Source: Jejuia pallidilutea | Lineage (GTDB): Bacteria; Bacteroidota; Bacteroidia; Flavobacteriales; Flavobacteriaceae | Reading direction: 5' to 3' | DNA: 64,000 bases | NCBI RefSeq assembly: GCF_002973595.1 | Contig: NZ_PVEO01000004.1 | Span: forward strand, 124,001 to 188,000 | Part shown: in pieces, positions 1-64,000 of the stretch | Numbering within the stretch: the stretch's first letter is position 1 | Layout of the letters: every line of letters starts with the position of its first letter | Made by a program: the position numbers and the translations under genes | The notes under the pieces: generated by a model | Seen by the model: the letters and a program-made list of their open reading frames with translations, nothing else | What the model was told of the DNA's origin: nothing | The model's database searches: none

Positions 1-792
1 CACGAAATAGATTACCGTATCTACGGCGAAGAAATGCAATATGTAGAAATAGAACTAGATCCTCATGAAGGTGTTATAGCCGAAGCAGGTAGTTTTATGA
101 TGATGGAAGATGGTATAAAAATGGAAACTATTTTTGGAGATGGATCTCAAAAGGATACTGGTTTTTTGGGAAAAATACTTGGTGCAGGAAAACGTATCCT
201 TACAGGTGAAAGTTTGTTCATGACCGCTTTTTACAACACGTTAATTGGAAAGCGAAACGTATCATTCGCCTCACCTTATCCTGGAAAAATAATCCCAATA
301 GATTTAACCGAATTTGGTGGAAAGTTTATCTGTCAAAAAGATGCATTTCTTTGTGCCGCAAAGGGTGTTAGCGTAGGCATAGAGTTTTCTAAAAAATTAG
401 GTCGCGGACTTTTTGGGGGCGAAGGTTTTATTATGCAAAAACTAGAAGGTGATGGTATGGCATTTGTACACGCAGGTGGTACTATGGCCAAAAAAGAGTT
501 AGCCGCGGGAGAAACACTCAAGGTAGATACGGGCTGTATTGTAGGTTTTGACCATACCGTAGATTACGACATTGAATTTATTGGAGGTATTAAAAATACA
601 GTGTTTGGTGGCGAGGGTTTATTCTTTGCTAAATTACAAGGTCCAGGTACAGTTTTTGTACAATCCTTACCATTTAGCAGACTTGCAGGTAGGGTATTGG
701 CATCAGCACCAAGGAGCGGTGGAAAGAACAAAGGCGAAGGTAGTATTTTAGGTGGTTTAGGCGATTTATTAGATGGAGACAATAGGTTTTAA
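1..792 (+). CDS. AIM24/TIGR00266-family protein, 5' end cut by the window
   Basis: The frame is open from base 1 ([11 protein letters not shown] precedes the first ATG at position 34), so the true start lies upstream and this is a 3' partial gene. The protein is a glycine-rich all-beta protein with two similar segments, [14 protein letters not shown] and [14 protein letters not shown], typical of the TIGR00266/AIM24 family found in many bacteria and in mitochondrial inner-membrane biogenesis. The molecular role is unknown. It has no signal peptide in the visible part and is probably cytoplasmic. The stop codon is one base from the stop of the convergent gene, leaving no room for a separate terminator. 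Confidence 0.85.
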
Positions 793-793
793 A

Positions 794-3700
794 CTAATAT
801 TTTATGAATTTTATTTTCTTAGGACTTCTAAGATTTTCAATAGCAATCTCAAGGATATAAATACCATCGCTTAAGCTTTCAACAGTTATGGTTTGTGTTT
901 TGGGAGACCTTACTTGCAGAACTTGTTGTCCTAAACTATTAAAGACATTGTAAGCTTCAATGTTATTAATAGCTTCTTTAGTATGCAGTTTCAATTGTTT
1001 TAAATTGGCATCGTAAGAAGCATAAAACTTGTTAGTAGTTTCAAAATCAGCTTTCCCAAGAGTATTTTTCTTCTGAAAAACAATAGAAAACTGGTCTGGT
1101 GCAGTTGCAGAATTTAAAAATAAACTAGCTTCACCTTCACTTAAGTTATAGTATAAGTTTTGTAGATTATCTTTTAAAAAAATGTTTATATCGTTAGGAA
1201 CATTCTCCATTTTACTAATAGAAAAATTATAAAAACCTGCATCGCTTACTTTAACATTTAAAGGAAGTATATCTTCAATATTAAGTTCTGGTAAAGCCAG
1301 AATCGCTAATGCTTCACCATTTAACGACCATGATATATCGTTTTGTAATTCATCGTATGCTAAGGCATCATAGCCATTGTCGTAATTGTAGCTGGCATTG
1401 GCATCGTATCCTAAACCTATATATTTGGTATAGGTATCGGGTTTTGTAAACGAAAACCAAATTTTAGTTCTAGTATCTTCTTGGGTTATTTTTTTTGTAT
1501 TAGTTTTAAAAAATACAGATTCTCCCAAAGATTCTCTAGCAAAAACACGTTGCCGGTTATTAAAAGTTATAGATCCGGAATTTTGTATAGATACAAAAAA
1601 CCCTTGACCAACAGGGATATACCGTTCTGGTGCTGGGAGAGACGCTGTTCCTAAACCACTGGTTAAGCCAGAAGCGTCTGCTGTTGCAGGCATGCCCATT
1701 CCCATTAAATTATAAATGGCGTGCCCTCCTTGATAATCTGCTAAGGTGTGAGTGTTGTTGGTTGAAAACTGTTCCCAGAAATATAGCGTACCATCAATAA
1801 CTGGTAAGTTGTCTATTATAAATTGATCTGCATCTAATGCAGAAGGATACGGATTTCCAGTTAAAAAATCATTTCCAGCGGTAACGGTATGGTTATAATC
1901 TCCATCGTTGGGTATACCTCTAAAAATATATTCTTGATTGGCAGTAGTTGCGCCAGAACCTTTCATGGTAAATCCTTGTGCAGGTAATAAATTAGTAGTA
2001 GGTGATATTTTTATCCATTGGCTGTAATCATCAGTTGTTCCATTAAAGCTATATAGCCATTTCGAACTCAATGTTATTGGAGATGTAGAAGCATCACCAT
2101 TTAAGGTATTGCTAAAATTAATAACACCAGCAGCATCTTCTAAATACCCAACTTGCCAAATGCCGCCTACATTTACTGGTGAACTCCAATAGTTGTAGTT
2201 ATAAAAACTAGCACTACCTTGTTGTGGTTGGGTTAAAGATCCGCTACCAGAATTTAATGTTGTACCAGTGTGATTTTGTATTAACTGCGCTTCACCTAAC
2301 AAATTAATTGTACCATTTACAACTACTTCATTATCTACTTGTATTAGGTTGCCATTTAAAATATTTAAAACACCGCCTGTTTCAACCTCTACACTTCTTA
2401 CATGTATGCTTGTATTTATATTAGAAACTGCTCCAGACTTTACGGTAAACTTTAAACAGGCATTAGTATTATCTGGTGCATTTGCAACGCCAGAACCATT
2501 ATAATAACTGCTGCCATCTCTTACAATTTCGTCTACATATCTAAGCGTAAAATATCTGTTTTGGTTAAGTGTAACGTTTGTTGCTGTAGCGATAGATCCA
2601 ACTATTGTTAAATCGTAAATAGCTTCTGGCGATGAAAAATCGTAATTATTATCTACAATTAACTGTAAAGGGCTACAGCTTTGTTTTCCCGATAAATCTA
2701 CGCTGCTCAAATCAAAAGTAACGTCAACGCTTCCTGGGTTGCCTCTTCTTCGAACGCGCCATCTAGAATTTAATTGCTCTGTATGGTTAGTAGTGTTTGT
2801 ACTAAAATTATAAGTTGGGTTTCTAGTTTCTTCACCCCAAAACAAGAAATCGTTATTGCTTAAAGCTCTAGGATTGTTAATTCTAACAATGCCTGTACCT
2901 TGAGAATCGGTATGGTTAGAGCCATCTATAGCTTGCCCAATACCAGCAACGTTGTAATCAAAATTACCTCTTCCAGGATCATCTTGTATATAAATATCGT
3001 CAGACGATAAGGCTATATTGTATTTTGCCGATAAATAATTGTTTATTATTATTTGTTCGGCTGTATTAAGGGCGTAATTAAAATGTATTACTTCTGAATA
3101 ATCTGCTCCTAGATACGTTCCATAGTCAAAATTTAAAGCTCCAAGAACCAAATTGGACGCACTATTGATAATTGAAGTTGAACTTTCTGAAGATTGGGCT
3201 ACTAAATTTTGTTCATTGTACATTTTAGACCTTTGCCCACTAGGTAAGGCACCGTTATACTGCATTTGAAGTATGTAATTAGTGCCATTTGAAAAATTAG
3301 TGGGAGAAGAATTAAATCTGTTATTTTGAGTGTTGATATCTAAATTAAGATAATTACTATTATGGAAAAACCATGTATACGCATAATCTGTTGAGGTTGT
3401 AAAACTTTGTCTTTTTCCTAAAATACCTCTTGGTTGTCCGTTTAAGTTATTAGGCCTTAACACCGTTATAAATGTTATACCGCTAGTACCATCTAAAATT
3501 GCAGCATCGTTTACAACCATTTGGTCATTAGTGCCATCTAGTCTTACAGTTGGCATATTGTTTAATGTACTTGTAGAAAAAAATAAAGGTTGTTCGGTTG
3601 CGGCAGCTGTAGCGTTGTTACCATTTCCAGAAGTGTCTGTCCAAGTGTTCACTAAGCTTCCATTAGCAAGTGTTATATCGTCGGCTTTTAACCATAAACC

Positions 3701-3802
3701 GTTGGAAGCACTATTTCCAACACCACCAGGGCCAACTTGAGAATAACATATATTAAAAAACGCTAGCGTAGCAAAGCTAAACAGGTATTTGAGAGAGTCC
3801 AT
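794..3802 (-). CDS. T9SS type A sorting domain surface protein with LamG-like N-terminus
   Basis: A 1002-aa exported protein. It begins with a signal peptide (MDSLKYLFSFATLAFFNICYSQ). Residues about 30-260 read as a LamG/concanavalin-like module (NGLWLKADD, DTSGNGNNA, VRLDGTND). A middle beta-rich region follows, with the YNYNYWSSPV motif common in Bacteroidota surface proteins. The last 75 residues form a type IX secretion sorting domain (NVFNSLGQQVLQV, LSDGIYILEI, ending KIKFIKY). Known family biology predicts export by the Por/T9SS and attachment to or release from the cell surface. The ligand is not predictable. It is a single-gene unit converging on the upstream neighbour. Confidence 0.85.
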   Translation of the reverse strand: MDSLKYLFSFATLAFFNICYSQVGPGGVGNSASNGLWLKADDITLANGSLVNTWTDTSGNGNNATAAATEQPLFFSTSTLNNMPTVRLDGTNDQMVVNDAAILDGTSGITFITVLRPNNLNGQPRGILGKRQSFTTSTDYAYTWFFHNSNYLNLDINTQNNRFNSSPTNFSNGTNYILQMQYNGALPSGQRSKMYNEQNLVAQSSESSTSIINSASNLVLGALNFDYGTYLGADYSEVIHFNYALNTAEQIIINNYLSAKYNIALSSDDIYIQDDPGRGNFDYNVAGIGQAIDGSNHTDSQGTGIVRINNPRALSNNDFLFWGEETRNPTYNFSTNTTNHTEQLNSRWRVRRRGNPGSVDVTFDLSSVDLSGKQSCSPLQLIVDNNYDFSSPEAIYDLTIVGSIATATNVTLNQNRYFTLRYVDEIVRDGSSYYNGSGVANAPDNTNACLKFTVKSGAVSNINTSIHVRSVEVETGGVLNILNGNLIQVDNEVVVNGTINLLGEAQLIQNHTGTTLNSGSGSLTQPQQGSASFYNYNYWSSPVNVGGIWQVGYLEDAAGVINFSNTLNGDASTSPITLSSKWLYSFNGTTDDYSQWIKISPTTNLLPAQGFTMKGSGATTANQEYIFRGIPNDGDYNHTVTAGNDFLTGNPYPSALDADQFIIDNLPVIDGTLYFWEQFSTNNTHTLADYQGGHAIYNLMGMGMPATADASGLTSGLGTASLPAPERYIPVGQGFFVSIQNSGSITFNNRQRVFARESLGESVFFKTNTKKITQEDTRTKIWFSFTKPDTYTKYIGLGYDANASYNYDNGYDALAYDELQNDISWSLNGEALAILALPELNIEDILPLNVKVSDAGFYNFSISKMENVPNDINIFLKDNLQNLYYNLSEGEASLFLNSATAPDQFSIVFQKKNTLGKADFETTNKFYASYDANLKQLKLHTKEAINNIEAYNVFNSLGQQVLQVRSPKTQTITVESLSDGIYILEIAIENLRSPKKIKFIKY

Positions 3803-4148
3803 ATTTTTTTGAGAGCGCTGATTATAGCAATATTCCCCAAATATATAGTAATTTTTTTTGAATTTGAAATTAATTGGTTTTTAGAAATATAATGTATGAT
3901 TTTTATACAGAAAAATTTACCTGGTAGCGGTTTGTAAAAGTTTTTAAATAACTGAGAATAAAATGAAGACACTAATATTTATGGCTAACCAGAGCCTGTT
4001 TTAGAATTTTACTATCTATCACGGTAATGTTAAAATAGCATAAAAAGCAATGTGTTTTTATAAATTTTATGTAAATTTAATCACTAATTAAAATCTAAGC
4101 CTATAAATTAAATCTACTTATATTACAAACCTAAATCCTAATATTAAA
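3803..4148. other. Intergenic region between divergent genes
   Basis: This AT-rich 346-bp spacer separates the T9SS protein (-) from the 65-aa protein (+). A TAnnTTTG-type box (TATATTTG) lies on the minus strand at 3845-3838, 36 nt before the T9SS gene start, and is a plausible promoter -7 element, although no clear -33 TTG is present. I see no ORF, repeat or RNA structure. Confidence 0.4.
3838..3845 (-). promoter_or_regulatory. Candidate -7 promoter element of the T9SS gene
   Basis: TATATTTG on the minus strand fits the Bacteroidota TAnnTTTG -7 consensus and lies about 36 nt before the ATG. No -33 TTG was found at the usual distance, so confidence is modest. Confidence 0.35.
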
Positions 4149-4346
4149 ATGGCAAGAGCAATGCTAGAGTACACTAAAACTGTACTAGATAAAGTGAGTT
4201 TTGATGCGACATTGTTTTGCAAAGAAGTACAAAAGGCAGTACAACGTTTACTACCTTATGAGATTGAAGAGCTTAAAATATATATTCTATCTCTAGTACA
4301 GCAAAACCCAGAATTAAATCAATGTATGATTTATTTAAAACCATAA
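4149..4346 (+). CDS. Small conserved-looking 65-aa cytoplasmic protein
   Basis: A 65-aa soluble, helical protein (MARAMLEYTKTVLDKVSF...) with no signal peptide or membrane segment. It is supported as a real gene by its own upstream spacer, start immediately after an AT-rich leader, charged amphipathic composition, and a hairpin terminator directly after the stop codon. Proteins with this opening are, from memory, widespread single-copy hypotheticals in Flavobacteriaceae, often near oxyR. Function is unknown. The two internal cysteines (FCKEV, QCMIY) are not in a recognisable metal motif. Confidence 0.75.
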   Translation: MARAMLEYTKTVLDKVSFDATLFCKEVQKAVQRLLPYEIEELKIYILSLVQQNPELNQCMIYLKP

Positions 4347-4376
4347 AAAAAAGCGACCCTAAGGTCGTTTTTTTAT
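4347..4376. terminator. Bidirectional rho-independent terminator
   Basis: An A-tract, then a hairpin with arms AGCGACC and GGTCGTT (one G-T pair), then seven Ts. It lies between the 65-aa gene (+) and oxyR (-), which converge, so it can serve both strands. Confidence 0.8.
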
Positions 4377-5311
4377 TGGGGTAAAGGGCTTATAATTTTT
4401 ACATCTTGAAATTTTATAGCGCCTCTTATAATTCCAGAAATTACGCTTTGCATAGCTTCTATAATTTGCATTTTTAACTCACTTTTATGGTATATAATGC
4501 TTACCTCTCTTGCAGGAGCAGGCTCCTCGAAGTAATGTAAATTTTCTTTGGCACTAGTATTTAGATCTAGAGTATGCAAATAGGGTAGTAACGTCATGCC
4601 TAAACCTTCGTTTGATAATTTTATTAAGGTTTCTATACTTCCGCTTTCTAACTGAAACTTATCCTCCTCATGGTTTTTAAAGGCTTTGCACAAATTAATT
4701 ACACCATCCCTAAAGCAATGTCCATCTTCTAAAAGTAGCATATCTTCAATAACCAATTCGTCTGTTTTAATTTTGTTCTTAGTGTGCAGTTTGTGTCCTT
4801 TAGGGATGTAAGCTACAAACGGTTCAAAATACAAAACACGTTCTTTAATACTATCGTTTTGCAGTGGTGTAGCAGCAATGGCAGCATCTAAATGGCCTTC
4901 GTTAATACGGTGTATAATTTCTTCTGTGGTTAACTCCTCAATCTTAAGTTTTATTTTTGGGTGTTTTTTTATAAAAGTTTTTAAAAACATAGGAAGTAAT
5001 GTTGGCATTATGGTTGGTATAATGCCTAATTTAAACTCGCCGCCTATATACCCTTTTTGTTGATCTACAATATCCTGTATTCTATAAGATTCGTTAACTA
5101 TATTTTTGGCTTGAGTAACAATTTTTCTGCCTACATCGGTTAATTCAATAGGTTTTTTACTTCTGTCGAAAATTAAAATGTCTAGTTCGTCTTCTAGTTT
5201 TTGTATTTGCATACTTAAAGTAGGTTGTGTAACGAAACATTTTTCTGCCGCTTTTGTGAAATTTTGATGTTCAGCAACAGCTAAAACATAGTATAATTGG
5301 GTGATTGTCAT
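4373..5311 (-). CDS. oxyR: LysR-family peroxide sensor OxyR
   Basis: A 312-aa LysR-type regulator. The N-terminal winged helix-turn-helix spans about residues 1-60 (LYYVLAVAEHQNFTKAAEKCFVTQPTLSMQIQKLE), followed by a linker helix and a periplasmic-binding-like sensor domain. The decisive evidence is LLLEDGHCFRDGVINLC, which places cysteines at residues 199 and 208. That is the same numbering and context as the redox disulfide pair of E. coli OxyR. The protein should therefore sense hydrogen peroxide and activate detoxification genes. dps lies about 1 kb away on the other strand, and a block upstream of oxyR recurs in front of dps, as expected for a shared operator. Confidence 0.93.
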   Translation of the reverse strand: MTITQLYYVLAVAEHQNFTKAAEKCFVTQPTLSMQIQKLEDELDILIFDRSKKPIELTDVGRKIVTQAKNIVNESYRIQDIVDQQKGYIGGEFKLGIIPTIMPTLLPMFLKTFIKKHPKIKLKIEELTTEEIIHRINEGHLDAAIAATPLQNDSIKERVLYFEPFVAYIPKGHKLHTKNKIKTDELVIEDMLLLEDGHCFRDGVINLCKAFKNHEEDKFQLESGSIETLIKLSNEGLGMTLLPYLHTLDLNTSAKENLHYFEEPAPAREVSIIYHKSELKMQIIEAMQSVISGIIRGAIKFQDVKIISPLPQ

Positions 5312-5320
5312 TAAAATAAG

Positions 5321-5360
5321 TTTAGGCTATAAAAATATAAAAACTATCAATTATACTTAT
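5321..5360. promoter_or_regulatory. Putative OxyR operator between oxyR and a divergent small transcript
   Basis: Forty bases starting TTTAGGCTATAAAAATATA match, by hand alignment, 33 of 40 positions with 6204-6243 upstream of dps. The block holds CTAT at 5327 and 5344, and ATAG elements follow at 5359 and 5367, consistent with LysR-type tetramer binding. It lies 10 nt upstream of the oxyR start, so it could also mediate autorepression. Binding by OxyR is inferred. Confidence 0.6.
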
Positions 5361-5383
5361 AGAATTATAGAATAATTATCAAT

Positions 5384-5391
5384 TATTTTTG
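5384..5391 (+). promoter_or_regulatory. TAnnTTTG promoter box of the oxyR-divergent transcript
   Basis: TATTTTTG fits the Bacteroidota -7 consensus. It starts exactly 63 nt after the start of the putative OxyR operator, the same offset as the TAAATTTG box of dps. No -33 TTG is visible in either promoter, as expected for activator-dependent promoters. Confidence 0.6.
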
Positions 5392-5397
5392 TGCTAG

Positions 5398-5499
5398 GAA
5401 TGAAACAACAGTTTTATAGTTCATACTATTGAAAATAGTTTTGTTTAAGTTTAGTTTAGTTAAAAGAATTAAGACGACCAATTAGGTCGTCTTTTTTTT
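5398..5499 (+). ncRNA. Candidate OxyR-controlled small RNA divergent from oxyR
   Basis: A predicted transcript of about 100 nt from the TATTTTTG box at 5384 to the terminator at 5471-5499. No protein gene lies on this strand. The only ORF is a 10-codon one at 5400-5432 (MKQQFYSSYY) that would be almost leaderless. The layout, a short RNA divergent from oxyR with an OxyR-type operator between them, is the same as E. coli oxyR-OxyS, although I see no sequence homology. The start point is inferred from the promoter box. Alternatives are a tiny peptide gene, or simply a terminator belonging to the neighbouring gene. Confidence 0.5.
5471..5499 (+). terminator. Strong intrinsic terminator of the small transcript
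   Basis: Hairpin arms AAGACGACC (5471-5479) and GGTCGTCTT (5485-5493) with loop AATTA, running into a T tract to 5499. The T tract is on the plus strand, whereas the minus-strand side has only a mixed sequence. It therefore fits a plus-strand RNA better than the DUF2141 gene that ends at 5511 on the minus strand. Confidence 0.75.
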
Positions 5500-5510
5500 A
5501 TAAGTAATCA

Positions 5511-5936
5511 TTAAAATCTAATATCCATTTCTAAATCTTTAGAAGTCATTTCAAACTTAGCGTAAGCGAATTGAGGTGGGCCATAGCTCATAGGATTATT
5601 GGACATTCCATAAGATTCTTTAGGCATACCACTATCATCAAAATCCATACTGTTATTTTCGTTTTCATCGTGTAGCGCCATAATAGCATATGTTCCTGGA
5701 GCCACGTTTTTAAATGTTACCGTTACTGTACCATTTTCTATTTTGCTTTTTTCATTTTTAATTCCTGCACCTTTCATAAAAGTGTTTTTGGTGTGTAATG
5801 ATAATAAAACACTACCATTATTATTGGTAATATTTTCAATAGTTACTGTTATTGTATTTCCGCTTTTTTCTGTTTGTGCGTTACTAAAATTCATCGTTAA
5901 GAATAATACAATGCTTAAAGTTGTTAATGCTCTCAT
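5511..5936 (-). CDS. DUF2141 exported protein (copy 1)
   Basis: A 141-aa protein with a signal peptide (MRALTTLSIVLFLTMNFSNAQ) followed by a single DUF2141 beta-sandwich domain (GNTITVTIENI, PGTYAIMALHDENENNSMDFD). It is predicted to be periplasmic or surface-located, with unknown function. A clear paralog of identical length lies at 43992-44417, sharing KIENGTVTVTFKNV-like and ALHDENxNNxMD motifs. The two genes also share the promoter design: a LytTR-type direct repeat 42 nt ahead of the -7 box. Co-regulation by one LytTR response regulator is therefore likely. Confidence 0.85.
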   Translation of the reverse strand: MRALTTLSIVLFLTMNFSNAQTEKSGNTITVTIENITNNNGSVLLSLHTKNTFMKGAGIKNEKSKIENGTVTVTFKNVAPGTYAIMALHDENENNSMDFDDSGMPKESYGMSNNPMSYGPPQFAYAKFEMTSKDLEMDIRF

Positions 5937-5975
5937 GGTGTGTAATTTTTATGTGTTATTTTTTATTGAACATTC

Positions 5976-6046
5976 CAAAGATGCCTTACAAAGCAAGTGT
6001 ATCATAATTCATCTTACCGAATTGTAAATTTTTAATGATGAATTGT
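5976..6046 (-). promoter_or_regulatory. LytTR-type operator and promoter of DUF2141 copy 1
   Basis: Read on the minus strand: ACAATTCAT (6046-6038), 12 nt, ACAATTCGG (6025-6017), then CATCTTTG (5983-5976), an nAnnTTTG -7 box. The proximal repeat starts 42 nt before the box, exactly as at 28706/28748 and 43917/43959. Transcription would start near 5968, leaving a leader of about 30 nt. Binding by a LytTR regulator is inferred from the 9-12-9 repeat geometry known for AgrA and ComE. Confidence 0.65.
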
Positions 6047-6203
6047 GTTTTATTTGAAGTACAAGCGCAAAATTTAGGTGATTAGCAAAATAAATTATAA
6101 TGCTACCTAGTTTTTACCCCAAAAAAATATTGTACTAACGTTATATTTTACTGTGCGATTTTTAATAATTTGATCATTGGGGGATTATTGCTACAAACAT
6201 CAA

Positions 6204-6274
6204 TTTAGGCTATTAAAATATAGCAACTGTCAATAAAATTTATGCTAGTAAGTGTTAGATAAATAGTAAATTTG
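6204..6274 (+). promoter_or_regulatory. Putative OxyR operator and promoter of dps
   Basis: A 40-bp block (6204-6243) closely matches 5321-5360 upstream of oxyR (33 of 40 by hand). It is followed by unrelated sequence and then TAAATTTG at 6267-6274, a perfect TAnnTTTG box. The operator-to-box offset is 63 nt in both promoters. The leader to the dps ATG is about 17-24 nt. OxyR control of dps is established in Bacteroides. The site itself is my inference. Confidence 0.62.
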
Positions 6275-6297
6275 TAGTAAACAAAAATATATTAAAA

Positions 6298-6777
6298 ATG
6301 ACATTAAATAGTTTAGGATTAAACACAGAAAAGGCCAAAGTTTTAGCAGAGGACTTAAACGTTTTACTCGCAAATTTTCAAGTGTATTATCAAAATTTAA
6401 GAGGTATACACTGGAATATAAAAGGAAAACGTTTTTTTGATTTACACGTTAAGTTTGAAGAGTTATATACAGATGCAAATATTAAGGTTGATGAAATAGC
6501 CGAACGTATTTTAACTTTGGGGGCAACACCATTACATACGTTTGATGATTACACTAATTCTGCCAAAGTGCCAGTTGGGAAAAATATTTCAGAAGATGTA
6601 AAAGCAGTACGATTAATTGTTGATTCGTTATCAGAGTTACTTAAAATAGAAAGGAGTATTCTTGAAAAATCTGATGATGCTGATGATGAAGGAACCAATA
6701 GCATGATGAGCGATTTTATTACTGAACAGGAAAAAACCGTTTGGATGATGAAAGCTTGGTTAGGCGAAACAGTTTAA
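6298..6777 (+). CDS. dps: Dps ferritin-like DNA-protection protein
   Basis: A 159-aa four-helix-bundle protein of normal Dps length. The inter-subunit ferroxidase ligands are visible: His38 (GIHWNIKG), His50 (DLHVKFEELY), Asp65 and Glu69 (KVDEIAER), in the usual H-x11-H and D-x3-E spacing. The dodecamer oxidises ferrous iron with peroxide, stores the iron and coats DNA under oxidative stress. It is a monocistronic unit with its own promoter carrying the block shared with oxyR and a palindromic terminator downstream. No DNA-binding lysine-rich tail is present, so DNA binding is uncertain. Confidence 0.93.
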   Translation: MTLNSLGLNTEKAKVLAEDLNVLLANFQVYYQNLRGIHWNIKGKRFFDLHVKFEELYTDANIKVDEIAERILTLGATPLHTFDDYTNSAKVPVGKNISEDVKAVRLIVDSLSELLKIERSILEKSDDADDEGTNSMMSDFITEQEKTVWMMKAWLGETV

Positions 6778-6799
6778 GCGGTAATAAAATAATAGTAAA

Positions 6800-6859
6800 A
6801 CCGTTTAAAAAATATTGTTTTAAAAGCACATAGAACGGTATTTTTTAGACGGTTTTTTT
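6800..6859. terminator. Terminator between dps and the LytTR regulator
   Basis: Arms ACCGTTTAAAAAAT (6800-6813) and ATTTTTTAGACGGT (6840-6853) pair with one mismatch around a 26-nt loop and run into T7. The two genes converge here, and the near-perfect inverted repeat can act on both strands. Confidence 0.7.
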
Positions 6860-7568
6860 AGCAATCTATTCGCTTTATAAATTCATTTTTGTAACTAGTA
6901 CCTATTGGTATCCATTTTTTATCTATAATTATTCTGTTACGTTGAACAGAATGTATATGGGGAATTGATACAATAAACGATTTATGTACTCTAATAAAAT
7001 TATTTTTTCCTAACTTTTCTTCGAATTTTTTTAAGCTACTTAAAGTTAAAATGGGCTTTTGGTTGCTTGTGTATATTTTTATGTAATCTTTAAGGCCTTC
7101 TATATATTTTATTTCGTTTACATTAATTTTTATATTCTCATATTCAGATTTTACGAATAAATATTCTGGCTCTGAAGTAGGTTTTTCAATAGTTTTTGTA
7201 GTTTCTTCTTTTTCGTTAATTACGTTTAGTGCTCTTGTTGCCGCTTTTAAAAACCTGTGGAAGGGTATAGGTTTAACAAGGTAGTCTATAGCATTTAAAT
7301 TAAAACCTTCTACTGCATAATGCGAATAGGCTGTTGTAAAAATAAAATGGGGCTTATATTCTAAAGACTTAATAATATCTATTCCCGAAAAATTGGGCAT
7401 TTCTATATCGGTAAATATTAAATCTATTTTTTGATTGTGTAGAATATTTGTAGCTTCAAAACCATTTGAGCATGAAGCTATTAAATCTAAAAAAGATATT
7501 TTAGAAATAAAATCCTCTAATAATTCTAGAGCTAAAGGCTCGTCATCAATAATAATGCAGCTTATCAT
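6858..7568 (-). CDS. LytTR-family response regulator (system 1)
   Basis: A 236-aa response regulator. An N-terminal receiver domain (CIIIDDEPLALELLEDF; phosphoacceptor Asp54 in LIFTDIEMPNFSG; the conserved Lys in YLVKPI) is joined to a C-terminal LytTR DNA-binding domain (about residues 135-236; IKYIEGLKDYIKIYT, FIRVHKSFIVS). It overlaps the upstream sensor kinase gene by 4 nt (ATGA), so the two are translationally coupled. Target genes are not shown by the local sequence. The LytTR-type operators found in this window sit nearer the second system, but either regulator could use them. Confidence 0.9.
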   Translation of the reverse strand: MISCIIIDDEPLALELLEDFISKISFLDLIASCSNGFEATNILHNQKIDLIFTDIEMPNFSGIDIIKSLEYKPHFIFTTAYSHYAVEGFNLNAIDYLVKPIPFHRFLKAATRALNVINEKEETTKTIEKPTSEPEYLFVKSEYENIKINVNEIKYIEGLKDYIKIYTSNQKPILTLSSLKKFEEKLGKNNFIRVHKSFIVSIPHIHSVQRNRIIIDKKWIPIGTSYKNEFIKRIDC

Positions 7569-8623
7569 TGCTTTTTAAGTTTTAAAATTAAAGTTACTTC
7601 GTAACTGTCTTTATTATGTTTTATTCTAATGGTATGTTGGTTAGGGTAGAGTAACTTTAACCTATTTTTAATATTCTCTAAACCAATGCCAGAGCTCTTT
7701 GTTTTTGTTTGTTGGTGCGATACCGAGTTTTGTACGTAAAGTTTAAGCAAATCGCTTTCAATATTCAATTTTATTAAAATATTAGTTTTGCCTTTAAAAT
7801 CTGTGCCGTATTTAAAAGCATTTTCAATAAACGATATTAGTAATAGTGGTTCTATACTGTAATTTAAGTTACCATGAATATTTATTTTTACGTTGCTAGA
7901 GTCTTTTAAACGAAGCAGTTGTAGTGCAATATAATTCTTTATATACTCAACTTCTTTTTCAAGAGGTACTAACTCTTTATTAGCTTCATAAATCATATAC
8001 CGCATTAAATCGGATAGTATTACTATGGCATTGGTAGTATCTTTAGATTGTTTGTGTGCCAATGAATAAATACTGTTTAGGGAATTGAATAAAAAATGCG
8101 GATTAAGTTGGGCTTTTAAGAAAGAAAGTTCAGAATTTACTTTTTGAGATTCTATTTCTACCCTTTTTTTTTCAGATTTAAACCATTCTATGCCTAATTT
8201 TACACTTGTGCTCAAAGCAAAAATTAATAGCAATAAGCCTCCCGAAGGAAAGAAACCTCTAAAGTTTAAAAAAGATGGTAAAGGTTTTATGGAGGGAAAA
8301 ATATTTTTGGCATTGCCAAGATCTCTTGTATTTGGTGGTTTAAACTTGGGCTTAGGCAATGTTTCATCCATTATAAATAAAAAGAAAGCGCCAAAGGCTA
8401 ACAATGCTACAAAATAAAGTAGTGTTTTTTTATTTAATAGTAGGTTGGGCACCAGTAGCCCGTAGTTTATATAAAATGCTAGTATTAAAATACTAGAACG
8501 TAACATAAAATCTTGGGGAATAACACCTATTTTAAGATAAATTTGGGTAGCGCTTATAACCAAAAAAATTATCCATATAAGCATGTGGATAATAGTTGCT
8601 GGAATTTTTTTATAATTTTTCAA
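7565..8623 (-). CDS. LytS-type sensor histidine kinase (system 1)
   Basis: A 352-aa inner-membrane sensor kinase. Four hydrophobic segments lie at about residues 10-30, 42-62, 67-85 and 127-146. They are followed by a short coiled coil and the His_kinase (LytS) domain with phospho-acceptor His176 in LNPHFLFNSLNSIYSL. The ATP-binding part has the N box ISFIENAFKYG and the G box SSGIGLENIKNRL. There is no extracellular sensor domain, so the ligand probably acts within or at the membrane. It is the first gene of a two-gene operon with the LytTR regulator. Confidence 0.9.
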   Translation of the reverse strand: MKNYKKIPATIIHMLIWIIFLVISATQIYLKIGVIPQDFMLRSSILILAFYINYGLLVPNLLLNKKTLLYFVALLAFGAFFLFIMDETLPKPKFKPPNTRDLGNAKNIFPSIKPLPSFLNFRGFFPSGGLLLLIFALSTSVKLGIEWFKSEKKRVEIESQKVNSELSFLKAQLNPHFLFNSLNSIYSLAHKQSKDTTNAIVILSDLMRYMIYEANKELVPLEKEVEYIKNYIALQLLRLKDSSNVKINIHGNLNYSIEPLLLISFIENAFKYGTDFKGKTNILIKLNIESDLLKLYVQNSVSHQQTKTKSSGIGLENIKNRLKLLYPNQHTIRIKHNKDSYEVTLILKLKKQ

Positions 8624-8781
8624 TATAAAAATTTCTTCAAAAGTATATAATGGTTCTTAAAAAAGGTATAATATAGTAGTTATACTTTTATAAAAATAAG
8701 GTTGACAAAAGGTTAGAGTGCCTATTTATAACTCTTTACTTTTTAGCCAACCCTATTTTCCAAAAATCAATCAAATATTAA

Positions 8782-9771
8782 CTAATCATCTTCGTTTTCT
8801 AGTTCGTCGGGTCTAAACTCCCAAACATCATCAAAATAATAGTTGCTACTTCTACCCATAAACACATAAGCTTTATCATCAAACGAGAAGGCAGATGCAT
8901 CTTGTCTTGAGGTGCCTTCAAAGTTGGGGACTTCTTCCCAAGAATCTTCATAAGGTGTATACTCCCAGCACTCACTAACTAAAGATGTACTTAAACCAGT
9001 AGCAAGATAGCCTTTGCCGTTTAACGAAAACCCGGTACTACTGCTTAAAGTTATGGTTTCGTCGTTGTCATCATCATCCAAATCTGTTAAGCGTGTCCAA
9101 TTAATACCATCAAAAGCATAAAAATCGTATTGTGTGGCACCATTTCGTATTCCTGTGCCAATGTAGGCAATGTTATCTATAACAAATACCGAAGCATTTT
9201 GCCGTTTTTGACCGCCAAAACCTACAACTTGTTCCCAGGTATCATTTGTAGCATCGTATTTCCAAAAGTCTTTTTGTTCACTACCATCGTAACCAGTACC
9301 AATATAGCCATATCCGTTAATAGAAAAGCCTATAGCACCAAATCTTGCAGTACCACCAAAATCGGTTTTTTGAGACCATGTATTAGTATCAGGAGTGAAT
9401 TCCCAAAAATCTTTTAGCTCGTCGCTGCCATCATAACCAGTGCCAATGTAACCCTTCCCATTAATAGAGAAGCCTACAGCACCACTACGAGCTGTTCCTG
9501 GAAAATCTGCCTTTTTTACCCAATAGTCGCCTTCTGAATTGTACTCCCAAGTATCGTATAGGTAATCGTCTCCATCATATCCCGTAACCAAATAACCTTT
9601 TGTGCCTATTGTGAAACTTACTGCGTTTCCTCTTGAGTCACCATCAAATGACGAGCTTTCTACCCAATTACCATACTCATCTGAATCTTCATCATCGGAA
9701 TTACTGCAGCTAACAAATACTATGGACAGCATTGTAAAATATAGGATGTTACTTCTTTTTAATAAGTTCAT
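8782..9771 (-). CDS. Kelch-repeat lipoprotein
   Basis: A 329-aa lipoprotein. The signal peptide ends in a lipobox (IVFVSCSN), followed by an acidic spacer (SDDEDSDE). Six Kelch blades follow, marked by repeated GYIGTGYDGS and DFWEFTPDTNTW motifs, making a single beta-propeller of normal size. It is predicted to be anchored in the outer membrane. The propeller probably binds a protein or glycan. It is divergent from the DUF4270/outer-membrane operon across 258 bp, and from memory this trio is often linked in Flavobacteriaceae, suggesting a joint surface role. Confidence 0.85.
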   Translation of the reverse strand: MNLLKRSNILYFTMLSIVFVSCSNSDDEDSDEYGNWVESSSFDGDSRGNAVSFTIGTKGYLVTGYDGDDYLYDTWEYNSEGDYWVKKADFPGTARSGAVGFSINGKGYIGTGYDGSDELKDFWEFTPDTNTWSQKTDFGGTARFGAIGFSINGYGYIGTGYDGSEQKDFWKYDATNDTWEQVVGFGGQKRQNASVFVIDNIAYIGTGIRNGATQYDFYAFDGINWTRLTDLDDDDNDETITLSSSTGFSLNGKGYLATGLSTSLVSECWEYTPYEDSWEEVPNFEGTSRQDASAFSFDDKAYVFMGRSSNYYFDDVWEFRPDELENEDD

Positions 9772-10029
9772 TATTGTTGCGTGTTAATATTTATCACTTA
9801 TTTATACATGGCAAATCTAGCAGCTAGTTGGTTTTAAAGCATTACAAAATAGACCAACGCTTACTTTTTGTCTATGTTAAGCTTATTTATATCTATGAAT
9901 AGAATAACGTATTGAATTATAGTAATTTAACATATTTTTTACATCTTCATCTATAAAAATGTGGGGTTGGTATATTTAGAGAAGCCATCCGTTTTTTCTG
10001 CTAGTAATTTTACGTTTTAAAAAAGTAAA

Positions 10030-11352
10030 ATGAAGATATTTTTTGTGTGCAGTTTAAGTTTGTTTTTTATGTGTTCTTGTAGCGACGATATAAAAAACTA
10101 TCCTGTTGGTAGCGATTTTATAGAGAATAATATAAGTATTAAAATAATAGACACATTCTCTGTAAACGCAGGAACATTTAAATTAGATTCTTTAGTTACA
10201 TCTGGTACTGGCCGTATTTTACTAGGAAGTGTAAAGGATGCGTATTTTGGGGATTTAGTGGCGCAAACCTACTTTCAGGTAAATAACTCTAATTTTTCTA
10301 TTAGCTCTAGTGCAGTTTACGATTCTATTGGTTTGATTTTAAATTACGATACCTACCATTATGGCGACACAACACATTTGCAAACCTATAAGGTACATCG
10401 TTTATTAGATGATTTTGAACCCAAAGAAGGTTATGAATTTTATAATTTATCTAAGCTAGAATATGATGAAGCAGTACTTGGCGAAGTGTCATTTACGCCC
10501 AGACCAAACAGCACTTCAGATTCCATATATATTCCCCTAAACAAAGATTTAGGTGAAGATATTTTTAATAAAATAAGAGATAATGATATTAATACAGTAG
10601 ACGATTTTCTTCAATATTTCAAAGGTTTAACTGTAATACCTGATACAGTTACTAACAGTCATATTTTAGGATTTAACTTCAAATCGTATTCAGACTTAAA
10701 CAATAATACTAGCATGCGCTTGTTTTACACCGAAGATGTTGATGATAGTAGCGAAGATAACAACCAAGTAATAGATTTCTTTGTATCGTCTACAAGCAAA
10801 CAATTTAATGCTATAAACAATATTTTAGACAATACATTAATGGATTATTTGCCAGATCAAGAAACAACTATTTCTAGTCATGATACTAACGAGTTAATTT
10901 TTGCACAAGCAGGTACTGGTATATCGGCAAGAATAGAACTGCCTACAATTAAAAATTTAAACGCTCTATCTAGCCAAAGTACAGCACTTAAAGCAGAGTT
11001 AACATTTAGCCCGCTTACAAATAGCTACAGTAATGCTCAACCACTAAAAGACTCTTTGGCTGTTTATGTAGTAGACCATAAAAACAGAATTGTTAATCAG
11101 CTAACCGATATAGATTCAAATGCAGCTTATGCAGTTCTAAATCAAAATGATGATGAGTTTAACCAAAACACATATTACAGCGTAGACATGAGTGGGTTTG
11201 TAGAAACAATTTTGGCTTCAAATTACGATTTAAACTATGCCATAATGGTTCAATTTTTAGATTATAACAAAACAGTAGACAGAATAGTGATTGATGATTT
11301 TGATGAAAACAATAACAATATTAAACTAAGTGTAGCTTACCTAAGCTATTAA
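10030..11352 (+). CDS. DUF4270 lipoprotein
   Basis: A 440-aa lipoprotein. The lipobox is in LFFMCSCSDD, followed by the typical DUF4270 opening, PVGSDFIENN, a VKDAYFGDLVAQTYFQV-like segment and a long beta-rich body. DUF4270 proteins are Bacteroidota-specific surface lipoproteins of unknown function. The gene is followed after 12 nt by an outer-membrane protein gene and is divergent from the Kelch lipoprotein. I infer that the three products form or serve one cell-surface assembly, but no partner or substrate can be named. Confidence 0.85.
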   Translation: MKIFFVCSLSLFFMCSCSDDIKNYPVGSDFIENNISIKIIDTFSVNAGTFKLDSLVTSGTGRILLGSVKDAYFGDLVAQTYFQVNNSNFSISSSAVYDSIGLILNYDTYHYGDTTHLQTYKVHRLLDDFEPKEGYEFYNLSKLEYDEAVLGEVSFTPRPNSTSDSIYIPLNKDLGEDIFNKIRDNDINTVDDFLQYFKGLTVIPDTVTNSHILGFNFKSYSDLNNNTSMRLFYTEDVDDSSEDNNQVIDFFVSSTSKQFNAINNILDNTLMDYLPDQETTISSHDTNELIFAQAGTGISARIELPTIKNLNALSSQSTALKAELTFSPLTNSYSNAQPLKDSLAVYVVDHKNRIVNQLTDIDSNAAYAVLNQNDDEFNQNTYYSVDMSGFVETILASNYDLNYAIMVQFLDYNKTVDRIVIDDFDENNNNIKLSVAYLSY

Positions 11353-11364
11353 ATTAAATTTTAA

Positions 11365-12600
11365 ATGAATAAAATACAATTATTATTGTTCCTTATAAGT
11401 ATTGCATCACCGTGTTGGTCTCAAAATGATACCAGTACACCCTATTCTTTATTTGGTTTGGGCGTAGAAAATAAGACGGCAACAGGGGGTTTAACAGGTT
11501 TGGGAAATACGGGAATAGCACAAAATAATTCTGATGAAATAAACTTATTTAATCCAGCTAGTTTGGGAAATATAAGGCAAAAAACCTTTCTGTACGAGTT
11601 TGGTTTAAATGGTATGTATTCTACATTGAAAACAGATGAAGTTTCTGAAAATACAAGTGATTATAATATTTCTCATGTTGTTATGGCATTTCCAATTACA
11701 AAGAATTTAGGCATGAGTTTTGGACTTTTACCTTACACAAAAGTTGGTTACGATATAGATATTTTAAACCCCGTTGAAGGTTCTTCCGATAGTTATGCTT
11801 CTAGAATTACAGGGTCTGGCGGACTAAACAAGTTTTACCTATCAACAGGATTTAATGCAACTAAAAAACTAGCGTTGGGGCTAGATTTATCATATCTTTT
11901 TGGTTCCATAAATCAAGAAACAAATTTGTTTTACGAATCTGTAGTAAATATTACAGATGTTAACTACTACAATGGACTTAAACTAAAGGCAGGTATACAG
12001 TATAATATGCTTAAAACAGCCAATAAGGAAGTTACTTTAGGTGCTGTTGTAGGTTTACCAGCAAATTTAACGGGTAGCCAAACAAGAAATTCTTATAAAA
12101 CCTCAATTAGCGGTACTGAAATTACAGTTGATGAAGAAGTGGAGAACGAACTTGATGATTTTGAATTGCCCCTATCTATTGGTTTAGGTATGGTTACAAA
12201 ACTAAATACATCATTAACTACAAGTTTAGATTTTAAAAAACTGTATTGGGATAATACCAACCAGTTGCAAAATAACGAGCGCTACACCAACCAGAATATA
12301 TATGCATTTGGGGCAGAGTATTTACCAATTGAAAACAGTAAGTACTGGAGCAGGGTTAAATACAGGTTTGGTTTAAATTATAACACTGGCTTTTTAGACA
12401 TATCTAACCAAAAAATAGAGAGTTATTTTGTTTCAGTTGGTTTAGGAATGCCCTTATCAAACAAATCGAGATTAAATATAGCATATTCATACGGAGGGGA
12501 AGGGACTCTACAAAATAGTTTAGTTCAAGAAAATTTTCATAAACTCACTTTAAACTTAAGTTTTATTGGTAGTTGGTTTAATAAAAGAAAGTTTAATTAA
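11365..12600 (+). CDS. Outer-membrane beta-barrel protein
   Basis: A 411-aa protein with a signal peptide ending CWSQ and then NDTSTPYSLFGLGVENKT. It is rich in alternating amphipathic strands and Gly/Asn turns and ends in a terminal-strand-like segment. The N-terminal motif (TPYSxxGxG..., GLGNTGIA) resembles the FadL/PorV-like barrels common in this phylum. It is predicted to be a 14-strand-class barrel in the outer membrane. It is cotranscribed with the DUF4270 gene (12-nt spacer), which suggests a functional pair. The substrate is unknown. Confidence 0.75.
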   Translation: MNKIQLLLFLISIASPCWSQNDTSTPYSLFGLGVENKTATGGLTGLGNTGIAQNNSDEINLFNPASLGNIRQKTFLYEFGLNGMYSTLKTDEVSENTSDYNISHVVMAFPITKNLGMSFGLLPYTKVGYDIDILNPVEGSSDSYASRITGSGGLNKFYLSTGFNATKKLALGLDLSYLFGSINQETNLFYESVVNITDVNYYNGLKLKAGIQYNMLKTANKEVTLGAVVGLPANLTGSQTRNSYKTSISGTEITVDEEVENELDDFELPLSIGLGMVTKLNTSLTTSLDFKKLYWDNTNQLQNNERYTNQNIYAFGAEYLPIENSKYWSRVKYRFGLNYNTGFLDISNQKIESYFVSVGLGMPLSNKSRLNIAYSYGGEGTLQNSLVQENFHKLTLNLSFIGSWFNKRKFN

Positions 12601-12618
12601 CATTTTTTTACTAGTATT

Positions 12619-13950
12619 TTACAGCAACCCACGAGCCTTAATTTCTAAATATTTATTAATAGTATCTACAGTTAAATTTTCAGGAGTGGTTAAAATAGAA
12701 TAGATACCAAACTTTTTAAGTTCGTTTACAATTAAGCGCTTTTCAAAATCAAACTTTTCAGCAATTATTTTATCATAAACTTGTTGTACCGTGTCCGCTT
12801 TATTGTTAATGAGCTTGTCTATTTCTGTATTCTTAAAAAACACAACAACTAATAAATGATTTTTAGCAATGGCTTTTAAGTAGGGCAGTTGCCTGTTTAA
12901 GCCGTCTAAGGTTTCAAAATTAGTGTACATTAAAAGCAAGCTTCTGTGGGTAATATGTCTTTTAATATTAGCGTAAAGTCGGCCAAAATCACTTTCAAAA
13001 TAATCTGTTTTTATGTTGTAAAGTGCTTCAAGAACAAGTTGCATTTGTCCGCTTCTACGTTCGGCAACCACAACATTTTCAATTTTTTTTGAAAACGACA
13101 ACATACCTGCTTTATCATGTTTTTTTAAAACAATATTACTTATCACCAAAGTTGCGTTAATAGCATAATCTAATAAACTTAGCCCATTAAAAGGCATTTT
13201 CATAATACGCCCTTTATCTATAATGGAATATACAGGTTGCGATTTTTCATCTTGAAATTGATTCACCATTAACTGGTTTTTCTTAGCTGTGGCTTTCCAG
13301 TTTATGGTGCGCAAATCGTCGCCTAATACATAATCTTTAATTTGCTCAAACTCCATGGTGTGCCCTAATCGACGTACTTTTTTAAGTCCGTAATCCATGG
13401 CGTTCTTGTTAATGTTTAGAAGTTCAAACTTCTTTAATTGTTTAAAGCTGGGATAGGTGGGCACCATAACTTCGTTTTCAAACATAAAGCGTTTGGCTAC
13501 TAATTTTATGGCTGAAGATGCATATATATTTAAAAACCCAAAATGATACTCGCCACGTTCTTTAGGTGTTAAATTGTAAGATATAAATTTATCTTTTTTA
13601 GGGTATATGGTTGCTTTAATTTTAAAATTTCTAATTTGAAATTGTTCGGGCACCTCATCGATAATTTCTGCGTACGCAACAAATGCATAATTATTTTTAA
13701 TATAAATTTTAATTTGGTTGGTATCGCCATTTGAAAATTTATCAGGAACAATTCTTTTAGCCTCAATTTTTTGTTTTCCAGCAAACACAATTAAAACATC
13801 AATAAAAAACAAACCTAATAAAACCAAAATGCATAACTGTGCGATGTTAAATAGTACAGGTATAAAGTAGCTCAATGCAAAAAGTACTACAATGCAAATG
13901 CCAGCATAAAAAAATCGGGGTTGTATGTAGAAGGGTTTTAGGGGTTTCAA
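12619..13950 (-). CDS. DUF58 domain protein of the MoxR cluster
   Basis: A 443-aa protein with two N-terminal membrane segments (residues about 14-52), a beta-rich middle part and a DUF58/vWA-like C-terminal half (GDDLRTINWKATAKKNQLMVNQF is the hallmark). DUF58 proteins act with MoxR AAA ATPases as a chaperone-like or signalling pair in the cell envelope. It is the last gene of the cluster SpoIIM-DUF4129-DUF4350-MoxR-DUF58, separated from moxR by 102 bp that contain heptamer repeats. Confidence 0.9.
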   Translation of the reverse strand: MKPLKPFYIQPRFFYAGICIVVLFALSYFIPVLFNIAQLCILVLLGLFFIDVLIVFAGKQKIEAKRIVPDKFSNGDTNQIKIYIKNNYAFVAYAEIIDEVPEQFQIRNFKIKATIYPKKDKFISYNLTPKERGEYHFGFLNIYASSAIKLVAKRFMFENEVMVPTYPSFKQLKKFELLNINKNAMDYGLKKVRRLGHTMEFEQIKDYVLGDDLRTINWKATAKKNQLMVNQFQDEKSQPVYSIIDKGRIMKMPFNGLSLLDYAINATLVISNIVLKKHDKAGMLSFSKKIENVVVAERRSGQMQLVLEALYNIKTDYFESDFGRLYANIKRHITHRSLLLMYTNFETLDGLNRQLPYLKAIAKNHLLVVVFFKNTEIDKLINNKADTVQQVYDKIIAEKFDFEKRLIVNELKKFGIYSILTTPENLTVDTINKYLEIKARGLL

Positions 13951-13953
13951 TAA

Positions 13954-13988
13954 ATTGGTTATTGGTTATTGGTTACTGGTTACTGGTT
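13954..13988. repeat. Heptanucleotide tandem repeat (TTATTGG/TTACTGG)
   Basis: About five copies of a 7-bp unit, first TTATTGG and then TTACTGG. They lie in the 102-bp gap between the DUF58 gene start and the moxR stop. Copy-number change by slippage would alter the spacing between the two genes of the operon. Confidence 0.8.
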
Positions 13989-14052
13989 TTTCGTTAAATG
14001 TTGGTGGTTATAATGCAGTGTTGAAAACTGCCCTATGTTTACTGTAACTGTT

Positions 14053-15129
14053 TTAACGAGGTATTTCAACAGTTTCAATAATCTGATTTATAATTTGTTT
14101 ACTCGTCACACCTTCCATTTCGCGCTCTGGAGTTACTATAACCCTGTGGTGTAATACAGGGGTAACTGCACGCTTAATATCTTCTGGTGTTACAAAATCA
14201 CGTCCAGCCATGGCAGCAAAGGCTTTACTTGCCTTTAATACAGATATTGATGCTCTTGGTGATGCGCCTAAATATAAAAAGCGGTTACTTCTAGTGGCTA
14301 CAATTAGTTCTGCTATATATTTTAATAAATGTTGCTCCACAATAATTTTACTTACCAACCCTTGGTAGTTAGCAATTTGTTTTGCTGTTAAAAACGAGGT
14401 GATTTGTTCTGTTTTTGTGCCCTCTTTTAAATCGTGCTCTCTCGATAAGATTTCTATTTCTTCTTCTAAATTTGGGTAATCTACATCTATTTTAAACAAA
14501 AACCTATCTAGTTGCGCTTCTGGCAAACGGTAAGTGCCTTCTTGTTCTATGGGGTTTTGTGTTGCTAATACCATAAAGGGAATATCTAGCTTATACTTGT
14601 GCCCATCTATTGTTATTTGTTGTTCTTCCATTACCTCAAATAATGCAGCTTGGGTTTTTGCAGGTGCACGGTTAATTTCATCAATTAACACCATATTGGA
14701 AAAAATAGGGCCTTTTTTAAACTCAAATTCAGAATCTTTTAAATTAAAAACCGAAGTCCCTAAAATATCACTAGGCATTAAATCTGGCGTAAATTGAATA
14801 CGGCTAAAATCTACGCTTAAAGATTTTGCCAACAATTTAGCAGTTACCGTTTTTGCAACTCCAGGAACACCTTCAATTAAAGAATGGCCTTTAGCAAGCA
14901 ATGAGGCAATTAACATATCAACCATATCGGTTTGCCCTACGATAATTTTACCAACTTCAGATTTTATTTTGGCTACGCTTTGTTGAAGCTCAGATAAATC
15001 TAATCGGTTTTTAAATTCCAAATCATTGTTGTTGTTATTTAAAACGCTATCGTCTACAGATGAGACCACATCTTGCTCTGGTTTAGGTAAAAAATCCTCG
15101 TGGTTTGTTTCTTCTTTGTTTTCGTTCAT
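14053..15129 (-). CDS. MoxR-family AAA+ ATPase (copy 1)
   Basis: A 358-aa AAA_3 ATPase. The Walker A variant (EGVPGVAKTV), Walker B (MVLIDEINRAP), sensor 1 (LATQNPIEQEGTYRLPEAQLDRF) and lid domain (GASPRAS) are all in place. An acidic, Asn-rich N-terminal extension of about 45 residues is unusual compared with copy 2. MoxR ATPases remodel or mature partner proteins, usually those with vWA domains. It sits between DUF4350 (2 nt away) and DUF58 genes, its usual partners. Confidence 0.93.
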   Translation of the reverse strand: MNENKEETNHEDFLPKPEQDVVSSVDDSVLNNNNNDLEFKNRLDLSELQQSVAKIKSEVGKIIVGQTDMVDMLIASLLAKGHSLIEGVPGVAKTVTAKLLAKSLSVDFSRIQFTPDLMPSDILGTSVFNLKDSEFEFKKGPIFSNMVLIDEINRAPAKTQAALFEVMEEQQITIDGHKYKLDIPFMVLATQNPIEQEGTYRLPEAQLDRFLFKIDVDYPNLEEEIEILSREHDLKEGTKTEQITSFLTAKQIANYQGLVSKIIVEQHLLKYIAELIVATRSNRFLYLGASPRASISVLKASKAFAAMAGRDFVTPEDIKRAVTPVLHHRVIVTPEREMEGVTSKQIINQIIETVEIPR

Positions 15130-15131
15130 AA

Positions 15132-16337
15132 TTATTGAGAATAAAAAGCTTCTATAAATTTATTTAATTTGATGAGGCTTTCTTCAGAAAGCTCATTTTT
15201 TGTGCGCAACCATTTTATGTAATTAACTAATTGTGCTACATCTTCTTTTTTTCTACCCGCTTTGGTGGCTAGTTTTTTTATAAAATCGTCGTTTAAAACT
15301 GCGGTATCGATATTGAAATCGCTTCTGATTTTTTCTAAAAAATATGTGATTTTTTTATCGATTAAGTTTTTATAATCTTGAGTTTCAATATATAAATTAG
15401 ATATGGTTTTTACGAATGCCAAAGATGTGTTTTGTAGTGGTTTTACAATTTTTATAACACGCTGCCTCCGTTTTGCATTAAAAACCATAAATAGCAAAGT
15501 GAAAATTAATGCGGTATACCACGCCCAACGAAACGACAGTTGCTCTAAAAACCAACTTAGGTTCGATCTTTTTTCGGCTTCTCCATAGGGCGTTTGTCGT
15601 TTTATGTAAGAATCAAAATACACATCGCCATCGGGTAAATAAGACAGTGCGTTTTCTACATAGCGATACCGTTCGTTTTTTAAAATATTATAGTTAGTAA
15701 ACGCTTTAGGTTCAGTGTGTAGTAAAATTTGTCCTTTACCAAAAGGTATTTTTAAAAAATTTACACGATTTATATCGGTTTTCGCATATCCTAAAATGGT
15801 GTGATTAATACTATCAAAACGCGAAAAATAGTAGTCGCCTTCATTCTTATCAATATTGCTACTGTTTAAGTTTTTATTTTTGAATAACAGTAACGAAATA
15901 CTATCTTTTTTACTGTTGTATTCAAAATCTACATCAATTCCTAATGTATCGTGTAGGCGTTGTGCATAGTAGTAATCTGAAATAAATAAAGTGTTACCAA
16001 CATCTACAAAATCTAGAAGTTTATCTACCGAAAAATTAGTGAGATAATCAGAATTTCCAATAATTATATAATTGCCTTCGGCATGATGATCGCCATATCC
16101 AAACTCAGAATTAGCAGTAAGATAGCTTGATGGTTGGTGGTATACGGTTCTTATTTTGTTACCCTTAAAAAGATTTGGCAATTCTTTATAAAGCACACTA
16201 GTGCCATAGGGCTTGTTGCTTTTTTCGTTAAAGGATTCTTCCCAATCTACGGTTTTGGTGCGTTTTATTCCAAACGTTAATGCAGCAACTACAATAAGCG
16301 CCACAATAACCAATATAACAGGTAAAAGTTTTTTCAT
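15132..16337 (-). CDS. DUF4350 membrane protein
   Basis: A 401-aa protein with an N-terminal membrane anchor (LLPVILVIVALIVVAALTFGI), a periplasmic DUF4350 domain (SVLYKELPNLF...; HAEGNYIIIGNSDYLTNFSVDKLLDFVDVGNTLFIS) and a second transmembrane segment near residue 275 (WAWYTALIFTLLFMVFNA), followed by a cytoplasmic helical tail. The fold resembles a ThuA/GATase-like alpha-beta domain without obvious catalytic residues. It is a fixed member of this Bacteroidota cluster. Its stop is 2 nt from the start of moxR. Confidence 0.85.
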   Translation of the reverse strand: MKKLLPVILVIVALIVVAALTFGIKRTKTVDWEESFNEKSNKPYGTSVLYKELPNLFKGNKIRTVYHQPSSYLTANSEFGYGDHHAEGNYIIIGNSDYLTNFSVDKLLDFVDVGNTLFISDYYYAQRLHDTLGIDVDFEYNSKKDSISLLLFKNKNLNSSNIDKNEGDYYFSRFDSINHTILGYAKTDINRVNFLKIPFGKGQILLHTEPKAFTNYNILKNERYRYVENALSYLPDGDVYFDSYIKRQTPYGEAEKRSNLSWFLEQLSFRWAWYTALIFTLLFMVFNAKRRQRVIKIVKPLQNTSLAFVKTISNLYIETQDYKNLIDKKITYFLEKIRSDFNIDTAVLNDDFIKKLATKAGRKKEDVAQLVNYIKWLRTKNELSEESLIKLNKFIEAFYSQ

Positions 16338-17063
16338 TTAATTTACCTGATTTAAAAGTGTTGTAAAATTAAGTTTAGCCTTGGCATACTGCGATGCTTC
16401 TAAATTAAACTTACCGTACCATATGTAATTGTATAAATAGGATACATAAGAAAAGTTTTTGCTAAAAGGCTTTTCGTTAAGCTCGTTTAAGTATTCTGTA
16501 TTGGTTTTGTCGTCTTCAAATTTTATGTGATTTTTTAAACTTAACGTTTTTAATACCAAAAGATAGTAATAGCGAATGGCGAGCCTGTAATCGTTATTGT
16601 TTTCAGCTTCTTTTATAAGTGAATTAATATCGGCATGTTCAATATTTTCGGCAGTAATCTCATCAAATCTTTGTATGCTTTTGTTTTTGTTAAAAGCGAA
16701 TAAGCCGGTGCCGCCCTCGTTTAATAAAACGTAAGCTAAATACACTACGGCGATAGCTAAAATGATATAAAACAAGAACCCAAAAGGGCCAAGATTTATA
16801 ACAACTTCATCAGCATTGTTTTTTTCTTCGGTTCTGGTTTTGTTTTTATCATAATCTTCATATGTTCCAGATCCTCCTCTAGTTTTGCCAACTACTTTTT
16901 TGCCTTCGTAATTATATTTATCACTAGCATAGCGTTCTTTAAAATTAGAATCGAAAACCCGATACACCTGTGGTTCTTGGGTAGCAGAGTTAGCAACTAA
17001 AGTTTGATAATTTAATATCAAAACTACTATACTTAAACATATGTGTAGGGCTTTTGGTTTCAT
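16338..17063 (-). CDS. DUF4129 membrane protein
   Basis: A 241-aa protein with a signal peptide or first membrane segment (LHICLSIVVLILNYQTLVA), an extracytoplasmic stretch with KGR-type basic residues, a transmembrane segment at about residues 98-115 (FLFYIILAIAVVYLAYVLL) and a cytoplasmic DUF4129 domain (DYRLAIRYYYLLVLKTL, NTEYLNEL, YIWYGKFNL). It overlaps the SpoIIM start by one base and abuts DUF4350, so all are cotranscribed. Function is known only by association with MoxR/DUF58. Confidence 0.82.
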   Translation of the reverse strand: MKPKALHICLSIVVLILNYQTLVANSATQEPQVYRVFDSNFKERYASDKYNYEGKKVVGKTRGGSGTYEDYDKNKTRTEEKNNADEVVINLGPFGFLFYIILAIAVVYLAYVLLNEGGTGLFAFNKNKSIQRFDEITAENIEHADINSLIKEAENNNDYRLAIRYYYLLVLKTLSLKNHIKFEDDKTNTEYLNELNEKPFSKNFSYVSYLYNYIWYGKFNLEASQYAKAKLNFTTLLNQVN

Positions 17064-18046
17064 TAAGTAGTTAGCGGAACAGGTGTTTGGGTGATTTGTT
17101 TTTGAACTTTGTACGGGTAAACCAAATAATAAAAACTAATGATACTTAGTGTAATTAATATGATACCAACCGATAACCAATTGGGCATAGTATTAGAATA
17201 TCTAGTAATAAAACCTTCTAGAAAACCAGCAAAAAAGGTAAACGGAAATGTGCTAATTAAAATTTTAATACCAGTTTTAGCACCTAGCTTAAAAGAGGTA
17301 TATCTAGAGTATGTTGCAGGAAATAAAATGCTGGCACCTAAAATTAAACCTGCTGCACATTCTATAACAATAGCAAAAATTTCCATAGCACCGTGTATCC
17401 AAATACCTCGTACACTTTCCCAAAACACTTGTTTTTCATAAAAAAAGTATTGAAAAGAACCCAACATAATACAGTTTTTAAACATTATATAAAGCGTACC
17501 GATACCTAAAAACACGCCAAGAACAAACGCAATAATACCAACACGTAAATTGTTTATGGTTATGCCTATAAAACTGCCCCAGTTACTGCCGCTTTTGTAC
17601 ACAGCTACGGGGTCGCCCGCTTCAATATTTTCTAATGTCATATCCACATAGTCGTCTCCTAAAATAGACCGCACAAATTCGCCGTCGTTAGCTGCGGAAA
17701 TAGCACCAATAAACGTAAAAGCAAAAAAGATGATAAACGCTACGTAGATAAATTTTCGGTACTGGTAACAAATTAATGGTACTTCGGTTTTCCAAAAACC
17801 AATAATACGGTTGGTATCCTGTCGTTTTGTTTTATAAATTTTTTGAAATGCCTTGGCAGCGAGCTGATTTAAATAGGTAATCACCTTACTTTTAGGGTAG
17901 TAGGTTTGGGCGTAAGCCAAATCGTTTATAAGCTGAATGTAATTTGAGGCAAGTTCATCGGGATCTTTAAAATTATTATTAAAAATAGCGTTCTCAAAAC
18001 TCAACCATTTTTCTTTATTTTGCTTAATAAATGCAACTTCTCTCAT
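17063..18046 (-). CDS. SpoIIM/stage II sporulation M-like membrane protein
   Basis: A 327-aa integral membrane protein with a cytoplasmic N-terminus (MREVAFIKQNKEKWLSFE, the usual start in this family) and about six membrane segments, including the DUF95/SpoIIM core (NNLRVGIIAFVLGVFLGIGTLYIMFKNCIMLGSF; HGAMEIFAIVIECAAGLILG). It is not a sporulation gene here; the family is widespread in non-sporulating Bacteroidota, always with RDD and MoxR genes. It is the first gene of the five-gene minus-strand operon. Its start is only 24 bp from the divergent RDD gene. Confidence 0.88.
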   Translation of the reverse strand: MREVAFIKQNKEKWLSFENAIFNNNFKDPDELASNYIQLINDLAYAQTYYPKSKVITYLNQLAAKAFQKIYKTKRQDTNRIIGFWKTEVPLICYQYRKFIYVAFIIFFAFTFIGAISAANDGEFVRSILGDDYVDMTLENIEAGDPVAVYKSGSNWGSFIGITINNLRVGIIAFVLGVFLGIGTLYIMFKNCIMLGSFQYFFYEKQVFWESVRGIWIHGAMEIFAIVIECAAGLILGASILFPATYSRYTSFKLGAKTGIKILISTFPFTFFAGFLEGFITRYSNTMPNWLSVGIILITLSIISFYYLVYPYKVQKQITQTPVPLTT

Positions 18047-18070
18047 ACAAGAGATAAATTAAAATATAAA

Positions 18071-18790
18071 ATGTCAGAGTTACAAATTAACACGACGCAA
18101 AATGTAAAAATAAAGTTTACGGCTGCAGGAGTTGGTGAACGTTTGGTTGCATTTATTATAGATACTGCCATTAAAATAGGCTATTTGTTGGTTTTAAATA
18201 AGGTTTTTGGTGTTTTTGAAGATATGGACCAATGGTCGCAAATTGGCATTAACACTGTATTAAGTTTTCCAGTAATGTTTTACACATTAGCTTTAGAAAC
18301 GTTTTTGGACGGACAAACCATTGGTAAAAAGGCGTTAAAAATTCGTGTGGTAAAAATTGATGGATTTCAAGCCACGTTTTCTGATTATGTAGTACGGTGG
18401 TTTTTTAGAATAGTAGATGTTTGGCTTTTTGGTATTGGTTTTTTTGTTATTGTTTTTAGTAAAAAATTACAACGTTTAGGTGATATGGCAGCAGGAACAG
18501 GTGTAATTAGTTTGCGTGATAAAGTTAATATTAATCATACTATCTTAGAACAATTAAACACCAATTACAAGCCAACATATCCCAATGTTATTAAGCTGTC
18601 TGATAACGATGCCCGTATTATAAAAGATACATTTACACGAGCAAAAGCAGCAAAAGACTACTCAACACTAATAAAGCTAAGAAATAAACTTATAGAAGTA
18701 GTAGGCATTAAAGAAGTTAAGCAGGGTAGCGATATTGAATTTATTGATGTTATTCTTAAAGATTATAATTTCTATACCCAAGATATGTAA
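18071..18790 (+). CDS. RDD-family membrane protein
   Basis: A 239-aa protein. The start MSELQINTTQNV at 18071 is preferred over an in-frame upstream ATG at 18020, which would reach into the divergent SpoIIM gene. RDD domain hallmarks are present: AAGVGERLVAFIIDTAIKIGYLL with the Arg-Asp pair, three membrane segments, and FLDGQTIGKKALKIRVV. The C-terminal 90 residues are soluble. RDD proteins are proposed transporters or channels. It is divergent from, and functionally linked with, the MoxR cluster. A 67-bp repeat array begins 4 nt after the stop codon. Confidence 0.88.
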   Translation: MSELQINTTQNVKIKFTAAGVGERLVAFIIDTAIKIGYLLVLNKVFGVFEDMDQWSQIGINTVLSFPVMFYTLALETFLDGQTIGKKALKIRVVKIDGFQATFSDYVVRWFFRIVDVWLFGIGFFVIVFSKKLQRLGDMAAGTGVISLRDKVNINHTILEQLNTNYKPTYPNVIKLSDNDARIIKDTFTRAKAAKDYSTLIKLRNKLIEVVGIKEVKQGSDIEFIDVILKDYNFYTQDM

Positions 18791-18793
18791 GCA

Positions 18794-19176
18794 GAGAACC
18801 AAATTTCACTTTTTTGTGGAATTTGTGTGAATCGCTTATCCCGCCACCTGCGGGATCGAAGAGAACCAAATTTCATTTTTTGTGGAATTTGTGTGAATCG
18901 CTTATCCCGCCACCTGCGGGATCGAAGAGAACCAAATTTCACTTTTTTGTAGAATTTGTGTGAATCGCTTATCCCGCCACCTGCGGGATCGAAGAGAACC
19001 AAATTTCACTTTTTTGTAGAATTTGTGTGAATCGCTTATCCCGCCATCTGCGGGATCCAAGAGAACCAAATTTCACTTTTTAGTGGAATTTGTGTGAATC
19101 GCTTATCCCGCCATCTGCGGGATCCAAGAGAACCAAATTTCATTTTTTGTGGAATTGGTGTGAATTTCTAATTTGT
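18794..19176. repeat. 67-bp tandem repeat array, five full copies plus a partial sixth
   Basis: Units starting GAGAACCAAATTTCA begin at 18794, 18861, 18927, 18994, 19061 and 19128 (period 67, once 66). Each full unit contains the hairpin ATCCCGC-N5-GCGGGAT, with CACCT or CATCT in the loop. Copies differ only by a few substitutions (GTGGAA/GTAGAA, CGAA/CCAA). The array begins directly after the RDD gene stop. It yields a spurious open frame on the minus strand rich in SLRSRRWRDKRF, which should not be called a gene. Confidence 0.95.
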
Positions 19177-19380
19177 TGCAGGATTTACGTAGGACGTTTA
19201 TAAAAATCGTTTAGGCTAATTTCATTTCTTGAGTGTAAAACATTATTTTTTTTGAATAATTAAACTTATCTGTATTAGTAATTCCTACCTTTGGCAGCCA
19301 TTTAAAAACATGGTAGTGTTTGGTTGTTTATAAACACAAAAAGCAGTTTTAAAAAAACGTTAAAAACACAAATTTTTAAA

Positions 19381-19995
19381 ATGAATATTTTTTTCATCAT
19401 AGATATTTTAGGCCTTATTTCTTTTGCCATTTCTGGTGCGCTAGTGGCATTCAATAAAAAAATGGATGTTTTTGGTGTTTTAATTATTGCTTTTGTAACC
19501 TCTGTAGGCGGTGGCACACTTAGCGATGTGTTGCTTGGAAATATGCCTGTTGGCTGGATGGAAAACATCATGTTTTCATACATTATTCTTGGCTCTGCAA
19601 TTTTTGCCATAATTTTTAGAAGTAAAATAAACTATTTGAGAACCTCACTTTTTCTGTTCGATACTATAGGTATTGGACTTTACACTTTATTGGGTATTGA
19701 AAAAGGATTGGTGGCTGAATTACACCCTATAATTTGTATTGCCCTAGGCACAATGACTGCTAGTTTTGGAGGCGTAATTAGGGATATTTTATGTAACGAA
19801 ATACCAATAATATTTAGAAAAGAAGTATATGCAACCGCCTGCATTTTAGGTGGTATTACGTATTTTACCTTAATTCAGTTTCCTATTAAGGAAAATTTTG
19901 TCTTGGTCATTTCTGGTAGTGTAGTTATTGCGGTAAGGTTAATAGCCGTGAAATTTAAAATATCTCTCCCCAACATTTATTCAAAAGAAATGTAA
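19381..19995 (+). CDS. TRIC/UPF0126 trimeric intracellular cation channel family protein
   Basis: A 204-aa polytopic membrane protein. The start MNIFFIIDILGLISFA at 19381 is preferred over an ATG 57 nt upstream, because the family begins at this membrane segment. It contains two copies of the internal repeat, each with a glycine-rich bend (VTSVGGGTLSDVLLG and MTASFGGVIRDILCNEIP), and about seven membrane helices. Known structures of bacterial homologs are homotrimeric potassium-permeable channels. It is convergent with the cyclophilin gene, with 3 bp between stops. Confidence 0.88.
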   Translation: MNIFFIIDILGLISFAISGALVAFNKKMDVFGVLIIAFVTSVGGGTLSDVLLGNMPVGWMENIMFSYIILGSAIFAIIFRSKINYLRTSLFLFDTIGIGLYTLLGIEKGLVAELHPIICIALGTMTASFGGVIRDILCNEIPIIFRKEVYATACILGGITYFTLIQFPIKENFVLVISGSVVIAVRLIAVKFKISLPNIYSKEM

Positions 19996-19998
19996 TGT

Positions 19999-20709
19999 TT
20001 ATTTAAGGATGACTACATTTCTTATATATATGTTTTTAAGAGGCCAGTCGGCTTCATCTGTTTTTACAGCTGCAATTTTATCTACAACATCCATACCTTT
20101 AATTACTTTCCCAAAAACTGTGTAATCGCCATTTAAAAAGTGAGCGCCTCCTTGCTTTTGTACAATAAAAAACTCGTAAGGAGATGCCAGTTTATGCGGG
20201 TTCTCAATATCGCTACTAGGCATAGAAATAGTACCTCTATCGTGTTTAAAACCCCTATTGGTGTCTCGAGGCAGCAAATATCTGCCAATATTTTTACGTT
20301 TTACACCAGTTTTTCTGTCGTCACCACTACCGCCTTGAATAATAAAATTATCTATAACACGATAAAACTGAGTGCCATTGTAATACTTGCGTTTTGTTAA
20401 ATAAATAAAGTTGGCACGATGAAATTTAGTTTCTTCAAATAGTAAAATATCAATATCACCAAAGTCGGTTGAGATTCTAACGGTATTTTCAGGGTTTTCT
20501 TTTTCATAAACTAAAAAGAATTCCATTGCGTTTTTAGTATCTAAAACAGGGAATTTTGGCGATACGCTACCTGTGGTGTCTTTCTTTGCGGTAATTTGTT
20601 TTATTACAGTTGTAGTATCCTTAGTATTTAGGGTAGATTTTTTTTTAGATTGTTTATCTTCACAATTCAGAAATAACACAAAAAGACTTAAAAATAATAC
20701 AACACGCAT
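19999..20709 (-). CDS. Cyclophilin-type peptidyl-prolyl isomerase lipoprotein
   Basis: A 236-aa protein. The start MRVVLFLSLFVLFLNCEDKQ at 20709 is chosen because it gives a lipoprotein signal (lipobox LFLNC) and avoids overlap with the divergent Nudix gene. A Lys/Thr-rich linker is followed by the cyclophilin domain (FHRANFIYLTKRKYYNGTQFYRVIDNFIIQGGS, GTISMP, GAHFLNGDYTVFGKVIKGMDVVDKI). The catalytic Arg of FYRVI is present. It is predicted to assist protein folding in the periplasm, tethered to a membrane. Confidence 0.88.
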   Translation of the reverse strand: MRVVLFLSLFVLFLNCEDKQSKKKSTLNTKDTTTVIKQITAKKDTTGSVSPKFPVLDTKNAMEFFLVYEKENPENTVRISTDFGDIDILLFEETKFHRANFIYLTKRKYYNGTQFYRVIDNFIIQGGSGDDRKTGVKRKNIGRYLLPRDTNRGFKHDRGTISMPSSDIENPHKLASPYEFFIVQKQGGAHFLNGDYTVFGKVIKGMDVVDKIAAVKTDEADWPLKNIYIRNVVILK

Positions 20710-20714
20710 AAATA

Positions 20715-21356
20715 ATGAGTTTTGATGATTTTGTAAAACTGCTTTCAAAAATAAAAAATATAGAGCTACCAGCCGAATCATCTCATTTTAAAATGGTGCC
20801 ACCTACAAGAAAAGCATTTGCGCAGTACTCTCAAGAACAATTGCAACAAGCAAAACGAGCTGGGGTTTTAGCTTTGTTTTATCCTAACGCTAACCTTCAA
20901 GTACAGGTGGTATTAACACTTCGTAAAACTTATAAAGGAATACATTCTGCCCAAATATCTTTCCCAGGAGGTAAAATAGAGCCTCAAGATAAAAACCTAA
21001 AAGACACTGCTGTTAGGGAGACTTTTGAAGAAATAGGTGTGCCAATAAACACTGTGGAGATTATAAAACAACTCTCGCAAATTTATATTCCACCAAGCAA
21101 TTTTTGTGTACAACCTTTTTTAGGTATTTTAAATGAAACGCCACAATTTAAAAAACAAGATACCGAAGTTGAGCAAGTAATAGAGGTAAAACTTACAGAT
21201 TTGCTGAATGATGACAATATTATTTCAAAAAAAATTACCACATCCTATAGTTCTGGTATAGAGGTGCCTGCATTTATGCTTAATGGTTATACTGTTTGGG
21301 GTGCTACCGCTATGATGTTAAGTGAAATCAAAGATATAATTAAGCAGTTGGCGTAG
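20715..21356 (+). CDS. CoA-pyrophosphatase-type Nudix hydrolase
   Basis: A 213-aa cytoplasmic enzyme. The Nudix box lies in SFPGGKIEPQDKNLKDTAV followed by RETFEEIG (G-x5-E-x7-RE-x2-EE-x-G with the extra spacing of the CoA diphosphatase subfamily). The preceding LTLRKTYKGIHSAQISFPGG and the following IYIPPSNFCVQPFLG also match that subfamily. It probably hydrolyses CoA or acyl-CoA to 3',5'-ADP and phosphopantetheine products. The start is 5 bp from the divergent cyclophilin start, so its promoter must lie inside that gene. The acyltransferase gene follows 48 bp later. Confidence 0.88.
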   Translation: MSFDDFVKLLSKIKNIELPAESSHFKMVPPTRKAFAQYSQEQLQQAKRAGVLALFYPNANLQVQVVLTLRKTYKGIHSAQISFPGGKIEPQDKNLKDTAVRETFEEIGVPINTVEIIKQLSQIYIPPSNFCVQPFLGILNETPQFKKQDTEVEQVIEVKLTDLLNDDNIISKKITTSYSSGIEVPAFMLNGYTVWGATAMMLSEIKDIIKQLA

Positions 21357-21404
21357 CTAATAGATTTACTACCTTTGTTGCCCAACCTTAACAATAAATA
21401 AGAT

Positions 21405-22214
21405 ATGGGATTGTTTAAAACAAATCCTTTCGGACACATACTTTTTGTAAAAAAATGGCTCATTCGTATATTGGGAGCTATCACCCACAGGCGTTTTCGT
21501 GGATTTAACGAATTGCAAATAGAAGGCTCTGAGATTATTAAGGACCTTCCGGAAAAAAATGTACTTTTTATATCAAACCATCAAACCTATTTTGCTGATG
21601 TAGTAGCTATGTTTCATGTGTTTAATGCTAGTTTAAGCGGTAGAACAGATTCTATAAAAAACATTGGTTACTTATGGAATCCTAAACTTAATATCTACTA
21701 CGTAGCAGCAAAGGAAACCATGAAGGCTGGTTTATTGCCAAAAATTTTAGCCTATGTAGGTTCTGTAAGTATAGAGCGCACATGGCGAAGCGAAGGTAAA
21801 GATGTAAAGCGACAAGTAAAAATGAGCGATATTTCTAATATAGGTAAGGCGCTAGACGATGGTTGGGTAATTACCTTTCCACAAGGTACTACAACCCCGT
21901 TTAAACCTATTAGAAAGGGAACCGCACATATTATAAAACGTTACAAACCAGTTGTAGTTCCTATTGTTATAGATGGTTTTAGGCGCTCTTTTGATAAAAA
22001 GGGATTGCGCGTAAAAAAGAAAAATATTCTGCAATCTATGGAGATTAAAGCGCCTTTAGATATCGATTACGATAACGAAACTACCGAGGACATCGTAAAA
22101 AAAATAGAATATGCTATAGAGCAACATCCATCGTTTTTAAAAGTAATTCCCGAAGCAGAATTAAAAGCACAGGCAGAGTTAGATAAACTGCGCAAGTGGA
22201 AAATAGATGATTAA
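21405..22214 (+). CDS. PlsC-like lysophospholipid acyltransferase
   Basis: A 269-aa acyltransferase. Motif I reads ISNHQTYFADV, with the His and Asp separated by five residues rather than the classical four. Motif III reads TFPQGTTTPF (classically FPEGTR), and PVVVPIVIDGF is motif IV. It probably transfers an acyl chain to a lysophospholipid or other lipid acceptor at the inner membrane. It has a positively charged amphipathic N-terminus and no clear transmembrane helix. It lies downstream of the Nudix hydrolase, 48 bp away, and may be cotranscribed; both act on acyl-CoA chemistry. Confidence 0.8.
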   Translation: MGLFKTNPFGHILFVKKWLIRILGAITHRRFRGFNELQIEGSEIIKDLPEKNVLFISNHQTYFADVVAMFHVFNASLSGRTDSIKNIGYLWNPKLNIYYVAAKETMKAGLLPKILAYVGSVSIERTWRSEGKDVKRQVKMSDISNIGKALDDGWVITFPQGTTTPFKPIRKGTAHIIKRYKPVVVPIVIDGFRRSFDKKGLRVKKKNILQSMEIKAPLDIDYDNETTEDIVKKIEYAIEQHPSFLKVIPEAELKAQAELDKLRKWKIDD

Positions 22215-22230
22215 AAGTTTTTGCCTATTA

Positions 22231-22308
22231 CCTTGTCGGTTTGGGCTTTTGCAAGTCGCTCTTTAGGAGGGGCTTTATGCCTGTACGTGCGGGACTCAAG
22301 CTCTAACG
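22231..22308 (+). repeat. Degenerate copy of a GC-rich dispersed repeat
   Basis: A GC-rich island in the 259-bp AT-rich gap before topB. Pieces such as TTGGGCTTTTGCAAGTCGCT and CAAGCTCTAACG align with the better copies at 46763-46860 (TCGGGCTTTCGGGAGTCGCT, TCAATCCCTAACG) and 26981-27074. It is weakened by mutation, and assignment to the family is tentative. Confidence 0.5.
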
Positions 22309-22473
22309 AAAACTAGGTCTGTACCTAAAGTTAGGATATTAATCATTAAAGGGTTTATATTTTTTAAGTTTATAGGAATCCGTCTCAAAAATCCCGTTAA
22401 TAACTCCTAAAAACTTCACTTCAAAAATCATATCAAAATTCATAATTTGCACGCTTGTAATTAGAAAACGTAC

Positions 22474-24765
22474 ATGAAAGTTTGTATAGCCGAAAAACCA
22501 AGTGTTGCCCGCGAAATTGCTGCTGTTTTAGGTGCGAATACCAAACACGATGGCTATTTTGAAGGCAACGGTTATGCCGTAACATACACTTTTGGGCATT
22601 TGTGTACCCTTAAAGAACCTGTAGATTACAAAGCTTATTGGAAAAGTTGGGATTTAAACAATCTGCCCATGCTTCCAGAAAAGTTTGAAACCAAAGTAGT
22701 TTCAAATTCTGGGATTCAAAAACAATTTAAAATAGTAAAACGCTTATTTGAAAAAGCCGAGGTAATTATAAACTGCGGTGATGCAGGGCAGGAGGGAGAG
22801 CTTATTCAACGTTGGGTGATGAATGAGGCGAACTATAACGGCGAGGTAAAACGCTTGTGGATATCATCATTAACTACCGAAGCTATAAAAGAAGGTTTTG
22901 AAAGTTTAAAACCCGCTTCAGATTACGATAATTTATACTACGCAGGCTTTTCTAGAGCTATTGGAGATTGGTTGTTGGGTATTAATGCCACAAGATTGTA
23001 CACCGTAAAACACGGAGGTTACAAGCAAGTTCTATCGGTTGGTCGTGTGCAAACCCCAACTTTGGCTATGGTTGTAAACAGGTTTAAAGAGATAGAAAAC
23101 TTTAAGCCGCAGCCCTATTGGGAATTACAAACCTTATACCGCGATACGCTATTTAGTTATGAAGACGGACGGTTTCTTAAAAAAGAAGATGGAGAGGCTT
23201 TAGCTAATAAAGTAAAGGAAAGCGATTTTAAAATTGAATCTATTACCAAAAAGAAAGGAAAGGAATATGCGCCTAAACTTTTTGATTTAACAGGCTTGCA
23301 GGTATATTGTAATACCAAATTTGGGTTTTCGGCCGATGAGACCCTAAAAATAGTGCAAGCACTGTACGAACGTAAAGTAGTAACCTACCCAAGGGTAGAT
23401 ACTACATTTTTACCGACCGATATCTACCCTAAGGTTTCTGGTATTTTAAAAAAACTTACAAATTACAGCCTGTTAACCCAGCCGCTTTTAGGAAAAAAAA
23501 TAAAAAAATCGAGTAAGGTTTTTAACGACAAAAAAGTTACCGATCATCATGCTATTATACCAACGGGTATGCAAACCACTTTGCAATACAATCAGCAACA
23601 AGTGTACGATATTATTGTAAAGCGTTTTATTGCTGTGTTTTATGAGGATTGTATAGTGGCAAACACTACAGTTTTAGGAAGTGCAGCCAAAGTAGTTTTT
23701 AAAACTACAGGCAAGGAAATTTTAGAAAAAGGATGGCGTATTGTTTTTGAAAATCCCAATAAAAAAGAAAAAGAATCTGGAATATTACCCAAGTTTGAAA
23801 AAGGCGAACAAGGGCCACACGAGCCTTCATTCTTAGAAAAGGAAACCAAACCACCAAATCAGTTTACAGAAGCCTCTTTGTTGCGAGCCATGGAAACCGC
23901 AGGAAAACAAGTAGACGATGATGAGTTGCGGGATTTAATGAAAGAAAACGGTATAGGTAGGCCGTCAACCCGAGCCAATATTATCGAAACACTTTTTAAA
24001 CGAAAATATATAAAACGTAATAAAAAGCAAGTATTACCAACAGAAACAGGTATTCAGCTTATTGAAACCATTCAAAATGATTTGCTAAAATCTGCTGAAC
24101 TTACAGGTAAATGGGAAAAACAGCTCAAGGATATTGAAAAAGGCGAGTATAGCGCAGGAGCATTTATAAAAAACATGAAACGTATGGTTGATGCCTTGGT
24201 ATATGAAGTGCGAAGTGAGACAAAGCGCGCTAATATTTCTCACGCTGCTACTGTTCAAAAAAAGGCATCAAAGGCCAAGGCTAAGGCTAAAGGGGGGATT
24301 ACTGCTGAAAAATGCCCTAAGTGTAAAAACGGACAAATTATTAAAGGTAAATCGGCCTATGGCTGTAGTGCATATAAATCGGGATGCGATTTTGTAATGC
24401 CGTTTAAGGTTCACGATAAAAAGGTTTCAGAGAAACAGTTGCTTAGGTTAATTAAAAAGGGATCTACAGTAAATCTAAAAGGGTTTAAAACAGATGCAGG
24501 ACTTGTTGAAGGACTGCTAAGGTTTGATGAAAATTTTAAATTAAAATTAGAGCCTAAACAAAACATCGTTAAACCGAAACCAGATGTATTAATATGTCCT
24601 AAATGCAAAAACGGTAAGGTTATAAAAGGTAAAACGGCCTATGGCTGTACAAACTACAAATCTGGTTGCGATTTTAAGGTGGCATTTGCTGTTGTGCGAG
24701 ATAAAATTGGTAAACAAAAACCTACTAAAGAACTTGTTTATACTATTTTGGTCGAAAATTTTTGA
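22474..24765 (+). CDS. topB: DNA topoisomerase III
   Basis: A 763-aa type IA topoisomerase. The TOPRIM domain is at the N-terminus (KVCIAEKPSVAREIA, with DAGQEGELIQRW for metal binding), followed by the strand-cleaving domain with the active-site tyrosine in VTYPRVDT (Tyr305) and the GIGRPSTRANIIETL motif. The C-terminus carries two near-identical zinc-ribbon-like repeats (CPKCKNGQIIKGKSAYGC and CPKCKNGKVIKGKTAYGC, each followed by SGCDF), an arrangement frequent in Bacteroidota TopB. The enzyme decatenates and relaxes DNA, often with a RecQ partner. Its promoter is not obvious. Confidence 0.95.
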   Translation: MKVCIAEKPSVAREIAAVLGANTKHDGYFEGNGYAVTYTFGHLCTLKEPVDYKAYWKSWDLNNLPMLPEKFETKVVSNSGIQKQFKIVKRLFEKAEVIINCGDAGQEGELIQRWVMNEANYNGEVKRLWISSLTTEAIKEGFESLKPASDYDNLYYAGFSRAIGDWLLGINATRLYTVKHGGYKQVLSVGRVQTPTLAMVVNRFKEIENFKPQPYWELQTLYRDTLFSYEDGRFLKKEDGEALANKVKESDFKIESITKKKGKEYAPKLFDLTGLQVYCNTKFGFSADETLKIVQALYERKVVTYPRVDTTFLPTDIYPKVSGILKKLTNYSLLTQPLLGKKIKKSSKVFNDKKVTDHHAIIPTGMQTTLQYNQQQVYDIIVKRFIAVFYEDCIVANTTVLGSAAKVVFKTTGKEILEKGWRIVFENPNKKEKESGILPKFEKGEQGPHEPSFLEKETKPPNQFTEASLLRAMETAGKQVDDDELRDLMKENGIGRPSTRANIIETLFKRKYIKRNKKQVLPTETGIQLIETIQNDLLKSAELTGKWEKQLKDIEKGEYSAGAFIKNMKRMVDALVYEVRSETKRANISHAATVQKKASKAKAKAKGGITAEKCPKCKNGQIIKGKSAYGCSAYKSGCDFVMPFKVHDKKVSEKQLLRLIKKGSTVNLKGFKTDAGLVEGLLRFDENFKLKLEPKQNIVKPKPDVLICPKCKNGKVIKGKTAYGCTNYKSGCDFKVAFAVVRDKIGKQKPTKELVYTILVENF

Positions 24766-24843
24766 TACACTTGCAAGTAATTTTTTAACTTGTCTTTCCT
24801 ATTAAAAAAGAACAGTCACGCATTTGTGTCTCTTCTATACTAT

Positions 24844-25728
24844 ATGCCTATGAATAACGATTTTATATTAAACTTTACGCCTACTGGTATGATACCTACT
24901 AAGGATATGACACCTCATGTGCCAGTATCTGTCTCTGAAATTATAGAAGATGTCCATAAAGCCTCAGAAATAGGTATTACTATGGTGCATTTGCATGCTA
25001 GAGATGCAAAAACAGGCGTGCCAACCTACAAAAAAGAGGTATATGCCAAAATAGTGGAAGGCATAAGAAAGTTTGCACCAGAGTTAGTGTTATGTTTATC
25101 TTTAAGTGGTAGGGACTTTGGGGAGTTAGAGCAACGTAGTGATCCTTTATTTTTAGAAGGAAATTTAAAACCAGATATGGGCAGTTTAACCTTAAGTTCT
25201 TTAAACTTTAATAAAACGGCCAGTATAAACGCACCAGATATGATTGCAGATTTGGCAACCATAATGAAAGAAAAAGATATTGTGCCAGAGTTAGAAGTTT
25301 TTGATATAGGAATGATAAATTATGCCAAATACCTAAGGAAGAAGAATTTAATAGAGCCACCTTATTATTTTAATTTGCTGTTTGGTAACATTGCATGTTC
25401 ACAAGCTAATTTATTGCATGCTGGTGTTATGATTAATGATTTGCCTGAGACATCTTTTTGGAGTTTGGCTGGTATTGGTAACGAGCAATTAAAAATGAAT
25501 TCCCTATCTATCGCTTTTGGTGGTGGAGTTCGTGTTGGATTAGAAGATAATATTTGGTACGACTCGGCTAGAACAAAATTGGCAACTAATTCTAAAATGT
25601 TGGAACGCGTTCATGTGATAGCAGAGGCTAATGAAAGGCAGGTAATGTCGCCAAAAACATTAAGACAGCATATGCGCTTAGAGCCTGGAAACGGTAAATA
25701 CGGACGTAAATTTGGATTGGGTACATAA
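24844..25728 (+). CDS. BKACE-family beta-keto acid cleavage enzyme
   Basis: A 294-aa enzyme of the 3-keto-5-aminohexanoate cleavage (Kce/BKACE, DUF849) family. The zinc-binding HxH is in VHLHARDAKTG, and ILNFTPTGMIPTKDMTPHVPVS is the family N-terminus; the start at 24844 (or 24850) is therefore preferred over one 54 nt upstream. These enzymes condense a beta-keto acid with acetyl-CoA and split it into acetoacetate and a new CoA ester. No lysine-fermentation genes are nearby. The next gene, a GNAT, overlaps it by one base, so the substrate may be an acylated or amino compound. Exact substrate unknown. Confidence 0.85.
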   Translation: MPMNNDFILNFTPTGMIPTKDMTPHVPVSVSEIIEDVHKASEIGITMVHLHARDAKTGVPTYKKEVYAKIVEGIRKFAPELVLCLSLSGRDFGELEQRSDPLFLEGNLKPDMGSLTLSSLNFNKTASINAPDMIADLATIMKEKDIVPELEVFDIGMINYAKYLRKKNLIEPPYYFNLLFGNIACSQANLLHAGVMINDLPETSFWSLAGIGNEQLKMNSLSIAFGGGVRVGLEDNIWYDSARTKLATNSKMLERVHVIAEANERQVMSPKTLRQHMRLEPGNGKYGRKFGLGT

Positions 25729-26375
25729 TGGAAGTTGGTAATAAAAGTCGTTTTTACAGGCTAAAATGGTTTTGGAATATAATTCGGCACGGTTTGTTTT
25801 TTCAAGGACTAAGAAACCGATTAGCGAAAATAGGTATAGATATTATGCCGTATTACTGGACGCTTGAAGGAAGCGAAACCATAGTTCCTCCTAAAGTCAA
25901 AGGGGATACATCTGGTTTTACGATATCTCATTTTAATGAAAACGACATTGAAAAAGCGCAGCGCCTTATCGCGGGATCATATTATAAAGATTTGGTTAGC
26001 TACTTCAAAGAAGGGCAAATTTGTGTTGGTATAAAGGATTATGATGCTATTGTAGCTTTTATGTTTGTTAAACGGGACTCGTATTTATTTAGAGGTAAAA
26101 CATTTAATCTAGCTAAGAACGAGGCTTATATGCATAGTATGTATACCTTTGAGCTTTACAGGGGCAGAAGGATAGCGCCCTATTTGCGTTATCATTGTTA
26201 TGGTTTGTGTAAAGAAATGGGGCTTTCTAAACTTTATAGCATTAGCGAATACTTTAATAAATCTAGCAAAAAATTTAAACAAAAACTAAAAGCAAAACAA
26301 ACAGCACTTTACATTAGCATCAACTTATTTAATAGTTTTAAAAAAACATTTTTGCTAAAAAAATATAAAGTATAA
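25728..26375 (+). CDS. GNAT-like N-acetyltransferase
   Basis: A 215-aa protein. The N-terminal 60 residues are basic and aromatic. A GNAT-like core follows (FTISHFNENDIEKAQRLIAGSYYKDL, IVAFMFVKRDSY, MHSMYTFELYRGRRIAPYLRYHCYGLCKEMG). The RGRRIAPYL segment corresponds to the acetyl-CoA pyrophosphate loop Q/RxxGxG/A, although the glycines are incomplete. The start overlaps the BKACE stop by one base, so the two are translationally coupled and probably act in one pathway. Substrate unknown. Confidence 0.65.
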   Translation: MEVGNKSRFYRLKWFWNIIRHGLFFQGLRNRLAKIGIDIMPYYWTLEGSETIVPPKVKGDTSGFTISHFNENDIEKAQRLIAGSYYKDLVSYFKEGQICVGIKDYDAIVAFMFVKRDSYLFRGKTFNLAKNEAYMHSMYTFELYRGRRIAPYLRYHCYGLCKEMGLSKLYSISEYFNKSSKKFKQKLKAKQTALYISINLFNSFKKTFLLKKYKV

Positions 26376-26376
26376 T

Positions 26377-26961
26377 ATGCTGGAAACTGCATTTAGCTGC
26401 TTTGTGGTATACAAACCCTACGGGTATTTAAGTCAGTTTAAAAGTAACGACTCCAAACAGCAATCTAAACGATTTTTAGGCGAACTTTATGATTTTCCAG
26501 AAGGTATCATGTCTATTGGCAGATTAGACGAAAAGAGTGAGGGGTTGTTATTGCTTACCACCGATGGCAAAATGAGCGATTACATAAATAGCCAAAAAGT
26601 AGATAAAGAATACTATGCTTTGGTGGACGGTGATATTACAGACGAAGCGATTGAAAAGTTAAGTGCTGGCGTAGAAATAGGTTTTGATGGCAAGAAATAC
26701 ACAACCAAGCCTTGTAAGGTGTTTAAGTTAAATGCCACACCTAATTTACCTGAACGCTCTAAAAAAATAAGAGACGCACGCCATGGCCCTACAACTTGGT
26801 TGTCTATAACGTTAAACGAGGGTAAGTTTAGGCAAGTACGTAAAATGACTTCGGCTGTTGGGTTTCCTACCTTGCGGTTGGTAAGGGTTAGGGTAGGTAG
26901 CATACATTTAAATTCTATGCAAGTTGGTGATGTTGTTAAAGTTGAACACTTTAATGTTTAG
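26377..26961 (+). CDS. Pseudouridine synthase of the RluE type
   Basis: A 194-aa RsuA/RluB/E/F-type pseudouridine synthase without an N-terminal S4 domain. The catalytic Asp51 is in SIGRLDEKSEGLLLLTTDG, the start is VVYKPYGYLSQF, and the C-terminal signature is LNEGKFRQVRKMTSAVGFPTLRLVRVRVG. This shape and length match RluE, which modifies U2457 of 23S rRNA in E. coli. It starts one base after the GNAT stop and is the last gene of a three-gene run. A GC-rich dispersed repeat follows it. Confidence 0.88.
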   Translation: MLETAFSCFVVYKPYGYLSQFKSNDSKQQSKRFLGELYDFPEGIMSIGRLDEKSEGLLLLTTDGKMSDYINSQKVDKEYYALVDGDITDEAIEKLSAGVEIGFDGKKYTTKPCKVFKLNATPNLPERSKKIRDARHGPTTWLSITLNEGKFRQVRKMTSAVGFPTLRLVRVRVGSIHLNSMQVGDVVKVEHFNV

Positions 26962-26980
26962 GCGATAATTTAAAACAAAT

Positions 26981-27074
26981 GCCCAAGCCTGCGTTAGCGA
27001 TTGCAGCGGATAGCCCACAGCGAGGTACGAGCGAGGACTTGCAGCGAAAAGCGCGACCCGCAGGGGAACGCCCA
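26981..27074 (-). repeat. GC-rich dispersed repeat, minus orientation
   Basis: Reads on the minus strand from GGGCGTTCCCCTGCGGGTCG through CGCTGCAA to TCGCTAACGCAGGCTTGGGC. It is the same family as 46763-46860 (GGGCGTTA...CCCTAACGCAGCCC). The ends are inverted (GGCGTT...AACGC). Its GC content is far above the surroundings. It lies between the convergent rluE and membrane-protein genes, where it may act as a terminator. Confidence 0.75.
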
Positions 27075-27082
27075 AATAAAAT

Positions 27083-27724
27083 TTACGCTTCTAGATGTTT
27101 TAGTTCTTTGTAATTGTGGTTTAAACGTCTTAGCAAAAGGCCGTATATTAACCAATAAAATAAAGCTAAAATACTAACAGCTATAATTAGCATAACGATA
27201 ACTGATGCAATGATAATGGCATATAATGTTGTTTCATTGCCATTTACAGAGGCTTGCTGTAGTTTTTCAATAAATTCTGAATCGTGATTTATAGCGTAAT
27301 AAATGCCCAATGCTGTACCGAAAAAGATTGATGCTAGATTAAAAATAACATAATATTTTACTGTTCTTCGGGTTTTTAAGATATTCTCCATTAGTACTTT
27401 GGCATTATCGGTAGAGGAGATGTTTTTGTAATTTTTATAGAATAAGTAAAAGAAGTAAAAAATAACAAGGTAACTTATTATAGATATGGGTATTAGTACA
27501 GCATCTAAATCTAATGCTTGCATTTTACCAGAAAAGGAGGTGCCTTTAAGTAGAAAGGCAATGCCAAACCAGAATGCGAATTCTAATAAGCTAATAATGA
27601 ATATCCATTTTACAATAGATGATGATTTTTTAAGTATCATCTTGTAAATTTCGTTGTATGAAAGTTTTGGGTACTTGCTTTCGCTTTTTTTCCAATCTTT
27701 CTTTAATAAGTCTAATCCATCCAT
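27083..27724 (-). CDS. Four-helix membrane protein paired with a sigma factor
   Basis: A 213-aa protein with a cytoplasmic N-terminus (MDGLDLLKKDWKKSESKYPKLSYNEIYKMI) and four membrane helices (about residues 38-60, 73-96, 122-142 and 168-195), ending in a basic tail. It is the second gene after the sigma factor, 4 nt away. Known sigma/anti-sigma pairs have this order, so it may be a membrane regulator, but no anti-sigma (ZAS or FecR) motif is visible. Homologs in Flavobacteria are often mislabelled as a carotene monooxygenase. I see no support for that. Confidence 0.7.
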   Translation of the reverse strand: MDGLDLLKKDWKKSESKYPKLSYNEIYKMILKKSSSIVKWIFIISLLEFAFWFGIAFLLKGTSFSGKMQALDLDAVLIPISIISYLVIFYFFYLFYKNYKNISSTDNAKVLMENILKTRRTVKYYVIFNLASIFFGTALGIYYAINHDSEFIEKLQQASVNGNETTLYAIIIASVIVMLIIAVSILALFYWLIYGLLLRRLNHNYKELKHLEA

Positions 27725-27728
27725 AGGT

Positions 27729-28223
27729 TTACGGATTTAATATGTTTTTTAGTTTAGTTTTCGTTCTGTTCATTTTCACTCGTGCATTTACTTCGCTAAT
27801 ACCAAGTGTTTCACTTATTTCTCTATAATCCTTATCTTCTAAATACAGAAAAACGAGTGCTTTTTCAATATCGTTTAATTGGTGTATGGCTTTGTATAAT
27901 AATTTTAATTGTTCCTCTTCTGTGTTGTCATATTCTTCAGCTTTCATTTTAAACGCTACACCTTCAAAATCCTGGGTGCTTACACGTCGTTTAGATTTTC
28001 GGTATAAGGTAATGGCTGTGTTTAATCCTACCCTGTACATCCAAGTACTAAATTTTGCATCGCCACGAAATTTTGGATACGCTTTCCAGAGCTGAATGGT
28101 TATTTCTTGAAATAAATCATTATGTGCATCATAATTATTTGTGTACAATCTGCATACTTTATGTATGATGTTTTGATGCTTTTCTAATAATTCAACAAAG
28201 CTATGTTCTAGTTCTGTGCTCAA
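27729..28223 (-). CDS. ECF RNA polymerase sigma factor
   Basis: A 164-aa sigma-70 family protein with region 2 (YTNNYDAHNDLFQEITIQLWKAYPKFRGDAKFSTWMYRVGLNTAI) and region 4 helix-turn-helix (EKALVFLYLEDKDYREISETLGISEVNARVKMNRTKTKL). Length and domain content fit an extracytoplasmic-function sigma factor. It is cotranscribed with a four-helix membrane protein that could control its activity. No matching promoter motif could be identified. Confidence 0.92.
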   Translation of the reverse strand: MSTELEHSFVELLEKHQNIIHKVCRLYTNNYDAHNDLFQEITIQLWKAYPKFRGDAKFSTWMYRVGLNTAITLYRKSKRRVSTQDFEGVAFKMKAEEYDNTEEEQLKLLYKAIHQLNDIEKALVFLYLEDKDYREISETLGISEVNARVKMNRTKTKLKNILNP

Positions 28224-28684
28224 AAATTTTGGTGGTTTAGTTAACGTATAAGTAGCTTTTAATTTTGATTTGTTACATTAAAACGTAATTTTTTTAAAGT
28301 AATTTTATAAGTTTTTTTATTAGTTTTTAGAGCGGTACATCTGTTTTTTACTTAAAACGCACTATTTAAATCTTTTAATGATATAAACTATTTAAACTAG
28401 TTGGTTAATAATTGTTTAAGTGTGATGTATAGATAAAATCTATTGGTGATTTTTAGATGATTTTGATTAGATTTAACCGAAGATGTTATGCTAATATAGG
28501 AAAAAAATAATAGTTGGTATTTTAAAAGAAATTCATTTTATATGAACCTGTTTTTTAACTTTTAAAAATGGAAATATTTTATAGAAAACGTTTTGATTAG
28601 AACGTTATCCTTTCTAAAATCTTCTATTTTTTTAAACTATTGTTTTTGAAAAATTGAAGTCTTTTTTTTGTATTTTTTTTAAAT
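28224..28684. other. AT-rich intergenic region
   Basis: About 460 bp between the divergent sigma factor and TonB receptor genes. It is very AT-rich, with many T runs. I see no ORF over 30 codons with plausible features, no strong hairpin and no repeat. The LytTR-type operator of the TonB receptor begins at its right edge. Confidence 0.5.
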
Positions 28685-28755
28685 ACAATTCGTCTTAAAA
28701 AAATAACAGTTCGGTAATTGTAAATTTTTTTTGGCGCTTTTCTGGTTCAAATTTG
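28685..28755 (+). promoter_or_regulatory. LytTR-type operator and promoter of the TonB receptor
   Basis: ACAATTCGT (28685-28693), 12 nt, ACAGTTCGG (28706-28714), then CAAATTTG (28748-28755), an nAnnTTTG box whose start is 42 nt after the start of the proximal repeat. The arrangement is identical to that at 43896-43966, and the bases after the box (TGCTAT...CAAAA) match as well. Predicted transcription start is near 28762, 24 nt before the ATG at 28786. Confidence 0.68.
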
Positions 28756-28785
28756 TGCTATCAAAAAGCGAACAAATTTTATATC

Positions 28786-30939
28786 ATGAAAAATTTATAT
28801 GCCATTTTAATCCTTCTTATAGTTTTTAAATTGCACGGACAAACCAAAATAAGCGGTGTAGTAACCAATGCAAAAAAAGACCCCATAGTAGGCGCCAATA
28901 TTTATTTACAAGGCACCTATGATGGAGGCACAAGCGATGATAATGGTAAGTTTTCGTTTTCAACATCAGAAACAGGTACCCAAACTTTAATCGTATCATT
29001 TTTGTCCTATGAAACATTCACGATGGTAGGTGATGTATCTTACATGAAAGATATTGTTATAAAATTAAAAGATGACGTAAATACGTTGGATGCTGTGGTA
29101 TTATCCGCAGGTACATTTTCCGCAGGCGACAATAGTAAGGTAAATGTGTTAAAACCTTTGGATGTGGTAACAACAGCTAGTGCTTTAGGAGATTTTGTGG
29201 GTGCTTTACAAACGTTGCCTGGAACAACTACGGTTGCCGAAGATGGTCGCCTATTTGTGCGTGGTGGAGATGCCAACGAAACACAAATTTTTATAGACGG
29301 TATTCGCGTGTTTACACCCTACACACCCACAACAAACAACGCGCCTACACGCGGACGTTATTCTCCGTTTTTATTTGACGGTATTACCTTTTCCACTGGC
29401 GGTTATTCTGCCGAATATGGGCAAGCGCTATCTAGTGTATTGTTGCTAAATACAATAGATGAGCCCGACCAAGAAAAAACAGATATAGGTGTTATGAGCG
29501 TAGGTGCTACTTTAGGAAATACCCAAAAATGGGAGAAAAGCTCGGTTAGCGTTAATGCTTCTTATGTGAATTTAGCGCCTTACAATACTATTTTTTCAAA
29601 TAGAAATAATTTTATTAAAGCACCAGAATCTGCTTCTGGTGAAGTGGTTTTTAGGCAAAAAACAGATGCCGGATTATTTAAACTTTATGGCGCTTTTGAT
29701 GCTAGTAATTTTGAGTTAACACAAGAAGATATAAACCTTCCCGCAGGCCAATACATTAAATTAAACAATAATAACTTTTATTTAAACGGCTCTTATAGTG
29801 GTGTTTTAAGCGATACATGGCGCATGCAAACCGGATTTAGTTTCACTAATGCAAAAAACAACATAAAATTTGGCGAAAGCGATATAAGGGATGCCGAAAA
29901 ATCGGTGCATTCTAAACTGAAATTCAAAAACCGAATTAATAATCGCTTTAAATTATACTTTGGTGCTGAGTATTTTAAAACTAATTTTGAAGAGCGGTAC
30001 AACGATGAGTTTGTTGATAATGCCAAATATGGTTTCAACAATAATATTGCAGCAGCATTTGCTGAAGCTGATATCTTTATTTCTAAAAACTTAGCGTTTA
30101 AAACAGGATTAAGAGGGGAATATAATGAGCTGTTTAATTGTTTTACTTTAGCGCCTAGGGCAACCATTGCTTACAAAATATCTAGTAAAAGTCAGTTATC
30201 ATTGGCTTATGGTGATTTTTACCAAAGTCCATCGCCTGATGTATTAAAGTTTCATCAAGATTTCGAACCTGCAAATGCTCAACATTATATTTTAAATTAC
30301 CAATACAATGCTGATAGAAAAATATTTAGAGCCGAGGCATATTATAAAGATTATAATAGTTTAGCAAAGTTTAGTGGCGAGTTTCCAAGTTTCGATAGCA
30401 ATTTTACAAACACTGGTTATGGGTTTGCAAAAGGCATAGACTTTTTTGGGAGAGATAGCAAAAGCATTAAAAATGTAGATTATTGGTTGAGCTATTCGTT
30501 TTTAGATACTAAGCGAGACTACAGAAACTTTCCTGAAAAAGCACAGCCTAATTTTGCGAATACCCATAATTTTTCTGCAGTAGCTAAATATTGGATAGAC
30601 GATTGGAAGAGTCAAGTAGGGTTTAGTTATATTTATGCATCAGGTAGAACGTTTACCAACCCAAACAAACCAGGGTTTTTAAATGAAAAAACTAAAGCGT
30701 TTAATAGTTTGAGTTTAAATTGGGCATATTTGGTTAGTCCGCAAAAAATAGTGTATGCTTCTGTAAATAATGTTTTAGGATTTAAAAATATAAACGGCTA
30801 TCAATATGCCAATACTCCGGATATGAATGGGAATTTTAACCGTCGTGCGTTGCGTCCTGCTTTAGATCAGTTCTTTTTCGTGGGCTTCTTTTGGACGATT
30901 AGTGAGGATAAGACCAGTAACCAGTTAGATAATTTATAG
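28786..30939 (+). CDS. TonB-dependent outer-membrane receptor
   Basis: A 717-aa receptor. The start MKNLYAILILLIVFKLHGQ at 28786 gives a clean signal peptide; an ATG 33 nt upstream falls within the likely promoter. The order is a CarboxypepD_reg-like domain (ISGVVTNAKKDPIVGANIYLQGT), a plug (LGDFVGALQTLPGTTTVAEDGRLFVRGGDANETQIFIDGI) and a beta-barrel ending FFVGFFWTI. No SusD partner is adjacent, so it is more likely a metal, siderophore or small-molecule importer than a SusC glycan system. The LytTR-type operator upstream suggests control together with the DUF2141 operons. Confidence 0.9.
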   Translation: MKNLYAILILLIVFKLHGQTKISGVVTNAKKDPIVGANIYLQGTYDGGTSDDNGKFSFSTSETGTQTLIVSFLSYETFTMVGDVSYMKDIVIKLKDDVNTLDAVVLSAGTFSAGDNSKVNVLKPLDVVTTASALGDFVGALQTLPGTTTVAEDGRLFVRGGDANETQIFIDGIRVFTPYTPTTNNAPTRGRYSPFLFDGITFSTGGYSAEYGQALSSVLLLNTIDEPDQEKTDIGVMSVGATLGNTQKWEKSSVSVNASYVNLAPYNTIFSNRNNFIKAPESASGEVVFRQKTDAGLFKLYGAFDASNFELTQEDINLPAGQYIKLNNNNFYLNGSYSGVLSDTWRMQTGFSFTNAKNNIKFGESDIRDAEKSVHSKLKFKNRINNRFKLYFGAEYFKTNFEERYNDEFVDNAKYGFNNNIAAAFAEADIFISKNLAFKTGLRGEYNELFNCFTLAPRATIAYKISSKSQLSLAYGDFYQSPSPDVLKFHQDFEPANAQHYILNYQYNADRKIFRAEAYYKDYNSLAKFSGEFPSFDSNFTNTGYGFAKGIDFFGRDSKSIKNVDYWLSYSFLDTKRDYRNFPEKAQPNFANTHNFSAVAKYWIDDWKSQVGFSYIYASGRTFTNPNKPGFLNEKTKAFNSLSLNWAYLVSPQKIVYASVNNVLGFKNINGYQYANTPDMNGNFNRRALRPALDQFFFVGFFWTISEDKTSNQLDNL

Positions 30940-30958
30940 GCTTGCTCTTAGGAGAAAA

Positions 30959-30993
30959 AAGGGCTATATAATACTTGAAATGATATAGCCCTT
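30959..30993. terminator. Terminator between the TonB receptor and ppc
   Basis: Perfect arms AAGGGCTATAT (30959-30969) and ATATAGCCCTT (30983-30993), with an A tract before and Ts after. It serves two convergent genes. Confidence 0.8.
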
Positions 30994-31025
30994 GTTTAAT
31001 GTAAGATATTTTACTCCTAATGGAA

Positions 31026-33725
31026 TTAACCGGTATTCTTTAATCCGCTAGATAAAGCATTTATAATGCTTAAAAGTTTGGTTAATGTCTTTTCTTTTTC
31101 ATTACTAGTTTCATCATTTAGTGCTCTCCACGCTTTTAAGTGTTTTATATGTAAATGGTGTAAAACTTTTAATTTTTCGTTTCGCCACTCAATGTTATCA
31201 TATTGGCCTTGTCTTCGGGTGGTAGCAGGCTCATCAAAAAGCTCTTCAATTAAACGGAAACTATTATCATAATCCGTTAAGATTTTAGACATAAAAACCT
31301 TTCTTTCATCGGTGTCATCATCTAAATTAGCATAGAGCGCCATCATTTCTTTGTTAGATAGAATAAGGTTAGTTTCGGTTTGTATCATTAAAAACCTAAA
31401 AAACGACCAGTGTTTTATACTCTTTTTTAGATTTTGAAATGCATCGGGTTTTTCTTCTTTTAAAGTTTTTAGCGCATTGCCCAATCCGTACCATCCAGTT
31501 AAGCTAATTCGCGAAAGATTCCAGCTAAACACCCATGGAATGGCTCTTAGATCGTTAAGGGTTCTTGTGCCTGTTCTTCTAGCGGGTCTTGATCCAATTT
31601 TGCTCTTTTCTAGTACATCTATACAGGTTGCTTTACCGTAAAAGTTTATAAATCCTTCGGTTTCAATTAATTCTCGGTAGTGTTCAAATGATTTTTGTGA
31701 CAAATATTCCATTATTTCAAACGGATAATTGTGCGCATCAAAATTATGTTTACCAATAATATTTTGTTTCGCCACACCAGAAGCTAAAGCATTTAAATTG
31801 TAAGTAGCGGTGAGCGGGTTTCCAAATAGTTGTGCTATTGTTTCGCCCTGAACAGTAATTTTTATGGTTCCATTTACCGTATTGTTGGGCATGCTCTCTA
31901 AAAACCGATGGTATTTTCCTCCACCTCGGCTTATGGTACCTCCTGCACCATGGAAAAAATAAGTTTTAAAATTGTGTTTTGTTGCTATTTCCGATAGTCT
32001 CTCCTCTGCTTTAAAAAGATTCCATTTGCTAGCAATGGTGCCACCGTCTTTGTTACTATCGCTATAACCAAGCATTACCTCTTGTTTGTATTCAATTTTA
32101 GAAGCTCTAAGTAGGGTGGTAGGGTGCTGCAAGAACTGTTCTAGAATTTCTGGGCCATTGTGTAAATCGTCAATAGTTTCAAATAATGGTACAACTTTAA
32201 TGTTTGTGTTTAGCAACTGTGTTTCTTTCATTAAAAAATACACTACGAGCAAATCACTCAAATTACGTGTCATGCTTACTATAAAAGCGCCAATGCCATC
32301 TGTACCATATTGATTAATGTGGTGTCTAACAACGCGGTAACAATCCAGTACATTGTCGGCTTCAGTGCCATAAGACACTGTTATGTCTGTAATAGGCTCG
32401 TTGTTTTTTAAGAGTTTGCTAAGATAAGCCACGCGCTTAGGTTCGTCCCAATTTTCAAATTCAAAATCTTTTTCACCGTTGCTTTTCAATATCTGTGAAA
32501 TGGCTTTGTCGTGAAATGCACTGTTTTGTCTTATATCTAATTTTGCCAAATGAAAACCAAAACAGCTTACTAGTCTTTCTAATGCGAACAGTAAATCTTC
32601 AGCTAAGCCTTTCATGCCATTTTCAATTAAAACACTCCTAAAGAACCTAAGATCGTCTTGTAAATCCTTACTTGATTTGTAGTAGTAGCCAGAGTCTGTT
32701 AAGTTATTCTTAATGGTATTGTCTAGCTTAAGTACCAATAAATTAATGTACTGTCTCCAAGGCTCGTAGGGGTTTCTTTTTATGGCTTTTTCCCCTTCTT
32801 TTCCCAAGGCAGCAGATTTTTTTTCAATAGCTTCTAATAATTGAAACGGAATAGGGTTTGATAAGGCTGAAATTGAAAATTTGGTGGCGGCATCCACCAA
32901 TTTATTTTTAATTAAAGAGAGTGCTTGCTTACGATGTAGCTCTAAAGTTTCTTTAGTGATGCTTGGTGTTACAAAGGGGTGACCGTCGCGGTCTCCACCA
33001 ACCCAACTTCCAAAATTAATTTTAGGGAAAACATCAGGATTTTTTATTTTAGATGGTTTAAAGCCCATTTCAATCCATGAGCCTTTTAAGTGTTCGTCGC
33101 TCCTTTCTAGTAGTTTTGGGAATATTTTACTAAAATAATACACCACATTTGCTCTTTCGTCCTCAATTTGTGGCTTTTCTAGGTATATTTCGCCAGTTCT
33201 CCACCATCTTTCTAATAGGCTAATAATGTTTTCTTCAATATCGTTTTGTTCGAGTTTGCTTAACGATGTGTTTTCCCTTTTTGCTAAAAGTAAATACAGT
33301 TCTCTGTGAATTTCAATTACGGTAACACGTTTAGCTTCAGTTGGGTGCGCGGTTAAAACCGGTATAACATGCGTGTTTGAAATTGATTCTAGCATTTCAT
33401 CTTCATGAATACCTTGGTCTTTCCAAATTTTAAAAGCTTCTGCCCAACTACCTCTAATAGAAAATAGTTCTTCTTGGTTTTCTTTTTTTCTGCGGTATTG
33501 TGTAGCTGCATTTTCTTCAGCTAGGGTCATTAGTTGAAAATAGATGCTTAAGGATTGAATAATTTTATCGCTAGAGAGCTTTTCTTTGTTTATTTCTGGC
33601 GTGTTATTGTTTTTTATAAGATCTATAACGTCGTTTTCATTTATTCTCGAAAGCATTTCAACATAGCAATCTATTATAAACTTTCTGGCGTTAATTATAT
33701 TTTGAAAAGTGTTTGTTTTGCCCAT
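31026..33725 (-). CDS. ppc: Phosphoenolpyruvate carboxylase
   Basis: An 899-aa enzyme of normal bacterial length. It carboxylates PEP to oxaloacetate and so refills the citric acid cycle. Visible signatures include catalytic His127 in LTAHPTEAKR, the PEP/bicarbonate segments VMLGYSDSNKDGG and FHGAGGTISRGGG, GSRPARRTGTRTLNDLRAIPWVFSW, and the conserved C-terminal Asn-Thr-Gly. It is monocistronic on the minus strand and is the last core gene before the cassette-like array that begins just upstream of it. Confidence 0.96.
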   Translation of the reverse strand: MGKTNTFQNIINARKFIIDCYVEMLSRINENDVIDLIKNNNTPEINKEKLSSDKIIQSLSIYFQLMTLAEENAATQYRRKKENQEELFSIRGSWAEAFKIWKDQGIHEDEMLESISNTHVIPVLTAHPTEAKRVTVIEIHRELYLLLAKRENTSLSKLEQNDIEENIISLLERWWRTGEIYLEKPQIEDERANVVYYFSKIFPKLLERSDEHLKGSWIEMGFKPSKIKNPDVFPKINFGSWVGGDRDGHPFVTPSITKETLELHRKQALSLIKNKLVDAATKFSISALSNPIPFQLLEAIEKKSAALGKEGEKAIKRNPYEPWRQYINLLVLKLDNTIKNNLTDSGYYYKSSKDLQDDLRFFRSVLIENGMKGLAEDLLFALERLVSCFGFHLAKLDIRQNSAFHDKAISQILKSNGEKDFEFENWDEPKRVAYLSKLLKNNEPITDITVSYGTEADNVLDCYRVVRHHINQYGTDGIGAFIVSMTRNLSDLLVVYFLMKETQLLNTNIKVVPLFETIDDLHNGPEILEQFLQHPTTLLRASKIEYKQEVMLGYSDSNKDGGTIASKWNLFKAEERLSEIATKHNFKTYFFHGAGGTISRGGGKYHRFLESMPNNTVNGTIKITVQGETIAQLFGNPLTATYNLNALASGVAKQNIIGKHNFDAHNYPFEIMEYLSQKSFEHYRELIETEGFINFYGKATCIDVLEKSKIGSRPARRTGTRTLNDLRAIPWVFSWNLSRISLTGWYGLGNALKTLKEEKPDAFQNLKKSIKHWSFFRFLMIQTETNLILSNKEMMALYANLDDDTDERKVFMSKILTDYDNSFRLIEELFDEPATTRRQGQYDNIEWRNEKLKVLHHLHIKHLKAWRALNDETSNEKEKTLTKLLSIINALSSGLKNTG

Positions 33726-33964
33726 TTTAAAAGTATGTTGTTGTAGTTTGTTTTAATTTTAACAGTAATAATATTTATGGAATACATAAATAATATTTAT
33801 GTATTAACTATAATTACTAAACAAAACTAATGTTTCGATACTTAAAAATCAAGTTGTTTCTTAAGTATTTTCTAGATTGAATCCTATATCGTTGTAGCTA
33901 TACTATACTTTTTTAGTTCCCTGATTTTTAATTATAGATGAGATATAGATAAGTTGGGCTAGAA

Positions 33965-34152
33965 TGTTGTAACGTATGTATCGGAAGAATAAACTAATTT
34001 ATTTAATGTTTAGCTTATAACAAAGGCAAGCATGTTTTTGTAGGGTTGGTTTTATGGTTTATTGCCTGTTTGGTAATCTGAACGTTCTTTAGTTTGGTAG
34101 AATCTGGAAGACGTAGGTGAGAACAAGTAATTGCTTGTACACATCGTTATAC
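33965..34152 (-). repeat. Palindromic array element A
   Basis: The longest element (about 188 bp). Its ends TAACGTATGTA and TACACATCGTTA pair, and the right arm GTAGGTGAGAACAAGTAATT corresponds to GTAGGCGAGAACAAGCAATT of element G. It lies between the ppc start and the stop of the first DUF6090 gene. The rest of the 432-bp gap (33726-33964) is AT-rich with no feature that I can support. Confidence 0.6.
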
Positions 34153-34157
34153 TTTCG

Positions 34158-34922
34158 TTACTCACATTTTTTGTCTTTTAATAGCTTTATGGGTTCTTGT
34201 ATTTCTTGCTTTAAATTAGAAAAATGTTGTTTATGCCTAATTTGCATACCCAAAATAAAAATAAGATTGTCCTGAAATTTTATGAAATATGGGTGAGTAG
34301 GGTCGTTAGTCCAATTAATATTTGGTAGAAAAGCAATATGTTCCTTATCAAGTTCTTGTTGTATATATTCAATATCTTGGTAGCCTAATTCGGTTATAAG
34401 CTCAAAATCCGTATATCTTTTAACAATTTCATTCCGATTTTCTTTCAGTAGGTTTAAGGTGTTGTTTAAATATGTACTATACTCAATTAGTCTGTTCTTT
34501 AATTTAATATCTGTTAACAGTTTTAATTGTCCCGAAGATGTTAAATCTTCAAAAGTAATATTACTAGGTACAGAAACATCCTGCCTTAAAGCAACAACAA
34601 ATTTATTCAGGATTGTGCTTCTATCATTTGGTATGCTGTTTAAATCTTTTATAAGTGCTTTGGTGTGTTTTATTCTGTTGGTTGTCTGCTTATAATTTTC
34701 ATCAATTAACTTCTCATTAAGTTCAAGGTCGTCTAAAATTCTACAGTAATAATCAGCTTCAGTAATCTTATTTTTTCTGTTTTCATTCCAATTATTAATT
34801 GATAGCGCAATTAAAATTCCAATAACCACTAATATAATTTCACCAATGGCGTATTTAATATATTTTTCAGTTTTTCCTTCTGAAAGGAGTTGTTTTCGGA
34901 TATGTCTAAAGAACTTAATCAT
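34158..34922 (-). CDS. DUF6090 membrane-anchored protein (copy 1)
   Basis: A 254-aa protein. The start MIKFFRHIRKQLLSEG at 34922 is chosen over an upstream ATG because it matches the start of the tandem neighbour and of the family. A basic N-terminus is followed by one membrane helix (YAIGEIILVVIGILIALSINNWNE, the DUF6090 hallmark) and an extracytoplasmic helical domain of about 200 residues with several coiled-coil-like stretches. Function is unknown. It forms a tandem pair with 35055-35801. It is the leftmost gene of the cassette-like array. Confidence 0.8.
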   Translation of the reverse strand: MIKFFRHIRKQLLSEGKTEKYIKYAIGEIILVVIGILIALSINNWNENRKNKITEADYYCRILDDLELNEKLIDENYKQTTNRIKHTKALIKDLNSIPNDRSTILNKFVVALRQDVSVPSNITFEDLTSSGQLKLLTDIKLKNRLIEYSTYLNNTLNLLKENRNEIVKRYTDFELITELGYQDIEYIQQELDKEHIAFLPNINWTNDPTHPYFIKFQDNLIFILGMQIRHKQHFSNLKQEIQEPIKLLKDKKCE

Positions 34923-34963
34923 AATTATTGCTTTTATTGTTCCGCAAGCGGCTATCTCAACCA

Positions 34964-34980
34964 AAGATCTGCCAGATCTT
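34964..34980. terminator. Small hairpin between the two DUF6090 genes
   Basis: Perfect arms AAGATCT and AGATCTT around GCC, with a T-rich run on the plus-strand side. On the coding (minus) strand the following T tract is short, so this may be a weak terminator or processing site within the pair. Confidence 0.35.
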
Positions 34981-35054
34981 TTATTTTATTTTGCAAAATA
35001 ATGTTTCTATAATCTAAAGAATTTTATCATTGGTTAATGGTTGTTATGCCTTGG

Positions 35055-35801
35055 TTATTTTTCTATTTCCTGTTCAAGTAATTTTAAAATTTCTGTAGCT
35101 CTAATTTTATAGTTTTTCAAAGTTTCTATAAAAATATGTTTAGTATAAATATTAAATCGACTTAGTTCTTTGCGATACATTTCACTTTCAAAAAGATAAA
35201 TTAAAAGGTCTCTATTATATTTCTTTTCATACCAATCTGAAAACCAAGAATATTTTTGATAATTTTTTATGTTTTCAAATATTATATTTTGAATATCTTC
35301 ATACTGATTGTCAATACGAGGAATTATTTGGGAATAAAAATCATTAATGTAATCTGCAAGTGAATCTTTTTTTATCTCGGTTAAAGAATTTGCCTCTCTT
35401 AGTAAATTATAGCCTTTGGTAATTGGTTTGAAACTGTAGGAGTATGTTGTTTCTGGTCTACATATAGAACAATCTTTATAATTCATTGAGGTTATTGTGT
35501 CATAAAAAGAAAGTTTTATTTTTTTGTCTAAAATGTCCTGAATTATTTTATCTTTTTTGTCAAACTTAACAATAGTTCTCTCTATTCTTGCTGTATCAAC
35601 TTTAAGGTCAGTTTGTATTTGTTTGTAAATTTCCTTTAAATTCTTATTCGCCTTATATTCACTATTCCAATTATTAATCTGAAGCGCTAATAAAATTCCT
35701 ATAACAACAAGAATAATTTCTCCAATAGCATATTTTAAATACTTTCCAGTTTTGTTTTCTTTCATATAGTCGTGGCGTATTGTTCTAAAGAATTTTATCA
35801 T
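35055..35801 (-). CDS. DUF6090 membrane-anchored protein (copy 2)
   Basis: A 248-aa paralog of the neighbouring gene. The N-terminus MIKFFRTIRHDYMKENKTGKYLKYAIGEIILVVIGILLALQINNWN is almost the same as copy 1, while the outer domain has diverged strongly (it contains a CSICRP stretch absent from copy 1). The two genes are 132 bp apart without a palindromic element between them, so they behave as one two-gene cassette. Function is unknown. The conserved membrane anchor with a variable outer domain suggests that the outer part carries the specificity. Confidence 0.8.
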   Translation of the reverse strand: MIKFFRTIRHDYMKENKTGKYLKYAIGEIILVVIGILLALQINNWNSEYKANKNLKEIYKQIQTDLKVDTARIERTIVKFDKKDKIIQDILDKKIKLSFYDTITSMNYKDCSICRPETTYSYSFKPITKGYNLLREANSLTEIKKDSLADYINDFYSQIIPRIDNQYEDIQNIIFENIKNYQKYSWFSDWYEKKYNRDLLIYLFESEMYRKELSRFNIYTKHIFIETLKNYKIRATEILKLLEQEIEK

Positions 35802-35823
35802 TGGTTAAGGTTGGTAATAATTA

Positions 35824-35958
35824 GGCATAACGTTGTTGTGCTAGTTGCGTGTTTCAGCAACTAATTTAGTAAACAAAAACCAACGCAAGAAAATACCGAA
35901 GGAATTTTCAGGATAAGCAACAACCAAAGCAATTATTTTTACATGGTGTTGGCAATAC
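35824..35958 (-). repeat. Palindromic array element C
   Basis: Contains the family blocks GTTGCGTGTTTCAGCAAC and TTTAGTAAACAAAAACC, a central hairpin (GAAAAT at 35889 with ATTTTC at 35904) and the end GGTGTTGGCAATAC. It lies between the copy-2 DUF6090 start and the 144-aa gene stop. Confidence 0.65.
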
Positions 35959-36004
35959 GAGCTTTTTTTCTCAATTACAAAAACTTACAACACAGTTGTA
36001 TTTA

Positions 36005-36439
36005 TTATTCCGATTTGTATTTAATTTCAATTTCACGCTCTAAAATTATTACATCGTCTAAATTTATTCTGATTTTTATAACGCCTTCAGGTACAATAAC
36101 TTTTTTGAATTTTCTGTTATTCCAAGTATTATGAGTTTTATTTTTAGCTTTAAATTTATATTCGCTTGATTGCGCTAGGTAATTTCCGTTAATATCAAGG
36201 AAGTCCATTGATGTTATATAACTTTTTTTCTTAAGATTAAACCATTTAACATATAAAGTGACTTTTTCGCCCTCTTTCACACGGATCTCTTTCAAGTCAT
36301 CTAATGGTACATTCTTTTCAGATAATCCAGAACATACAATTAGTCTAGCATTAATTTTTTTTCCACCAGTTTGTCCATAGGTAATTTTACTAGAAAATAG
36401 TATTGAAATAAATAATAAGAATAAAATTTTTGCTTTCAT
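36005..36439 (-). CDS. Secreted protein of unknown function (144 aa)
   Basis: Not recognised. A signal peptide (MKAKILFLLFISILFSSKITYGQ) precedes a compact, basic, beta-rich domain of about 120 residues (LIVCSGLSEKNV, VTLYVKWFNLKKKSYITSMDFLDINGNYLAQ, VIVPEGVIKIRINLDDVII). It is a single-gene unit flanked by array elements C and D. Confidence 0.6.
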   Translation of the reverse strand: MKAKILFLLFISILFSSKITYGQTGGKKINARLIVCSGLSEKNVPLDDLKEIRVKEGEKVTLYVKWFNLKKKSYITSMDFLDINGNYLAQSSEYKFKAKNKTHNTWNNRKFKKVIVPEGVIKIRINLDDVIILEREIEIKYKSE

Positions 36440-36500
36440 TTTAGTTAGTGTTTTTAATTATTTCAATCAATACGTTTTTTTCTATTGCTCGAGTTTAGCA

Positions 36501-36656
36501 TTATTGCCAACGGTCTTTTTTACTTTATAACTGTTATAAAAGTAGCGGGTTTGCAGCACTAACTTTTCTGTTAAACACATACTTATATAATATTTATGTG
36601 TTCAATTTTGAGGTGTCCTAATTAGGGGAAGCCTACAGGGCATTGTTGTGAAACGT
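36501..36656 (-). repeat. Palindromic array element D
   Basis: Starts TTGCCAACGGTC and ends GGGCATTGTTGTGAAACG. It contains GCGGGTTTGCAGCACTAACTT, like the GCGTG...AGCACTAAA block of other elements, and a central hairpin ACACATA (36575) with TATGTGT (36595). Confidence 0.65.
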
Positions 36657-36658
36657 GT

Positions 36659-37309
36659 TTATTTATTCATTATTTGAGTTGCTTCCCAAACATATTCTTT
36701 TCCAAATTCTCCAAAGTATGATATATAATCTCCATTTTTAGAAATAACCACAAAACTGCTACCCGGATAATGATGTTTAAAAAAAAGTTTTTCAATAGTT
36801 TTTTCTGGATCTTTATACCAAGTTAGAATCCCATCGTATTTTTCCAAACCACTACTATCTTTATAAATATAAATCGGTTTAGTTTGAGCAACTTGATTTA
36901 TTCCATCTTCTAATTGTCCGTACCATTGTCTAATTCGTTCTATGTTATAGGAATTACTTTTATAGTTTTTAAATGCTCCAGAATTGTTTTTGTCTTTTCC
37001 AGGATGAAAAATTATAACAATTGGTTTTAATGAATCTAATTCGAGATTCGTAGCTTTCTCTAGCAATAATTCAAGACTTTTTCTATTATTGATTTTCCCT
37101 CGTTTTTCTCTTAAAGTCAATTTCTTATGATTAATTGAATCTCCAGGAATGCCTAATAATTTATTTGTTGAGCGAATTCGATTGAATTGGGATTTACTAA
37201 TTTCTACATTATTTTCATCGAAATATCGTGTTTTGTTCTTCCCAATTTTAGTCCCTGAACAAGAGAAAATTAAAATTTCGATTATAAATGTTAATAGGAC
37301 TTTTTTCAT
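36659..37309 (-). CDS. Lipoprotein of unknown function (216 aa)
   Basis: Not recognised. The lipoprotein signal ends ILIFSCSG. A mixed alpha/beta domain follows, with KPIVIIFHPGKDKNNSG and HHYPGSSFVVISKNGDYISYFGEFG; the alternating strands and the second segment (xSFVVISKNGD) faintly recall a thioredoxin-like fold, but there is no CxxC. Basic overall. It is a single-gene unit between elements D and E. Confidence 0.6.
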   Translation of the reverse strand: MKKVLLTFIIEILIFSCSGTKIGKNKTRYFDENNVEISKSQFNRIRSTNKLLGIPGDSINHKKLTLREKRGKINNRKSLELLLEKATNLELDSLKPIVIIFHPGKDKNNSGAFKNYKSNSYNIERIRQWYGQLEDGINQVAQTKPIYIYKDSSGLEKYDGILTWYKDPEKTIEKLFFKHHYPGSSFVVISKNGDYISYFGEFGKEYVWEATQIMNK

Positions 37310-37318
37310 AAATTGCAG

Positions 37319-37453
37319 GTAACGGTCTAGTGTATGATTTCGTTGCGTGTTTAAGCACTAAAGTTAGCAAATAAATCACAGATAGAAAGTCCGCGAGGAC
37401 TTTTGTAAGTAGGCTATAACTAGCAATGAATTATACACGGTAATGTAGCCAGT
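37319..37453 (-). repeat. Palindromic array element E
   Basis: Left arm GTAACGGTCTAGTGTATGA pairs with right arm ATTATACACGGTAATG. The central hairpin is AAAGTCC (37386) with GGACTTT (37397). Positions 37382-37440 match 38073-38131 of element F at 54 of 59 bases, by hand. Confidence 0.75.
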
Positions 37454-37456
37454 TAT

Positions 37457-37993
37457 TTATTCAGCGTATTTTTTGTATTCAACTATTTTAGCTTGTAATC
37501 TAGTGTTCAGATATTCATTTTTATTTTTTAGCATTTCGCTAATCAATTTGGCTTCATTCAGGTAATTCAAGATTTTGTCTTTTCCCCAAAACTTTGGTGG
37601 TTCTTGAAGGTTAGTAATTCTGTCCGCTAGTTTAACTATTCCGACTTCTTTTTCTAATTCATTAATTCGGTTTAAACTATCTGTCATTTTCTCTTTTTTA
37701 GAAGTCAAATTGTCGTTTTTGGTCAAAGCTTGAATTCCCAAAGCTACTTTTTGTCCAAATTGTTCCTTTAGTTCTGTAAATTCAGTTTTGGTATCTTCTA
37801 AAGTATCGTGAAGAAGAGCTAATTGTATTGCATAATTTATATCAAAATCTTCATTTTCTTTGTGTGCTAAAATGATTTCCATTGCAACATTTGAAATATG
37901 TAACAAATAGTTCGCATCTGTTCCAGGTACTTTTTGATTTTTATGTTTTTCTCCAGCAAACTTTATAGCTTTCTGATATATTTCTTGTGTCAT
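37457..37993 (-). CDS. Small alarmone hydrolase-like HD-domain protein
   Basis: A 178-aa protein consisting only of a RelA/SpoT-type HD hydrolase domain. The metal ligands are in order: KHKNQKVPGTDANYLLHISNVA (His), ALLHDTLEDT (His-Asp) and VKLADRITNLQE (Asp). There is no synthetase or TGS/ACT domain, so it resembles MESH1-type small alarmone hydrolases that split (p)ppGpp or NADPH phosphate. It is an accessory gene in the array between elements E and F and may modulate the stringent response. Another nucleotide substrate is possible. Confidence 0.82.
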   Translation of the reverse strand: MTQEIYQKAIKFAGEKHKNQKVPGTDANYLLHISNVAMEIILAHKENEDFDINYAIQLALLHDTLEDTKTEFTELKEQFGQKVALGIQALTKNDNLTSKKEKMTDSLNRINELEKEVGIVKLADRITNLQEPPKFWGKDKILNYLNEAKLISEMLKNKNEYLNTRLQAKIVEYKKYAE

Positions 37994-38010
37994 TTGCGTG
38001 AGTTTTCTAA

Positions 38011-38145
38011 TTGGCTACGTGTTTATGGTTTGTTGCGTGGTTTATGCACTAAATTTAGCAAATAAAAACCGAATAGAAAATCCGCGAGGATTTTCGTAAG
38101 TAGGCTATAACTAGCAATAAATTATATACGGTTTTGGCAACTGGC
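38011..38145 (-). repeat. Palindromic array element F
   Basis: Nearly the twin of element E (54 of 59 in the right half). The central hairpin AAAATCC (38077) with GGATTTT (38088) has the G-C pair of element E replaced by A-T on both arms. Right end GGTTTTGGCAACTGGC. Confidence 0.75.
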
Positions 38146-38146
38146 T

Positions 38147-39034
38147 TTATTCTATTCCGTATCTTTTTATTATTTCATTTCGAGTTTTTTCATCGGCATT
38201 TTTAACTCCGATTTGAGAACCAAAAATTTGATAATCATGTTTTTGAGAATATATTCTGTCTATTAACATTTTAAATGGTGTTTTATTTAATTCTTTGTCT
38301 TGAACTGCTTTTTGGATTATTGGTAAATATTTCTCCATCATTTCAAGATTTGAATGTTGAATAACACTCCACATAACAGACTCAAATTTTTCACCAACTA
38401 ATGAGATGCCTATATATTTCTTATGTTCTGAAAACAATGAGTCAATAAGTTTTTGATTCTGTTTGTCCAATTCTGGTTGTCTGGTATTATATGTTTGTTC
38501 GTCAGAACCTCTGTATTTTTGGTCATCGATATTGATAATATTAATAAGCTTCACCAAATCATTGTTTAGTTTGTTGTCTGTAATATATTCGTCAATGTCC
38601 AGATTTTTATTACCCTTTTGTTCACTATTACACGATTTGTAATATTGATTGTATAATTCAGGGATTTTATCGTCGAATTTAACCATATCTTTATAAGAGG
38701 TAATGTATTCACAACCTCCTTTAGAGTTTGCTAATTTTACAAAAACTAGTTTTAATAAATCAGTATCTTCTTTAAGAAAATCAAAAGCTGTTAAGATATT
38801 CCAATAATGAGCTCCGAAATATTTATTACCATTTTCTAAAAGACTTTTTTTTGTTTCAGAAAGGACTTCGATACTCCATTTATAATTTTTTGATGAAACA
38901 TTAGTTCTTTGAATGGGGTTGTAGCTTAAGAATTCCATTTCAAAATTCTTTTCTGTAAATGAAACCTTATCCGATTGCGCATTAACAATTTTGAAAGCCA
39001 AAAACAATATTATAAATAGGTTTGTTTTTTTCAT
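38147..39034 (-). CDS. Secreted protein of unknown function (295 aa)
   Basis: Not recognised. A signal peptide (MKKTNLFIILFLAFKIVNAQ) precedes a mainly helical, charged protein with four cysteines in the middle part. The last third (MMEKYLPIIQKAVQDKELNKTPFKMLIDRIYSQKHDYQIFGSQIG) resembles the DUF6624-type segment seen in Bacteroidota secreted proteins, where H-Q-IFGSQ is conserved. This assignment is tentative. It is a single-gene unit between elements F and G. Confidence 0.6.
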   Translation of the reverse strand: MKKTNLFIILFLAFKIVNAQSDKVSFTEKNFEMEFLSYNPIQRTNVSSKNYKWSIEVLSETKKSLLENGNKYFGAHYWNILTAFDFLKEDTDLLKLVFVKLANSKGGCEYITSYKDMVKFDDKIPELYNQYYKSCNSEQKGNKNLDIDEYITDNKLNNDLVKLINIINIDDQKYRGSDEQTYNTRQPELDKQNQKLIDSLFSEHKKYIGISLVGEKFESVMWSVIQHSNLEMMEKYLPIIQKAVQDKELNKTPFKMLIDRIYSQKHDYQIFGSQIGVKNADEKTRNEIIKRYGIE

Positions 39035-39054
39035 TTGAGTGAGTTTTTCTGCTT

Positions 39055-39190
39055 GTTGCTAACGGTTACGTATAAGAATAGTTGCGTGGGTTAGCACTTT
39101 ACTTTGCAAGTACGCACCGAGTTGGAAATTCCGTTGGAATTTCCAAAGTAGGCGAGAACAAGCAATTACTTATAGCCATTGTTGCCAGTA
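39055..39190 (-). repeat. Palindromic array element G
   Basis: Left end GTTGCTAACGGTTACGTATA, right end TATAGCCATTGTTGCCAG. Contains GTTGCGTGGGTTAGCACTTT and a perfect 11-bp central stem (TTGGAAATTCC at 39122 with GGAATTTCCAA at 39136). Confidence 0.75.
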
Positions 39191-39194
39191 GTTT

Positions 39195-40685
39195 TTATTT
39201 ATCTATTAACTTAATGAATTCCACAGGTACTGACTGTAAGTTTATTTCGAAAGATGAAATTTCACCTTGATTATTTGTTTTAAAATTTAATGCGAACTCA
39301 GGGTCCATTACTTGAGAAATCTCTTTAATTGGTTTCATTACAAATACATTGTAATAAAGATGTTCTAGGAAGAATTGATACGTTGGGTAATTCATGTAAA
39401 GATTACCGTTGTTAACCTCAATTTCTACTATGCCGTAACCCTGATTAGTATATTTACCTGCAAATGAAGTTAGGGTATGTGTCGGTTTCTTTTCAGGGTT
39501 TAATTCACTATTGATTTCAGTTGGGACATAGATATCGTTTACAAGTATAGGATAGTCATTTAAATCCGTTCTTGGTAAATTCAATATTCTATTTTTTACA
39601 ATATCTCCTATTATGTAAGGTAAAATTGAATTAGTCTGATTGGTTAAAATAGTTATTCCTAATTTTTGAAAAGGATAGGTTAAAACCAACGTGCTAAATC
39701 CAGAGGTGTTACCTCCGTGATATACTTTATAATCCCCGTTTTGTGACTCCATACGCCAGCCTAAACCATCGCCAAATAGAAAAGCATTTTCTTCATTTTC
39801 ACCCGGTCTAATATTGTGAATAGTTATAGCATTCTGCACAAAATCTTTAGGCAAAACTTGTTCTTCATTAAACTTACCATTGTTTAACCAAGCTATCATC
39901 CAATTAGCCATATCTTTTGCGGAACTCCTAACACCACCAGCAGATTTGTAGTTATGATATTCTTCATAAAGTACTTTCTTGATTTTTCCTTTTGATAAAC
40001 CATAACCAAGTGAATAATTATTTGCCTTTTTCATACTCGTTAAATCGGTGTATGAGTTTACCATATTTAAAGGATTAAATATATTTTTTTCAATATTTTC
40101 TTCCCACGACATACCAGTAACTTGCTCCACTATACCACCTGCAAGTGTATAGCCCATATTGCTATATAGCCAACTGTCTTTTACCTTACCCTCAGGTTTT
40201 AAATATTTGAGTTTTTCAACAACTTTGGGTATATTTTTTTCAGGAAAAAGAACGAGTGTACCGTTAAGGTCTCCCAAGCCACTTTTGTGAGATAGTAAAT
40301 CTTCAATGGTTATTAAATTATCCATTTCAGAACTATAAAATTGAAGTTTCGGAATATGTACGCTAGGTTTATCTTTCAGAGAAATTTTGCCTTGATAATC
40401 TAAAACACCTAATAAAGATGCGGTAAAAGCCTTAGAACAAGAAGCAATTGGGAAAACTGTATTTTCGTTTACAGGTAGCTCGTTTTCCAAATCTCTGTAC
40501 CCAAAACCTTTTGAATATATAATCTCCTTATTTTTTACCACTGAAATTGACAAACCAACGGCTTTATAGGTATTCATTAAGGTTTTTATATCCTCATCAA
40601 TACCATTTAATTCATTCTTGCTCACCTGAGCATAGATTGAATTGGTAATAATGAAAAGTAAAATTGTTAAGATTGATTTTATCAT
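39195..40685 (-). CDS. Beta-lactamase-family serine hydrolase
   Basis: A 496-aa exported protein (signal peptide MIKSILTILLFIITNSIYAQ). It has the class C beta-lactamase/PBP-like catalytic set: SxxK in FPIASCSKAFTAS, YxN in WLYSNMGYTLAG and the HGG triad YHGGNTSGF. A C-terminal beta domain of about 110 residues (DUF3471-like) follows. Probable peptidase or esterase in the periplasm. Antibiotic resistance cannot be inferred. The start overlaps the VOC gene stop by 4 nt, so the pair forms a two-gene unit between elements G and H. Confidence 0.88.
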   Translation of the reverse strand: MIKSILTILLFIITNSIYAQVSKNELNGIDEDIKTLMNTYKAVGLSISVVKNKEIIYSKGFGYRDLENELPVNENTVFPIASCSKAFTASLLGVLDYQGKISLKDKPSVHIPKLQFYSSEMDNLITIEDLLSHKSGLGDLNGTLVLFPEKNIPKVVEKLKYLKPEGKVKDSWLYSNMGYTLAGGIVEQVTGMSWEENIEKNIFNPLNMVNSYTDLTSMKKANNYSLGYGLSKGKIKKVLYEEYHNYKSAGGVRSSAKDMANWMIAWLNNGKFNEEQVLPKDFVQNAITIHNIRPGENEENAFLFGDGLGWRMESQNGDYKVYHGGNTSGFSTLVLTYPFQKLGITILTNQTNSILPYIIGDIVKNRILNLPRTDLNDYPILVNDIYVPTEINSELNPEKKPTHTLTSFAGKYTNQGYGIVEIEVNNGNLYMNYPTYQFFLEHLYYNVFVMKPIKEISQVMDPEFALNFKTNNQGEISSFEINLQSVPVEFIKLIDK

Positions 40686-41143
40686 TTTTCTTTAGTTTCT
40701 AAATCTAACCAATGTTCATATGTAATTATTCCATTTTCTGGATTGCTTTTGCCGTCTAAAACCGAAATAAATTCTAAATGATGTCCGTCAGGGTCGTCAA
40801 AATAAATAGCAATTGCAGGTATCCAAGCGAACACCATTGGTTTATCAGTACCATCATTTAAAAAGTTAAATGGGTTTAGTCCTTGTTTTTTTAAAAATTC
40901 TGAAGCTTCATTTATTATAAAGTTTTTATCGCACTTAAAGGCAAAGTGTCTTCTGTCAATTTCAGATTTAGGTTTTTCCCAAAGACCTAACATTGCTTCT
41001 TTCGGTTCGCCTATCCAAAAAAAGGCTGCTCGTCTTTCTTCTTCGAAGTGGCATTGTTCAAGCCCTAAAATATTTTTATAAAATTCAATTGAACGTTCGA
41101 GGTTTTCAACGAATAAATGGGTTTCATAAAGACCTTTAATCAT
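40682..41143 (-). CDS. VOC-family (glyoxalase/bleomycin-resistance fold) protein
   Basis: A 153-aa cytoplasmic protein with the paired beta-alpha-beta-beta-beta modules of the vicinal oxygen chelate superfamily: HLFVENLERSIEFYKNILGLEQ at the start and IYFDDPDGHHLEFISVL near the end, where His and Glu are likely metal ligands. The substrate is unknown; relatives include glyoxalase I, fosfomycin-resistance enzymes and dioxygenases. It is cotranscribed with the serine hydrolase (4-nt overlap). VOC genes are frequent cargo of mobile cassettes. Confidence 0.85.
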   Translation of the reverse strand: MIKGLYETHLFVENLERSIEFYKNILGLEQCHFEEERRAAFFWIGEPKEAMLGLWEKPKSEIDRRHFAFKCDKNFIINEASEFLKKQGLNPFNFLNDGTDKPMVFAWIPAIAIYFDDPDGHHLEFISVLDGKSNPENGIITYEHWLDLETKEK

Positions 41144-41170
41144 AATTTATTTTCCTGTGTTTTTTAAATT

Positions 41171-41310
41171 ACTGGCAACGGTCTCGTATAACCGTCAGTT
41201 ATGGGTTTATATGCGTTAATTTTCGGTTTGGCACTGGCGTTAGCAATTCCTAGTGGATTCGGACGTAGTCGAATCCGCCGTAATTGCGGTTATACATTGT
41301 TGTGCACAGG
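41171..41310 (-). repeat. Palindromic array element H
   Basis: Left end ACTGGCAACGGTCTCGTATA, right end GGTTATACATTGTTGTGCAC. CGTATAACCG pairs with CGGTTATAC. Central hairpin GGATTCG (41255) with CGAATCC (41270). It is the most GC-rich of the set. Confidence 0.75.
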
Positions 41311-41319
41311 TTTTTTTTA

Positions 41320-41817
41320 TTAATTAATTTCTTTTCGGAAATATGTTTTATTTTTTTTGTCAGTCCAAAATGCTTTTACTTTTCTCAAATAAAGAGTTCC
41401 ATTTTCGTTAATCCGATAAAGTTTGTTTCTTTTCCAATAGAGTTTATTTGGTGGTTTAACTCTATTTTGTCCGCCACTTGATAATGATAACATTATAAAT
41501 TCATTCAATTCAATTCGGTTAATTTTAAGGTCAGCTGAAAGCACTAATGAATCTTTAATTTTATTTCCATTTGAATCTCGAACTTGCAAAGAGTCCGAAA
41601 CTAACTCGGTTTTGAAATAAATAGTGTCATTTGACACTTTCCATTTTCCAGTTGTCCAACTTGAGGAAAGGTCAAATCTGTAATTATGAACAAAGGTAGA
41701 GTCCGATTTCAATTCAATACTTTCCGAAAATCGGTCATTATAAATTCCGACATACTTGTTTTGTCCAAAAGTCAAATTGGATATCAGCAAAATCAGGATT
41801 AATTCGGTTAGTCTCAT
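41320..41817 (-). CDS. Secreted protein of unknown function (165 aa)
   Basis: Not recognised. A signal peptide (MRLTELILILLISNLTFGQ) precedes a beta-rich, lipocalin-like stretch (YVGIYNDRFSESIELKSDSTFVHNYRFDLSSSWTTGKWKVSNDTIYFKTEL) that recalls small Bacteroidota copper-resistance-NlpE or lipocalin-type domains, then a basic tail. It is the rightmost gene of the array; a TTGTGCACAA remnant at 41828 marks the end. Confidence 0.6.
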   Translation of the reverse strand: MRLTELILILLISNLTFGQNKYVGIYNDRFSESIELKSDSTFVHNYRFDLSSSWTTGKWKVSNDTIYFKTELVSDSLQVRDSNGNKIKDSLVLSADLKINRIELNEFIMLSLSSGGQNRVKPPNKLYWKRNKLYRINENGTLYLRKVKAFWTDKKNKTYFRKEIN

Positions 41818-41984
41818 TTTTGGTCAACTTGTGCACAACTCCCCCTAAAAACAATTAAAAAACCCATAAACTCCGTAATTGGAAGCATAACGATGGTTTT
41901 GATAGTGGTTTTATAAAGTATTAAGAGGTGTAATTGTGTTTTTATTACGCCTTAAATGTATGTATTTTTGTCTAAAAAACATAG

Positions 41985-42761
41985 TTACTTCTTACGTTTT
42001 CCGCCTCGTTTTGGTTTTTCCTTATTTTTTATATAAATATGTTTGTATCTGCTATTATTTGGGGCGTTGCGTTCTTCTACTTCAAATTCGCCAATAGATT
42101 TTATTAAAGGGGTTAGCTTTTGGAAACCGTAGTTTCTAGAATCAAAATTAGGACGCTTTTTTTGTATTAAACTGCCAACATCACCAAGAAATGCCCACCC
42201 ATCTTCGTCTGAGAGATCCTCAATAGAAGATTTTATTAAATTTATTTCCTTTCTGGTAATATTGTCAACCGTAGCCTTTTTGCTGGTTTTATTATCGTCT
42301 TCCTCATCGGTGTCGCTCTTCTCGTTGTCTCTACTCTTAAGAATTTCAATATAAATAAACTTATCGCAGGCAACAATAAAGGGGTTTGGTGTTTTCTTTT
42401 CACCAATACCAATAACTTGCATTCGGGCCTCTCGTAACCGGGTTGCCAAACGGGTAAAATCGCTATCGCTAGATACCAAACAAAAGCCTTCAACTTTATT
42501 AGAGTATAAAATATCCATCGCATCAATTATCATTGCAGAGTCTGTGGCGTTTTTGCCTATGGTGTAACTGTACTGCTGTATTGGGGTAATAGCGTTTTCT
42601 AGCAATACTTTTTTCCATTTGCTTAAATGTGGTTTTGTCCAGTCTCCGTAAATTCGTTTTATGGTTGGGTTGCCATATTTGGCAATTTCTTCCATCATCT
42701 CTTTTACATTGCCAGCAGGAATGTTGTCTCCATCTATTAAAACAGCAAGATTTATATTCAT
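41985..42761 (-). CDS. NYN-domain nuclease-like protein with LOTUS/OST-HTH tail
   Basis: A 258-aa protein. The N-terminal NYN (PIN-like) domain has the acidic metal-binding residues in VLIDGDNIPAG, ATDSAMIIDAMDIL and CLVSSDSDFTRLA. A charged linker (SDTDEEDDNKTSKK) leads to a C-terminal OST-HTH/LOTUS domain (ISSIEDLSDEDGWAFLGDVGSLI..., FDSRNYGFQKLTPLIKSIGEFEVE) and a basic end (KPKRGGKRKK). This LabA/DUF88-type architecture is predicted to bind and cut RNA. It borders the cassette-like array and may be its chromosomal anchor. Confidence 0.88.
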   Translation of the reverse strand: MNINLAVLIDGDNIPAGNVKEMMEEIAKYGNPTIKRIYGDWTKPHLSKWKKVLLENAITPIQQYSYTIGKNATDSAMIIDAMDILYSNKVEGFCLVSSDSDFTRLATRLREARMQVIGIGEKKTPNPFIVACDKFIYIEILKSRDNEKSDTDEEDDNKTSKKATVDNITRKEINLIKSSIEDLSDEDGWAFLGDVGSLIQKKRPNFDSRNYGFQKLTPLIKSIGEFEVEERNAPNNSRYKHIYIKNKEKPKRGGKRKK

Positions 42762-43041
42762 AATTCGTATTTAAAATTAGCTTGTAAGTTAAAGTATAGT
42801 TACGCTACAACCAAAATTATAAGCCATTTGTTTATAGTTGTAAATTTGATAAAAAAATGCACTACAACGGTTTCGTATTTTTATATTATTAAAAATTTTT
42901 AGATATTTTGAGAATATGATAAAAATCATAAATAATGGCTCGTGTTTTACTTAATTTTAATCTATCAAAAAATGATAGTTAAAAAATAAAATTCCCTCGG
43001 TTTTATTTTTAGAGAAATTACAAACTTTAAAACTGGTAAGC

Positions 43042-43770
43042 ATGATACCTAAAAAGAACCCAGAATTAGAGGTTGGCCGAAACAGTAGCCTTTATTTCGC
43101 AATCGGACTCAATGTTATGCTATTTTTTTCTTGGCAAGCAATAGAGTATAAAACGTATGAAAAAGACGATATTAAACTTGATGTCGTTATGATGGATAGT
43201 GAGCTAGATGAGGAAATTCCATTAGTAACCATGAATACACCACCGCCACCGCCACCGCCACCTGTGGTTATGCAAGAGTCTGTACAGATTATTGAAGATA
43301 CGGAAGATGTAGAGGAAACCGTATTTGAAAGTACAGAGACTAGTCAAGACGACCTTATTGCGGAGGTTATTAGTGTGGAAGACGTAGATGTGGGTGAAAT
43401 AGAGGAAGATGTAGAGGTGCCTTTTGCAGTAATAGAAGATGTGCCTTTGTTTCCTGGATGTGAGAATGTTAAAAAATCTGAAAGACGTAATTGTTTTCAG
43501 CAAAAAATGAACGCACATGTGGTTAAAAACTTTAATTACCCACAAACTGCTTTAGATATGGGCATAAAAGGACGTGTATTTGTAATATTTGTAATTTCTC
43601 CTGAAGGTGAGATTACAAAAGTTAGAACCCGCGGCCCAGATAAAATTTTAGAAGACGAAGCGCAACGTATTATTAGTAAATTGCCAAAAATGATTCCTGG
43701 TAAACAAAGAGGAAAGCCTGTAAGTGTGCCGTTTAGTTTACCTATTAACTTTAAAATGGCAGAACAGTAA
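43042..43770 (+). CDS. Energy transducer TonB
   Basis: A 242-aa protein with a short N-terminus, one membrane helix (YFAIGLNVMLFFSWQAIEY), a proline run (MNTPPPPPPPPVVM), an acidic periplasmic spacer (unusually Glu/Asp/Val-rich instead of Lys/Pro-rich) and a C-terminal TonB domain (NYPQTALDMGIKGRVFVIFVISPEGEITKVRTRGPDKILEDEAQRIISKLPKMIPGKQRGKPVSVPFSLPINF). It couples the proton motive force through ExbBD to TonB-dependent receptors. ExbBD genes are not in the window. A terminator follows. Confidence 0.92.
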   Translation: MIPKKNPELEVGRNSSLYFAIGLNVMLFFSWQAIEYKTYEKDDIKLDVVMMDSELDEEIPLVTMNTPPPPPPPPVVMQESVQIIEDTEDVEETVFESTETSQDDLIAEVISVEDVDVGEIEEDVEVPFAVIEDVPLFPGCENVKKSERRNCFQQKMNAHVVKNFNYPQTALDMGIKGRVFVIFVISPEGEITKVRTRGPDKILEDEAQRIISKLPKMIPGKQRGKPVSVPFSLPINFKMAEQ

Positions 43771-43820
43771 CAAACATATAACAAACTTTTTAGGGGTAAT
43801 GCCCATTATCATGTTTGGAT

Positions 43821-43866
43821 GGTTAAAGGTGTTTTTTAATTAAAGCATCTTTAACCTTTTTTTGTG
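43821..43866 (+). terminator. Terminator after tonB
   Basis: Arms GGTTAAAGGTG (43821-43831) and CATCTTTAACC (43846-43856), one mismatch, followed by a run of Ts. It separates tonB from the LytTR-controlled operon downstream. Confidence 0.8.
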
Positions 43867-43895
43867 CCGTACTTTTATAAAAAATCCCTAAAACT

Positions 43896-43966
43896 ACAAT
43901 TCATCTCTTTTTTTTTACAGTTCGGTAAGTTGCATTTTAAAAAAAAGAATTTGGATGAGATATTTG
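43896..43966 (+). promoter_or_regulatory. LytTR-type operator and promoter of the DUF2141-LytS-LytTR operon
   Basis: ACAATTCAT (43896-43904), 12 nt, ACAGTTCGG (43917-43925), then GATATTTG (43959-43966), an nAnnTTTG -7 box. The proximal repeat is 42 nt before the box, exactly as in the two other copies in this window. Because the operon encodes a LytTR regulator, positive autoregulation is likely. Leader of about 20 nt to the ATG at 43992. Confidence 0.7.
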
Positions 43967-43991
43967 TGCTATAATCAAAACACACACAATC

Positions 43992-44417
43992 ATGCAACAT
44001 CTCATTAAAATTATCTGTCTTATTATTTTAAGTACATCTTTTGCAATAGCGCAAGAGGCTACGGGAAACACTGTAACCGTTACGGTATCTAATCTAGAGA
44101 GTAACGATGGAAAAGTATTTATATCGCTCTATAATTCCAAAGAAAGTTTTTTAAGCAAAGGGTTTAAAGCAACCTATTCTAAAATTGAAAACAATAGCTG
44201 TAAAGTGGTATTTAAAAATGTACCCAATGGTATTTATGCCATATCCTTATTTCACGACGAAAACGATAATAATAAAATGGATACGAAAATGTTTGGTATC
44301 CCAAAGGAAGCTTACGGTTGCTCTAATAACGCTAGGGGATTTATGGGGCCACCAAAATGGGAGGACGCAAAATTTAGTATAAATAACGAATCTGTAACAC
44401 AACATATTACACTATAA
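43992..44417 (+). CDS. DUF2141 exported protein (copy 2)
   Basis: A 141-aa paralog of 5511-5936, the same length, with a signal peptide (MQHLIKIICLIILSTSFAIAQ) and one DUF2141 domain (NTVTVTVSNLESNDGKVFISLYNSKESF, NGIYAISLFHDENDNNKMDT, GPPKWEDAKF). It is the first gene of a five-gene operon that ends with a LytTR regulator. Predicted periplasmic; it may be the output or the signal-sensing accessory of the two-component system. Both possibilities are inference. Confidence 0.87.
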   Translation: MQHLIKIICLIILSTSFAIAQEATGNTVTVTVSNLESNDGKVFISLYNSKESFLSKGFKATYSKIENNSCKVVFKNVPNGIYAISLFHDENDNNKMDTKMFGIPKEAYGCSNNARGFMGPPKWEDAKFSINNESVTQHITL

Positions 44418-44428
44418 AACCTAATATT

Positions 44429-45052
44429 ATGAAACATGTAATTAGCATCGCCATACTTTTGTGTTCTATTGTAGCTAGTGCACAAAGTAATTATGAAAAA
44501 GGTATGCAGAAAGCATTTGACCTATGGAGCCAAAACAAACCCGAAGAAGCGGTACATATGTTTGAACGTATAGCTTCGGCTGAAACTGATAATTGGTTGC
44601 CGCCGTATTGGGCTGCTCAAATAAATATAGTTACCAGTTTTGGCGAAAAAGACGAAGAAAAACTGGCTGCTAAATTAAAAAAGGCACAGAATTTATTAAA
44701 TGATGCAACGGCAATATCTAAAAACAATCCAGAAATAATGGTATTACAAGCCATGTTACATACCGCTTGGATAGCATCAGACGGCGCTACTTATGGTATG
44801 ACATTGTCTCCTAAGGTTGTAGAGTTATATGCCAAGGCAGAGGCCTTAGCGCCAAATAATCCTAGGGTTGTAGCATCGAAAGCAGAGTGGAATATTGGTA
44901 GCGCACAATATTTTGGACAAGATATTGCGCCCTTTTGTAAAGATTTAAAGCGTGCCTTAGAACTTTTTGCTAATTTTAAAGCAGAAACACAGTTTCACCC
45001 TCAGTGGGGTAAAGATCGTGTAGAGGTATTATTAGAATCTTGCAAAGAGTAA
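44429..45052 (+). CDS. Secreted TPR-like protein (207 aa)
   Basis: A signal peptide (MKHVISIAILLCSIVASAQ) is followed by an all-helical protein with tetratricopeptide-like spacing (NYEKGMQKAFDLWSQNKPEEAVHMFERIAS, NWLPPYWAAQINI, NPEIMVLQAMLHTAWI, LYAKAEALAPNNPRVVASKAEW). It has the length and layout of single-domain TPR proteins that bind peptides. It starts 11 nt after DUF2141 and 25 nt before the sensor kinase, so it is cotranscribed. It may take part in periplasmic signalling to LytS, but no direct evidence is available. Confidence 0.75.
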   Translation: MKHVISIAILLCSIVASAQSNYEKGMQKAFDLWSQNKPEEAVHMFERIASAETDNWLPPYWAAQINIVTSFGEKDEEKLAAKLKKAQNLLNDATAISKNNPEIMVLQAMLHTAWIASDGATYGMTLSPKVVELYAKAEALAPNNPRVVASKAEWNIGSAQYFGQDIAPFCKDLKRALELFANFKAETQFHPQWGKDRVEVLLESCKE

Positions 45053-45077
45053 ATTCTAAAAATTAATTAAAACGACT

Positions 45078-46418
45078 ATGAAAAAATCGGTTAAAAATCT
45101 CATAATAACATTTGTTATTGGATGTACTGTGTATGTTGTTGGTAAGATGCTTACCGGTGGATTTATTTACAACAATGTAAACGAATTTTTAATCGACTTT
45201 GGTTTCTACCAGCTTTACGCATTCGTTTTGGGGTATTCTAATATGTACTTTTTTGGGCGAATGAATCGTGTAAATTGGAAAAGAAACAGTACACTAAAAC
45301 GAATAATAGTTGGGGTTGTTGGTTCTACAACTATTACCTTAGTGGGTTTGTTTTTTTTAAGGGCGCTTACCTCTATGTACTATGCGGGCAATACGTTTGA
45401 GGCGTTTTTAGCTCGGGAAAAATTCGAATATTATCAATTCGGATTATGGATTACCTTAATTATAGTTGCCATATTTCACCTTATATATTTTTACAACAAG
45501 TATCAGCAAAACAAGCTTAAAGAGCAAAAGGTAATTGCGGGGACTGCAAGTGCAAAATTCGATGCCTTAAAAAATCAGTTAGACCCACATTTCCTGTTTA
45601 ATAGTTTAAATGTATTAACTAGTTTAATAGAGGAAAATCCAAATCAGGCTCAAAAATTCACCACATCACTTTCTAAAGTATATAGGTACGTTTTAGAACA
45701 AAAAAGCAAAGAGTTGGTAACGGTAGACGAGGAACTGCAATTTGCAAAAACCTACATGTCCTTATTAAAAATGAGGTTTGAAGATAGTATTGTTTTTACT
45801 ATGCCAGAGCAGGCCGCAAACCCAGAGAGCAAAGTGGTGCCGCTATCGTTGCAGCTGCTACTGGAAAACGCTGTAAAGCACAACATGGTAACCAGTAGCA
45901 AACCATTGCGCATTAAAATTTATGAAGATAATGGTTATTTGGTGGTAGAAAATAATTTGCAGCCTAAGCAAATAGTAAAAAAGAGTAGCGGTGTAGGCTT
46001 AAGTAATATTATGCAGCGTTACAAGCTGTTAACCAGTAAAAAAGTAGACATAAATAAACAAGCAAACAGTTTTGCGGTAGCAATACCAATGCTTACAAAA
46101 CAAATATCGGTTATGAGACCACAAACATCAAATCAAATAGACGACAGTTATTTACGTGCAAGAAACCATGTAGAAGAGTTAAAAAATTTCTACTACAGTT
46201 TATTGTCCTATTGCCTAGTAATACCCTTTTTAATCTTTATAAACTACAGAACCTATTGGGGCTTTCAGTGGTTCTGGTTCCCTATGTTTGGTTGGGGATT
46301 AGGGTTAATAATACAAGCCTTTAGAGTGTTTTATAGCAATAAAGCCTTTGGAGGTAGTTGGGAAAAGCGCAAAATAGAACAGTTTATGCGCGAAGAAGAA
46401 AATAGAAAATGGAATTAA
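45078..46418 (+). CDS. LytS-type sensor kinase with C-terminal 2TM domain (system 2)
   Basis: A 446-aa kinase. Four N-terminal membrane helices (about residues 8-28, 42-60, 74-95 and 120-139) precede a His_kinase domain with His171 in NQLDPHFLFNSLNVLTSL and an ATPase domain (LLLENAVKHN, SSGVGLSNIMQRY). Unusually, the last 95 residues form a separate 2TM domain (ARNHVEELKNFYYSLLSY, GWGLGLIIQAFRVF, SWEKRKIEQFM). The same domain appears as a free-standing protein in the next gene. Architecture fused in this way may let the kinase dimerise with the 2TM protein. Confidence 0.88.
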   Translation: MKKSVKNLIITFVIGCTVYVVGKMLTGGFIYNNVNEFLIDFGFYQLYAFVLGYSNMYFFGRMNRVNWKRNSTLKRIIVGVVGSTTITLVGLFFLRALTSMYYAGNTFEAFLAREKFEYYQFGLWITLIIVAIFHLIYFYNKYQQNKLKEQKVIAGTASAKFDALKNQLDPHFLFNSLNVLTSLIEENPNQAQKFTTSLSKVYRYVLEQKSKELVTVDEELQFAKTYMSLLKMRFEDSIVFTMPEQAANPESKVVPLSLQLLLENAVKHNMVTSSKPLRIKIYEDNGYLVVENNLQPKQIVKKSSGVGLSNIMQRYKLLTSKKVDINKQANSFAVAIPMLTKQISVMRPQTSNQIDDSYLRARNHVEELKNFYYSLLSYCLVIPFLIFINYRTYWGFQWFWFPMFGWGLGLIIQAFRVFYSNKAFGGSWEKRKIEQFMREEENRKWN

Positions 46419-46429
46419 AACACACAATT

Positions 46430-46759
46430 ATGGAAAACTACAACATAGAACCCTACAACGAGAAAAAGTACAAAAACGAAGACGCTTACATTAGGGCAGA
46501 AAAACGCCTTAAAGTACTAAAAGGATTTTATTGGCATGCCTTCTGGTATGTAGCTGTAAACATTTTTATAGTTGCATCTATAGTAAGAAGCGGAGGCGAT
46601 ATTTGGCACTTTGGTACTTGGTCTACACCATTATTTTGGGGTATAGGCCTTGGTTTTCATGCCTTGGGCGTATTTGGAAAAAGATTTGTATTTAGCAAGC
46701 GTTGGGAAGAACGTAAAATTAATGAATTTATGGAGCAAGAAAAACGGCATTGGGAATAA
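46430..46759 (+). CDS. 2TM-domain protein
   Basis: A 109-aa protein. The start MENYNIEPYNEKKYKN at 46430 is preferred; an ATG 21 nt upstream overlaps the kinase stop. Two membrane helices form a hairpin (LKGFYWHAFWYVAVNIFIVASI and FWGIGLGFHALGVFGK), ending WEERKINEFMEQEKRHWE. It is clearly related to the C-terminal part of the preceding kinase, so it arose by duplication or fission of that domain. Located between kinase and regulator in the operon. Function unknown; probably a membrane partner of LytS. Confidence 0.85.
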   Translation: MENYNIEPYNEKKYKNEDAYIRAEKRLKVLKGFYWHAFWYVAVNIFIVASIVRSGGDIWHFGTWSTPLFWGIGLGFHALGVFGKRFVFSKRWEERKINEFMEQEKRHWE

Positions 46760-46762
46760 TAT

Positions 46763-46860
46763 GGGCGTTACCACGCTTGGGCGTGGTCGGGCTTTCGGGA
46801 GTCGCTTCCCGCAAAAAGCGGGAGAGCTTCAACAAATCCCTCAATCCCTAACGCAGCCCT
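46763..46860 (+). repeat. GC-rich dispersed repeat inside an operon
   Basis: Begins GGGCGTTACC and ends CCCTAACGCAGCCC, with inverted ends (GGGCGTTA/TAACGCAGCCC). Three small hairpins lie within: CCACGC-N4-GCGTGG, GGGA-N6-TCCC and CCCGC-N5-GCGGG. It starts 4 nt after the 2TM stop and lies before the LytTR gene. Same family as 26981-27074. Confidence 0.8.
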
Positions 46861-46917
46861 ATCAGCCAAAGCAAATGTTAACCACAAATACAACCACATT
46901 AGCAAACAACCAAAACT

Positions 46918-47673
46918 ATGAACCTTATCATTATAGAAGACGAAAAACCATCAGCAAGACGTTTACAGCGCATGCTTCAAAGTTTACATTTAGAAACACA
47001 GGTAATGCTGCACTCTGTAGAAGAATCTATAGATTGGTTTCAAAATAATGCGCACCCAGATTTAATATTCTTAGACATTCAGTTAAGCGATGGTTTATCC
47101 TTCGAGATTTTTGAAACCATCGAAATTAAGTCCGCCGTAATCTTTACCACAGCCTATGATGAGTATGCGTTACAGGCCTTTAAACTTAACAGTATAGATT
47201 ATCTCTTAAAACCTATCGATGAAGACGATTTAGCAGCAGCTGTAAAAAAATACCAAGAGCGCTTACCCAAAAAACAAGCGGTAACCTTAGATTTTAACGA
47301 CATAAAAAAATTACTGGTAAACCCTATAGACCGTGAGTATAAAAAACGTTTTTCGGTAAAAGTAGGGCAGCACTTAAAACTCATAAATATAGATGAAATA
47401 GAGTGTTTTTATAGCGAAAACAAAGGCACTTACCTGCATACAACCGATGGAAGAAATTACTTAATCGACGCTACTTTAGAGCAGTTAGAAGAAGCGTTAG
47501 AACCACAAACCTTTTTTAGAATTAACCGTGGGTTCTTTGTGAATATAAATGCTATAAACGATATGATAAGCTATACCAACTCGCGCTTACAAATAAAACT
47601 AAATTCCTATAACGCACAGGAAGTTATAGTAGCAAGAGAACGTGTAAAGGATTTTAAAATGTGGTTGGAGTAG
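46918..47673 (+). CDS. LytTR-family response regulator (system 2)
   Basis: A 251-aa regulator. The receiver domain has acidic EDE near the start, phosphoacceptor Asp53 (LIFLDIQLSDGLS) and Lys in YLLKPI. The C-terminal LytTR domain (FSVKVGQHLKLINIDEIECFYSENKGTYLHTTDGRNYLIDATLEQLEEAL, FFRINRGFFVN) binds tandem 9-bp repeats. It is the last gene of the DUF2141-TPR-LytS-2TM operon. The operon promoter, the TonB-receptor promoter and DUF2141 copy 1 share a LytTR-type operator, so this protein is the best candidate for the shared regulator. Confidence 0.92.
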   Translation: MNLIIIEDEKPSARRLQRMLQSLHLETQVMLHSVEESIDWFQNNAHPDLIFLDIQLSDGLSFEIFETIEIKSAVIFTTAYDEYALQAFKLNSIDYLLKPIDEDDLAAAVKKYQERLPKKQAVTLDFNDIKKLLVNPIDREYKKRFSVKVGQHLKLINIDEIECFYSENKGTYLHTTDGRNYLIDATLEQLEEALEPQTFFRINRGFFVNINAINDMISYTNSRLQIKLNSYNAQEVIVARERVKDFKMWLE

Positions 47674-47753
47674 AATTTTTGGTTACTTTAACGAGCTCTG
47701 TACATTGTTGGAAAATCATTTTTATTTTTAAACAATAGTATTTAAATTACAAT

Positions 47754-47803
47754 AGGCTTTCTTAAGTAGACATAAATTACTTTTCTACCTAAAAAAGCCT
47801 TTT
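47754..47803. terminator. Terminator after the LytTR operon
   Basis: Arms AGGCTTTCTTAAGTAG (47754-47769) and CTACCTAAAAAAGCCT (47785-47800) pair at 14 of 16, followed by TTT. It lies between convergent genes and probably works on both strands. Confidence 0.75.
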
Positions 47804-47843
47804 AAAGCTTTGAAGTAAGATTAAAAAAATCTTTTAAATAATT

Positions 47844-48551
47844 TTATTCGCCAATAATTATGGTCACTCTGGCTGTAGCGGTAACAGCTTCGCAATTGGC
47901 TATTGCCTGATCAAGATAAATTAAGGAACCGCTTCCAGTGCTGGTATTAGCATGATAAACACCGGGTGTATATTCTGTAAGATGGCTGGCACCTGAACCA
48001 ACATTATTGCCAGTGGGTAAGTTTGAATTGGGTGTCCATGAATATACTCTTCCAATATTAGAAGGTATTGGATCTGGACTGTATTCCAAAATTTCTACAT
48101 GATAACTAATAGCATTATCTACAGCATTAATTTCAAAATAATTAACTATGCCATAACCTCCTGCTCCTTCCCACCACCTACATTCTATATTTGTTTCAAA
48201 AATGATTACTTCAGGCTCAGTAGTAAAAAAGTATGGTGCTTGAGAAGTACCACCATTACCATCTCTTGCTTCTACATAACCTTCATATAGTGTTTCTGGC
48301 TCCAAACCAGAAAAGCTGTAGTTTAGAGAGGTGCTTCCTGAGGCTATTTCTTGTCCATCCAATATAATGGCATAAGTCACTGTGTCTCCATCAGGATCAA
48401 TAGATTCTGTCCATTCAATTGTTGCTCCGTTAAATCTTGTTTCTATGGTATTCGCAGAGAAAATACTTGGAGCTGTATTGTTTGGATTATCTTTTGAACA
48501 AGAAATAAAAAGTAAGGTGAAGATAATTAATAGAGGGTTGTAATTTTTCAT
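47844..48551 (-). CDS. Fibronectin type III-domain lipoprotein
   Basis: A 235-aa lipoprotein (lipobox LLFISCSK). One Fn3 domain lies at about residues 28-113 (APSIFSANTIETRFNGATIEWTESIDPDGDTVTYAIILDGQEI, LEPETLYEGYVEARDGNGG). The C-terminal part is a beta-rich domain with a Cys pair (NIECRWW, IANCEAV) that could form a disulfide. Predicted surface-exposed with binding or adhesion function. A 10-bp inverted repeat overlaps the start codon region (48551-48584). Confidence 0.78.
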   Translation of the reverse strand: MKNYNPLLIIFTLLFISCSKDNPNNTAPSIFSANTIETRFNGATIEWTESIDPDGDTVTYAIILDGQEIASGSTSLNYSFSGLEPETLYEGYVEARDGNGGTSQAPYFFTTEPEVIIFETNIECRWWEGAGGYGIVNYFEINAVDNAISYHVEILEYSPDPIPSNIGRVYSWTPNSNLPTGNNVGSGASHLTEYTPGVYHANTSTGSGSLIYLDQAIANCEAVTATARVTIIIGE

Positions 48552-48584
48552 AATAGTGATTTTTATTTAATATTATCACTATTA
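48551..48584. promoter_or_regulatory. Inverted repeat at the start of the Fn3 lipoprotein gene
   Basis: Perfect arms TAATAGTGAT (48551-48560) and ATCACTATTA (48575-48584) around 14 AT-rich bases. In the RNA it would form a hairpin in the 5' leader ending at the start codon. In DNA it looks like a dimer operator. The remaining gap (to 48920) holds nothing that I can support. Confidence 0.5.
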
Positions 48585-48920
48585 CATCGGTTGATGTTTA
48601 AAATGTCATCATCTTTTTTAATAGGAAGAATTTTTTATGATTAGATTTAACTTGTTTGTGAAAATGAAATGATTTCTGTTTAGGAATGATAACTTTGATT
48701 TAATACCACTTTTTCATTTGAAGGTTTTCGTGAATTTTCAGTTAAAAGGTTCTAAATACCGTTTAGAGGCTTTGTCGTTTTTTAAACATAATGTTTAAAA
48801 TCATGTAACCTTTATTCTGGACGTGGGTAATCGGTTTCATTAACTGTCTAAGATTGTATCGTTTTAAAGACTTAAATCTACCGTTAACGAATGGTGGCTA
48901 AAAATATATATAAAGTTAAC
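48585..48920. other. AT-rich intergenic region
   Basis: About 336 bp between the Fn3 lipoprotein promoter side and the stop of the LETM1-like gene, both on the minus strand. It contains no plausible ORF, RNA or repeat, and no clear TAnnTTTG box at a fitting distance was found. Confidence 0.4.
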
Positions 48921-50096
48921 TTACTTATCGTCAACCCTATTTTCATCAAAAGCCGAGGGTAATAATTTGGGGATAAACTTTACCACCAATGGGAGTAATA
49001 AAGCGCCACCTGGTAACATAAAAATAGCCAAACTTGGTATGGATTTAAAAATGTCTAAAAGTTGTTCTTGTACTTTTTGTTGCTCGTCCTTACTTAAATC
49101 CCTGGTGGTAGATTGTGTAAGTAATACCATTAATTCTTTACTGTCTTTAAGCTCTTGGTACAAACGTTTACTATTTCTGCTAATTAGTTTTTTAACCATT
49201 TTACTAGAGTTGTTGTAAAAACTCTGCACCACATTTTTAGAGCTTAAAAGTGCTATATTGTCTTTATTTAAGGTATAAAACTGGTTTACGGTTTTTATGG
49301 CTTGGTTTATCCTGGAAATATTTAACTGTAAATCTTTGCCTAGTTTTTCTAAAAAATGCTGCTCGTCTATATCAATAGTTTGGTCGCTCCAAGTCGCCAT
49401 ACAGGCTAAATCTAAAATATAGTAGCGTTCCTCTTCTGTGGTAATATTTTGTACTGATTTTTTATAATCTAAATAGTTGTTTTCTGTAAAGCGTAGAGAA
49501 GACTGGAATAACTTTATTAAGCTCTCATCGTATTCGTTCTTTTCTTCTTTAGAATTTAACACGTCCAACGAAATGGTAACTATAGAGCCTTCTAGCGTTT
49601 TTATGTAATTAATGGAGAAATTATCCTGTTTTACATAGCGTTGGTAGGCTAAAACATCTACATAAAGTAGTGCATTTATAATAAAGTAATTAAAATTTTT
49701 AGTAAGTACATTGGCATCTATTTGTATGCGCTTGTGTATAATGTTTTCTAGTTGCTCGTAAGATTTTTTACCTCCAAGTAAGTCTTTGAAAAACGAGGTT
49801 TTTATATCGCTTATTTCAGAATAAAAATTAATAACACTATCTACAAAAGGGTGTTTGTTTTTAGAGTTATGATGTGTGTAATATAAGGCTAAACAAAGGT
49901 TTATTTTGCATATTTCCTCTTCTGTAAGGTGTGTTTTGGGTACTACCTGTGCCGCAATATTTTGATTGCTACCATAAATAAAGCCCGAAGCTCTAAGGGC
50001 ATTGTAAAATTCCTCCTTGCTAAATTTTAAAAAGAGGTTGTTTAAAGCTATTTCGCTTTCGAGTTTTCGTATCCAACCAGATGATGATGGGTTCAT
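48921..50096 (-). CDS. LETM1-related biofilm-associated family protein
   Basis: A 391-aa mostly helical protein (MNPSSSGWIRKLESE...). The C-terminus carries the LETM1-like segment TTRDLSKDEQQKVQEQLLDIFKSIPSLAIFMLPGGALLLPLVVKFIPKLLPSAF, with a conserved proline and glycine-rich membrane-associated stretch. Its N-terminal part contains a TerB-like helical section (YYILDLACMATWSDQTIDIDEQHFLEKLGKDL). Homologs are fairly conserved in Flavobacteriaceae and named after a biofilm phenotype in one species. The molecular role is unknown. Confidence 0.8.
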   Translation of the reverse strand: MNPSSSGWIRKLESEIALNNLFLKFSKEEFYNALRASGFIYGSNQNIAAQVVPKTHLTEEEICKINLCLALYYTHHNSKNKHPFVDSVINFYSEISDIKTSFFKDLLGGKKSYEQLENIIHKRIQIDANVLTKNFNYFIINALLYVDVLAYQRYVKQDNFSINYIKTLEGSIVTISLDVLNSKEEKNEYDESLIKLFQSSLRFTENNYLDYKKSVQNITTEEERYYILDLACMATWSDQTIDIDEQHFLEKLGKDLQLNISRINQAIKTVNQFYTLNKDNIALLSSKNVVQSFYNNSSKMVKKLISRNSKRLYQELKDSKELMVLLTQSTTRDLSKDEQQKVQEQLLDIFKSIPSLAIFMLPGGALLLPLVVKFIPKLLPSAFDENRVDDK

Positions 50097-50211
50097 GTTG
50101 CTCTATTAGGATATCGTAAAATTAAACTTTTAAGTAAAAGTTTAAAGGGTTTATTTTTAAAAACGAGTTTTAAATAGCTGATAACCGCACAATTGTAATA
50201 ATTATCTGCGT

Positions 50212-50448
50212 TTATTCACTATATAACTGCCCACGATGAGGTTTTAAGGCGTCTCTAACAGGTTTCATTTGGTGTTCGTTTACTACCATGTAAGCTATGG
50301 CGTGTACATCGTTTATGGCTTCAAAACCAGTAATGTTTAATGCTAGTTGTTGCGCTTTTATGTAATCTCTTAAATGTATTTCATGATGCTCTGCAATTTT
50401 TAAGGCATCGGGACCACGAAAATCCCATATAAGTTTTAATTGTCGCAT
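50212..50448 (-). CDS. Small conserved cytoplasmic protein (78 aa)
   Basis: The start MRQLKLIWDFRGPDALKIAEHHEIHL at 50448 is preferred because the family core begins there; an ATG 21 nt upstream is the alternative. The sequence is His-rich (AEHHEIHL, NDVHAIAYMVVNEHQM, KPHRGQ) and compact alpha/beta. From memory it is a short family found in Flavobacteriaceae without known function. Single-gene unit divergent from the PpiC operon. Confidence 0.72.
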   Translation of the reverse strand: MRQLKLIWDFRGPDALKIAEHHEIHLRDYIKAQQLALNITGFEAINDVHAIAYMVVNEHQMKPVRDALKPHRGQLYSE

Positions 50449-50543
50449 ACCGTTTTTATTTGCGTTCAAAGGTCTTAAATTTAGTGTTAAATAGCATTAA
50501 AAATGTAAAATAAAACGCCTTTATTTGCGTTTGTTAACACAAC

Positions 50544-50573
50544 TTGTTTTAAAGCTATATATTAGTATTTTTG
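50544..50573 (+). promoter_or_regulatory. Consensus promoter of the PpiC/SurA/MoxR operon
   Basis: TTG at 50544-50546, exactly 19 nt, then TATTTTTG at 50566-50573, the Bacteroidota TTG-N19-TAnnTTTG consensus. Start site near 50581, leader of about 20 nt to the ATG at 50600. Confidence 0.7.
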
Positions 50574-50599
50574 TATCCGTTGATTAATAATATGTTATA

Positions 50600-52543
50600 A
50601 TGAAATTGAAGTATTACGTTCTGTTTTTTGTATTGCAGTTTGCTATTTCAGGAATTGCTCAAACCTCAAAAGATGAGGTGTTGTTTACCGTTGCCGATGA
50701 TGCTGTGTATGTCTCTGAGTTTTTAAGGGTATATAACAAAAATCTTAATTTGGTACAGGATGAGTCTCAAAAAGATGTAGATGAATATTTAAAATTATTC
50801 ACCAACTATAAATTAAAACTAAAGGAGGCCAAAGCCCAAGGCCTACACGAAAAGCCTTCTTACAAGCGAGAGTTGGAAAGTTACAAAAAACAACTGGCTA
50901 AAAATTATATGACCGATGCAAAGGTTAACGACGCATTGGTGGAAGAAGCCTACAATCATATTTCTAACGATATAAAGGCTAACCATATTTTGGTGCGATT
51001 AGCCGAAGATGCTAGTCCACAAGATACCTTAGTCGCATACAATAAAATCAAGGATTTACGAAAACGCGCTGTAAATGAGGGGTTTGAGATTGTTCGTAAA
51101 CAGGTGCACAATGGTAAAACTGTTTTTGGTGAAGAATTAGGTTGGTTTTCTGGATTTAGAATGGTATATAAGTTTGAAAAAGTAGCCTACAACACACCAG
51201 TTGGAGAAATTTCAGAACCTTTCAGAACACGTTTTGGATACCATATTGTTAAAGTTTTTGATAAACGAAAGGCTAGAGGCGAACGCACGGTTAAGCATAT
51301 AATGATAAGCACAAAACAAGGTGATACATCCACAGATGCTGAAACGCGAATTAAAGATATTTATACCAAAATTAAACAAGGCGAAACGTTTGAGGATTTG
51401 GCAAAGGAATTTTCAGATGATAAAAATTCTGCTCCTAGTGGTGGGTTGTTAAAGCCATTTTCTAGCGGGCAGTTGAGCGTTCCAGAATTTGAGGAAGCCG
51501 CATTTGCGTTACAAAACAAAGGCGATATTTCAGAGCCTATTAAAACCAACTTTGGATGGCACATTATAAAACTAGAAAATGCAAAACCTATTGGTGCTTT
51601 TAAAGAGCTAAAACCTGAGCTAGAAGATAAAGTAAAACGCGATGCGCGGTCACAACTTATAGAAGAAGCACTAATTAGCAACCTTAAAGATAAATATGGC
51701 ATTACAAATACAGATTTATCTTATTTTAAAACCATATTAAATGAGGATTTTTACAAACGTACCTGGAAACTTCCAGAAGATTTTAAGGGCGACGCTCCTT
51801 TAGTAAAAATTGGTAATAAACAACTTACAAACGCCGATTTTGGTAACGTTCTGCTGTCGCAACAAAAGCGTATAAGAGGCACACAAAGTTTTGATGAAAT
51901 TGTAGAAGATGCTTACAATTCTTTTTTAAATACAAACTTAAAGCAGTACCAAGAAGAGCATCTTGAGGAAGAAAATAAAGACTATGCATATATTTTAGGC
52001 GAATATAGAGATGGTTTGCTGTTGTTCGATTTAATGGAAAGCACCATTTGGGAAGCTGCAAAAACAGATTCTGTAGAGGTTAAGGCCTTTTATGAAAATA
52101 ATAAAGCAAATTACTTTTGGCCAGTAAGGGTAAATGCAGAAGTGGCGTCTTCAGCAAATAAAAAAGTAATTAACAAGGTGGCTAAACTCATGAAAAAAAA
52201 TATGCCTACCGATGATATTAAAAATTTAGTAAACACTAACGGCGAAGTAAATGTTATTTTTACAAAAGATACTATGGCCACTACCCATCAAGCATTGCCC
52301 GAAAAATTTAATATTTCAAAAGGGGTTTCTAAAGTGTACAAACATAACAGTGGTTATATAGTTGCCAACGTTAGCGAGGTGTTACCAAAAAAACAAAAAC
52401 CCTACGAAGAAGTTAAGGGTTTGGTAATGAGCGACTACCAAACCCACAAAGAAAATGTTTGGTTAAACCAACTTAAAGAAAAGTATAAAGTAGTGGTTAA
52501 TAACGATGCCTTAAAACGTGTTAAAGCAGAACTTAAACAATAA
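50600..52543 (+). CDS. Periplasmic parvulin-type peptidyl-prolyl isomerase (two PpiC domains)
   Basis: A 647-aa exported chaperone-isomerase (signal peptide MKLKYYVLFFVLQFAISGIAQ). SurA-like N-terminal helices are followed by two parvulin domains (IKANHILVRLAEDA...FRTRFGYHIVKVFDKRKA and RTVKHIMISTKQGD...IKTNFGWHIIKLENAKP) and a helical C-terminal section. Predicted to escort outer-membrane proteins. First gene of an operon with two more SurA-like proteins and a MoxR ATPase. Confidence 0.9.
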   Translation: MKLKYYVLFFVLQFAISGIAQTSKDEVLFTVADDAVYVSEFLRVYNKNLNLVQDESQKDVDEYLKLFTNYKLKLKEAKAQGLHEKPSYKRELESYKKQLAKNYMTDAKVNDALVEEAYNHISNDIKANHILVRLAEDASPQDTLVAYNKIKDLRKRAVNEGFEIVRKQVHNGKTVFGEELGWFSGFRMVYKFEKVAYNTPVGEISEPFRTRFGYHIVKVFDKRKARGERTVKHIMISTKQGDTSTDAETRIKDIYTKIKQGETFEDLAKEFSDDKNSAPSGGLLKPFSSGQLSVPEFEEAAFALQNKGDISEPIKTNFGWHIIKLENAKPIGAFKELKPELEDKVKRDARSQLIEEALISNLKDKYGITNTDLSYFKTILNEDFYKRTWKLPEDFKGDAPLVKIGNKQLTNADFGNVLLSQQKRIRGTQSFDEIVEDAYNSFLNTNLKQYQEEHLEEENKDYAYILGEYRDGLLLFDLMESTIWEAAKTDSVEVKAFYENNKANYFWPVRVNAEVASSANKKVINKVAKLMKKNMPTDDIKNLVNTNGEVNVIFTKDTMATTHQALPEKFNISKGVSKVYKHNSGYIVANVSEVLPKKQKPYEEVKGLVMSDYQTHKENVWLNQLKEKYKVVVNNDALKRVKAELKQ

Positions 52544-52545
52544 TT

Positions 52546-53403
52546 GTGCGTATAAAATCCCTCATCATACTATTTAGTTCTACAGTTGTTTTTTCGGGAT
52601 GTAACATCTTTAAAAAATCCGACGACAGAAAGCCCATTGCTAGAGTTAACGATAGCTACCTTTATGCGGAAGACTTAAAAGGCTTGGTAACTGAAGGAAC
52701 TACCAAAGAAGACAGTACTTTAATAGTTCAGAATTTTATAAAAGAGTGGGCCACAGAACAACTTTTGGTAGACGGTGCACAAATAAATTTAAGCGAAGAA
52801 AAACAAAGTAACTTTAATAAACTGGTAGGACAATATAAAAATGATTTGTTCAGTAAAGCTTATTTAGAAGCATTAGTAAAGAAAAATCTAGATACAACGG
52901 TAAGTAACCAAGAAGCCAACGAATATTACGAAGCCAATAAAGATGTATTTAAACTTAACGAAGAGCTCATAAAATTCAGGTACATTCATGTAGATGAAAA
53001 CATAATAGATTTCAATACAATTAAAGACCGTTTTAAAAAGTTTGAAGATGAGGATAAAACGGCTTTAGATTCCATAGCCATTCAGTTTAAATCCTATTCA
53101 TTAAACGATTCTATTTGGGTAAGAATGAGTCAGGTTATTTCCAAAATTCCGGGAGTGAATTCAGAAAATAAAAATCAACTGTTAAAAAAATCTAATTTTG
53201 TGCAACTCAAAGATTCATTAGGAGTATATTTGATGCAAGTAAATGATGTTTTATTACGTAACGATACCGCACCTTTAGAGTATGTTAAGCCAACAATACG
53301 GCAAATAGTTATAAACAAACGTAAGTTAGAGCTCATTAAAAAATTAGAAAAAGATATTACAAAAGATGCCATTAAAAACAAAGAGTTTGAAATCTACAAC
53401 TAA
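52546..53403 (+). CDS. SurA-like lipoprotein, GTG start
   Basis: A 285-aa lipoprotein. No ATG is available, so the start is a GTG at 52546, 2 nt after the stop of the previous gene, giving MRIKSLIILFSSTVVFSGCNIFK with a clear lipobox. Helical SurA-N-like body without a recognisable parvulin core. It is typical of the middle gene of this three-gene chaperone cluster. Likely a periplasmic, membrane-tethered partner of its neighbours. The end overlaps the next start by 38 nt. Confidence 0.82.
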   Translation: MRIKSLIILFSSTVVFSGCNIFKKSDDRKPIARVNDSYLYAEDLKGLVTEGTTKEDSTLIVQNFIKEWATEQLLVDGAQINLSEEKQSNFNKLVGQYKNDLFSKAYLEALVKKNLDTTVSNQEANEYYEANKDVFKLNEELIKFRYIHVDENIIDFNTIKDRFKKFEDEDKTALDSIAIQFKSYSLNDSIWVRMSQVISKIPGVNSENKNQLLKKSNFVQLKDSLGVYLMQVNDVLLRNDTAPLEYVKPTIRQIVINKRKLELIKKLEKDITKDAIKNKEFEIYN

Positions 53404-54832
53404 TACTATAAAATTACTGCTTCTATTAATGTTTACAGCAGTGTTTTCAATACACGCACAAGAAATAATAGAAGATAAACAAGACATAGCAGCAACCGAA
53501 GAAGCTGAAAATACTAAAACAGACTCCACCAACGCATTTAACCCTGTAAAGGTAGATGGTGTTGCTGGTGTTGTGGGAGACTTTATTGTTCTAAATTCTG
53601 ATATTGATAAGGAATTTTTACAACTGCAAGCCTCTGGTGTAGATACTAAAGATATTACTAGATGCCAGCTTTTTGGTAAACTTTTAGAAAATAAACTTTA
53701 TGCGCACCATGCCATTCAAGACAGTATATTGGTTTCTGATGCCGAAGTGAGAAATAATGTTGAATACCAAGTGCAACAGTTCTTGCAACAGGTAAATGGA
53801 GATATGAATCGCCTATTGAAAATTTACAACAAAGAAAGCGAGGAAAGCCTAAGGGAAGAAATGTTTAAAACCAATAAAGACATGATGTTGGCACAACGCA
53901 TGCAGGCTAAGGTTATTGAAGAGGTAGAAATTACACCAGAGGAGGTGCGACAGTTTTTTAATAAAATACCAAAGGATGAAAGACCAAGTTTTGGTACAGA
54001 ATTAAAAGTGGCCCAAATAGTAGTAGAGCCTAAAGTTTCAGAAGAAGAAAAACAGCGTATCATTAATCAATTAAAACAGTTTAAGGCAGATGTTGAAGAA
54101 AATGGTGCAAGTTTTAGGTCTAAGGTAATTCTTTATGGGCAAGACCCAGGTATTAAACAATCTGGTTACAAATATACCCTAAATAGAAAAAAACCTAGAA
54201 TGGTAAAAGAGTTTAGGGAAGCAGCTTTCTCGTTACAAGAAGGCGAGGTTTCTGAACCATTTGAGTCTGATTTTGGATTTCATATTGTGTATTGTGAAAA
54301 AATTAGAGGACAAGAATACGATGTTAGTCATGTGTTGTTAATACCAGAAGTATCCGATGAGGCGAAGCTTGAAGCTAAAGAAAAAATTGAAAAAGTAAGA
54401 CAGCAAATTGTTGACGGTGAAATTACTTTTGAAGAAGCCGCAAGAGAAATTAGTGATGATGATGTGACTAAATATGATGGTGGAAAATTAATAAATCCTG
54501 AAACACAAGATTATAATTTTGAATTAACACGAATGGATCCAGAGTTGTATTCTCAAATTCAAGATTTAAAAGAAGGAGAGGTAAGTCAGGTTGTTGCAGA
54601 AACCGATAGGTCTAACAAGCTAAAATTTAAGATTTTAACGGTTTCAGATAGAATAGAAGACCATGATGCAGATTATGCAACCGACTTTCTTAAAATTAAA
54701 GAGTTAGCCTTAAACGAAAAGAAAATTAAAGCCATTGAAAATTGGCAAGCTGAAAAAATTGATGACACCTATATTAAAATTACAGGTGATATGAGAGATT
54801 GTGAATTTTCAAGTAATTGGTTAAAAAAATAG
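53366..54832 (+). CDS. surA: SurA-type peptidyl-prolyl isomerase
   Basis: A 488-aa exported protein with a signal peptide (IKLLLLLMFTAVFSIHAQ), SurA N-terminal domain (VDGVAGVVGDFIVLNSDIDKEF...), and two parvulin-like domains (LKVAQIVVEPKVSEEEK...FESDFGFHIVYCEKIRG; YDVSHVLLIPEVSDEAK...). Two starts are possible: ATG at 53366, which gives a long n-region and a 38-nt overlap with the preceding gene, or TTG at 53387. Probable outer-membrane protein chaperone. A moxR gene follows after 8 nt. Confidence 0.88.
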   Translation: MPLKTKSLKSTTNTIKLLLLLMFTAVFSIHAQEIIEDKQDIAATEEAENTKTDSTNAFNPVKVDGVAGVVGDFIVLNSDIDKEFLQLQASGVDTKDITRCQLFGKLLENKLYAHHAIQDSILVSDAEVRNNVEYQVQQFLQQVNGDMNRLLKIYNKESEESLREEMFKTNKDMMLAQRMQAKVIEEVEITPEEVRQFFNKIPKDERPSFGTELKVAQIVVEPKVSEEEKQRIINQLKQFKADVEENGASFRSKVILYGQDPGIKQSGYKYTLNRKKPRMVKEFREAAFSLQEGEVSEPFESDFGFHIVYCEKIRGQEYDVSHVLLIPEVSDEAKLEAKEKIEKVRQQIVDGEITFEEAAREISDDDVTKYDGGKLINPETQDYNFELTRMDPELYSQIQDLKEGEVSQVVAETDRSNKLKFKILTVSDRIEDHDADYATDFLKIKELALNEKKIKAIENWQAEKIDDTYIKITGDMRDCEFSSNWLKK

Positions 54833-54840
54833 GAGTATAT

Positions 54841-55794
54841 ATGTCTGATGTCGCTGCAGTAGAACAGTTTGTAAAACAATATAAAGATTTAAAACAAGAA
54901 ATAGCCAAAGTAATTGTTGGGCAAGACGATGTTATAAATCAAATTTTAATTTCTGTTTTTTCGGGCGGTCACTCCTTGCTTATTGGCGTACCAGGATTAG
55001 CCAAAACCTTAATGGTGAACACTATTGCACAAGCCCTTGGTTTAGATTTTAAACGCATTCAGTTTACGCCAGATTTAATGCCTAGTGATATTCTTGGTAG
55101 CGAAATCCTAGATGAGGATCGCCATTTTAAATTTGTAAAAGGGCCAATTTTTGCTAACATTATTTTAGCAGACGAAATAAATAGAACACCACCTAAAACC
55201 CAAGCGGCTCTTTTGGAAGCAATGCAAGAGCGTGCTGTAACGGTAGCAGGACATCATTATAAATTAGATTTGCCGTATTTTGTTTTAGCAACACAAAACC
55301 CAATTGAGCAAGAAGGTACTTACCCTTTGCCAGAAGCACAGTTAGACCGTTTTATGTTTGCCATAAATTTAGAATATCCTTCGTTTAAAGAAGAGGTTCA
55401 GGTGGTTAAAGCAACCACCAACGACGAAAAAATAAAAGTTAATGCCCTTTTTTCTTCTGGTGAAATTTTAGAATACCAACACGTAATTAGAAGGATTCCC
55501 GTAGCCGACAATGTAATTGAGTATGCCGTAGGAATGGTTGGTAAAACTAGGCCAGATGGTAACACCGCAACAGATTTGGTAAAACAATATATAGATTGGG
55601 GTGCTGGCCCAAGAGCCTCACAAAATCTTATTTTAGCTGCTAAAACCCACGCTGCCATACATGGAAAATTCTCTCCAGACATCGAAGATGTTAAAGCTGT
55701 AGCTTTAAGTGTATTAAGGCATCGTATTATTAAAAACTATAAAGCTGAAGCTGAAGGTATTACAGAAAAACAAGTTATTGAAAGTTTGTTTTAG
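54841..55794 (+). CDS. MoxR-family AAA+ ATPase (copy 2)
   Basis: A 317-aa ATPase. The start MSDVAAVEQFV at 54841 is preferred over an upstream ATG that overlaps surA. Walker A (IGVPGLAKTL), Walker B (IILADEINRTP), sensor 1 (LATQNPIEQEGTYPLPEAQLDRF) and GAGPRAS lid match copy 1, but it lacks the acidic N-terminal extension. Here the gene follows SurA-like chaperone genes and has no DUF58 partner; the next gene on the plus strand is unrelated. The partner may be encoded elsewhere. Confidence 0.92.
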   Translation: MSDVAAVEQFVKQYKDLKQEIAKVIVGQDDVINQILISVFSGGHSLLIGVPGLAKTLMVNTIAQALGLDFKRIQFTPDLMPSDILGSEILDEDRHFKFVKGPIFANIILADEINRTPPKTQAALLEAMQERAVTVAGHHYKLDLPYFVLATQNPIEQEGTYPLPEAQLDRFMFAINLEYPSFKEEVQVVKATTNDEKIKVNALFSSGEILEYQHVIRRIPVADNVIEYAVGMVGKTRPDGNTATDLVKQYIDWGAGPRASQNLILAAKTHAAIHGKFSPDIEDVKAVALSVLRHRIIKNYKAEAEGITEKQVIESLF

Positions 55795-57479
55795 TTTTCA
55801 CTGTTTTCCAGTTTATAAGAAATAAAACCATCATTTAAACCATTGCCTCTTAATTTAGGGATAAAATGGTAATAGGTTTTAATATATTCAATCTGTTGTT
55901 TGTTAACGCATGGTAAATCGCCATCGCCCGTAGCCCAAAAAAACACATCATCCCCAGGAGAATTAAATTCAAAACCACTATTGTTTTCTTTAGTAAATGT
56001 GGTAGTTGTTCTTGAATTTTTTGCAGGAATTACAAGAGAATTTAATTTAAAATTACTTAAGGACATTGCAAAATTATTGGATGTAAACGCATTTAAATTT
56101 ATGGGTATAAACAAAGTTATAGCGCTTAGCGCTAAGGAAACGTAAATAAAAATTAAACCAATTTTTTGAGATTTAAATACACTAATAAATATTTGAAGCG
56201 ACAATACTACTATAAAAACAAAAAAGAAACGGTATTGCGGTGAGTTTAACCAAACTATTGCAAATTGCAATAGCGCAAGCATATAAATAATAAGTAGTGG
56301 TTTTCTGTTTTTTATCTTAAGAATAAAAAGCGGAAAAATAATAAGTAAAATCACATAAACTTTATTAAAAAAGCCGTGTAGTTTTGGTATCTTAATCCAA
56401 TAGCTAAACGTCTCAAATGCATTAAGATGTGTAACATCGGTATTGTTCATACCAGATTGGTAAGTACCCGTTTTATAAAGTTGTAATAATTGTTTTGGTA
56501 GTTTCCAATCCACATCCAGAACGTTAAATGCAGAAGTAGGATATAATAAATATCCAGAAATAATATAATTCTTCAAAAGAAACATACTAAGAATTATGCA
56601 GCATATTATTGTATACCTTAGGCTTTCAAACTTTAAGGTTTTATAGTTTATAAAGAACAGTATGGCAATTAAAACACTTAAAACAAGCATTGTTACTTTA
56701 GTAAAGCACAAAAACAATACAAGACTTAAAAGAATTTTAAACCTGTTTATTGAGATGTTTTTATAATTCAGAATAAACTCATATATAACATATGGTGTTA
56801 TTAAAAAAACTATTAAATCTGGAGATGGTGTGTTTACAAATTGCATAAAAAATAAGCTGAAGACTAAAACCAGTCCCAAAAAAAAATCCTGTTTAGTTTC
56901 GTTTTTGTGAAGTTTTTCAACGAAAAGAAGTCCTAATAAAACAAATACAAAGCCATTAATATCATTAAAACGGTTAGAAATAAATGGAAAGTTAAAACCA
57001 GCTTGTAGGGTATGCCACGAGGAGTTCTGCCCTAAAAACACATGTAAATTAGCAAGACCCTTTACATAACCAAATTCATTAATCCATTTTATGGTTTGTA
57101 TATAGTAAGATTCATTATCAATCAAATAGGGCGCTGTGGCACTTTGCGCTAATGCTAGTAGAAATACTAAACCAAATAATATTTTATATTGAATTTTAAA
57201 TGCTTTAAATGTATAAAGCGCAGTATTTAAGTATTGAGCTATGTCTTTCTTAAAAATAAACGTAAGGATTAAATTTAAGATTAATATAACCACATAATAT
57301 TCAATGTGGATTCTAATAAAAAAAGCAGCACCAGAAGTGATTATAGTATAAAGAAAAAGGCCTAAAATTAAATGTATTGTAACATGGCAATCATTAATTT
57401 TTAGAAGTTTTCTAAAAACAAAACCCCAATTAAGGGATGTAAATGCAATATAAATCCAGCTTAGAACAATAAGAAGCAT
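55791..57479 (-). CDS. Large polytopic membrane protein (562 aa)
   Basis: A protein with about 12 membrane helices in the first 450 residues and a short, soluble C-terminal domain (SPGDDVFFWATGDGDLPCVNKQQIEYIKTYYHFIPKLRGNG). Topology, size and basic/aromatic loops resemble membrane glycosyltransferase or polymerase-type families (GT-C-like or the LIC_10190-type membrane family). No diagnostic acidic motif can be confirmed by eye, so the activity is unknown. It converges on moxR copy 2 with a 4-nt overlap of the stops. Confidence 0.7.
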   Translation of the reverse strand: MLLIVLSWIYIAFTSLNWGFVFRKLLKINDCHVTIHLILGLFLYTIITSGAAFFIRIHIEYYVVILILNLILTFIFKKDIAQYLNTALYTFKAFKIQYKILFGLVFLLALAQSATAPYLIDNESYYIQTIKWINEFGYVKGLANLHVFLGQNSSWHTLQAGFNFPFISNRFNDINGFVFVLLGLLFVEKLHKNETKQDFFLGLVLVFSLFFMQFVNTPSPDLIVFLITPYVIYEFILNYKNISINRFKILLSLVLFLCFTKVTMLVLSVLIAILFFINYKTLKFESLRYTIICCIILSMFLLKNYIISGYLLYPTSAFNVLDVDWKLPKQLLQLYKTGTYQSGMNNTDVTHLNAFETFSYWIKIPKLHGFFNKVYVILLIIFPLFILKIKNRKPLLIIYMLALLQFAIVWLNSPQYRFFFVFIVVLSLQIFISVFKSQKIGLIFIYVSLALSAITLFIPINLNAFTSNNFAMSLSNFKLNSLVIPAKNSRTTTTFTKENNSGFEFNSPGDDVFFWATGDGDLPCVNKQQIEYIKTYYHFIPKLRGNGLNDGFISYKLENSEN

Positions 57480-57858
57480 TTGGTTGTTTGGTTTCTTTCA
57501 AAGGTATAGATAAATCTTAAATAGAACTTCTCTTTACTTTTTTTGTTCAATTATAACGAAATAAAAAAGGCATATGTCAAGTTTTTTTAGAGCCATTATT
57601 TGTATGCAATAAAATAACTACAAGAGTAGTAATTCCAATCCTTTTTCACGAAATAGAAACTGTTGGGATAAGTTCATTTATTAATTCATTAGTAAACGAT
57701 GTTTTCAACTAAAAAAAATACAACGATACGCTCAAATAATGATACAATAGTAAATAAGTATCAATAGGGCTTGCAACTACATCTTTATTTTTAAATCTTT
57801 GTATTAATTTCGTATTTTGCGAAACTGAAAAAATAACTATAAACTAAAAATATTTTTT
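57480..57858. other. Intergenic region upstream of aconitase
   Basis: A 379-bp AT-rich gap between divergent genes. It probably holds the promoter of acnA: AATCTTTG at about 57794 and TATTTTGC at about 57810 are weak matches to TAnnTTTG. No strong palindrome or repeat is visible, and neither a clear Fe-responsive site nor a small RNA can be supported. Confidence 0.4.
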
Positions 57859-60126
57859 ATGGCATTTGACATTGAAATGATAAAAGGAGTTTACTCCACA
57901 ATGGCCGAACGAGTTGATAAAGCCCGTGAGGTTGTTGGAAAGCCTTTAACGCTTTCTGAGAAAATATTATATAATCACTTATGGGACGGAAACCCTACTA
58001 AGGCATTTGTGAGAGGAAAGGATTATGTTGATTTTGCTCCAGATAGAATTGCATGTCAAGATGCTACAGCTCAAATGGCATTGTTACAGTTTATGCAAGC
58101 TGGAAAAAGTAAAGTAGCTGTACCAACTACAGTACATTGCGATCATTTAATACAAGCTAAGGAAGGCGCTGCAACCGATTTAAAACATGCCAATACAGTA
58201 AGCAGTGAGGTGTTTGATTTCTTAGAATCGGTTTCAAATAAATATGGTATTGGGTTTTGGAAACCAGGTGCAGGTATTATTCATCAAGTAGTATTGGAAA
58301 ATTATGCATTTCCAGGTGGAATGATGATTGGTACAGACTCCCACACCGTAAACGCGGGTGGTTTAGGTATGGTTGCTATTGGTGTTGGTGGCGCAGATGC
58401 TGTTGATGTAATGGCTGGTATGGCCTGGGAGTTAAAATTCCCTAAATTAATAGGTGTAAGGTTAACCGGTAAGTTATCGGGTTGGACGGCACCAAAAGAT
58501 GTAATTTTAAAAGTAGCCGAAATTCTTACCGTAAAAGGAGGAACTGGTGCAATAGTAGAATATTTTGGTCCTGGTGCACTGGCAATGTCTTGTACAGGAA
58601 AAGGCACCATTTGTAATATGGGCGCAGAAATTGGTGCTACAACATCTACATTTGGTTACGACGATTCTATGGAGCGTTATTTACGTGCAACAGACAGAGA
58701 AGATGTGGCTGATGCTGCCAATGAAGTTAGACCATACTTAACTGCAGATCCTGAAGTATATGAAAATCCAGAGCAGTATTTCGATCAAGTTATTGAGATT
58801 AACCTATCAGAATTAGGCCCATTATTAAACGGTCCTTTCACGCCAGACTTATCAACGCCAGTAGGCTCTGAAATGACTGAAAAAGCTAAGGCTAACGATT
58901 GGCCAATAAAAGTAGAGTGGGGATTAATAGGGTCTTGTACTAACTCATCTTATGAAGATTTATCAAGAGCATCGTCTATAGCGCAACAGGCACTAGATAA
59001 AGGTTTAAAAACTAAAGCAGAATTTGGTATAAATCCAGGGTCTGAACAAGTACGTTATACTGCAGAACGCGATGGTATTTTAGGAATCTTTGAAAAATTA
59101 GATGCTAAAATATTTACAAACGCTTGCGGCCCTTGTATCGGGCAATGGGCGCGCTATTCTGATCCTAAAAATGCACCAAAAAACAGTATTGTGCATTCAT
59201 TTAATAGAAACTTTGCAAAACGTGCCGATGGAAATCCAAATACGCACGCCTTTGTAGCTTCTCCTGAAATTACAGCAGCTATCGCTATAGCGGGTCGTTT
59301 AGATTTTAACCCGTTAACAGATACTTTAATCAACGAAAACGGTGAAGAAGTAATGCTAGACGAACCAACAGGATGGGAATTGCCACCTAAAGGGTTTGAT
59401 GTTAAAGATAACGGTTACCTAGCACCGGAAGCAGATGGGAGCCATGTTAATGTTGTAGTTAAGGATGACTCAGAACGTTTACAGCTACTTACACCTTTTG
59501 AACCGCTTGGAGATACCATAACAGGTGCTAAGTTACTAATTAAGGCCTTTGGTAAATGTACTACCGACCATATTTCTATGGCTGGACCTTGGTTACGCTT
59601 CAGAGGACACTTAGATAATATTGCCAACAATACCTTAATTGGTGCAGTAAACGCATTTAACCAAAAAACCAACTTTGTTAAAAACCAATTAACAGGTGAG
59701 TATGGTGGCGTACCAGATGTACAGCGCGAATACAAAAAAGCGGGGATTAAAACTGTAGTAGTTGGAGACCATAACTATGGTGAAGGTTCATCTAGAGAGC
59801 ATGCTGCAATGCAACCACGCCATTTGGGAGTTGCCGCAGTAATCGTAAAATCGTTTGCTCGTATTCATGAAACAAACTTGAAAAAGCAAGGTATGCTAGG
59901 GCTTACTTTTGATAACGAAGCAGATTACGATTTAATTCAAGAAGATGATACGTTCAACTTCTTAGATTTAAACGAATTTGCGCCAGATAAGCAACTCACT
60001 TTAGAAGTAGTTCATACCGATGGCAGTAAAGATGTAATTAAGCTAAACCATACGTACAACGATGCGCAAATAGCATGGTATAACGAAGGTTCTGCGCTTA
60101 ATTTAATTAAGAAGCAAAACGCATAA
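57859..60126 (+). CDS. acnA: Aconitate hydratase
   Basis: A 755-aa enzyme that interconverts citrate and isocitrate in the citric acid cycle. The [4Fe-4S] cysteine ligands are seen in [15 protein letters not shown] and [10 protein letters not shown], and TVHCDHLIQ and the active-site stretch [23 protein letters not shown] (split here for clarity as [14 protein letters not shown] and MQPRHLGV) are conserved. The length and sequence ([19 protein letters not shown]) match the mitochondrial-type aconitase common in Bacteroidota rather than AcnB. Monocistronic with a terminator after it. Its Fe-S cluster makes it sensitive to peroxide. Confidence 0.95.
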
Positions 60127-60149
60127 TTTTTTTTAAAATATGTATATTA

Positions 60150-60179
60150 AAAAATCCAGTCTGAAAGGGCTGGATTTTT
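60150..60179 (+). terminator. Terminator after aconitase
   Basis: Perfect arms AAAAATCCAG (60150-60159) and CTGGATTTTT (60170-60179) with a 10-nt loop and extra Ts. The rest of the 285-bp gap to mazG holds no recognisable feature. Confidence 0.85.
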
Positions 60180-60411
60180 TAGTTTTAACCTGATTTTGTT
60201 TTTAAAGATATTGTTTCTTAAATACTTATAAAATAAGGGGCTTTTAAATGGCGCACAACTTCAGCGCATATAACGAATATCCAACGGTAAACCAAGTTAT
60301 CCATTTATTCCCATAAAATTAAGTACACCCATACAAGTTTCAAACTAGTTTTAAAAGCAATAATTGCTTCTTCTGTACCATCAAAATTGTATTTTTACAA
60401 AAATTCTCAGA

Positions 60412-61191
60412 ATGAACTCAAGACAAAATCAACTAAAGGCGTTTGATAGATTATTAACCATAATGGACGAGCTACGGGAACAGTGCCCGTGGGACAAAAA
60501 ACAAACCATGGAAACGCTTCGCCATTTAACTATTGAAGAAACTTATGAACTTGGTGACGCCATTTTGGATAACGATTTAAATGAAGTAAAAAAAGAGCTC
60601 GGGGATGTACTTTTACACATTGTATTTTATTCTAAAATTGGGAGTGAAACCAAAGATTTTGATATTGCTGATGTGTGCAACTCTATCTGCGAAAAACTCA
60701 TTAACCGTCATCCACACATTTATGGGGATGTGAATGTTGAAAATGAAGACGACGTAAAGCGAAACTGGGAAAATTTAAAATTAAAAGAGGGTAAAAAAAG
60801 TGTGCTTGAAGGCGTGCCTAAAAGTTTGCCCGCTTTGGTGAAAGCCAATAGAATTCAAGAAAAAGTAGCTGGTGTAGGTTTTGATTGGGAACAGCCAGAG
60901 CAAGTTTGGGAAAAAGTACAGGAGGAGTTGCAGGAACTTAATGCCGAAATAAAATCTGGAGACAAAAATGCTATTGAAAGCGAATTTGGAGATGTATTAT
61001 TTTCTATGGTAAATTACGCTAGATTTTTAAAAATAAACCCAGAAAATGCACTAGAACGTACCAATAAAAAATTCACGAAACGCTTTACATATTTAGAAGA
61101 AAAGGCAAAAAAATTAAACAAACCATTATCTGAAATGACCTTGGGAGAAATGGATGTATTTTGGGAAGAAGCAAAGCTTTTGGCAAAATAG
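60412..61191 (+). CDS. mazG: MazG nucleoside triphosphate pyrophosphohydrolase
   Basis: A 259-aa enzyme. The start MNSRQNQLKAFDRLLTIMDELREQCPWDKKQTMETLRHL at 60412 is the family start; an ATG 48 nt upstream is in the leader. Two MazG domains are seen, each with the acidic metal motif: IEETYELGDAIL...KKELGDVLLHIVFYSKI and VQEELQELNAEI...ESEFGDVLFSMVNYARF. It hydrolyses non-canonical and canonical NTPs and can lower ppGpp. The last eight codons (EEAKLLAK plus stop) are the first part of a 65-bp tandem repeat running downstream. Confidence 0.93.
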   Translation: MNSRQNQLKAFDRLLTIMDELREQCPWDKKQTMETLRHLTIEETYELGDAILDNDLNEVKKELGDVLLHIVFYSKIGSETKDFDIADVCNSICEKLINRHPHIYGDVNVENEDDVKRNWENLKLKEGKKSVLEGVPKSLPALVKANRIQEKVAGVGFDWEQPEQVWEKVQEELQELNAEIKSGDKNAIESEFGDVLFSMVNYARFLKINPENALERTNKKFTKRFTYLEEKAKKLNKPLSEMTLGEMDVFWEEAKLLAK

Positions 61192-61520
61192 ACATTGGAA
61201 AATCTGTGATTTTCAAATGTTAAAACAGTGAAAAAGCAAAGCTTTTGGCAAAATAAGCATTGGAAAATCTGTGATTTTCAAATGTTAAAACAGTGAAGAA
61301 GCAAAGCTTTTGGCAAAATAGACATTGGAAAATCTGTGATTTTCAAATGTTAAAACAGTGAAGAAGCAAAGCTTTTGGCAAAATAGACATTGGAAAATCT
61401 GTGATTTTCAAATGTTAAAACAGTGAAGAAGCAAAGCTTTTGGCAAAATAGACATTGGAAAATCTGTGATTTTCAAATGTTAAAACAGTGAAGAAGCAAA
61501 GCTTTTGTAAAACTAGGGAT
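61165..61520 (+). repeat. 65-bp tandem repeat derived from the mazG 3' end
   Basis: The phrase GCAAAGCTTTTGGCAAAATA begins at 61171, 61236, 61301, 61366 and 61431, with a degenerate sixth copy at 61496; the period is exactly 65 bp. The first copy is the coding end and stop of mazG. Each unit contains the hairpin GAAAATC-TGT-GATTTTC. Copies are nearly identical, so the expansion is recent. Confidence 0.95.
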
Positions 61521-61569
61521 TAAAAATCTGTGGTTTTCAACTATAAATAGGGAGCTAAACTATTTTAAA

Positions 61570-62145
61570 ATGAAATTAACAAGATCTAGACTTAAAAATC
61601 TCATATTTCTTGCGGCAATAGCACTACTAATTATTCCGCAAACAAGAACGCCTATTCAAGTGTTTTTAAACAAAGGTTTGGCATTGTTCGGTCCGTCTAT
61701 TGAAGATACTGCTAATTTAAAACATATTACAGATTACAATTGGAGGCTAAAATCTATAAACAACGAGGTTTTAGATTTTAATACTGTGCAGGGAAAAGTA
61801 GTACTCATTAATTTTTGGGCAACATGGTGCCCACCATGTATTGCAGAAATGCCAAGTATGAAAGCACTTTATGCAGATTATAAAGATAAAATTGAATTTG
61901 TTTTTGTATCAAACGAAAAGCCTAAAACCATAAAGGCATTTTTAACTAAAAACAATTACACTTTTAATGTTTATACACCATTAACAAAGCATCCTGATGT
62001 GTTTAATATTAAGGGAATTCCACGAACATTTTTAATTGATACTAATGGAAATATTGTAATAGACAAAACAGGTGCCGCCAATTGGAATAGCGATACTGTG
62101 CGACATACAATTGATAGTTTGTTAAATACCGCAAATGCGTTATAA
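61570..62145 (+). CDS. TlpA-like membrane-anchored thioredoxin
   Basis: A 191-aa protein with an N-terminal membrane anchor (LKNLIFLAAIALLIIPQT) and a periplasmic thioredoxin-like domain. The active site is CPPC in VLINFWATWCPPCIAEMPSM and the cis-proline is in IKGIPRTFLID. This is the TlpA/ResA type, which keeps periplasmic or lipoprotein thiols reduced. Single gene behind the mazG repeat, and its stop overlaps that of crtY on the other strand by 6 nt. Confidence 0.9.
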   Translation: MKLTRSRLKNLIFLAAIALLIIPQTRTPIQVFLNKGLALFGPSIEDTANLKHITDYNWRLKSINNEVLDFNTVQGKVVLINFWATWCPPCIAEMPSMKALYADYKDKIEFVFVSNEKPKTIKAFLTKNNYTFNVYTPLTKHPDVFNIKGIPRTFLIDTNGNIVIDKTGAANWNSDTVRHTIDSLLNTANAL

Positions 62146-63282
62146 AGTCTTAAAAAACGCTTTTATAAAGCTCCAGGAAAAGAGTGAGGACATAATTTTT
62201 AGCTCTTCCCAAAAAGTAGATTCTTCATCTAAAAAACGAAACATTGTTTCTACGCCATTTTTATCATAAAATTGCTGAAAAATCCATTCGCCTTTATGGT
62301 TTTCGTCTTTAAGGACCTTTAAAAATACTTTATCGTAAAACCTGTATTTTCTTTTAAATAGCTGTTTGGATGGTATTTTATTGGCTTTAATATTTTCAAT
62401 AAGTTTAGCTACTTTTTTTTCAGTATGCTTAAAGGAATATCCTGTTGATGGTTTTACCCAACCGCCACCAGTACCAATTTTTGTGATGTTTTTGGTGTTA
62501 AAACTATCAAAAGGAAAAGTAGTCATAGGAATATTGCCTTGTTCAGATTCTAAAATCGTGTAAGTGTCAACTTCTAAATATGTTTTAATATACGTTTCAA
62601 TAAAAGTATCATAAACAGATTCATCAACAATATTTTCAGTAAAATATGTAAATTCAACGAGTGCTTCATATTCAGAAAAAGGCAAAACGTAAGTGAATGT
62701 AGTTTGTTGGCCGTCTTTTAAACGGTAATCCATCATAGTAAGTGTATCTGCATTAAAAGTTTTAGTTTCAGTTTTAATAATAATACCCTTAAAATGTTGG
62801 TTAATGGTTATGCTTTTGTTTTTAGTATAAAATTCCTTAGGAATTCTACTATCAAACACATGTCCCGCTGTAAATGTTTGATGTTTCGTTTCTACAACAG
62901 TTTCTAAACCATCTAGAACCGAAGTTGCTTCATCACTAATAAAATGGATGTTTTCATGATTTTTTAATTTAGATTTGGCATAATTATAAAAATCAATGGC
63001 TCTTATCGATTTATAGGTGTAGGGCGAGAGCGTTAAATCGATTGTTTTTTTTGATGAAACAATAGTGGCTTTTTTCCACGTTTTATAAGGTAAATTTAGC
63101 CAATATGAAGGATGGGTTTCCCAAAAACTCCAAGTTTTATCATTTTCGGTTTTTGGAGAAGGGTCTATAAGTGCTATTCGCTTGTCCTTAAAGAATGTAT
63201 CGTCAGCAAATTTTAGCGCCAGTTGTAAACCAGCCAAACCATTTCCAATGATAATGTAATCGAAATGGGAACTATTCGCCAT
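62140..63282 (-). CDS. crtY: Lycopene beta-cyclase
   Basis: A 380-aa FAD-dependent enzyme. The N-terminal Rossmann motif is FDYIIIGNGLAGLQLALKF; DKTWSFWE and GTGGGWVKPSTGYSFKHTEKKV (a substrate/FAD-binding region typical of CrtY) are visible. It turns lycopene into beta-carotene at the membrane. It lies directly after crtZ (6 nt), which follows crtB, so a carotenoid operon crtB-crtZ-crtY is read on the minus strand. Confidence 0.92.
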   Translation of the reverse strand: MANSSHFDYIIIGNGLAGLQLALKFADDTFFKDKRIALIDPSPKTENDKTWSFWETHPSYWLNLPYKTWKKATIVSSKKTIDLTLSPYTYKSIRAIDFYNYAKSKLKNHENIHFISDEATSVLDGLETVVETKHQTFTAGHVFDSRIPKEFYTKNKSITINQHFKGIIIKTETKTFNADTLTMMDYRLKDGQQTTFTYVLPFSEYEALVEFTYFTENIVDESVYDTFIETYIKTYLEVDTYTILESEQGNIPMTTFPFDSFNTKNITKIGTGGGWVKPSTGYSFKHTEKKVAKLIENIKANKIPSKQLFKRKYRFYDKVFLKVLKDENHKGEWIFQQFYDKNGVETMFRFLDEESTFWEELKIMSSLFSWSFIKAFFKTL

Positions 63283-63288
63283 TCCGCA

Positions 63289-63741
63289 TTATTTCTTTTT
63301 AAAGTATTTAAAAGGCACAAATAACATCCCAAAGCATTCACCATCGTCTTTTCCTAAGTGTTTATGGTGAATTTTGTGAGCTCTTCGCACACCGCGTGCA
63401 TACCAGTTATTTGCATTTCTAAACATCTTGAAACGCTGGTGTATAAAAATATCGTGTACAATAAAATACGACAAGCCATAAGCAAAAATGCCCAAACCAA
63501 TAGGTAGCCCTGGCCAAAAACTGGCGTATTTCCAAAGTAAAAAGAAACCAATACTCACCACTGCGTAAAAAATAAAAAATGCATCGTTACGCTCAAACCA
63601 ACTGTCGTGGTCTTTATGGTGGTGGTCTTTATGTAAGCTCCATAAAAATCCGTGCATAATGTATTTATGCGTAAACCACGCCATAAATTCCATAAAACAA
63701 TACGTGCCTAAAAAAATAAGAATCCAATAAACTGTTTGCAT
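63289..63741 (-). CDS. crtZ: Beta-carotene hydroxylase
   Basis: A 150-aa integral-membrane di-iron hydroxylase. The histidine clusters are HKYIMHGFLWSLHKDHHHKDHD, HDIFIHQRF and RRAHKIHHKHLG, with about four membrane segments. It hydroxylates the beta-rings of beta-carotene to give zeaxanthin. It starts 9 nt after the crtB stop, so the genes are cotranscribed. Confidence 0.93.
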   Translation of the reverse strand: MQTVYWILIFLGTYCFMEFMAWFTHKYIMHGFLWSLHKDHHHKDHDSWFERNDAFFIFYAVVSIGFFLLWKYASFWPGLPIGLGIFAYGLSYFIVHDIFIHQRFKMFRNANNWYARGVRRAHKIHHKHLGKDDGECFGMLFVPFKYFKKK

Positions 63742-63750
63742 AGTATAAAA

Positions 63751-64000
63751 TTACATTAAATTTAATTGATATTTTACATAACTGCGCATTAGAAGCTCAA
63801 TTTTTTTTGGATTAGAAACTCTAATACGAGTATCTTTTATTTGTAGTGCGGGTGTTTTTTTAAGTTTCTTTAAAAGTTGACTGTAGTATCGGTACGCCAT
63901 AAAAACACCAAACTTGGCTTCCATAGGTAGTTTTTTTATGCCACTTAAACCTTTTTCAAAATCACTTTCTATATCGTCAATAATTTGTTGTTTAGAATTT
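63751..64000 (-). CDS. crtB: Phytoene synthase, C-terminal part only
   Basis: Open on the minus strand from the window edge to a TAA at 63753-63751, giving 82 residues (IESDFEKGLSGIKKLPMEAK, FGVFMAYRYYSQLL..., TRIRVSNPKKIELLMRSY). These match the C-terminus of Bacteroidota phytoene/squalene synthases, including the MAYRYYxxLL and RIRVSNxxK motifs. It would condense two GGPP molecules to phytoene. The 5' part lies beyond the window. Confidence 0.85.
   Translation of the reverse strand, partial: NSKQQIIDDIESDFEKGLSGIKKLPMEAKFGVFMAYRYYSQLLKKLKKTPALQIKDTRIRVSNPKKIELLMRSYVKYQLNLM

Follow-up and report, generated by a model that had tools for sequence, protein, structure and literature searches.

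What kind of locus is formed by nine genes that all point the same way and are set among related, partly palindromic elements? Such an arrangement lies between ppc and an NYN-domain gene in the window, the 64,000-nucleotide stretch of the Jejuia pallidilutea genome analysed here. A preliminary description, made from the sequence, had proposed a cassette-capturing system whose sites are unlike classic attC. We put the probability at roughly 85% that these genes are mobile cassettes arrayed in an integron-like system, one that has its own integrase and landing site.

The array in the window

As the preliminary description had it, the minus strand carries nine ORFs, of 144-496 aa, between 34158 and 41817, set among seven related stretches, which begin near 33965, 35829, 36509, 37321, 38016, 39061 and 41177. 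The features, with scores from the covariance model R1 described below, are as follows.

31026..33725, minus: chromosomal flank, taken to be ppc (phosphoenolpyruvate carboxylase), its name in the preliminary description; its homologue adjoins NYN in genome G009
33965..34148, plus: element A, degenerate, at the ppc-side end of the array; no R1 match
34158..34928, minus: cassette gene 1, DUF6090 (Pfam PF19578); the ORF list start is a TTG at 34964
35055..35801, minus: cassette gene 2, DUF6090 (ORF and Pfam)
35829..35950, plus: element B, attC-like site; R1 68 bits
36005..36439, minus: cassette gene 3, 144 aa; no Pfam match
36509..36648, plus: element C, degenerate, AAC/GTT kept at both ends; no R1 match
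36659..37309, minus: cassette gene 4, 216 aa; no Pfam match
37321..37444, plus: element D; R1 102 bits
37457..37993, minus: cassette gene 5, HD_4 domain (Pfam)
38016..38135, plus: element E; R1 86 bits
38147..39034, minus: cassette gene 6, DUF6624 (Pfam)
39061..39183, plus: element F, cores intact; R1 90 bits, R1 training member
39195..40685, minus: cassette gene 7, beta-lactamase-like (PF00144) serine hydrolase (Pfam)
40682..41143, minus: cassette gene 8, VOC/glyoxalase (Pfam)
41177..41301, plus: element G, cores intact; R1 91 bits, R1 training member
41320..41817, minus: cassette gene 9, 165 aa, signal-like N-terminus; no Pfam match
41837..41900, minus: possible landing site or array boundary, from comparison by eye; the minus strand reads GGGGGA directly before GTTGTGCACAAG
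41985..42761, minus: NYN-domain gene, the other chromosomal flank (ORF; NYN is the label of the preliminary description)

The nine genes had been said to be separated by the seven elements. They are not separated one by one: no element lies between genes 1 and 2, both DUF6090, or between genes 7 and 8, which overlap. In element A the family likeness is confined to the right part (GTAGGTGAGAACAAGTAATTGCTTGTACACATCGTT), and the element shares a direct repeat (D8) with element F. The start of gene 2 is partly repeated at 35013-35047 (repeat D7). A tRNA scan of the window found none.

A widespread element family with a strand-biased fold

A plain search with the left-end pattern was weak (68 matches at up to one mismatch versus 47 for the reversed control), so a covariance model, R1, was used instead. 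It was trained on 38 elements of the same genome, two of them in the window (39061 and 41177). R1 recognises five of the seven window elements (35829, 37321, 38016, 39061 and 41177) with E values of 1e-12 to 2e-20, and genome-wide it finds at least 58 places at E<=0.001 (59 candidates scored); hence, the window elements are not chance. Searching other genomes with such a model, as had been suggested, gave elements in 35 of the 37 sampled genomes of the family and in at least 57 of 295 class genomes (strict cut, few candidates scored). In G025 they span 63 kb beside one integrase. Isolated elements away from arrays also occur among the whole-genome matches, for example in G488.

The elements had been described as imperfect palindromes. 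This is true of an inner stem of about 16 bp, which is part of the element and shows both-sided changes at 10 of its 16 pairs, but not of the outermost arms: within one element these agree at 2.36 of 6 positions (47 elements), about the shuffled value of 2.57. Compared with the far end of the adjacent gene, the outermost arm agrees at 5.77 of 6 positions (35 pairs). The bottom strand forms more stem pairs in 38/38 rows and is the more stable one in 226 of 242 elements, with 3 ties. A G.T stem pair is conserved in 38/38 elements. No constant extra-helical base was found among them, the bulge column being filled in just 10 of 38.

Matched boxes delimit a cassette

Every gene has inverted boxes of its own, about 11 nt long, on its two sides. 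They adjoin the GTT and AAC cores, agree across one gene and differ from gene to gene. Pair tests covered 275 elements, the full-length subset of 309 nhmmer hits, which includes the 38 training rows and one double count (loci L081 and L111 of G020 overlap by 1 kb). The boxes facing each other across neighbouring elements agree at 5 or more of 6 nt in 198 of 225 pairs, and the mean agreement is 5.50, versus 2.23 over 2000 shuffles (maximum 2.58). Identity extends over 11 nt, apart from position 8, which is identical in 0/198 pairs and is G against A, a G.T wobble, in 173 of them. The 27 of 225 intervals without box agreement count against the integron-like reading; they are mostly long (median 1701 bp), probably because an intervening element was missed. 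The integron consensus GTTRRRY fits only 11 of the 198 cassette boxes, in line with the earlier view that the sites are unlike classic attC.

The contents of the intervals are equally regular. Neighbouring elements up to 3.5 kb apart have the same orientation in 224/224 cases. Of 198 intervals, 173 have their longest ATG ORF antisense to the element, 7 have it the other way round and 18 hold no ORF of 50 codons. Both results support the proposal of a cassette-capturing system. Where one ORF dominates (158 intervals), the median spacing is 25 nt from GTT to ATG and 11 nt from stop codon to AAC. When cassettes are duplicated within a genome, the 3' element is kept in 77/77 pairs and the other element in 5/77. 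These pairs make up 12 families, with a single 12-copy family in G025 giving 66 of the 77; three further "families" of G012 were dropped as an artefact of the overlapping loci L261 and L262. In the stretches examined there was no sign of what the preliminary description had named as contrary to its proposal, namely elements away from genes, randomly oriented elements or a constant order of genes.

Within the window, boxes agree across gene 5 (GTAGCC/GGCTAC) and across genes 7 and 8, which form one interval with outer boxes GCCAGT/ACTGGC. By eye, they also agree across gene 3 (GGCAAT/ATTGCC), at 5 of 6 positions across gene 6 (GGCAAC versus AGCAAC) and at gene 9, with GTGCAC at either side; those of gene 4 disagree (GTGAAA versus ACCTGC). 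The AAC/GTT cores reported at the element ends are kept in C, F and G but damaged, again by eye, in D, with AAT where GTT is expected, and in E, where AAC is missing and TTT stands for GTT. With core damage in two elements and the mismatch at gene 4, the window array is partly decayed.

A recombinase linked to the arrays

The window had been reported to lack an integrase, and indeed none lies beside its array. The tyrosine recombinase that was to be looked for in element-rich genomes occurs in the same genome: IntX, of 375 aa, lies at one end of contig C11 (G000 C11:227-1351), and a cassette begins about 130 nt past its stop codon; copies in relatives adjoin arrays. The location of IntX on C11, outside the window, counts against the integron-like reading; contig breaks block its joining to the large arrays of the genome.

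Among the 16 fetched IntX loci of the G genomes, 13 have R1 matches at E<=0.1 and three have none; matches are only weak at L077, L078 and L080. At the 13 loci all matches lie 3' of the integrase in one orientation, save two opposite-strand shadows of other hits, which are weak. R1 was also run on 57 of 80 named IntX loci, with matches at 15 and none at 42; 48 of the 50 matches are 3' of the integrase and in the same orientation. Three or more elements are present in 33 of 36 genomes with IntX and in 3 of 24 without it (p=4e-10, the IntX cut for this tally having been set after the data were seen). By that cut, G004 (58 elements) and G030 (37) have many elements yet no IntX, which likewise counts against the reading. 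IntX is apparently broken in G006, in G011 and in one of the two copies of G007; these copies, and the IntX loci without R1 matches, speak against the reading too.

IntX carries an extra N-terminal domain of about 100 aa. Pfam gives only sub-threshold matches for it (DUF5710 in 4 of 15 members, best E 0.0045), a PDB sequence search gives no match (best E 0.25), and Foldseek gives none below 0.001 (best YciH at 0.17; XPB and HARP folds from 0.35 up); these results carry no weight in our reading. The best NCBIfam match of IntX is NF040815 (recomb_XerA_Arch; 207 bits, cut-off 220), and it also falls below the cut-offs for XerD (172 of 330 bits) and XerC (165 of 335), so that no curated XerA, XerC or XerD model claims it. 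In a 102-row tree, array-linked recombinases fall in at least two groups within a wider clade holding other relatives, and "IntX" is therefore a working label; the single IntX group of 26 in a smaller tree depends on the rows chosen.

Among plasmid records, 66 match IntX at E<=1e-40, and in six the match covers 80% or more of the query. Acinetobacter accounts for 50 of the 66, none of these 50 being among the ten matches listed. In phages there was no IntX at E<=1e-40, and one viral contig bears the element pattern.

A candidate landing site and satellite arrays

An attI-like motif, ATATA-N2-5-A directly before GTTR, lies within 160 nt of the integrase stop codon in 17 of 41 loci, where 0.3 would be expected for this motif, picked after the data were seen. 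A second attI-like type occurs in 6 of the 41. In 9 of the 16 loci with a usable element, no more than 140 nt separate the integrase stop from the partner box of the first cassette.

The boundary of the window array (41837..41900) has no ATATA...A-GTT motif, which counts against the integron-like reading. Upstream of it stands AAAACCATCGTTAT, which by eye recurs between the integrase and the first cassette both on C11 and in Algibacter onchidii. Because the common stretch is, by eye, one arm of an inverted repeat on C11, it could be a terminator remnant.

The window array is best read as a satellite between NYN and ppc. Comparing ppc-NYN synteny in relatives, as had been proposed, we found ppc at the NYN stretch in only one of ten congeners, G009, where it lies 394 bp from the NYN match with no element between; hence, the array is not a fixed neighbour. 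The gene 5 cassette recurs elsewhere in another genus (G488) with 97.5% DNA identity over 571 nt, versus 57% in the 5' flank and 72% in the element, which speaks for transfer. G488 and G002 resemble the window in having integrase-less arrays after unrelated chromosomal genes; such arrays may stem from insertion or from integrase loss.

Proposed mechanism

These observations suggest the following scheme. A cassette would consist of one gene, sometimes two, plus the element 3' of it, bounded by the gene-specific boxes of about 11 nt with a GTT core at the start and an AAC core at the end. In a free circle the two boxes would be brought together, and the strand with the conserved G.T pairs could fold into one long hairpin, in which the box arm is followed by a short, asymmetric spacer without pairing, the covarying stem of 16 bp and a variable tip; this would be a single-stranded site like attC. 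IntX, whose gene stands first in the main array, would cut this hairpin, which presumably forms in the cell, at a defined point within the GTT core. It would join circles to other elements or to the attI-like site a short way past the IntX stop codon, and by acting in reverse it would excise cassettes. The satellite after NYN may be acted on in trans or may now be decaying. Expression of the cassette genes would probably be driven from outside the cassette.

Comparison with known systems and other readings

The likeness to integrons (IntI, attI and attC, as in the Vibrio cholerae superintegron) is extensive: compact cassettes of a gene plus one 3' site, a GTT core, long arrays of varied genes in a single orientation and, judged by sequence, an attI-like site in cis by the integrase. 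Cassette-end boxes that would pair in the circle and a bottom-strand bias of the folded site are shared as well, both being integron features in the account given in PMC2727003. The differences concern enzyme and site. The R-box consensus of attC is RYYYAAC/GTTRRRY, whereas the boxes here rarely fit it and are gene-specific over about 11 nt, so that the box arms would be unpaired within the array. A 16-bp stem with conserved G.T pairs takes the place of a constant extra-helical base, the attI-like site comes after the integrase, on its 3' side, and the genes run in the integrase direction, and elements vary between genomes for the same gene. The IntI insert is absent and an N-terminal domain is added. 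XerA, XerC and XerD share with IntX core and catalytic domains without an insert; they differ in lacking its N-terminal domain, cassette arrays and attI-like site, and IntX coexists with separate Xer-like genes in the same genome. Cassette integration at secondary attG sites also yields integrase-less arrays after unrelated chromosomal genes, but the starts in G488 and G002 resemble the attI of their own system, a distinction drawn from a brief description of attG.

Could this nevertheless be an ordinary but divergent IntI/attC integron, undersampled by surveys? Cassette logic, GTT core and bottom-strand asymmetry would be the same, and the Foldseek best match of the full-length IntX model (pLDDT 80.3) is the integron integrase 2a3v, although a pTM of 0.48 makes this match supportive only. 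IntX reaches 201.6 bits with the integron-integrase model TIGR02249, but the curated cut-off is 265, and the IntI-specific part of the model (positions 179-243) is left unmatched; alignment with IntI likewise finds no such insert in IntX. This additional domain is presented as a mark of IntI in the relevant part of PMC2426708, and as not fully conserved in that of PMC8138268. In the tree, IntI forms its own clade (100/100) excluding IntX; the AU test does not reject a clade that joins IntX and IntI (p=0.129), and the two may be of common descent. True IntI is found above cut-off in 84 of 296 phylum-sample genomes, with one match in the organism's own class and none in its family or order. Given also the 11/198 fit to GTTRRRY and the lack of a constant extra-helical base, we regard an ordinary integron as unlikely.

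Mobile intergenic palindromes of the MITE or REP kind, inserting by themselves, would explain similar elements across genera and same-box genes that bear different elements between genomes. They leave the gene-specific inverted boxes at both gene ends, the uniform orientation (224/224) and the 3' element moving with its gene (77/77) unaccounted for; box matching contradicts this explanation, which we consider very improbable. An operon-like island whose gaps hold structured RNAs or transcription signals (terminators, processing sites) is hardly credible, since it would fit a covarying stem between co-oriented genes but leave boxes, duplicated units, linked recombinase and attI-like site unexplained, and an Rfam scan of the window found no family above threshold.

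An integron-like system thus remains our reading, and it looks widespread in Bacteroidota. It lacks both marks of known integrons, the integrase domain and the site consensus. Surveys built on these two marks would tend to miss it. Those using IntI and attC models report very few complete integrons in Bacteroidetes, to go by what the IntegronFinder 2.0 paper says of that phylum: an earlier study with In0 only, then one complete integron, in Salinibacter (PMC9024848). No such system was described in the literature searched, which was covered at title and abstract level, with preprints and most subscription papers outside its scope. Given the 35 of 37 family and 57 of 295 class genomes with elements, a large exchangeable gene pool has probably been overlooked. 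Folded sites seem to be the substrate of a recombinase that has no IntI insert, and the structural rules of single-strand recombination become testable in a second system.

Gene and recombination site

Between genomes, the same gene is found on different elements, with element identities of 0.64-0.84 (seven families). This counts against the integron-like reading, as element swapping between genomes is unpredicted by a plain integron model. One tentative explanation, to which we give somewhat less than even odds, is that the gene, owning its inverted boxes, and the recombination site are separate modules and that elements are swapped, perhaps by a weakly strand-biased hairpin cut at both ends. 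If true, this would explain concretely where a gene gets its recombination site from, to our knowledge an open question for classical integrons. The boxes themselves are constant in comparisons between genomes, mostly of different genera: 11/11 nt are identical even at 62-72% protein identity.

The window array and its surroundings

At a probability of about 0.85, we read the array in the window as mobile gene cassettes of an integron-like system; the value is 0.85 rather than 0.86 because no attI motif stands at the array boundary in the window. The window spans G000:C4:124001-188000; the features concerned are as follows.

31026-33725, minus strand: ppc
33965-41301: seven related attC-like intergenic elements, A-G
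34158-41817, minus strand: nine ORFs
34158-35801: DUF6090-like cassette proteins
41837: end of the array on the NYN side
41985-42761, minus strand: NYN gene

The ORF listing and a sequence reading of the window bear out the nine minus-strand genes and seven related elements of the preliminary description. Its one-by-one separation of the genes does not hold, since no element was found between the two DUF6090 genes, and the VOC and beta-lactamase-like genes form one common interval between elements. A covariance model, R1, built from 38 elements of the source genome G000 (two of these inside the window), recognises five of the seven; elements A and C were unmatched by R1 in the covariance search of the window, and the cores of D and E, read from the sequence, are damaged.

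By eye, the stretch past 41837 has AAAACCATCGTTAT in common with the stretch between the array-linked tyrosine recombinase, here called IntX, and the first cassette on contig C11 and in Algibacter onchidii; the ATATA motif is absent from it. This AAAACCATCGTTAT-bearing stretch could alternatively be a terminator remnant. DUF6090-like cassette proteins also occur at loci L103, L081, L234, L141, L240 and L111. Across the window and these loci the 5' leader and the N-terminus (MIKFFRKIRQ...IGEIILVVIGILIAL) hardly vary, whereas identity over whole proteins drops to 34-42%; the genes inside these cassettes are possibly mosaic.

NYN is present in 11/12 genomes of the genus, and its surroundings were fetched from 10 relatives (array-side length about 17 kb for most and 7 kb for G005) for the ppc-NYN synteny comparison that had been proposed. 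Only G009 has ppc nearby, 394 bp from the NYN match, with no element found in that gap; the other nine are without ppc there. In G002, NYN is followed at 0.6 kb by the first of two elements, which are preceded by an attI-like start belonging to a second type, and the G008 stretch has a ATAAATAA|GTTACC start at which no element was found. A satellite is therefore the best reading of the window array: either it was gained once the lineage had separated from G009, or G009 has lost it. Another satellite is the small cassette array of G488 (L256:8940-9700), at an attI-like ATAACGA|GTT after what by eye is an ABC-transporter-like gene; no IntX match was found within the 14 kb fetched.

Boxes, orientation and the predicted fold of the site

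The short G000 contigs C18, C22 and C24-C26 consist largely of elements, and on them the right end of an element is an inverted copy of the next element's left end, varying from gene to gene. These boxes abut the GTT core at a cassette's start and the AAC core at its end. Over 35 neighbouring pairs in G000, the first six nucleotides of facing ends agree at 5.77/6 (shuffled pairs average 2.57, and 10,000 shuffles reach at most 3.54), while the two ends of a single element agree in just 2.36/6 (47 elements). In a larger test, 766 kb from G000 and relatives gave 275 full elements and 225 pairs, of which 198 agree in at least 5/6 nucleotides (mean 5.50 versus 2.23 shuffled; best of 2000 shuffles 2.58). 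The match extends over 11 nt except at position 8, identical in 0/198, where A on the gene's 5' side is set against G on its 3' side in 173 cases, C in 24 and T in one; the box arms therefore usually form a G.T pair there on one strand.

Uniform orientation, as first described, is seen in 224/224 neighbouring elements within 3.5 kb. The longest ATG ORF is antisense to the element plus strand in 173/198 intervals and opposite in 7, with no 50-codon ORF in 18; where one ORF dominates (158 intervals), median distances are 25 nt from GTT to ATG and 11 nt from stop to AAC.

The inner stem of the element has 16 pairs, 10 with changes on both sides, and a G.T pair retained in 38/38 alignment rows; the stem-to-core spacers are unequal (6 nt and 3 nt), and a bulge base is present in 10/38 elements. 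In DNA folding, the G.T-bearing strand is the more stable in 226/242 elements, with 3 ties (mean -19.2 versus -16.6 kcal/mol). For 198 cassettes, joining a cassette's own two boxes as in a circle gives a mean of -28.9 kcal/mol (other strand -24.2), and the array context with unrelated boxes -22.7. Seen from the gene, the more stable strand is the bottom one, which is also the strand used in classical attC (PMC2727003). Fold and strand bias together point to a mechanism that would act on single strands.

The mobile unit

Similar cassettes inside one genome form 77 pairs, 76 of them similar at 95% or more; the 3' element is kept in 77 and the 5' element in 5, and the outer flanks differ in most. 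These pairs make up 12 families, three overlap artefacts excluded: one 12-copy G025 family gives 66 pairs and 11 others one each. The mobile unit is therefore the gene plus its 3' element, the same as in integron cassettes. Copies of the G025 cassette (~432 bp; L092-L096, L075) are divided between two arrays that are separated by roughly half a megabase, with no ATG ORF of 50 codons in the copies listed.

Element exchange between genomes is seen in few families. Six pairs from five families (at least 62% protein identity) all have an identical 11-nt box (0.6% of 3522 random pairs) and a 3' element less than 85% identical (0.64-0.84); one retains the 5' element instead (0.90). In a sixth family, G007 and G008 share 97.9% identity over 673 bp and the same box, with a different element (0.66). 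In a seventh, window gene 5 with its boxes has a counterpart in a different genus, represented by G488: identity is 97.5% across the 571 nt of gene and boxes, one 3'-box base differing, 72% for the element and 57% for the 5' flank. The G028/G017 pair (element 84%), from one of these seven families, may simply have diverged. At 25-50% protein identity the whole box is common to 8/16 cross-genome pairs, all of one DUF6090-like family (label by eye); these carry little weight because the 5' leader and N-terminus are conserved too. At the level of sequence, we regard cassette structure and past mobility as demonstrated.

The recombinase and its relation to integrons

G000 has nine phage-integrase family matches. 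IntX, a protein of 375 aa, is encoded at one end of C11 (227-1351, minus strand), and a GTT|GGCAAT box begins a cassette gene ~130 nt past its stop. It scores well above the cut-off of the general Pfam integrase family and under those of all 12 NCBIfam models listed (XerA_Arch 207/220, integron integrase 202/265 bits); its closest named relative, from A. onchidii, is 59% identical, and on this ground G000 is assigned to Flavobacteriaceae. Full-length relatives are common among the 60 genomes surveyed, their 3' ends often near contig ends, as expected wherever an array interrupts an assembly; broken ones occur in G006, G011 and, as one of two, G007.

The recombinase search suggested in the preliminary description located IntX on C11 and relatives beside elements. 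R1 matches at E<=0.1, some weak, occur in 13/16 fetched loci, all 3' of the integrase and in one orientation except two weak shadows. Matches occur at 15/57 named loci, 48/50 being 3' of the integrase in the same orientation (Algibacter, Winogradskyella, Seonamhaeicola, Zunongwangia, Flavobacterium, Algoriphagus, Aquiflexum, Rufibacter, further isolates and MAGs). The remaining two belong to L162, which with L105 and L167 forms a separate recombinase branch (100/100 support); because the L162 elements sit on the recombinase's other side, the branch may represent another type with a different layout. By a presence cut that we set from the survey of 60 genomes, at least three elements occur in 33/36 genomes with IntX versus 3/24 without. 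G004 (58 elements) and G030 (37) have no IntX by that cut; these genomes may have lost their integrase or may borrow one. This strong association makes IntX the putative agent of cassette recombination.

Soon after the integrase stop, ATATA-N2-5-A|GTTR occurs in 17/41 loci (0.3 expected) and a second-type site, TTTAT-N4-7|GTTR, in 6/41, five of them behind an inverted repeat; we name this recurring site attI-like from its sequence. Of the 16 loci whose element was usable, 9 have the first cassette's partner box no more than 140 nt from the stop.

The R, K, H, R, H and Y positions, which we take to be the active-site residues, are invariant in IntX. By alignment it lacks the insert specific to IntI, the classical integron integrase, and it has an extra N-terminal domain of ~100 aa. 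In a 56-protein tree IntX (26 chosen rows) forms one group (91/80) and IntI another (100/100), although holding the two together is not rejected (p 0.129); a 102-protein tree places the array-linked recombinases in at least two groups inside a wider clade. Just 11/198 boxes fit GTTRRRY, in line with the initial view that the sites differ from classic attC. The system thus behaves as integrons do, yet lacks defining features of them. True IntI exceeds its cut-off in 84/296 genomes of the phylum sample, with one match in the class of G000 and none in its family. The wider covariance search, also suggested at the outset, placed elements in 35/37 genomes of that family, 7/23 in other families of the order and at least 57/295 class-wide (E<=1e-6), a lower bound because 12 candidates were scored per genome.

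Near full-length IntX relatives (35-41%) lie on plasmids NZ_CP094530.1, NZ_CP041688.1, NZ_CP012644.1 and NZ_CP111080.1 of Chryseobacterium, Rufibacter and Pontibacter, possibly a mobile form of the system. The N-terminal domain (residues 1-94, L038:1070-1351) is confidently modelled (pLDDT 86.9); its resemblance to DUF5710, and to the HARP/XPB folds, which bind branched DNA, stays below threshold.
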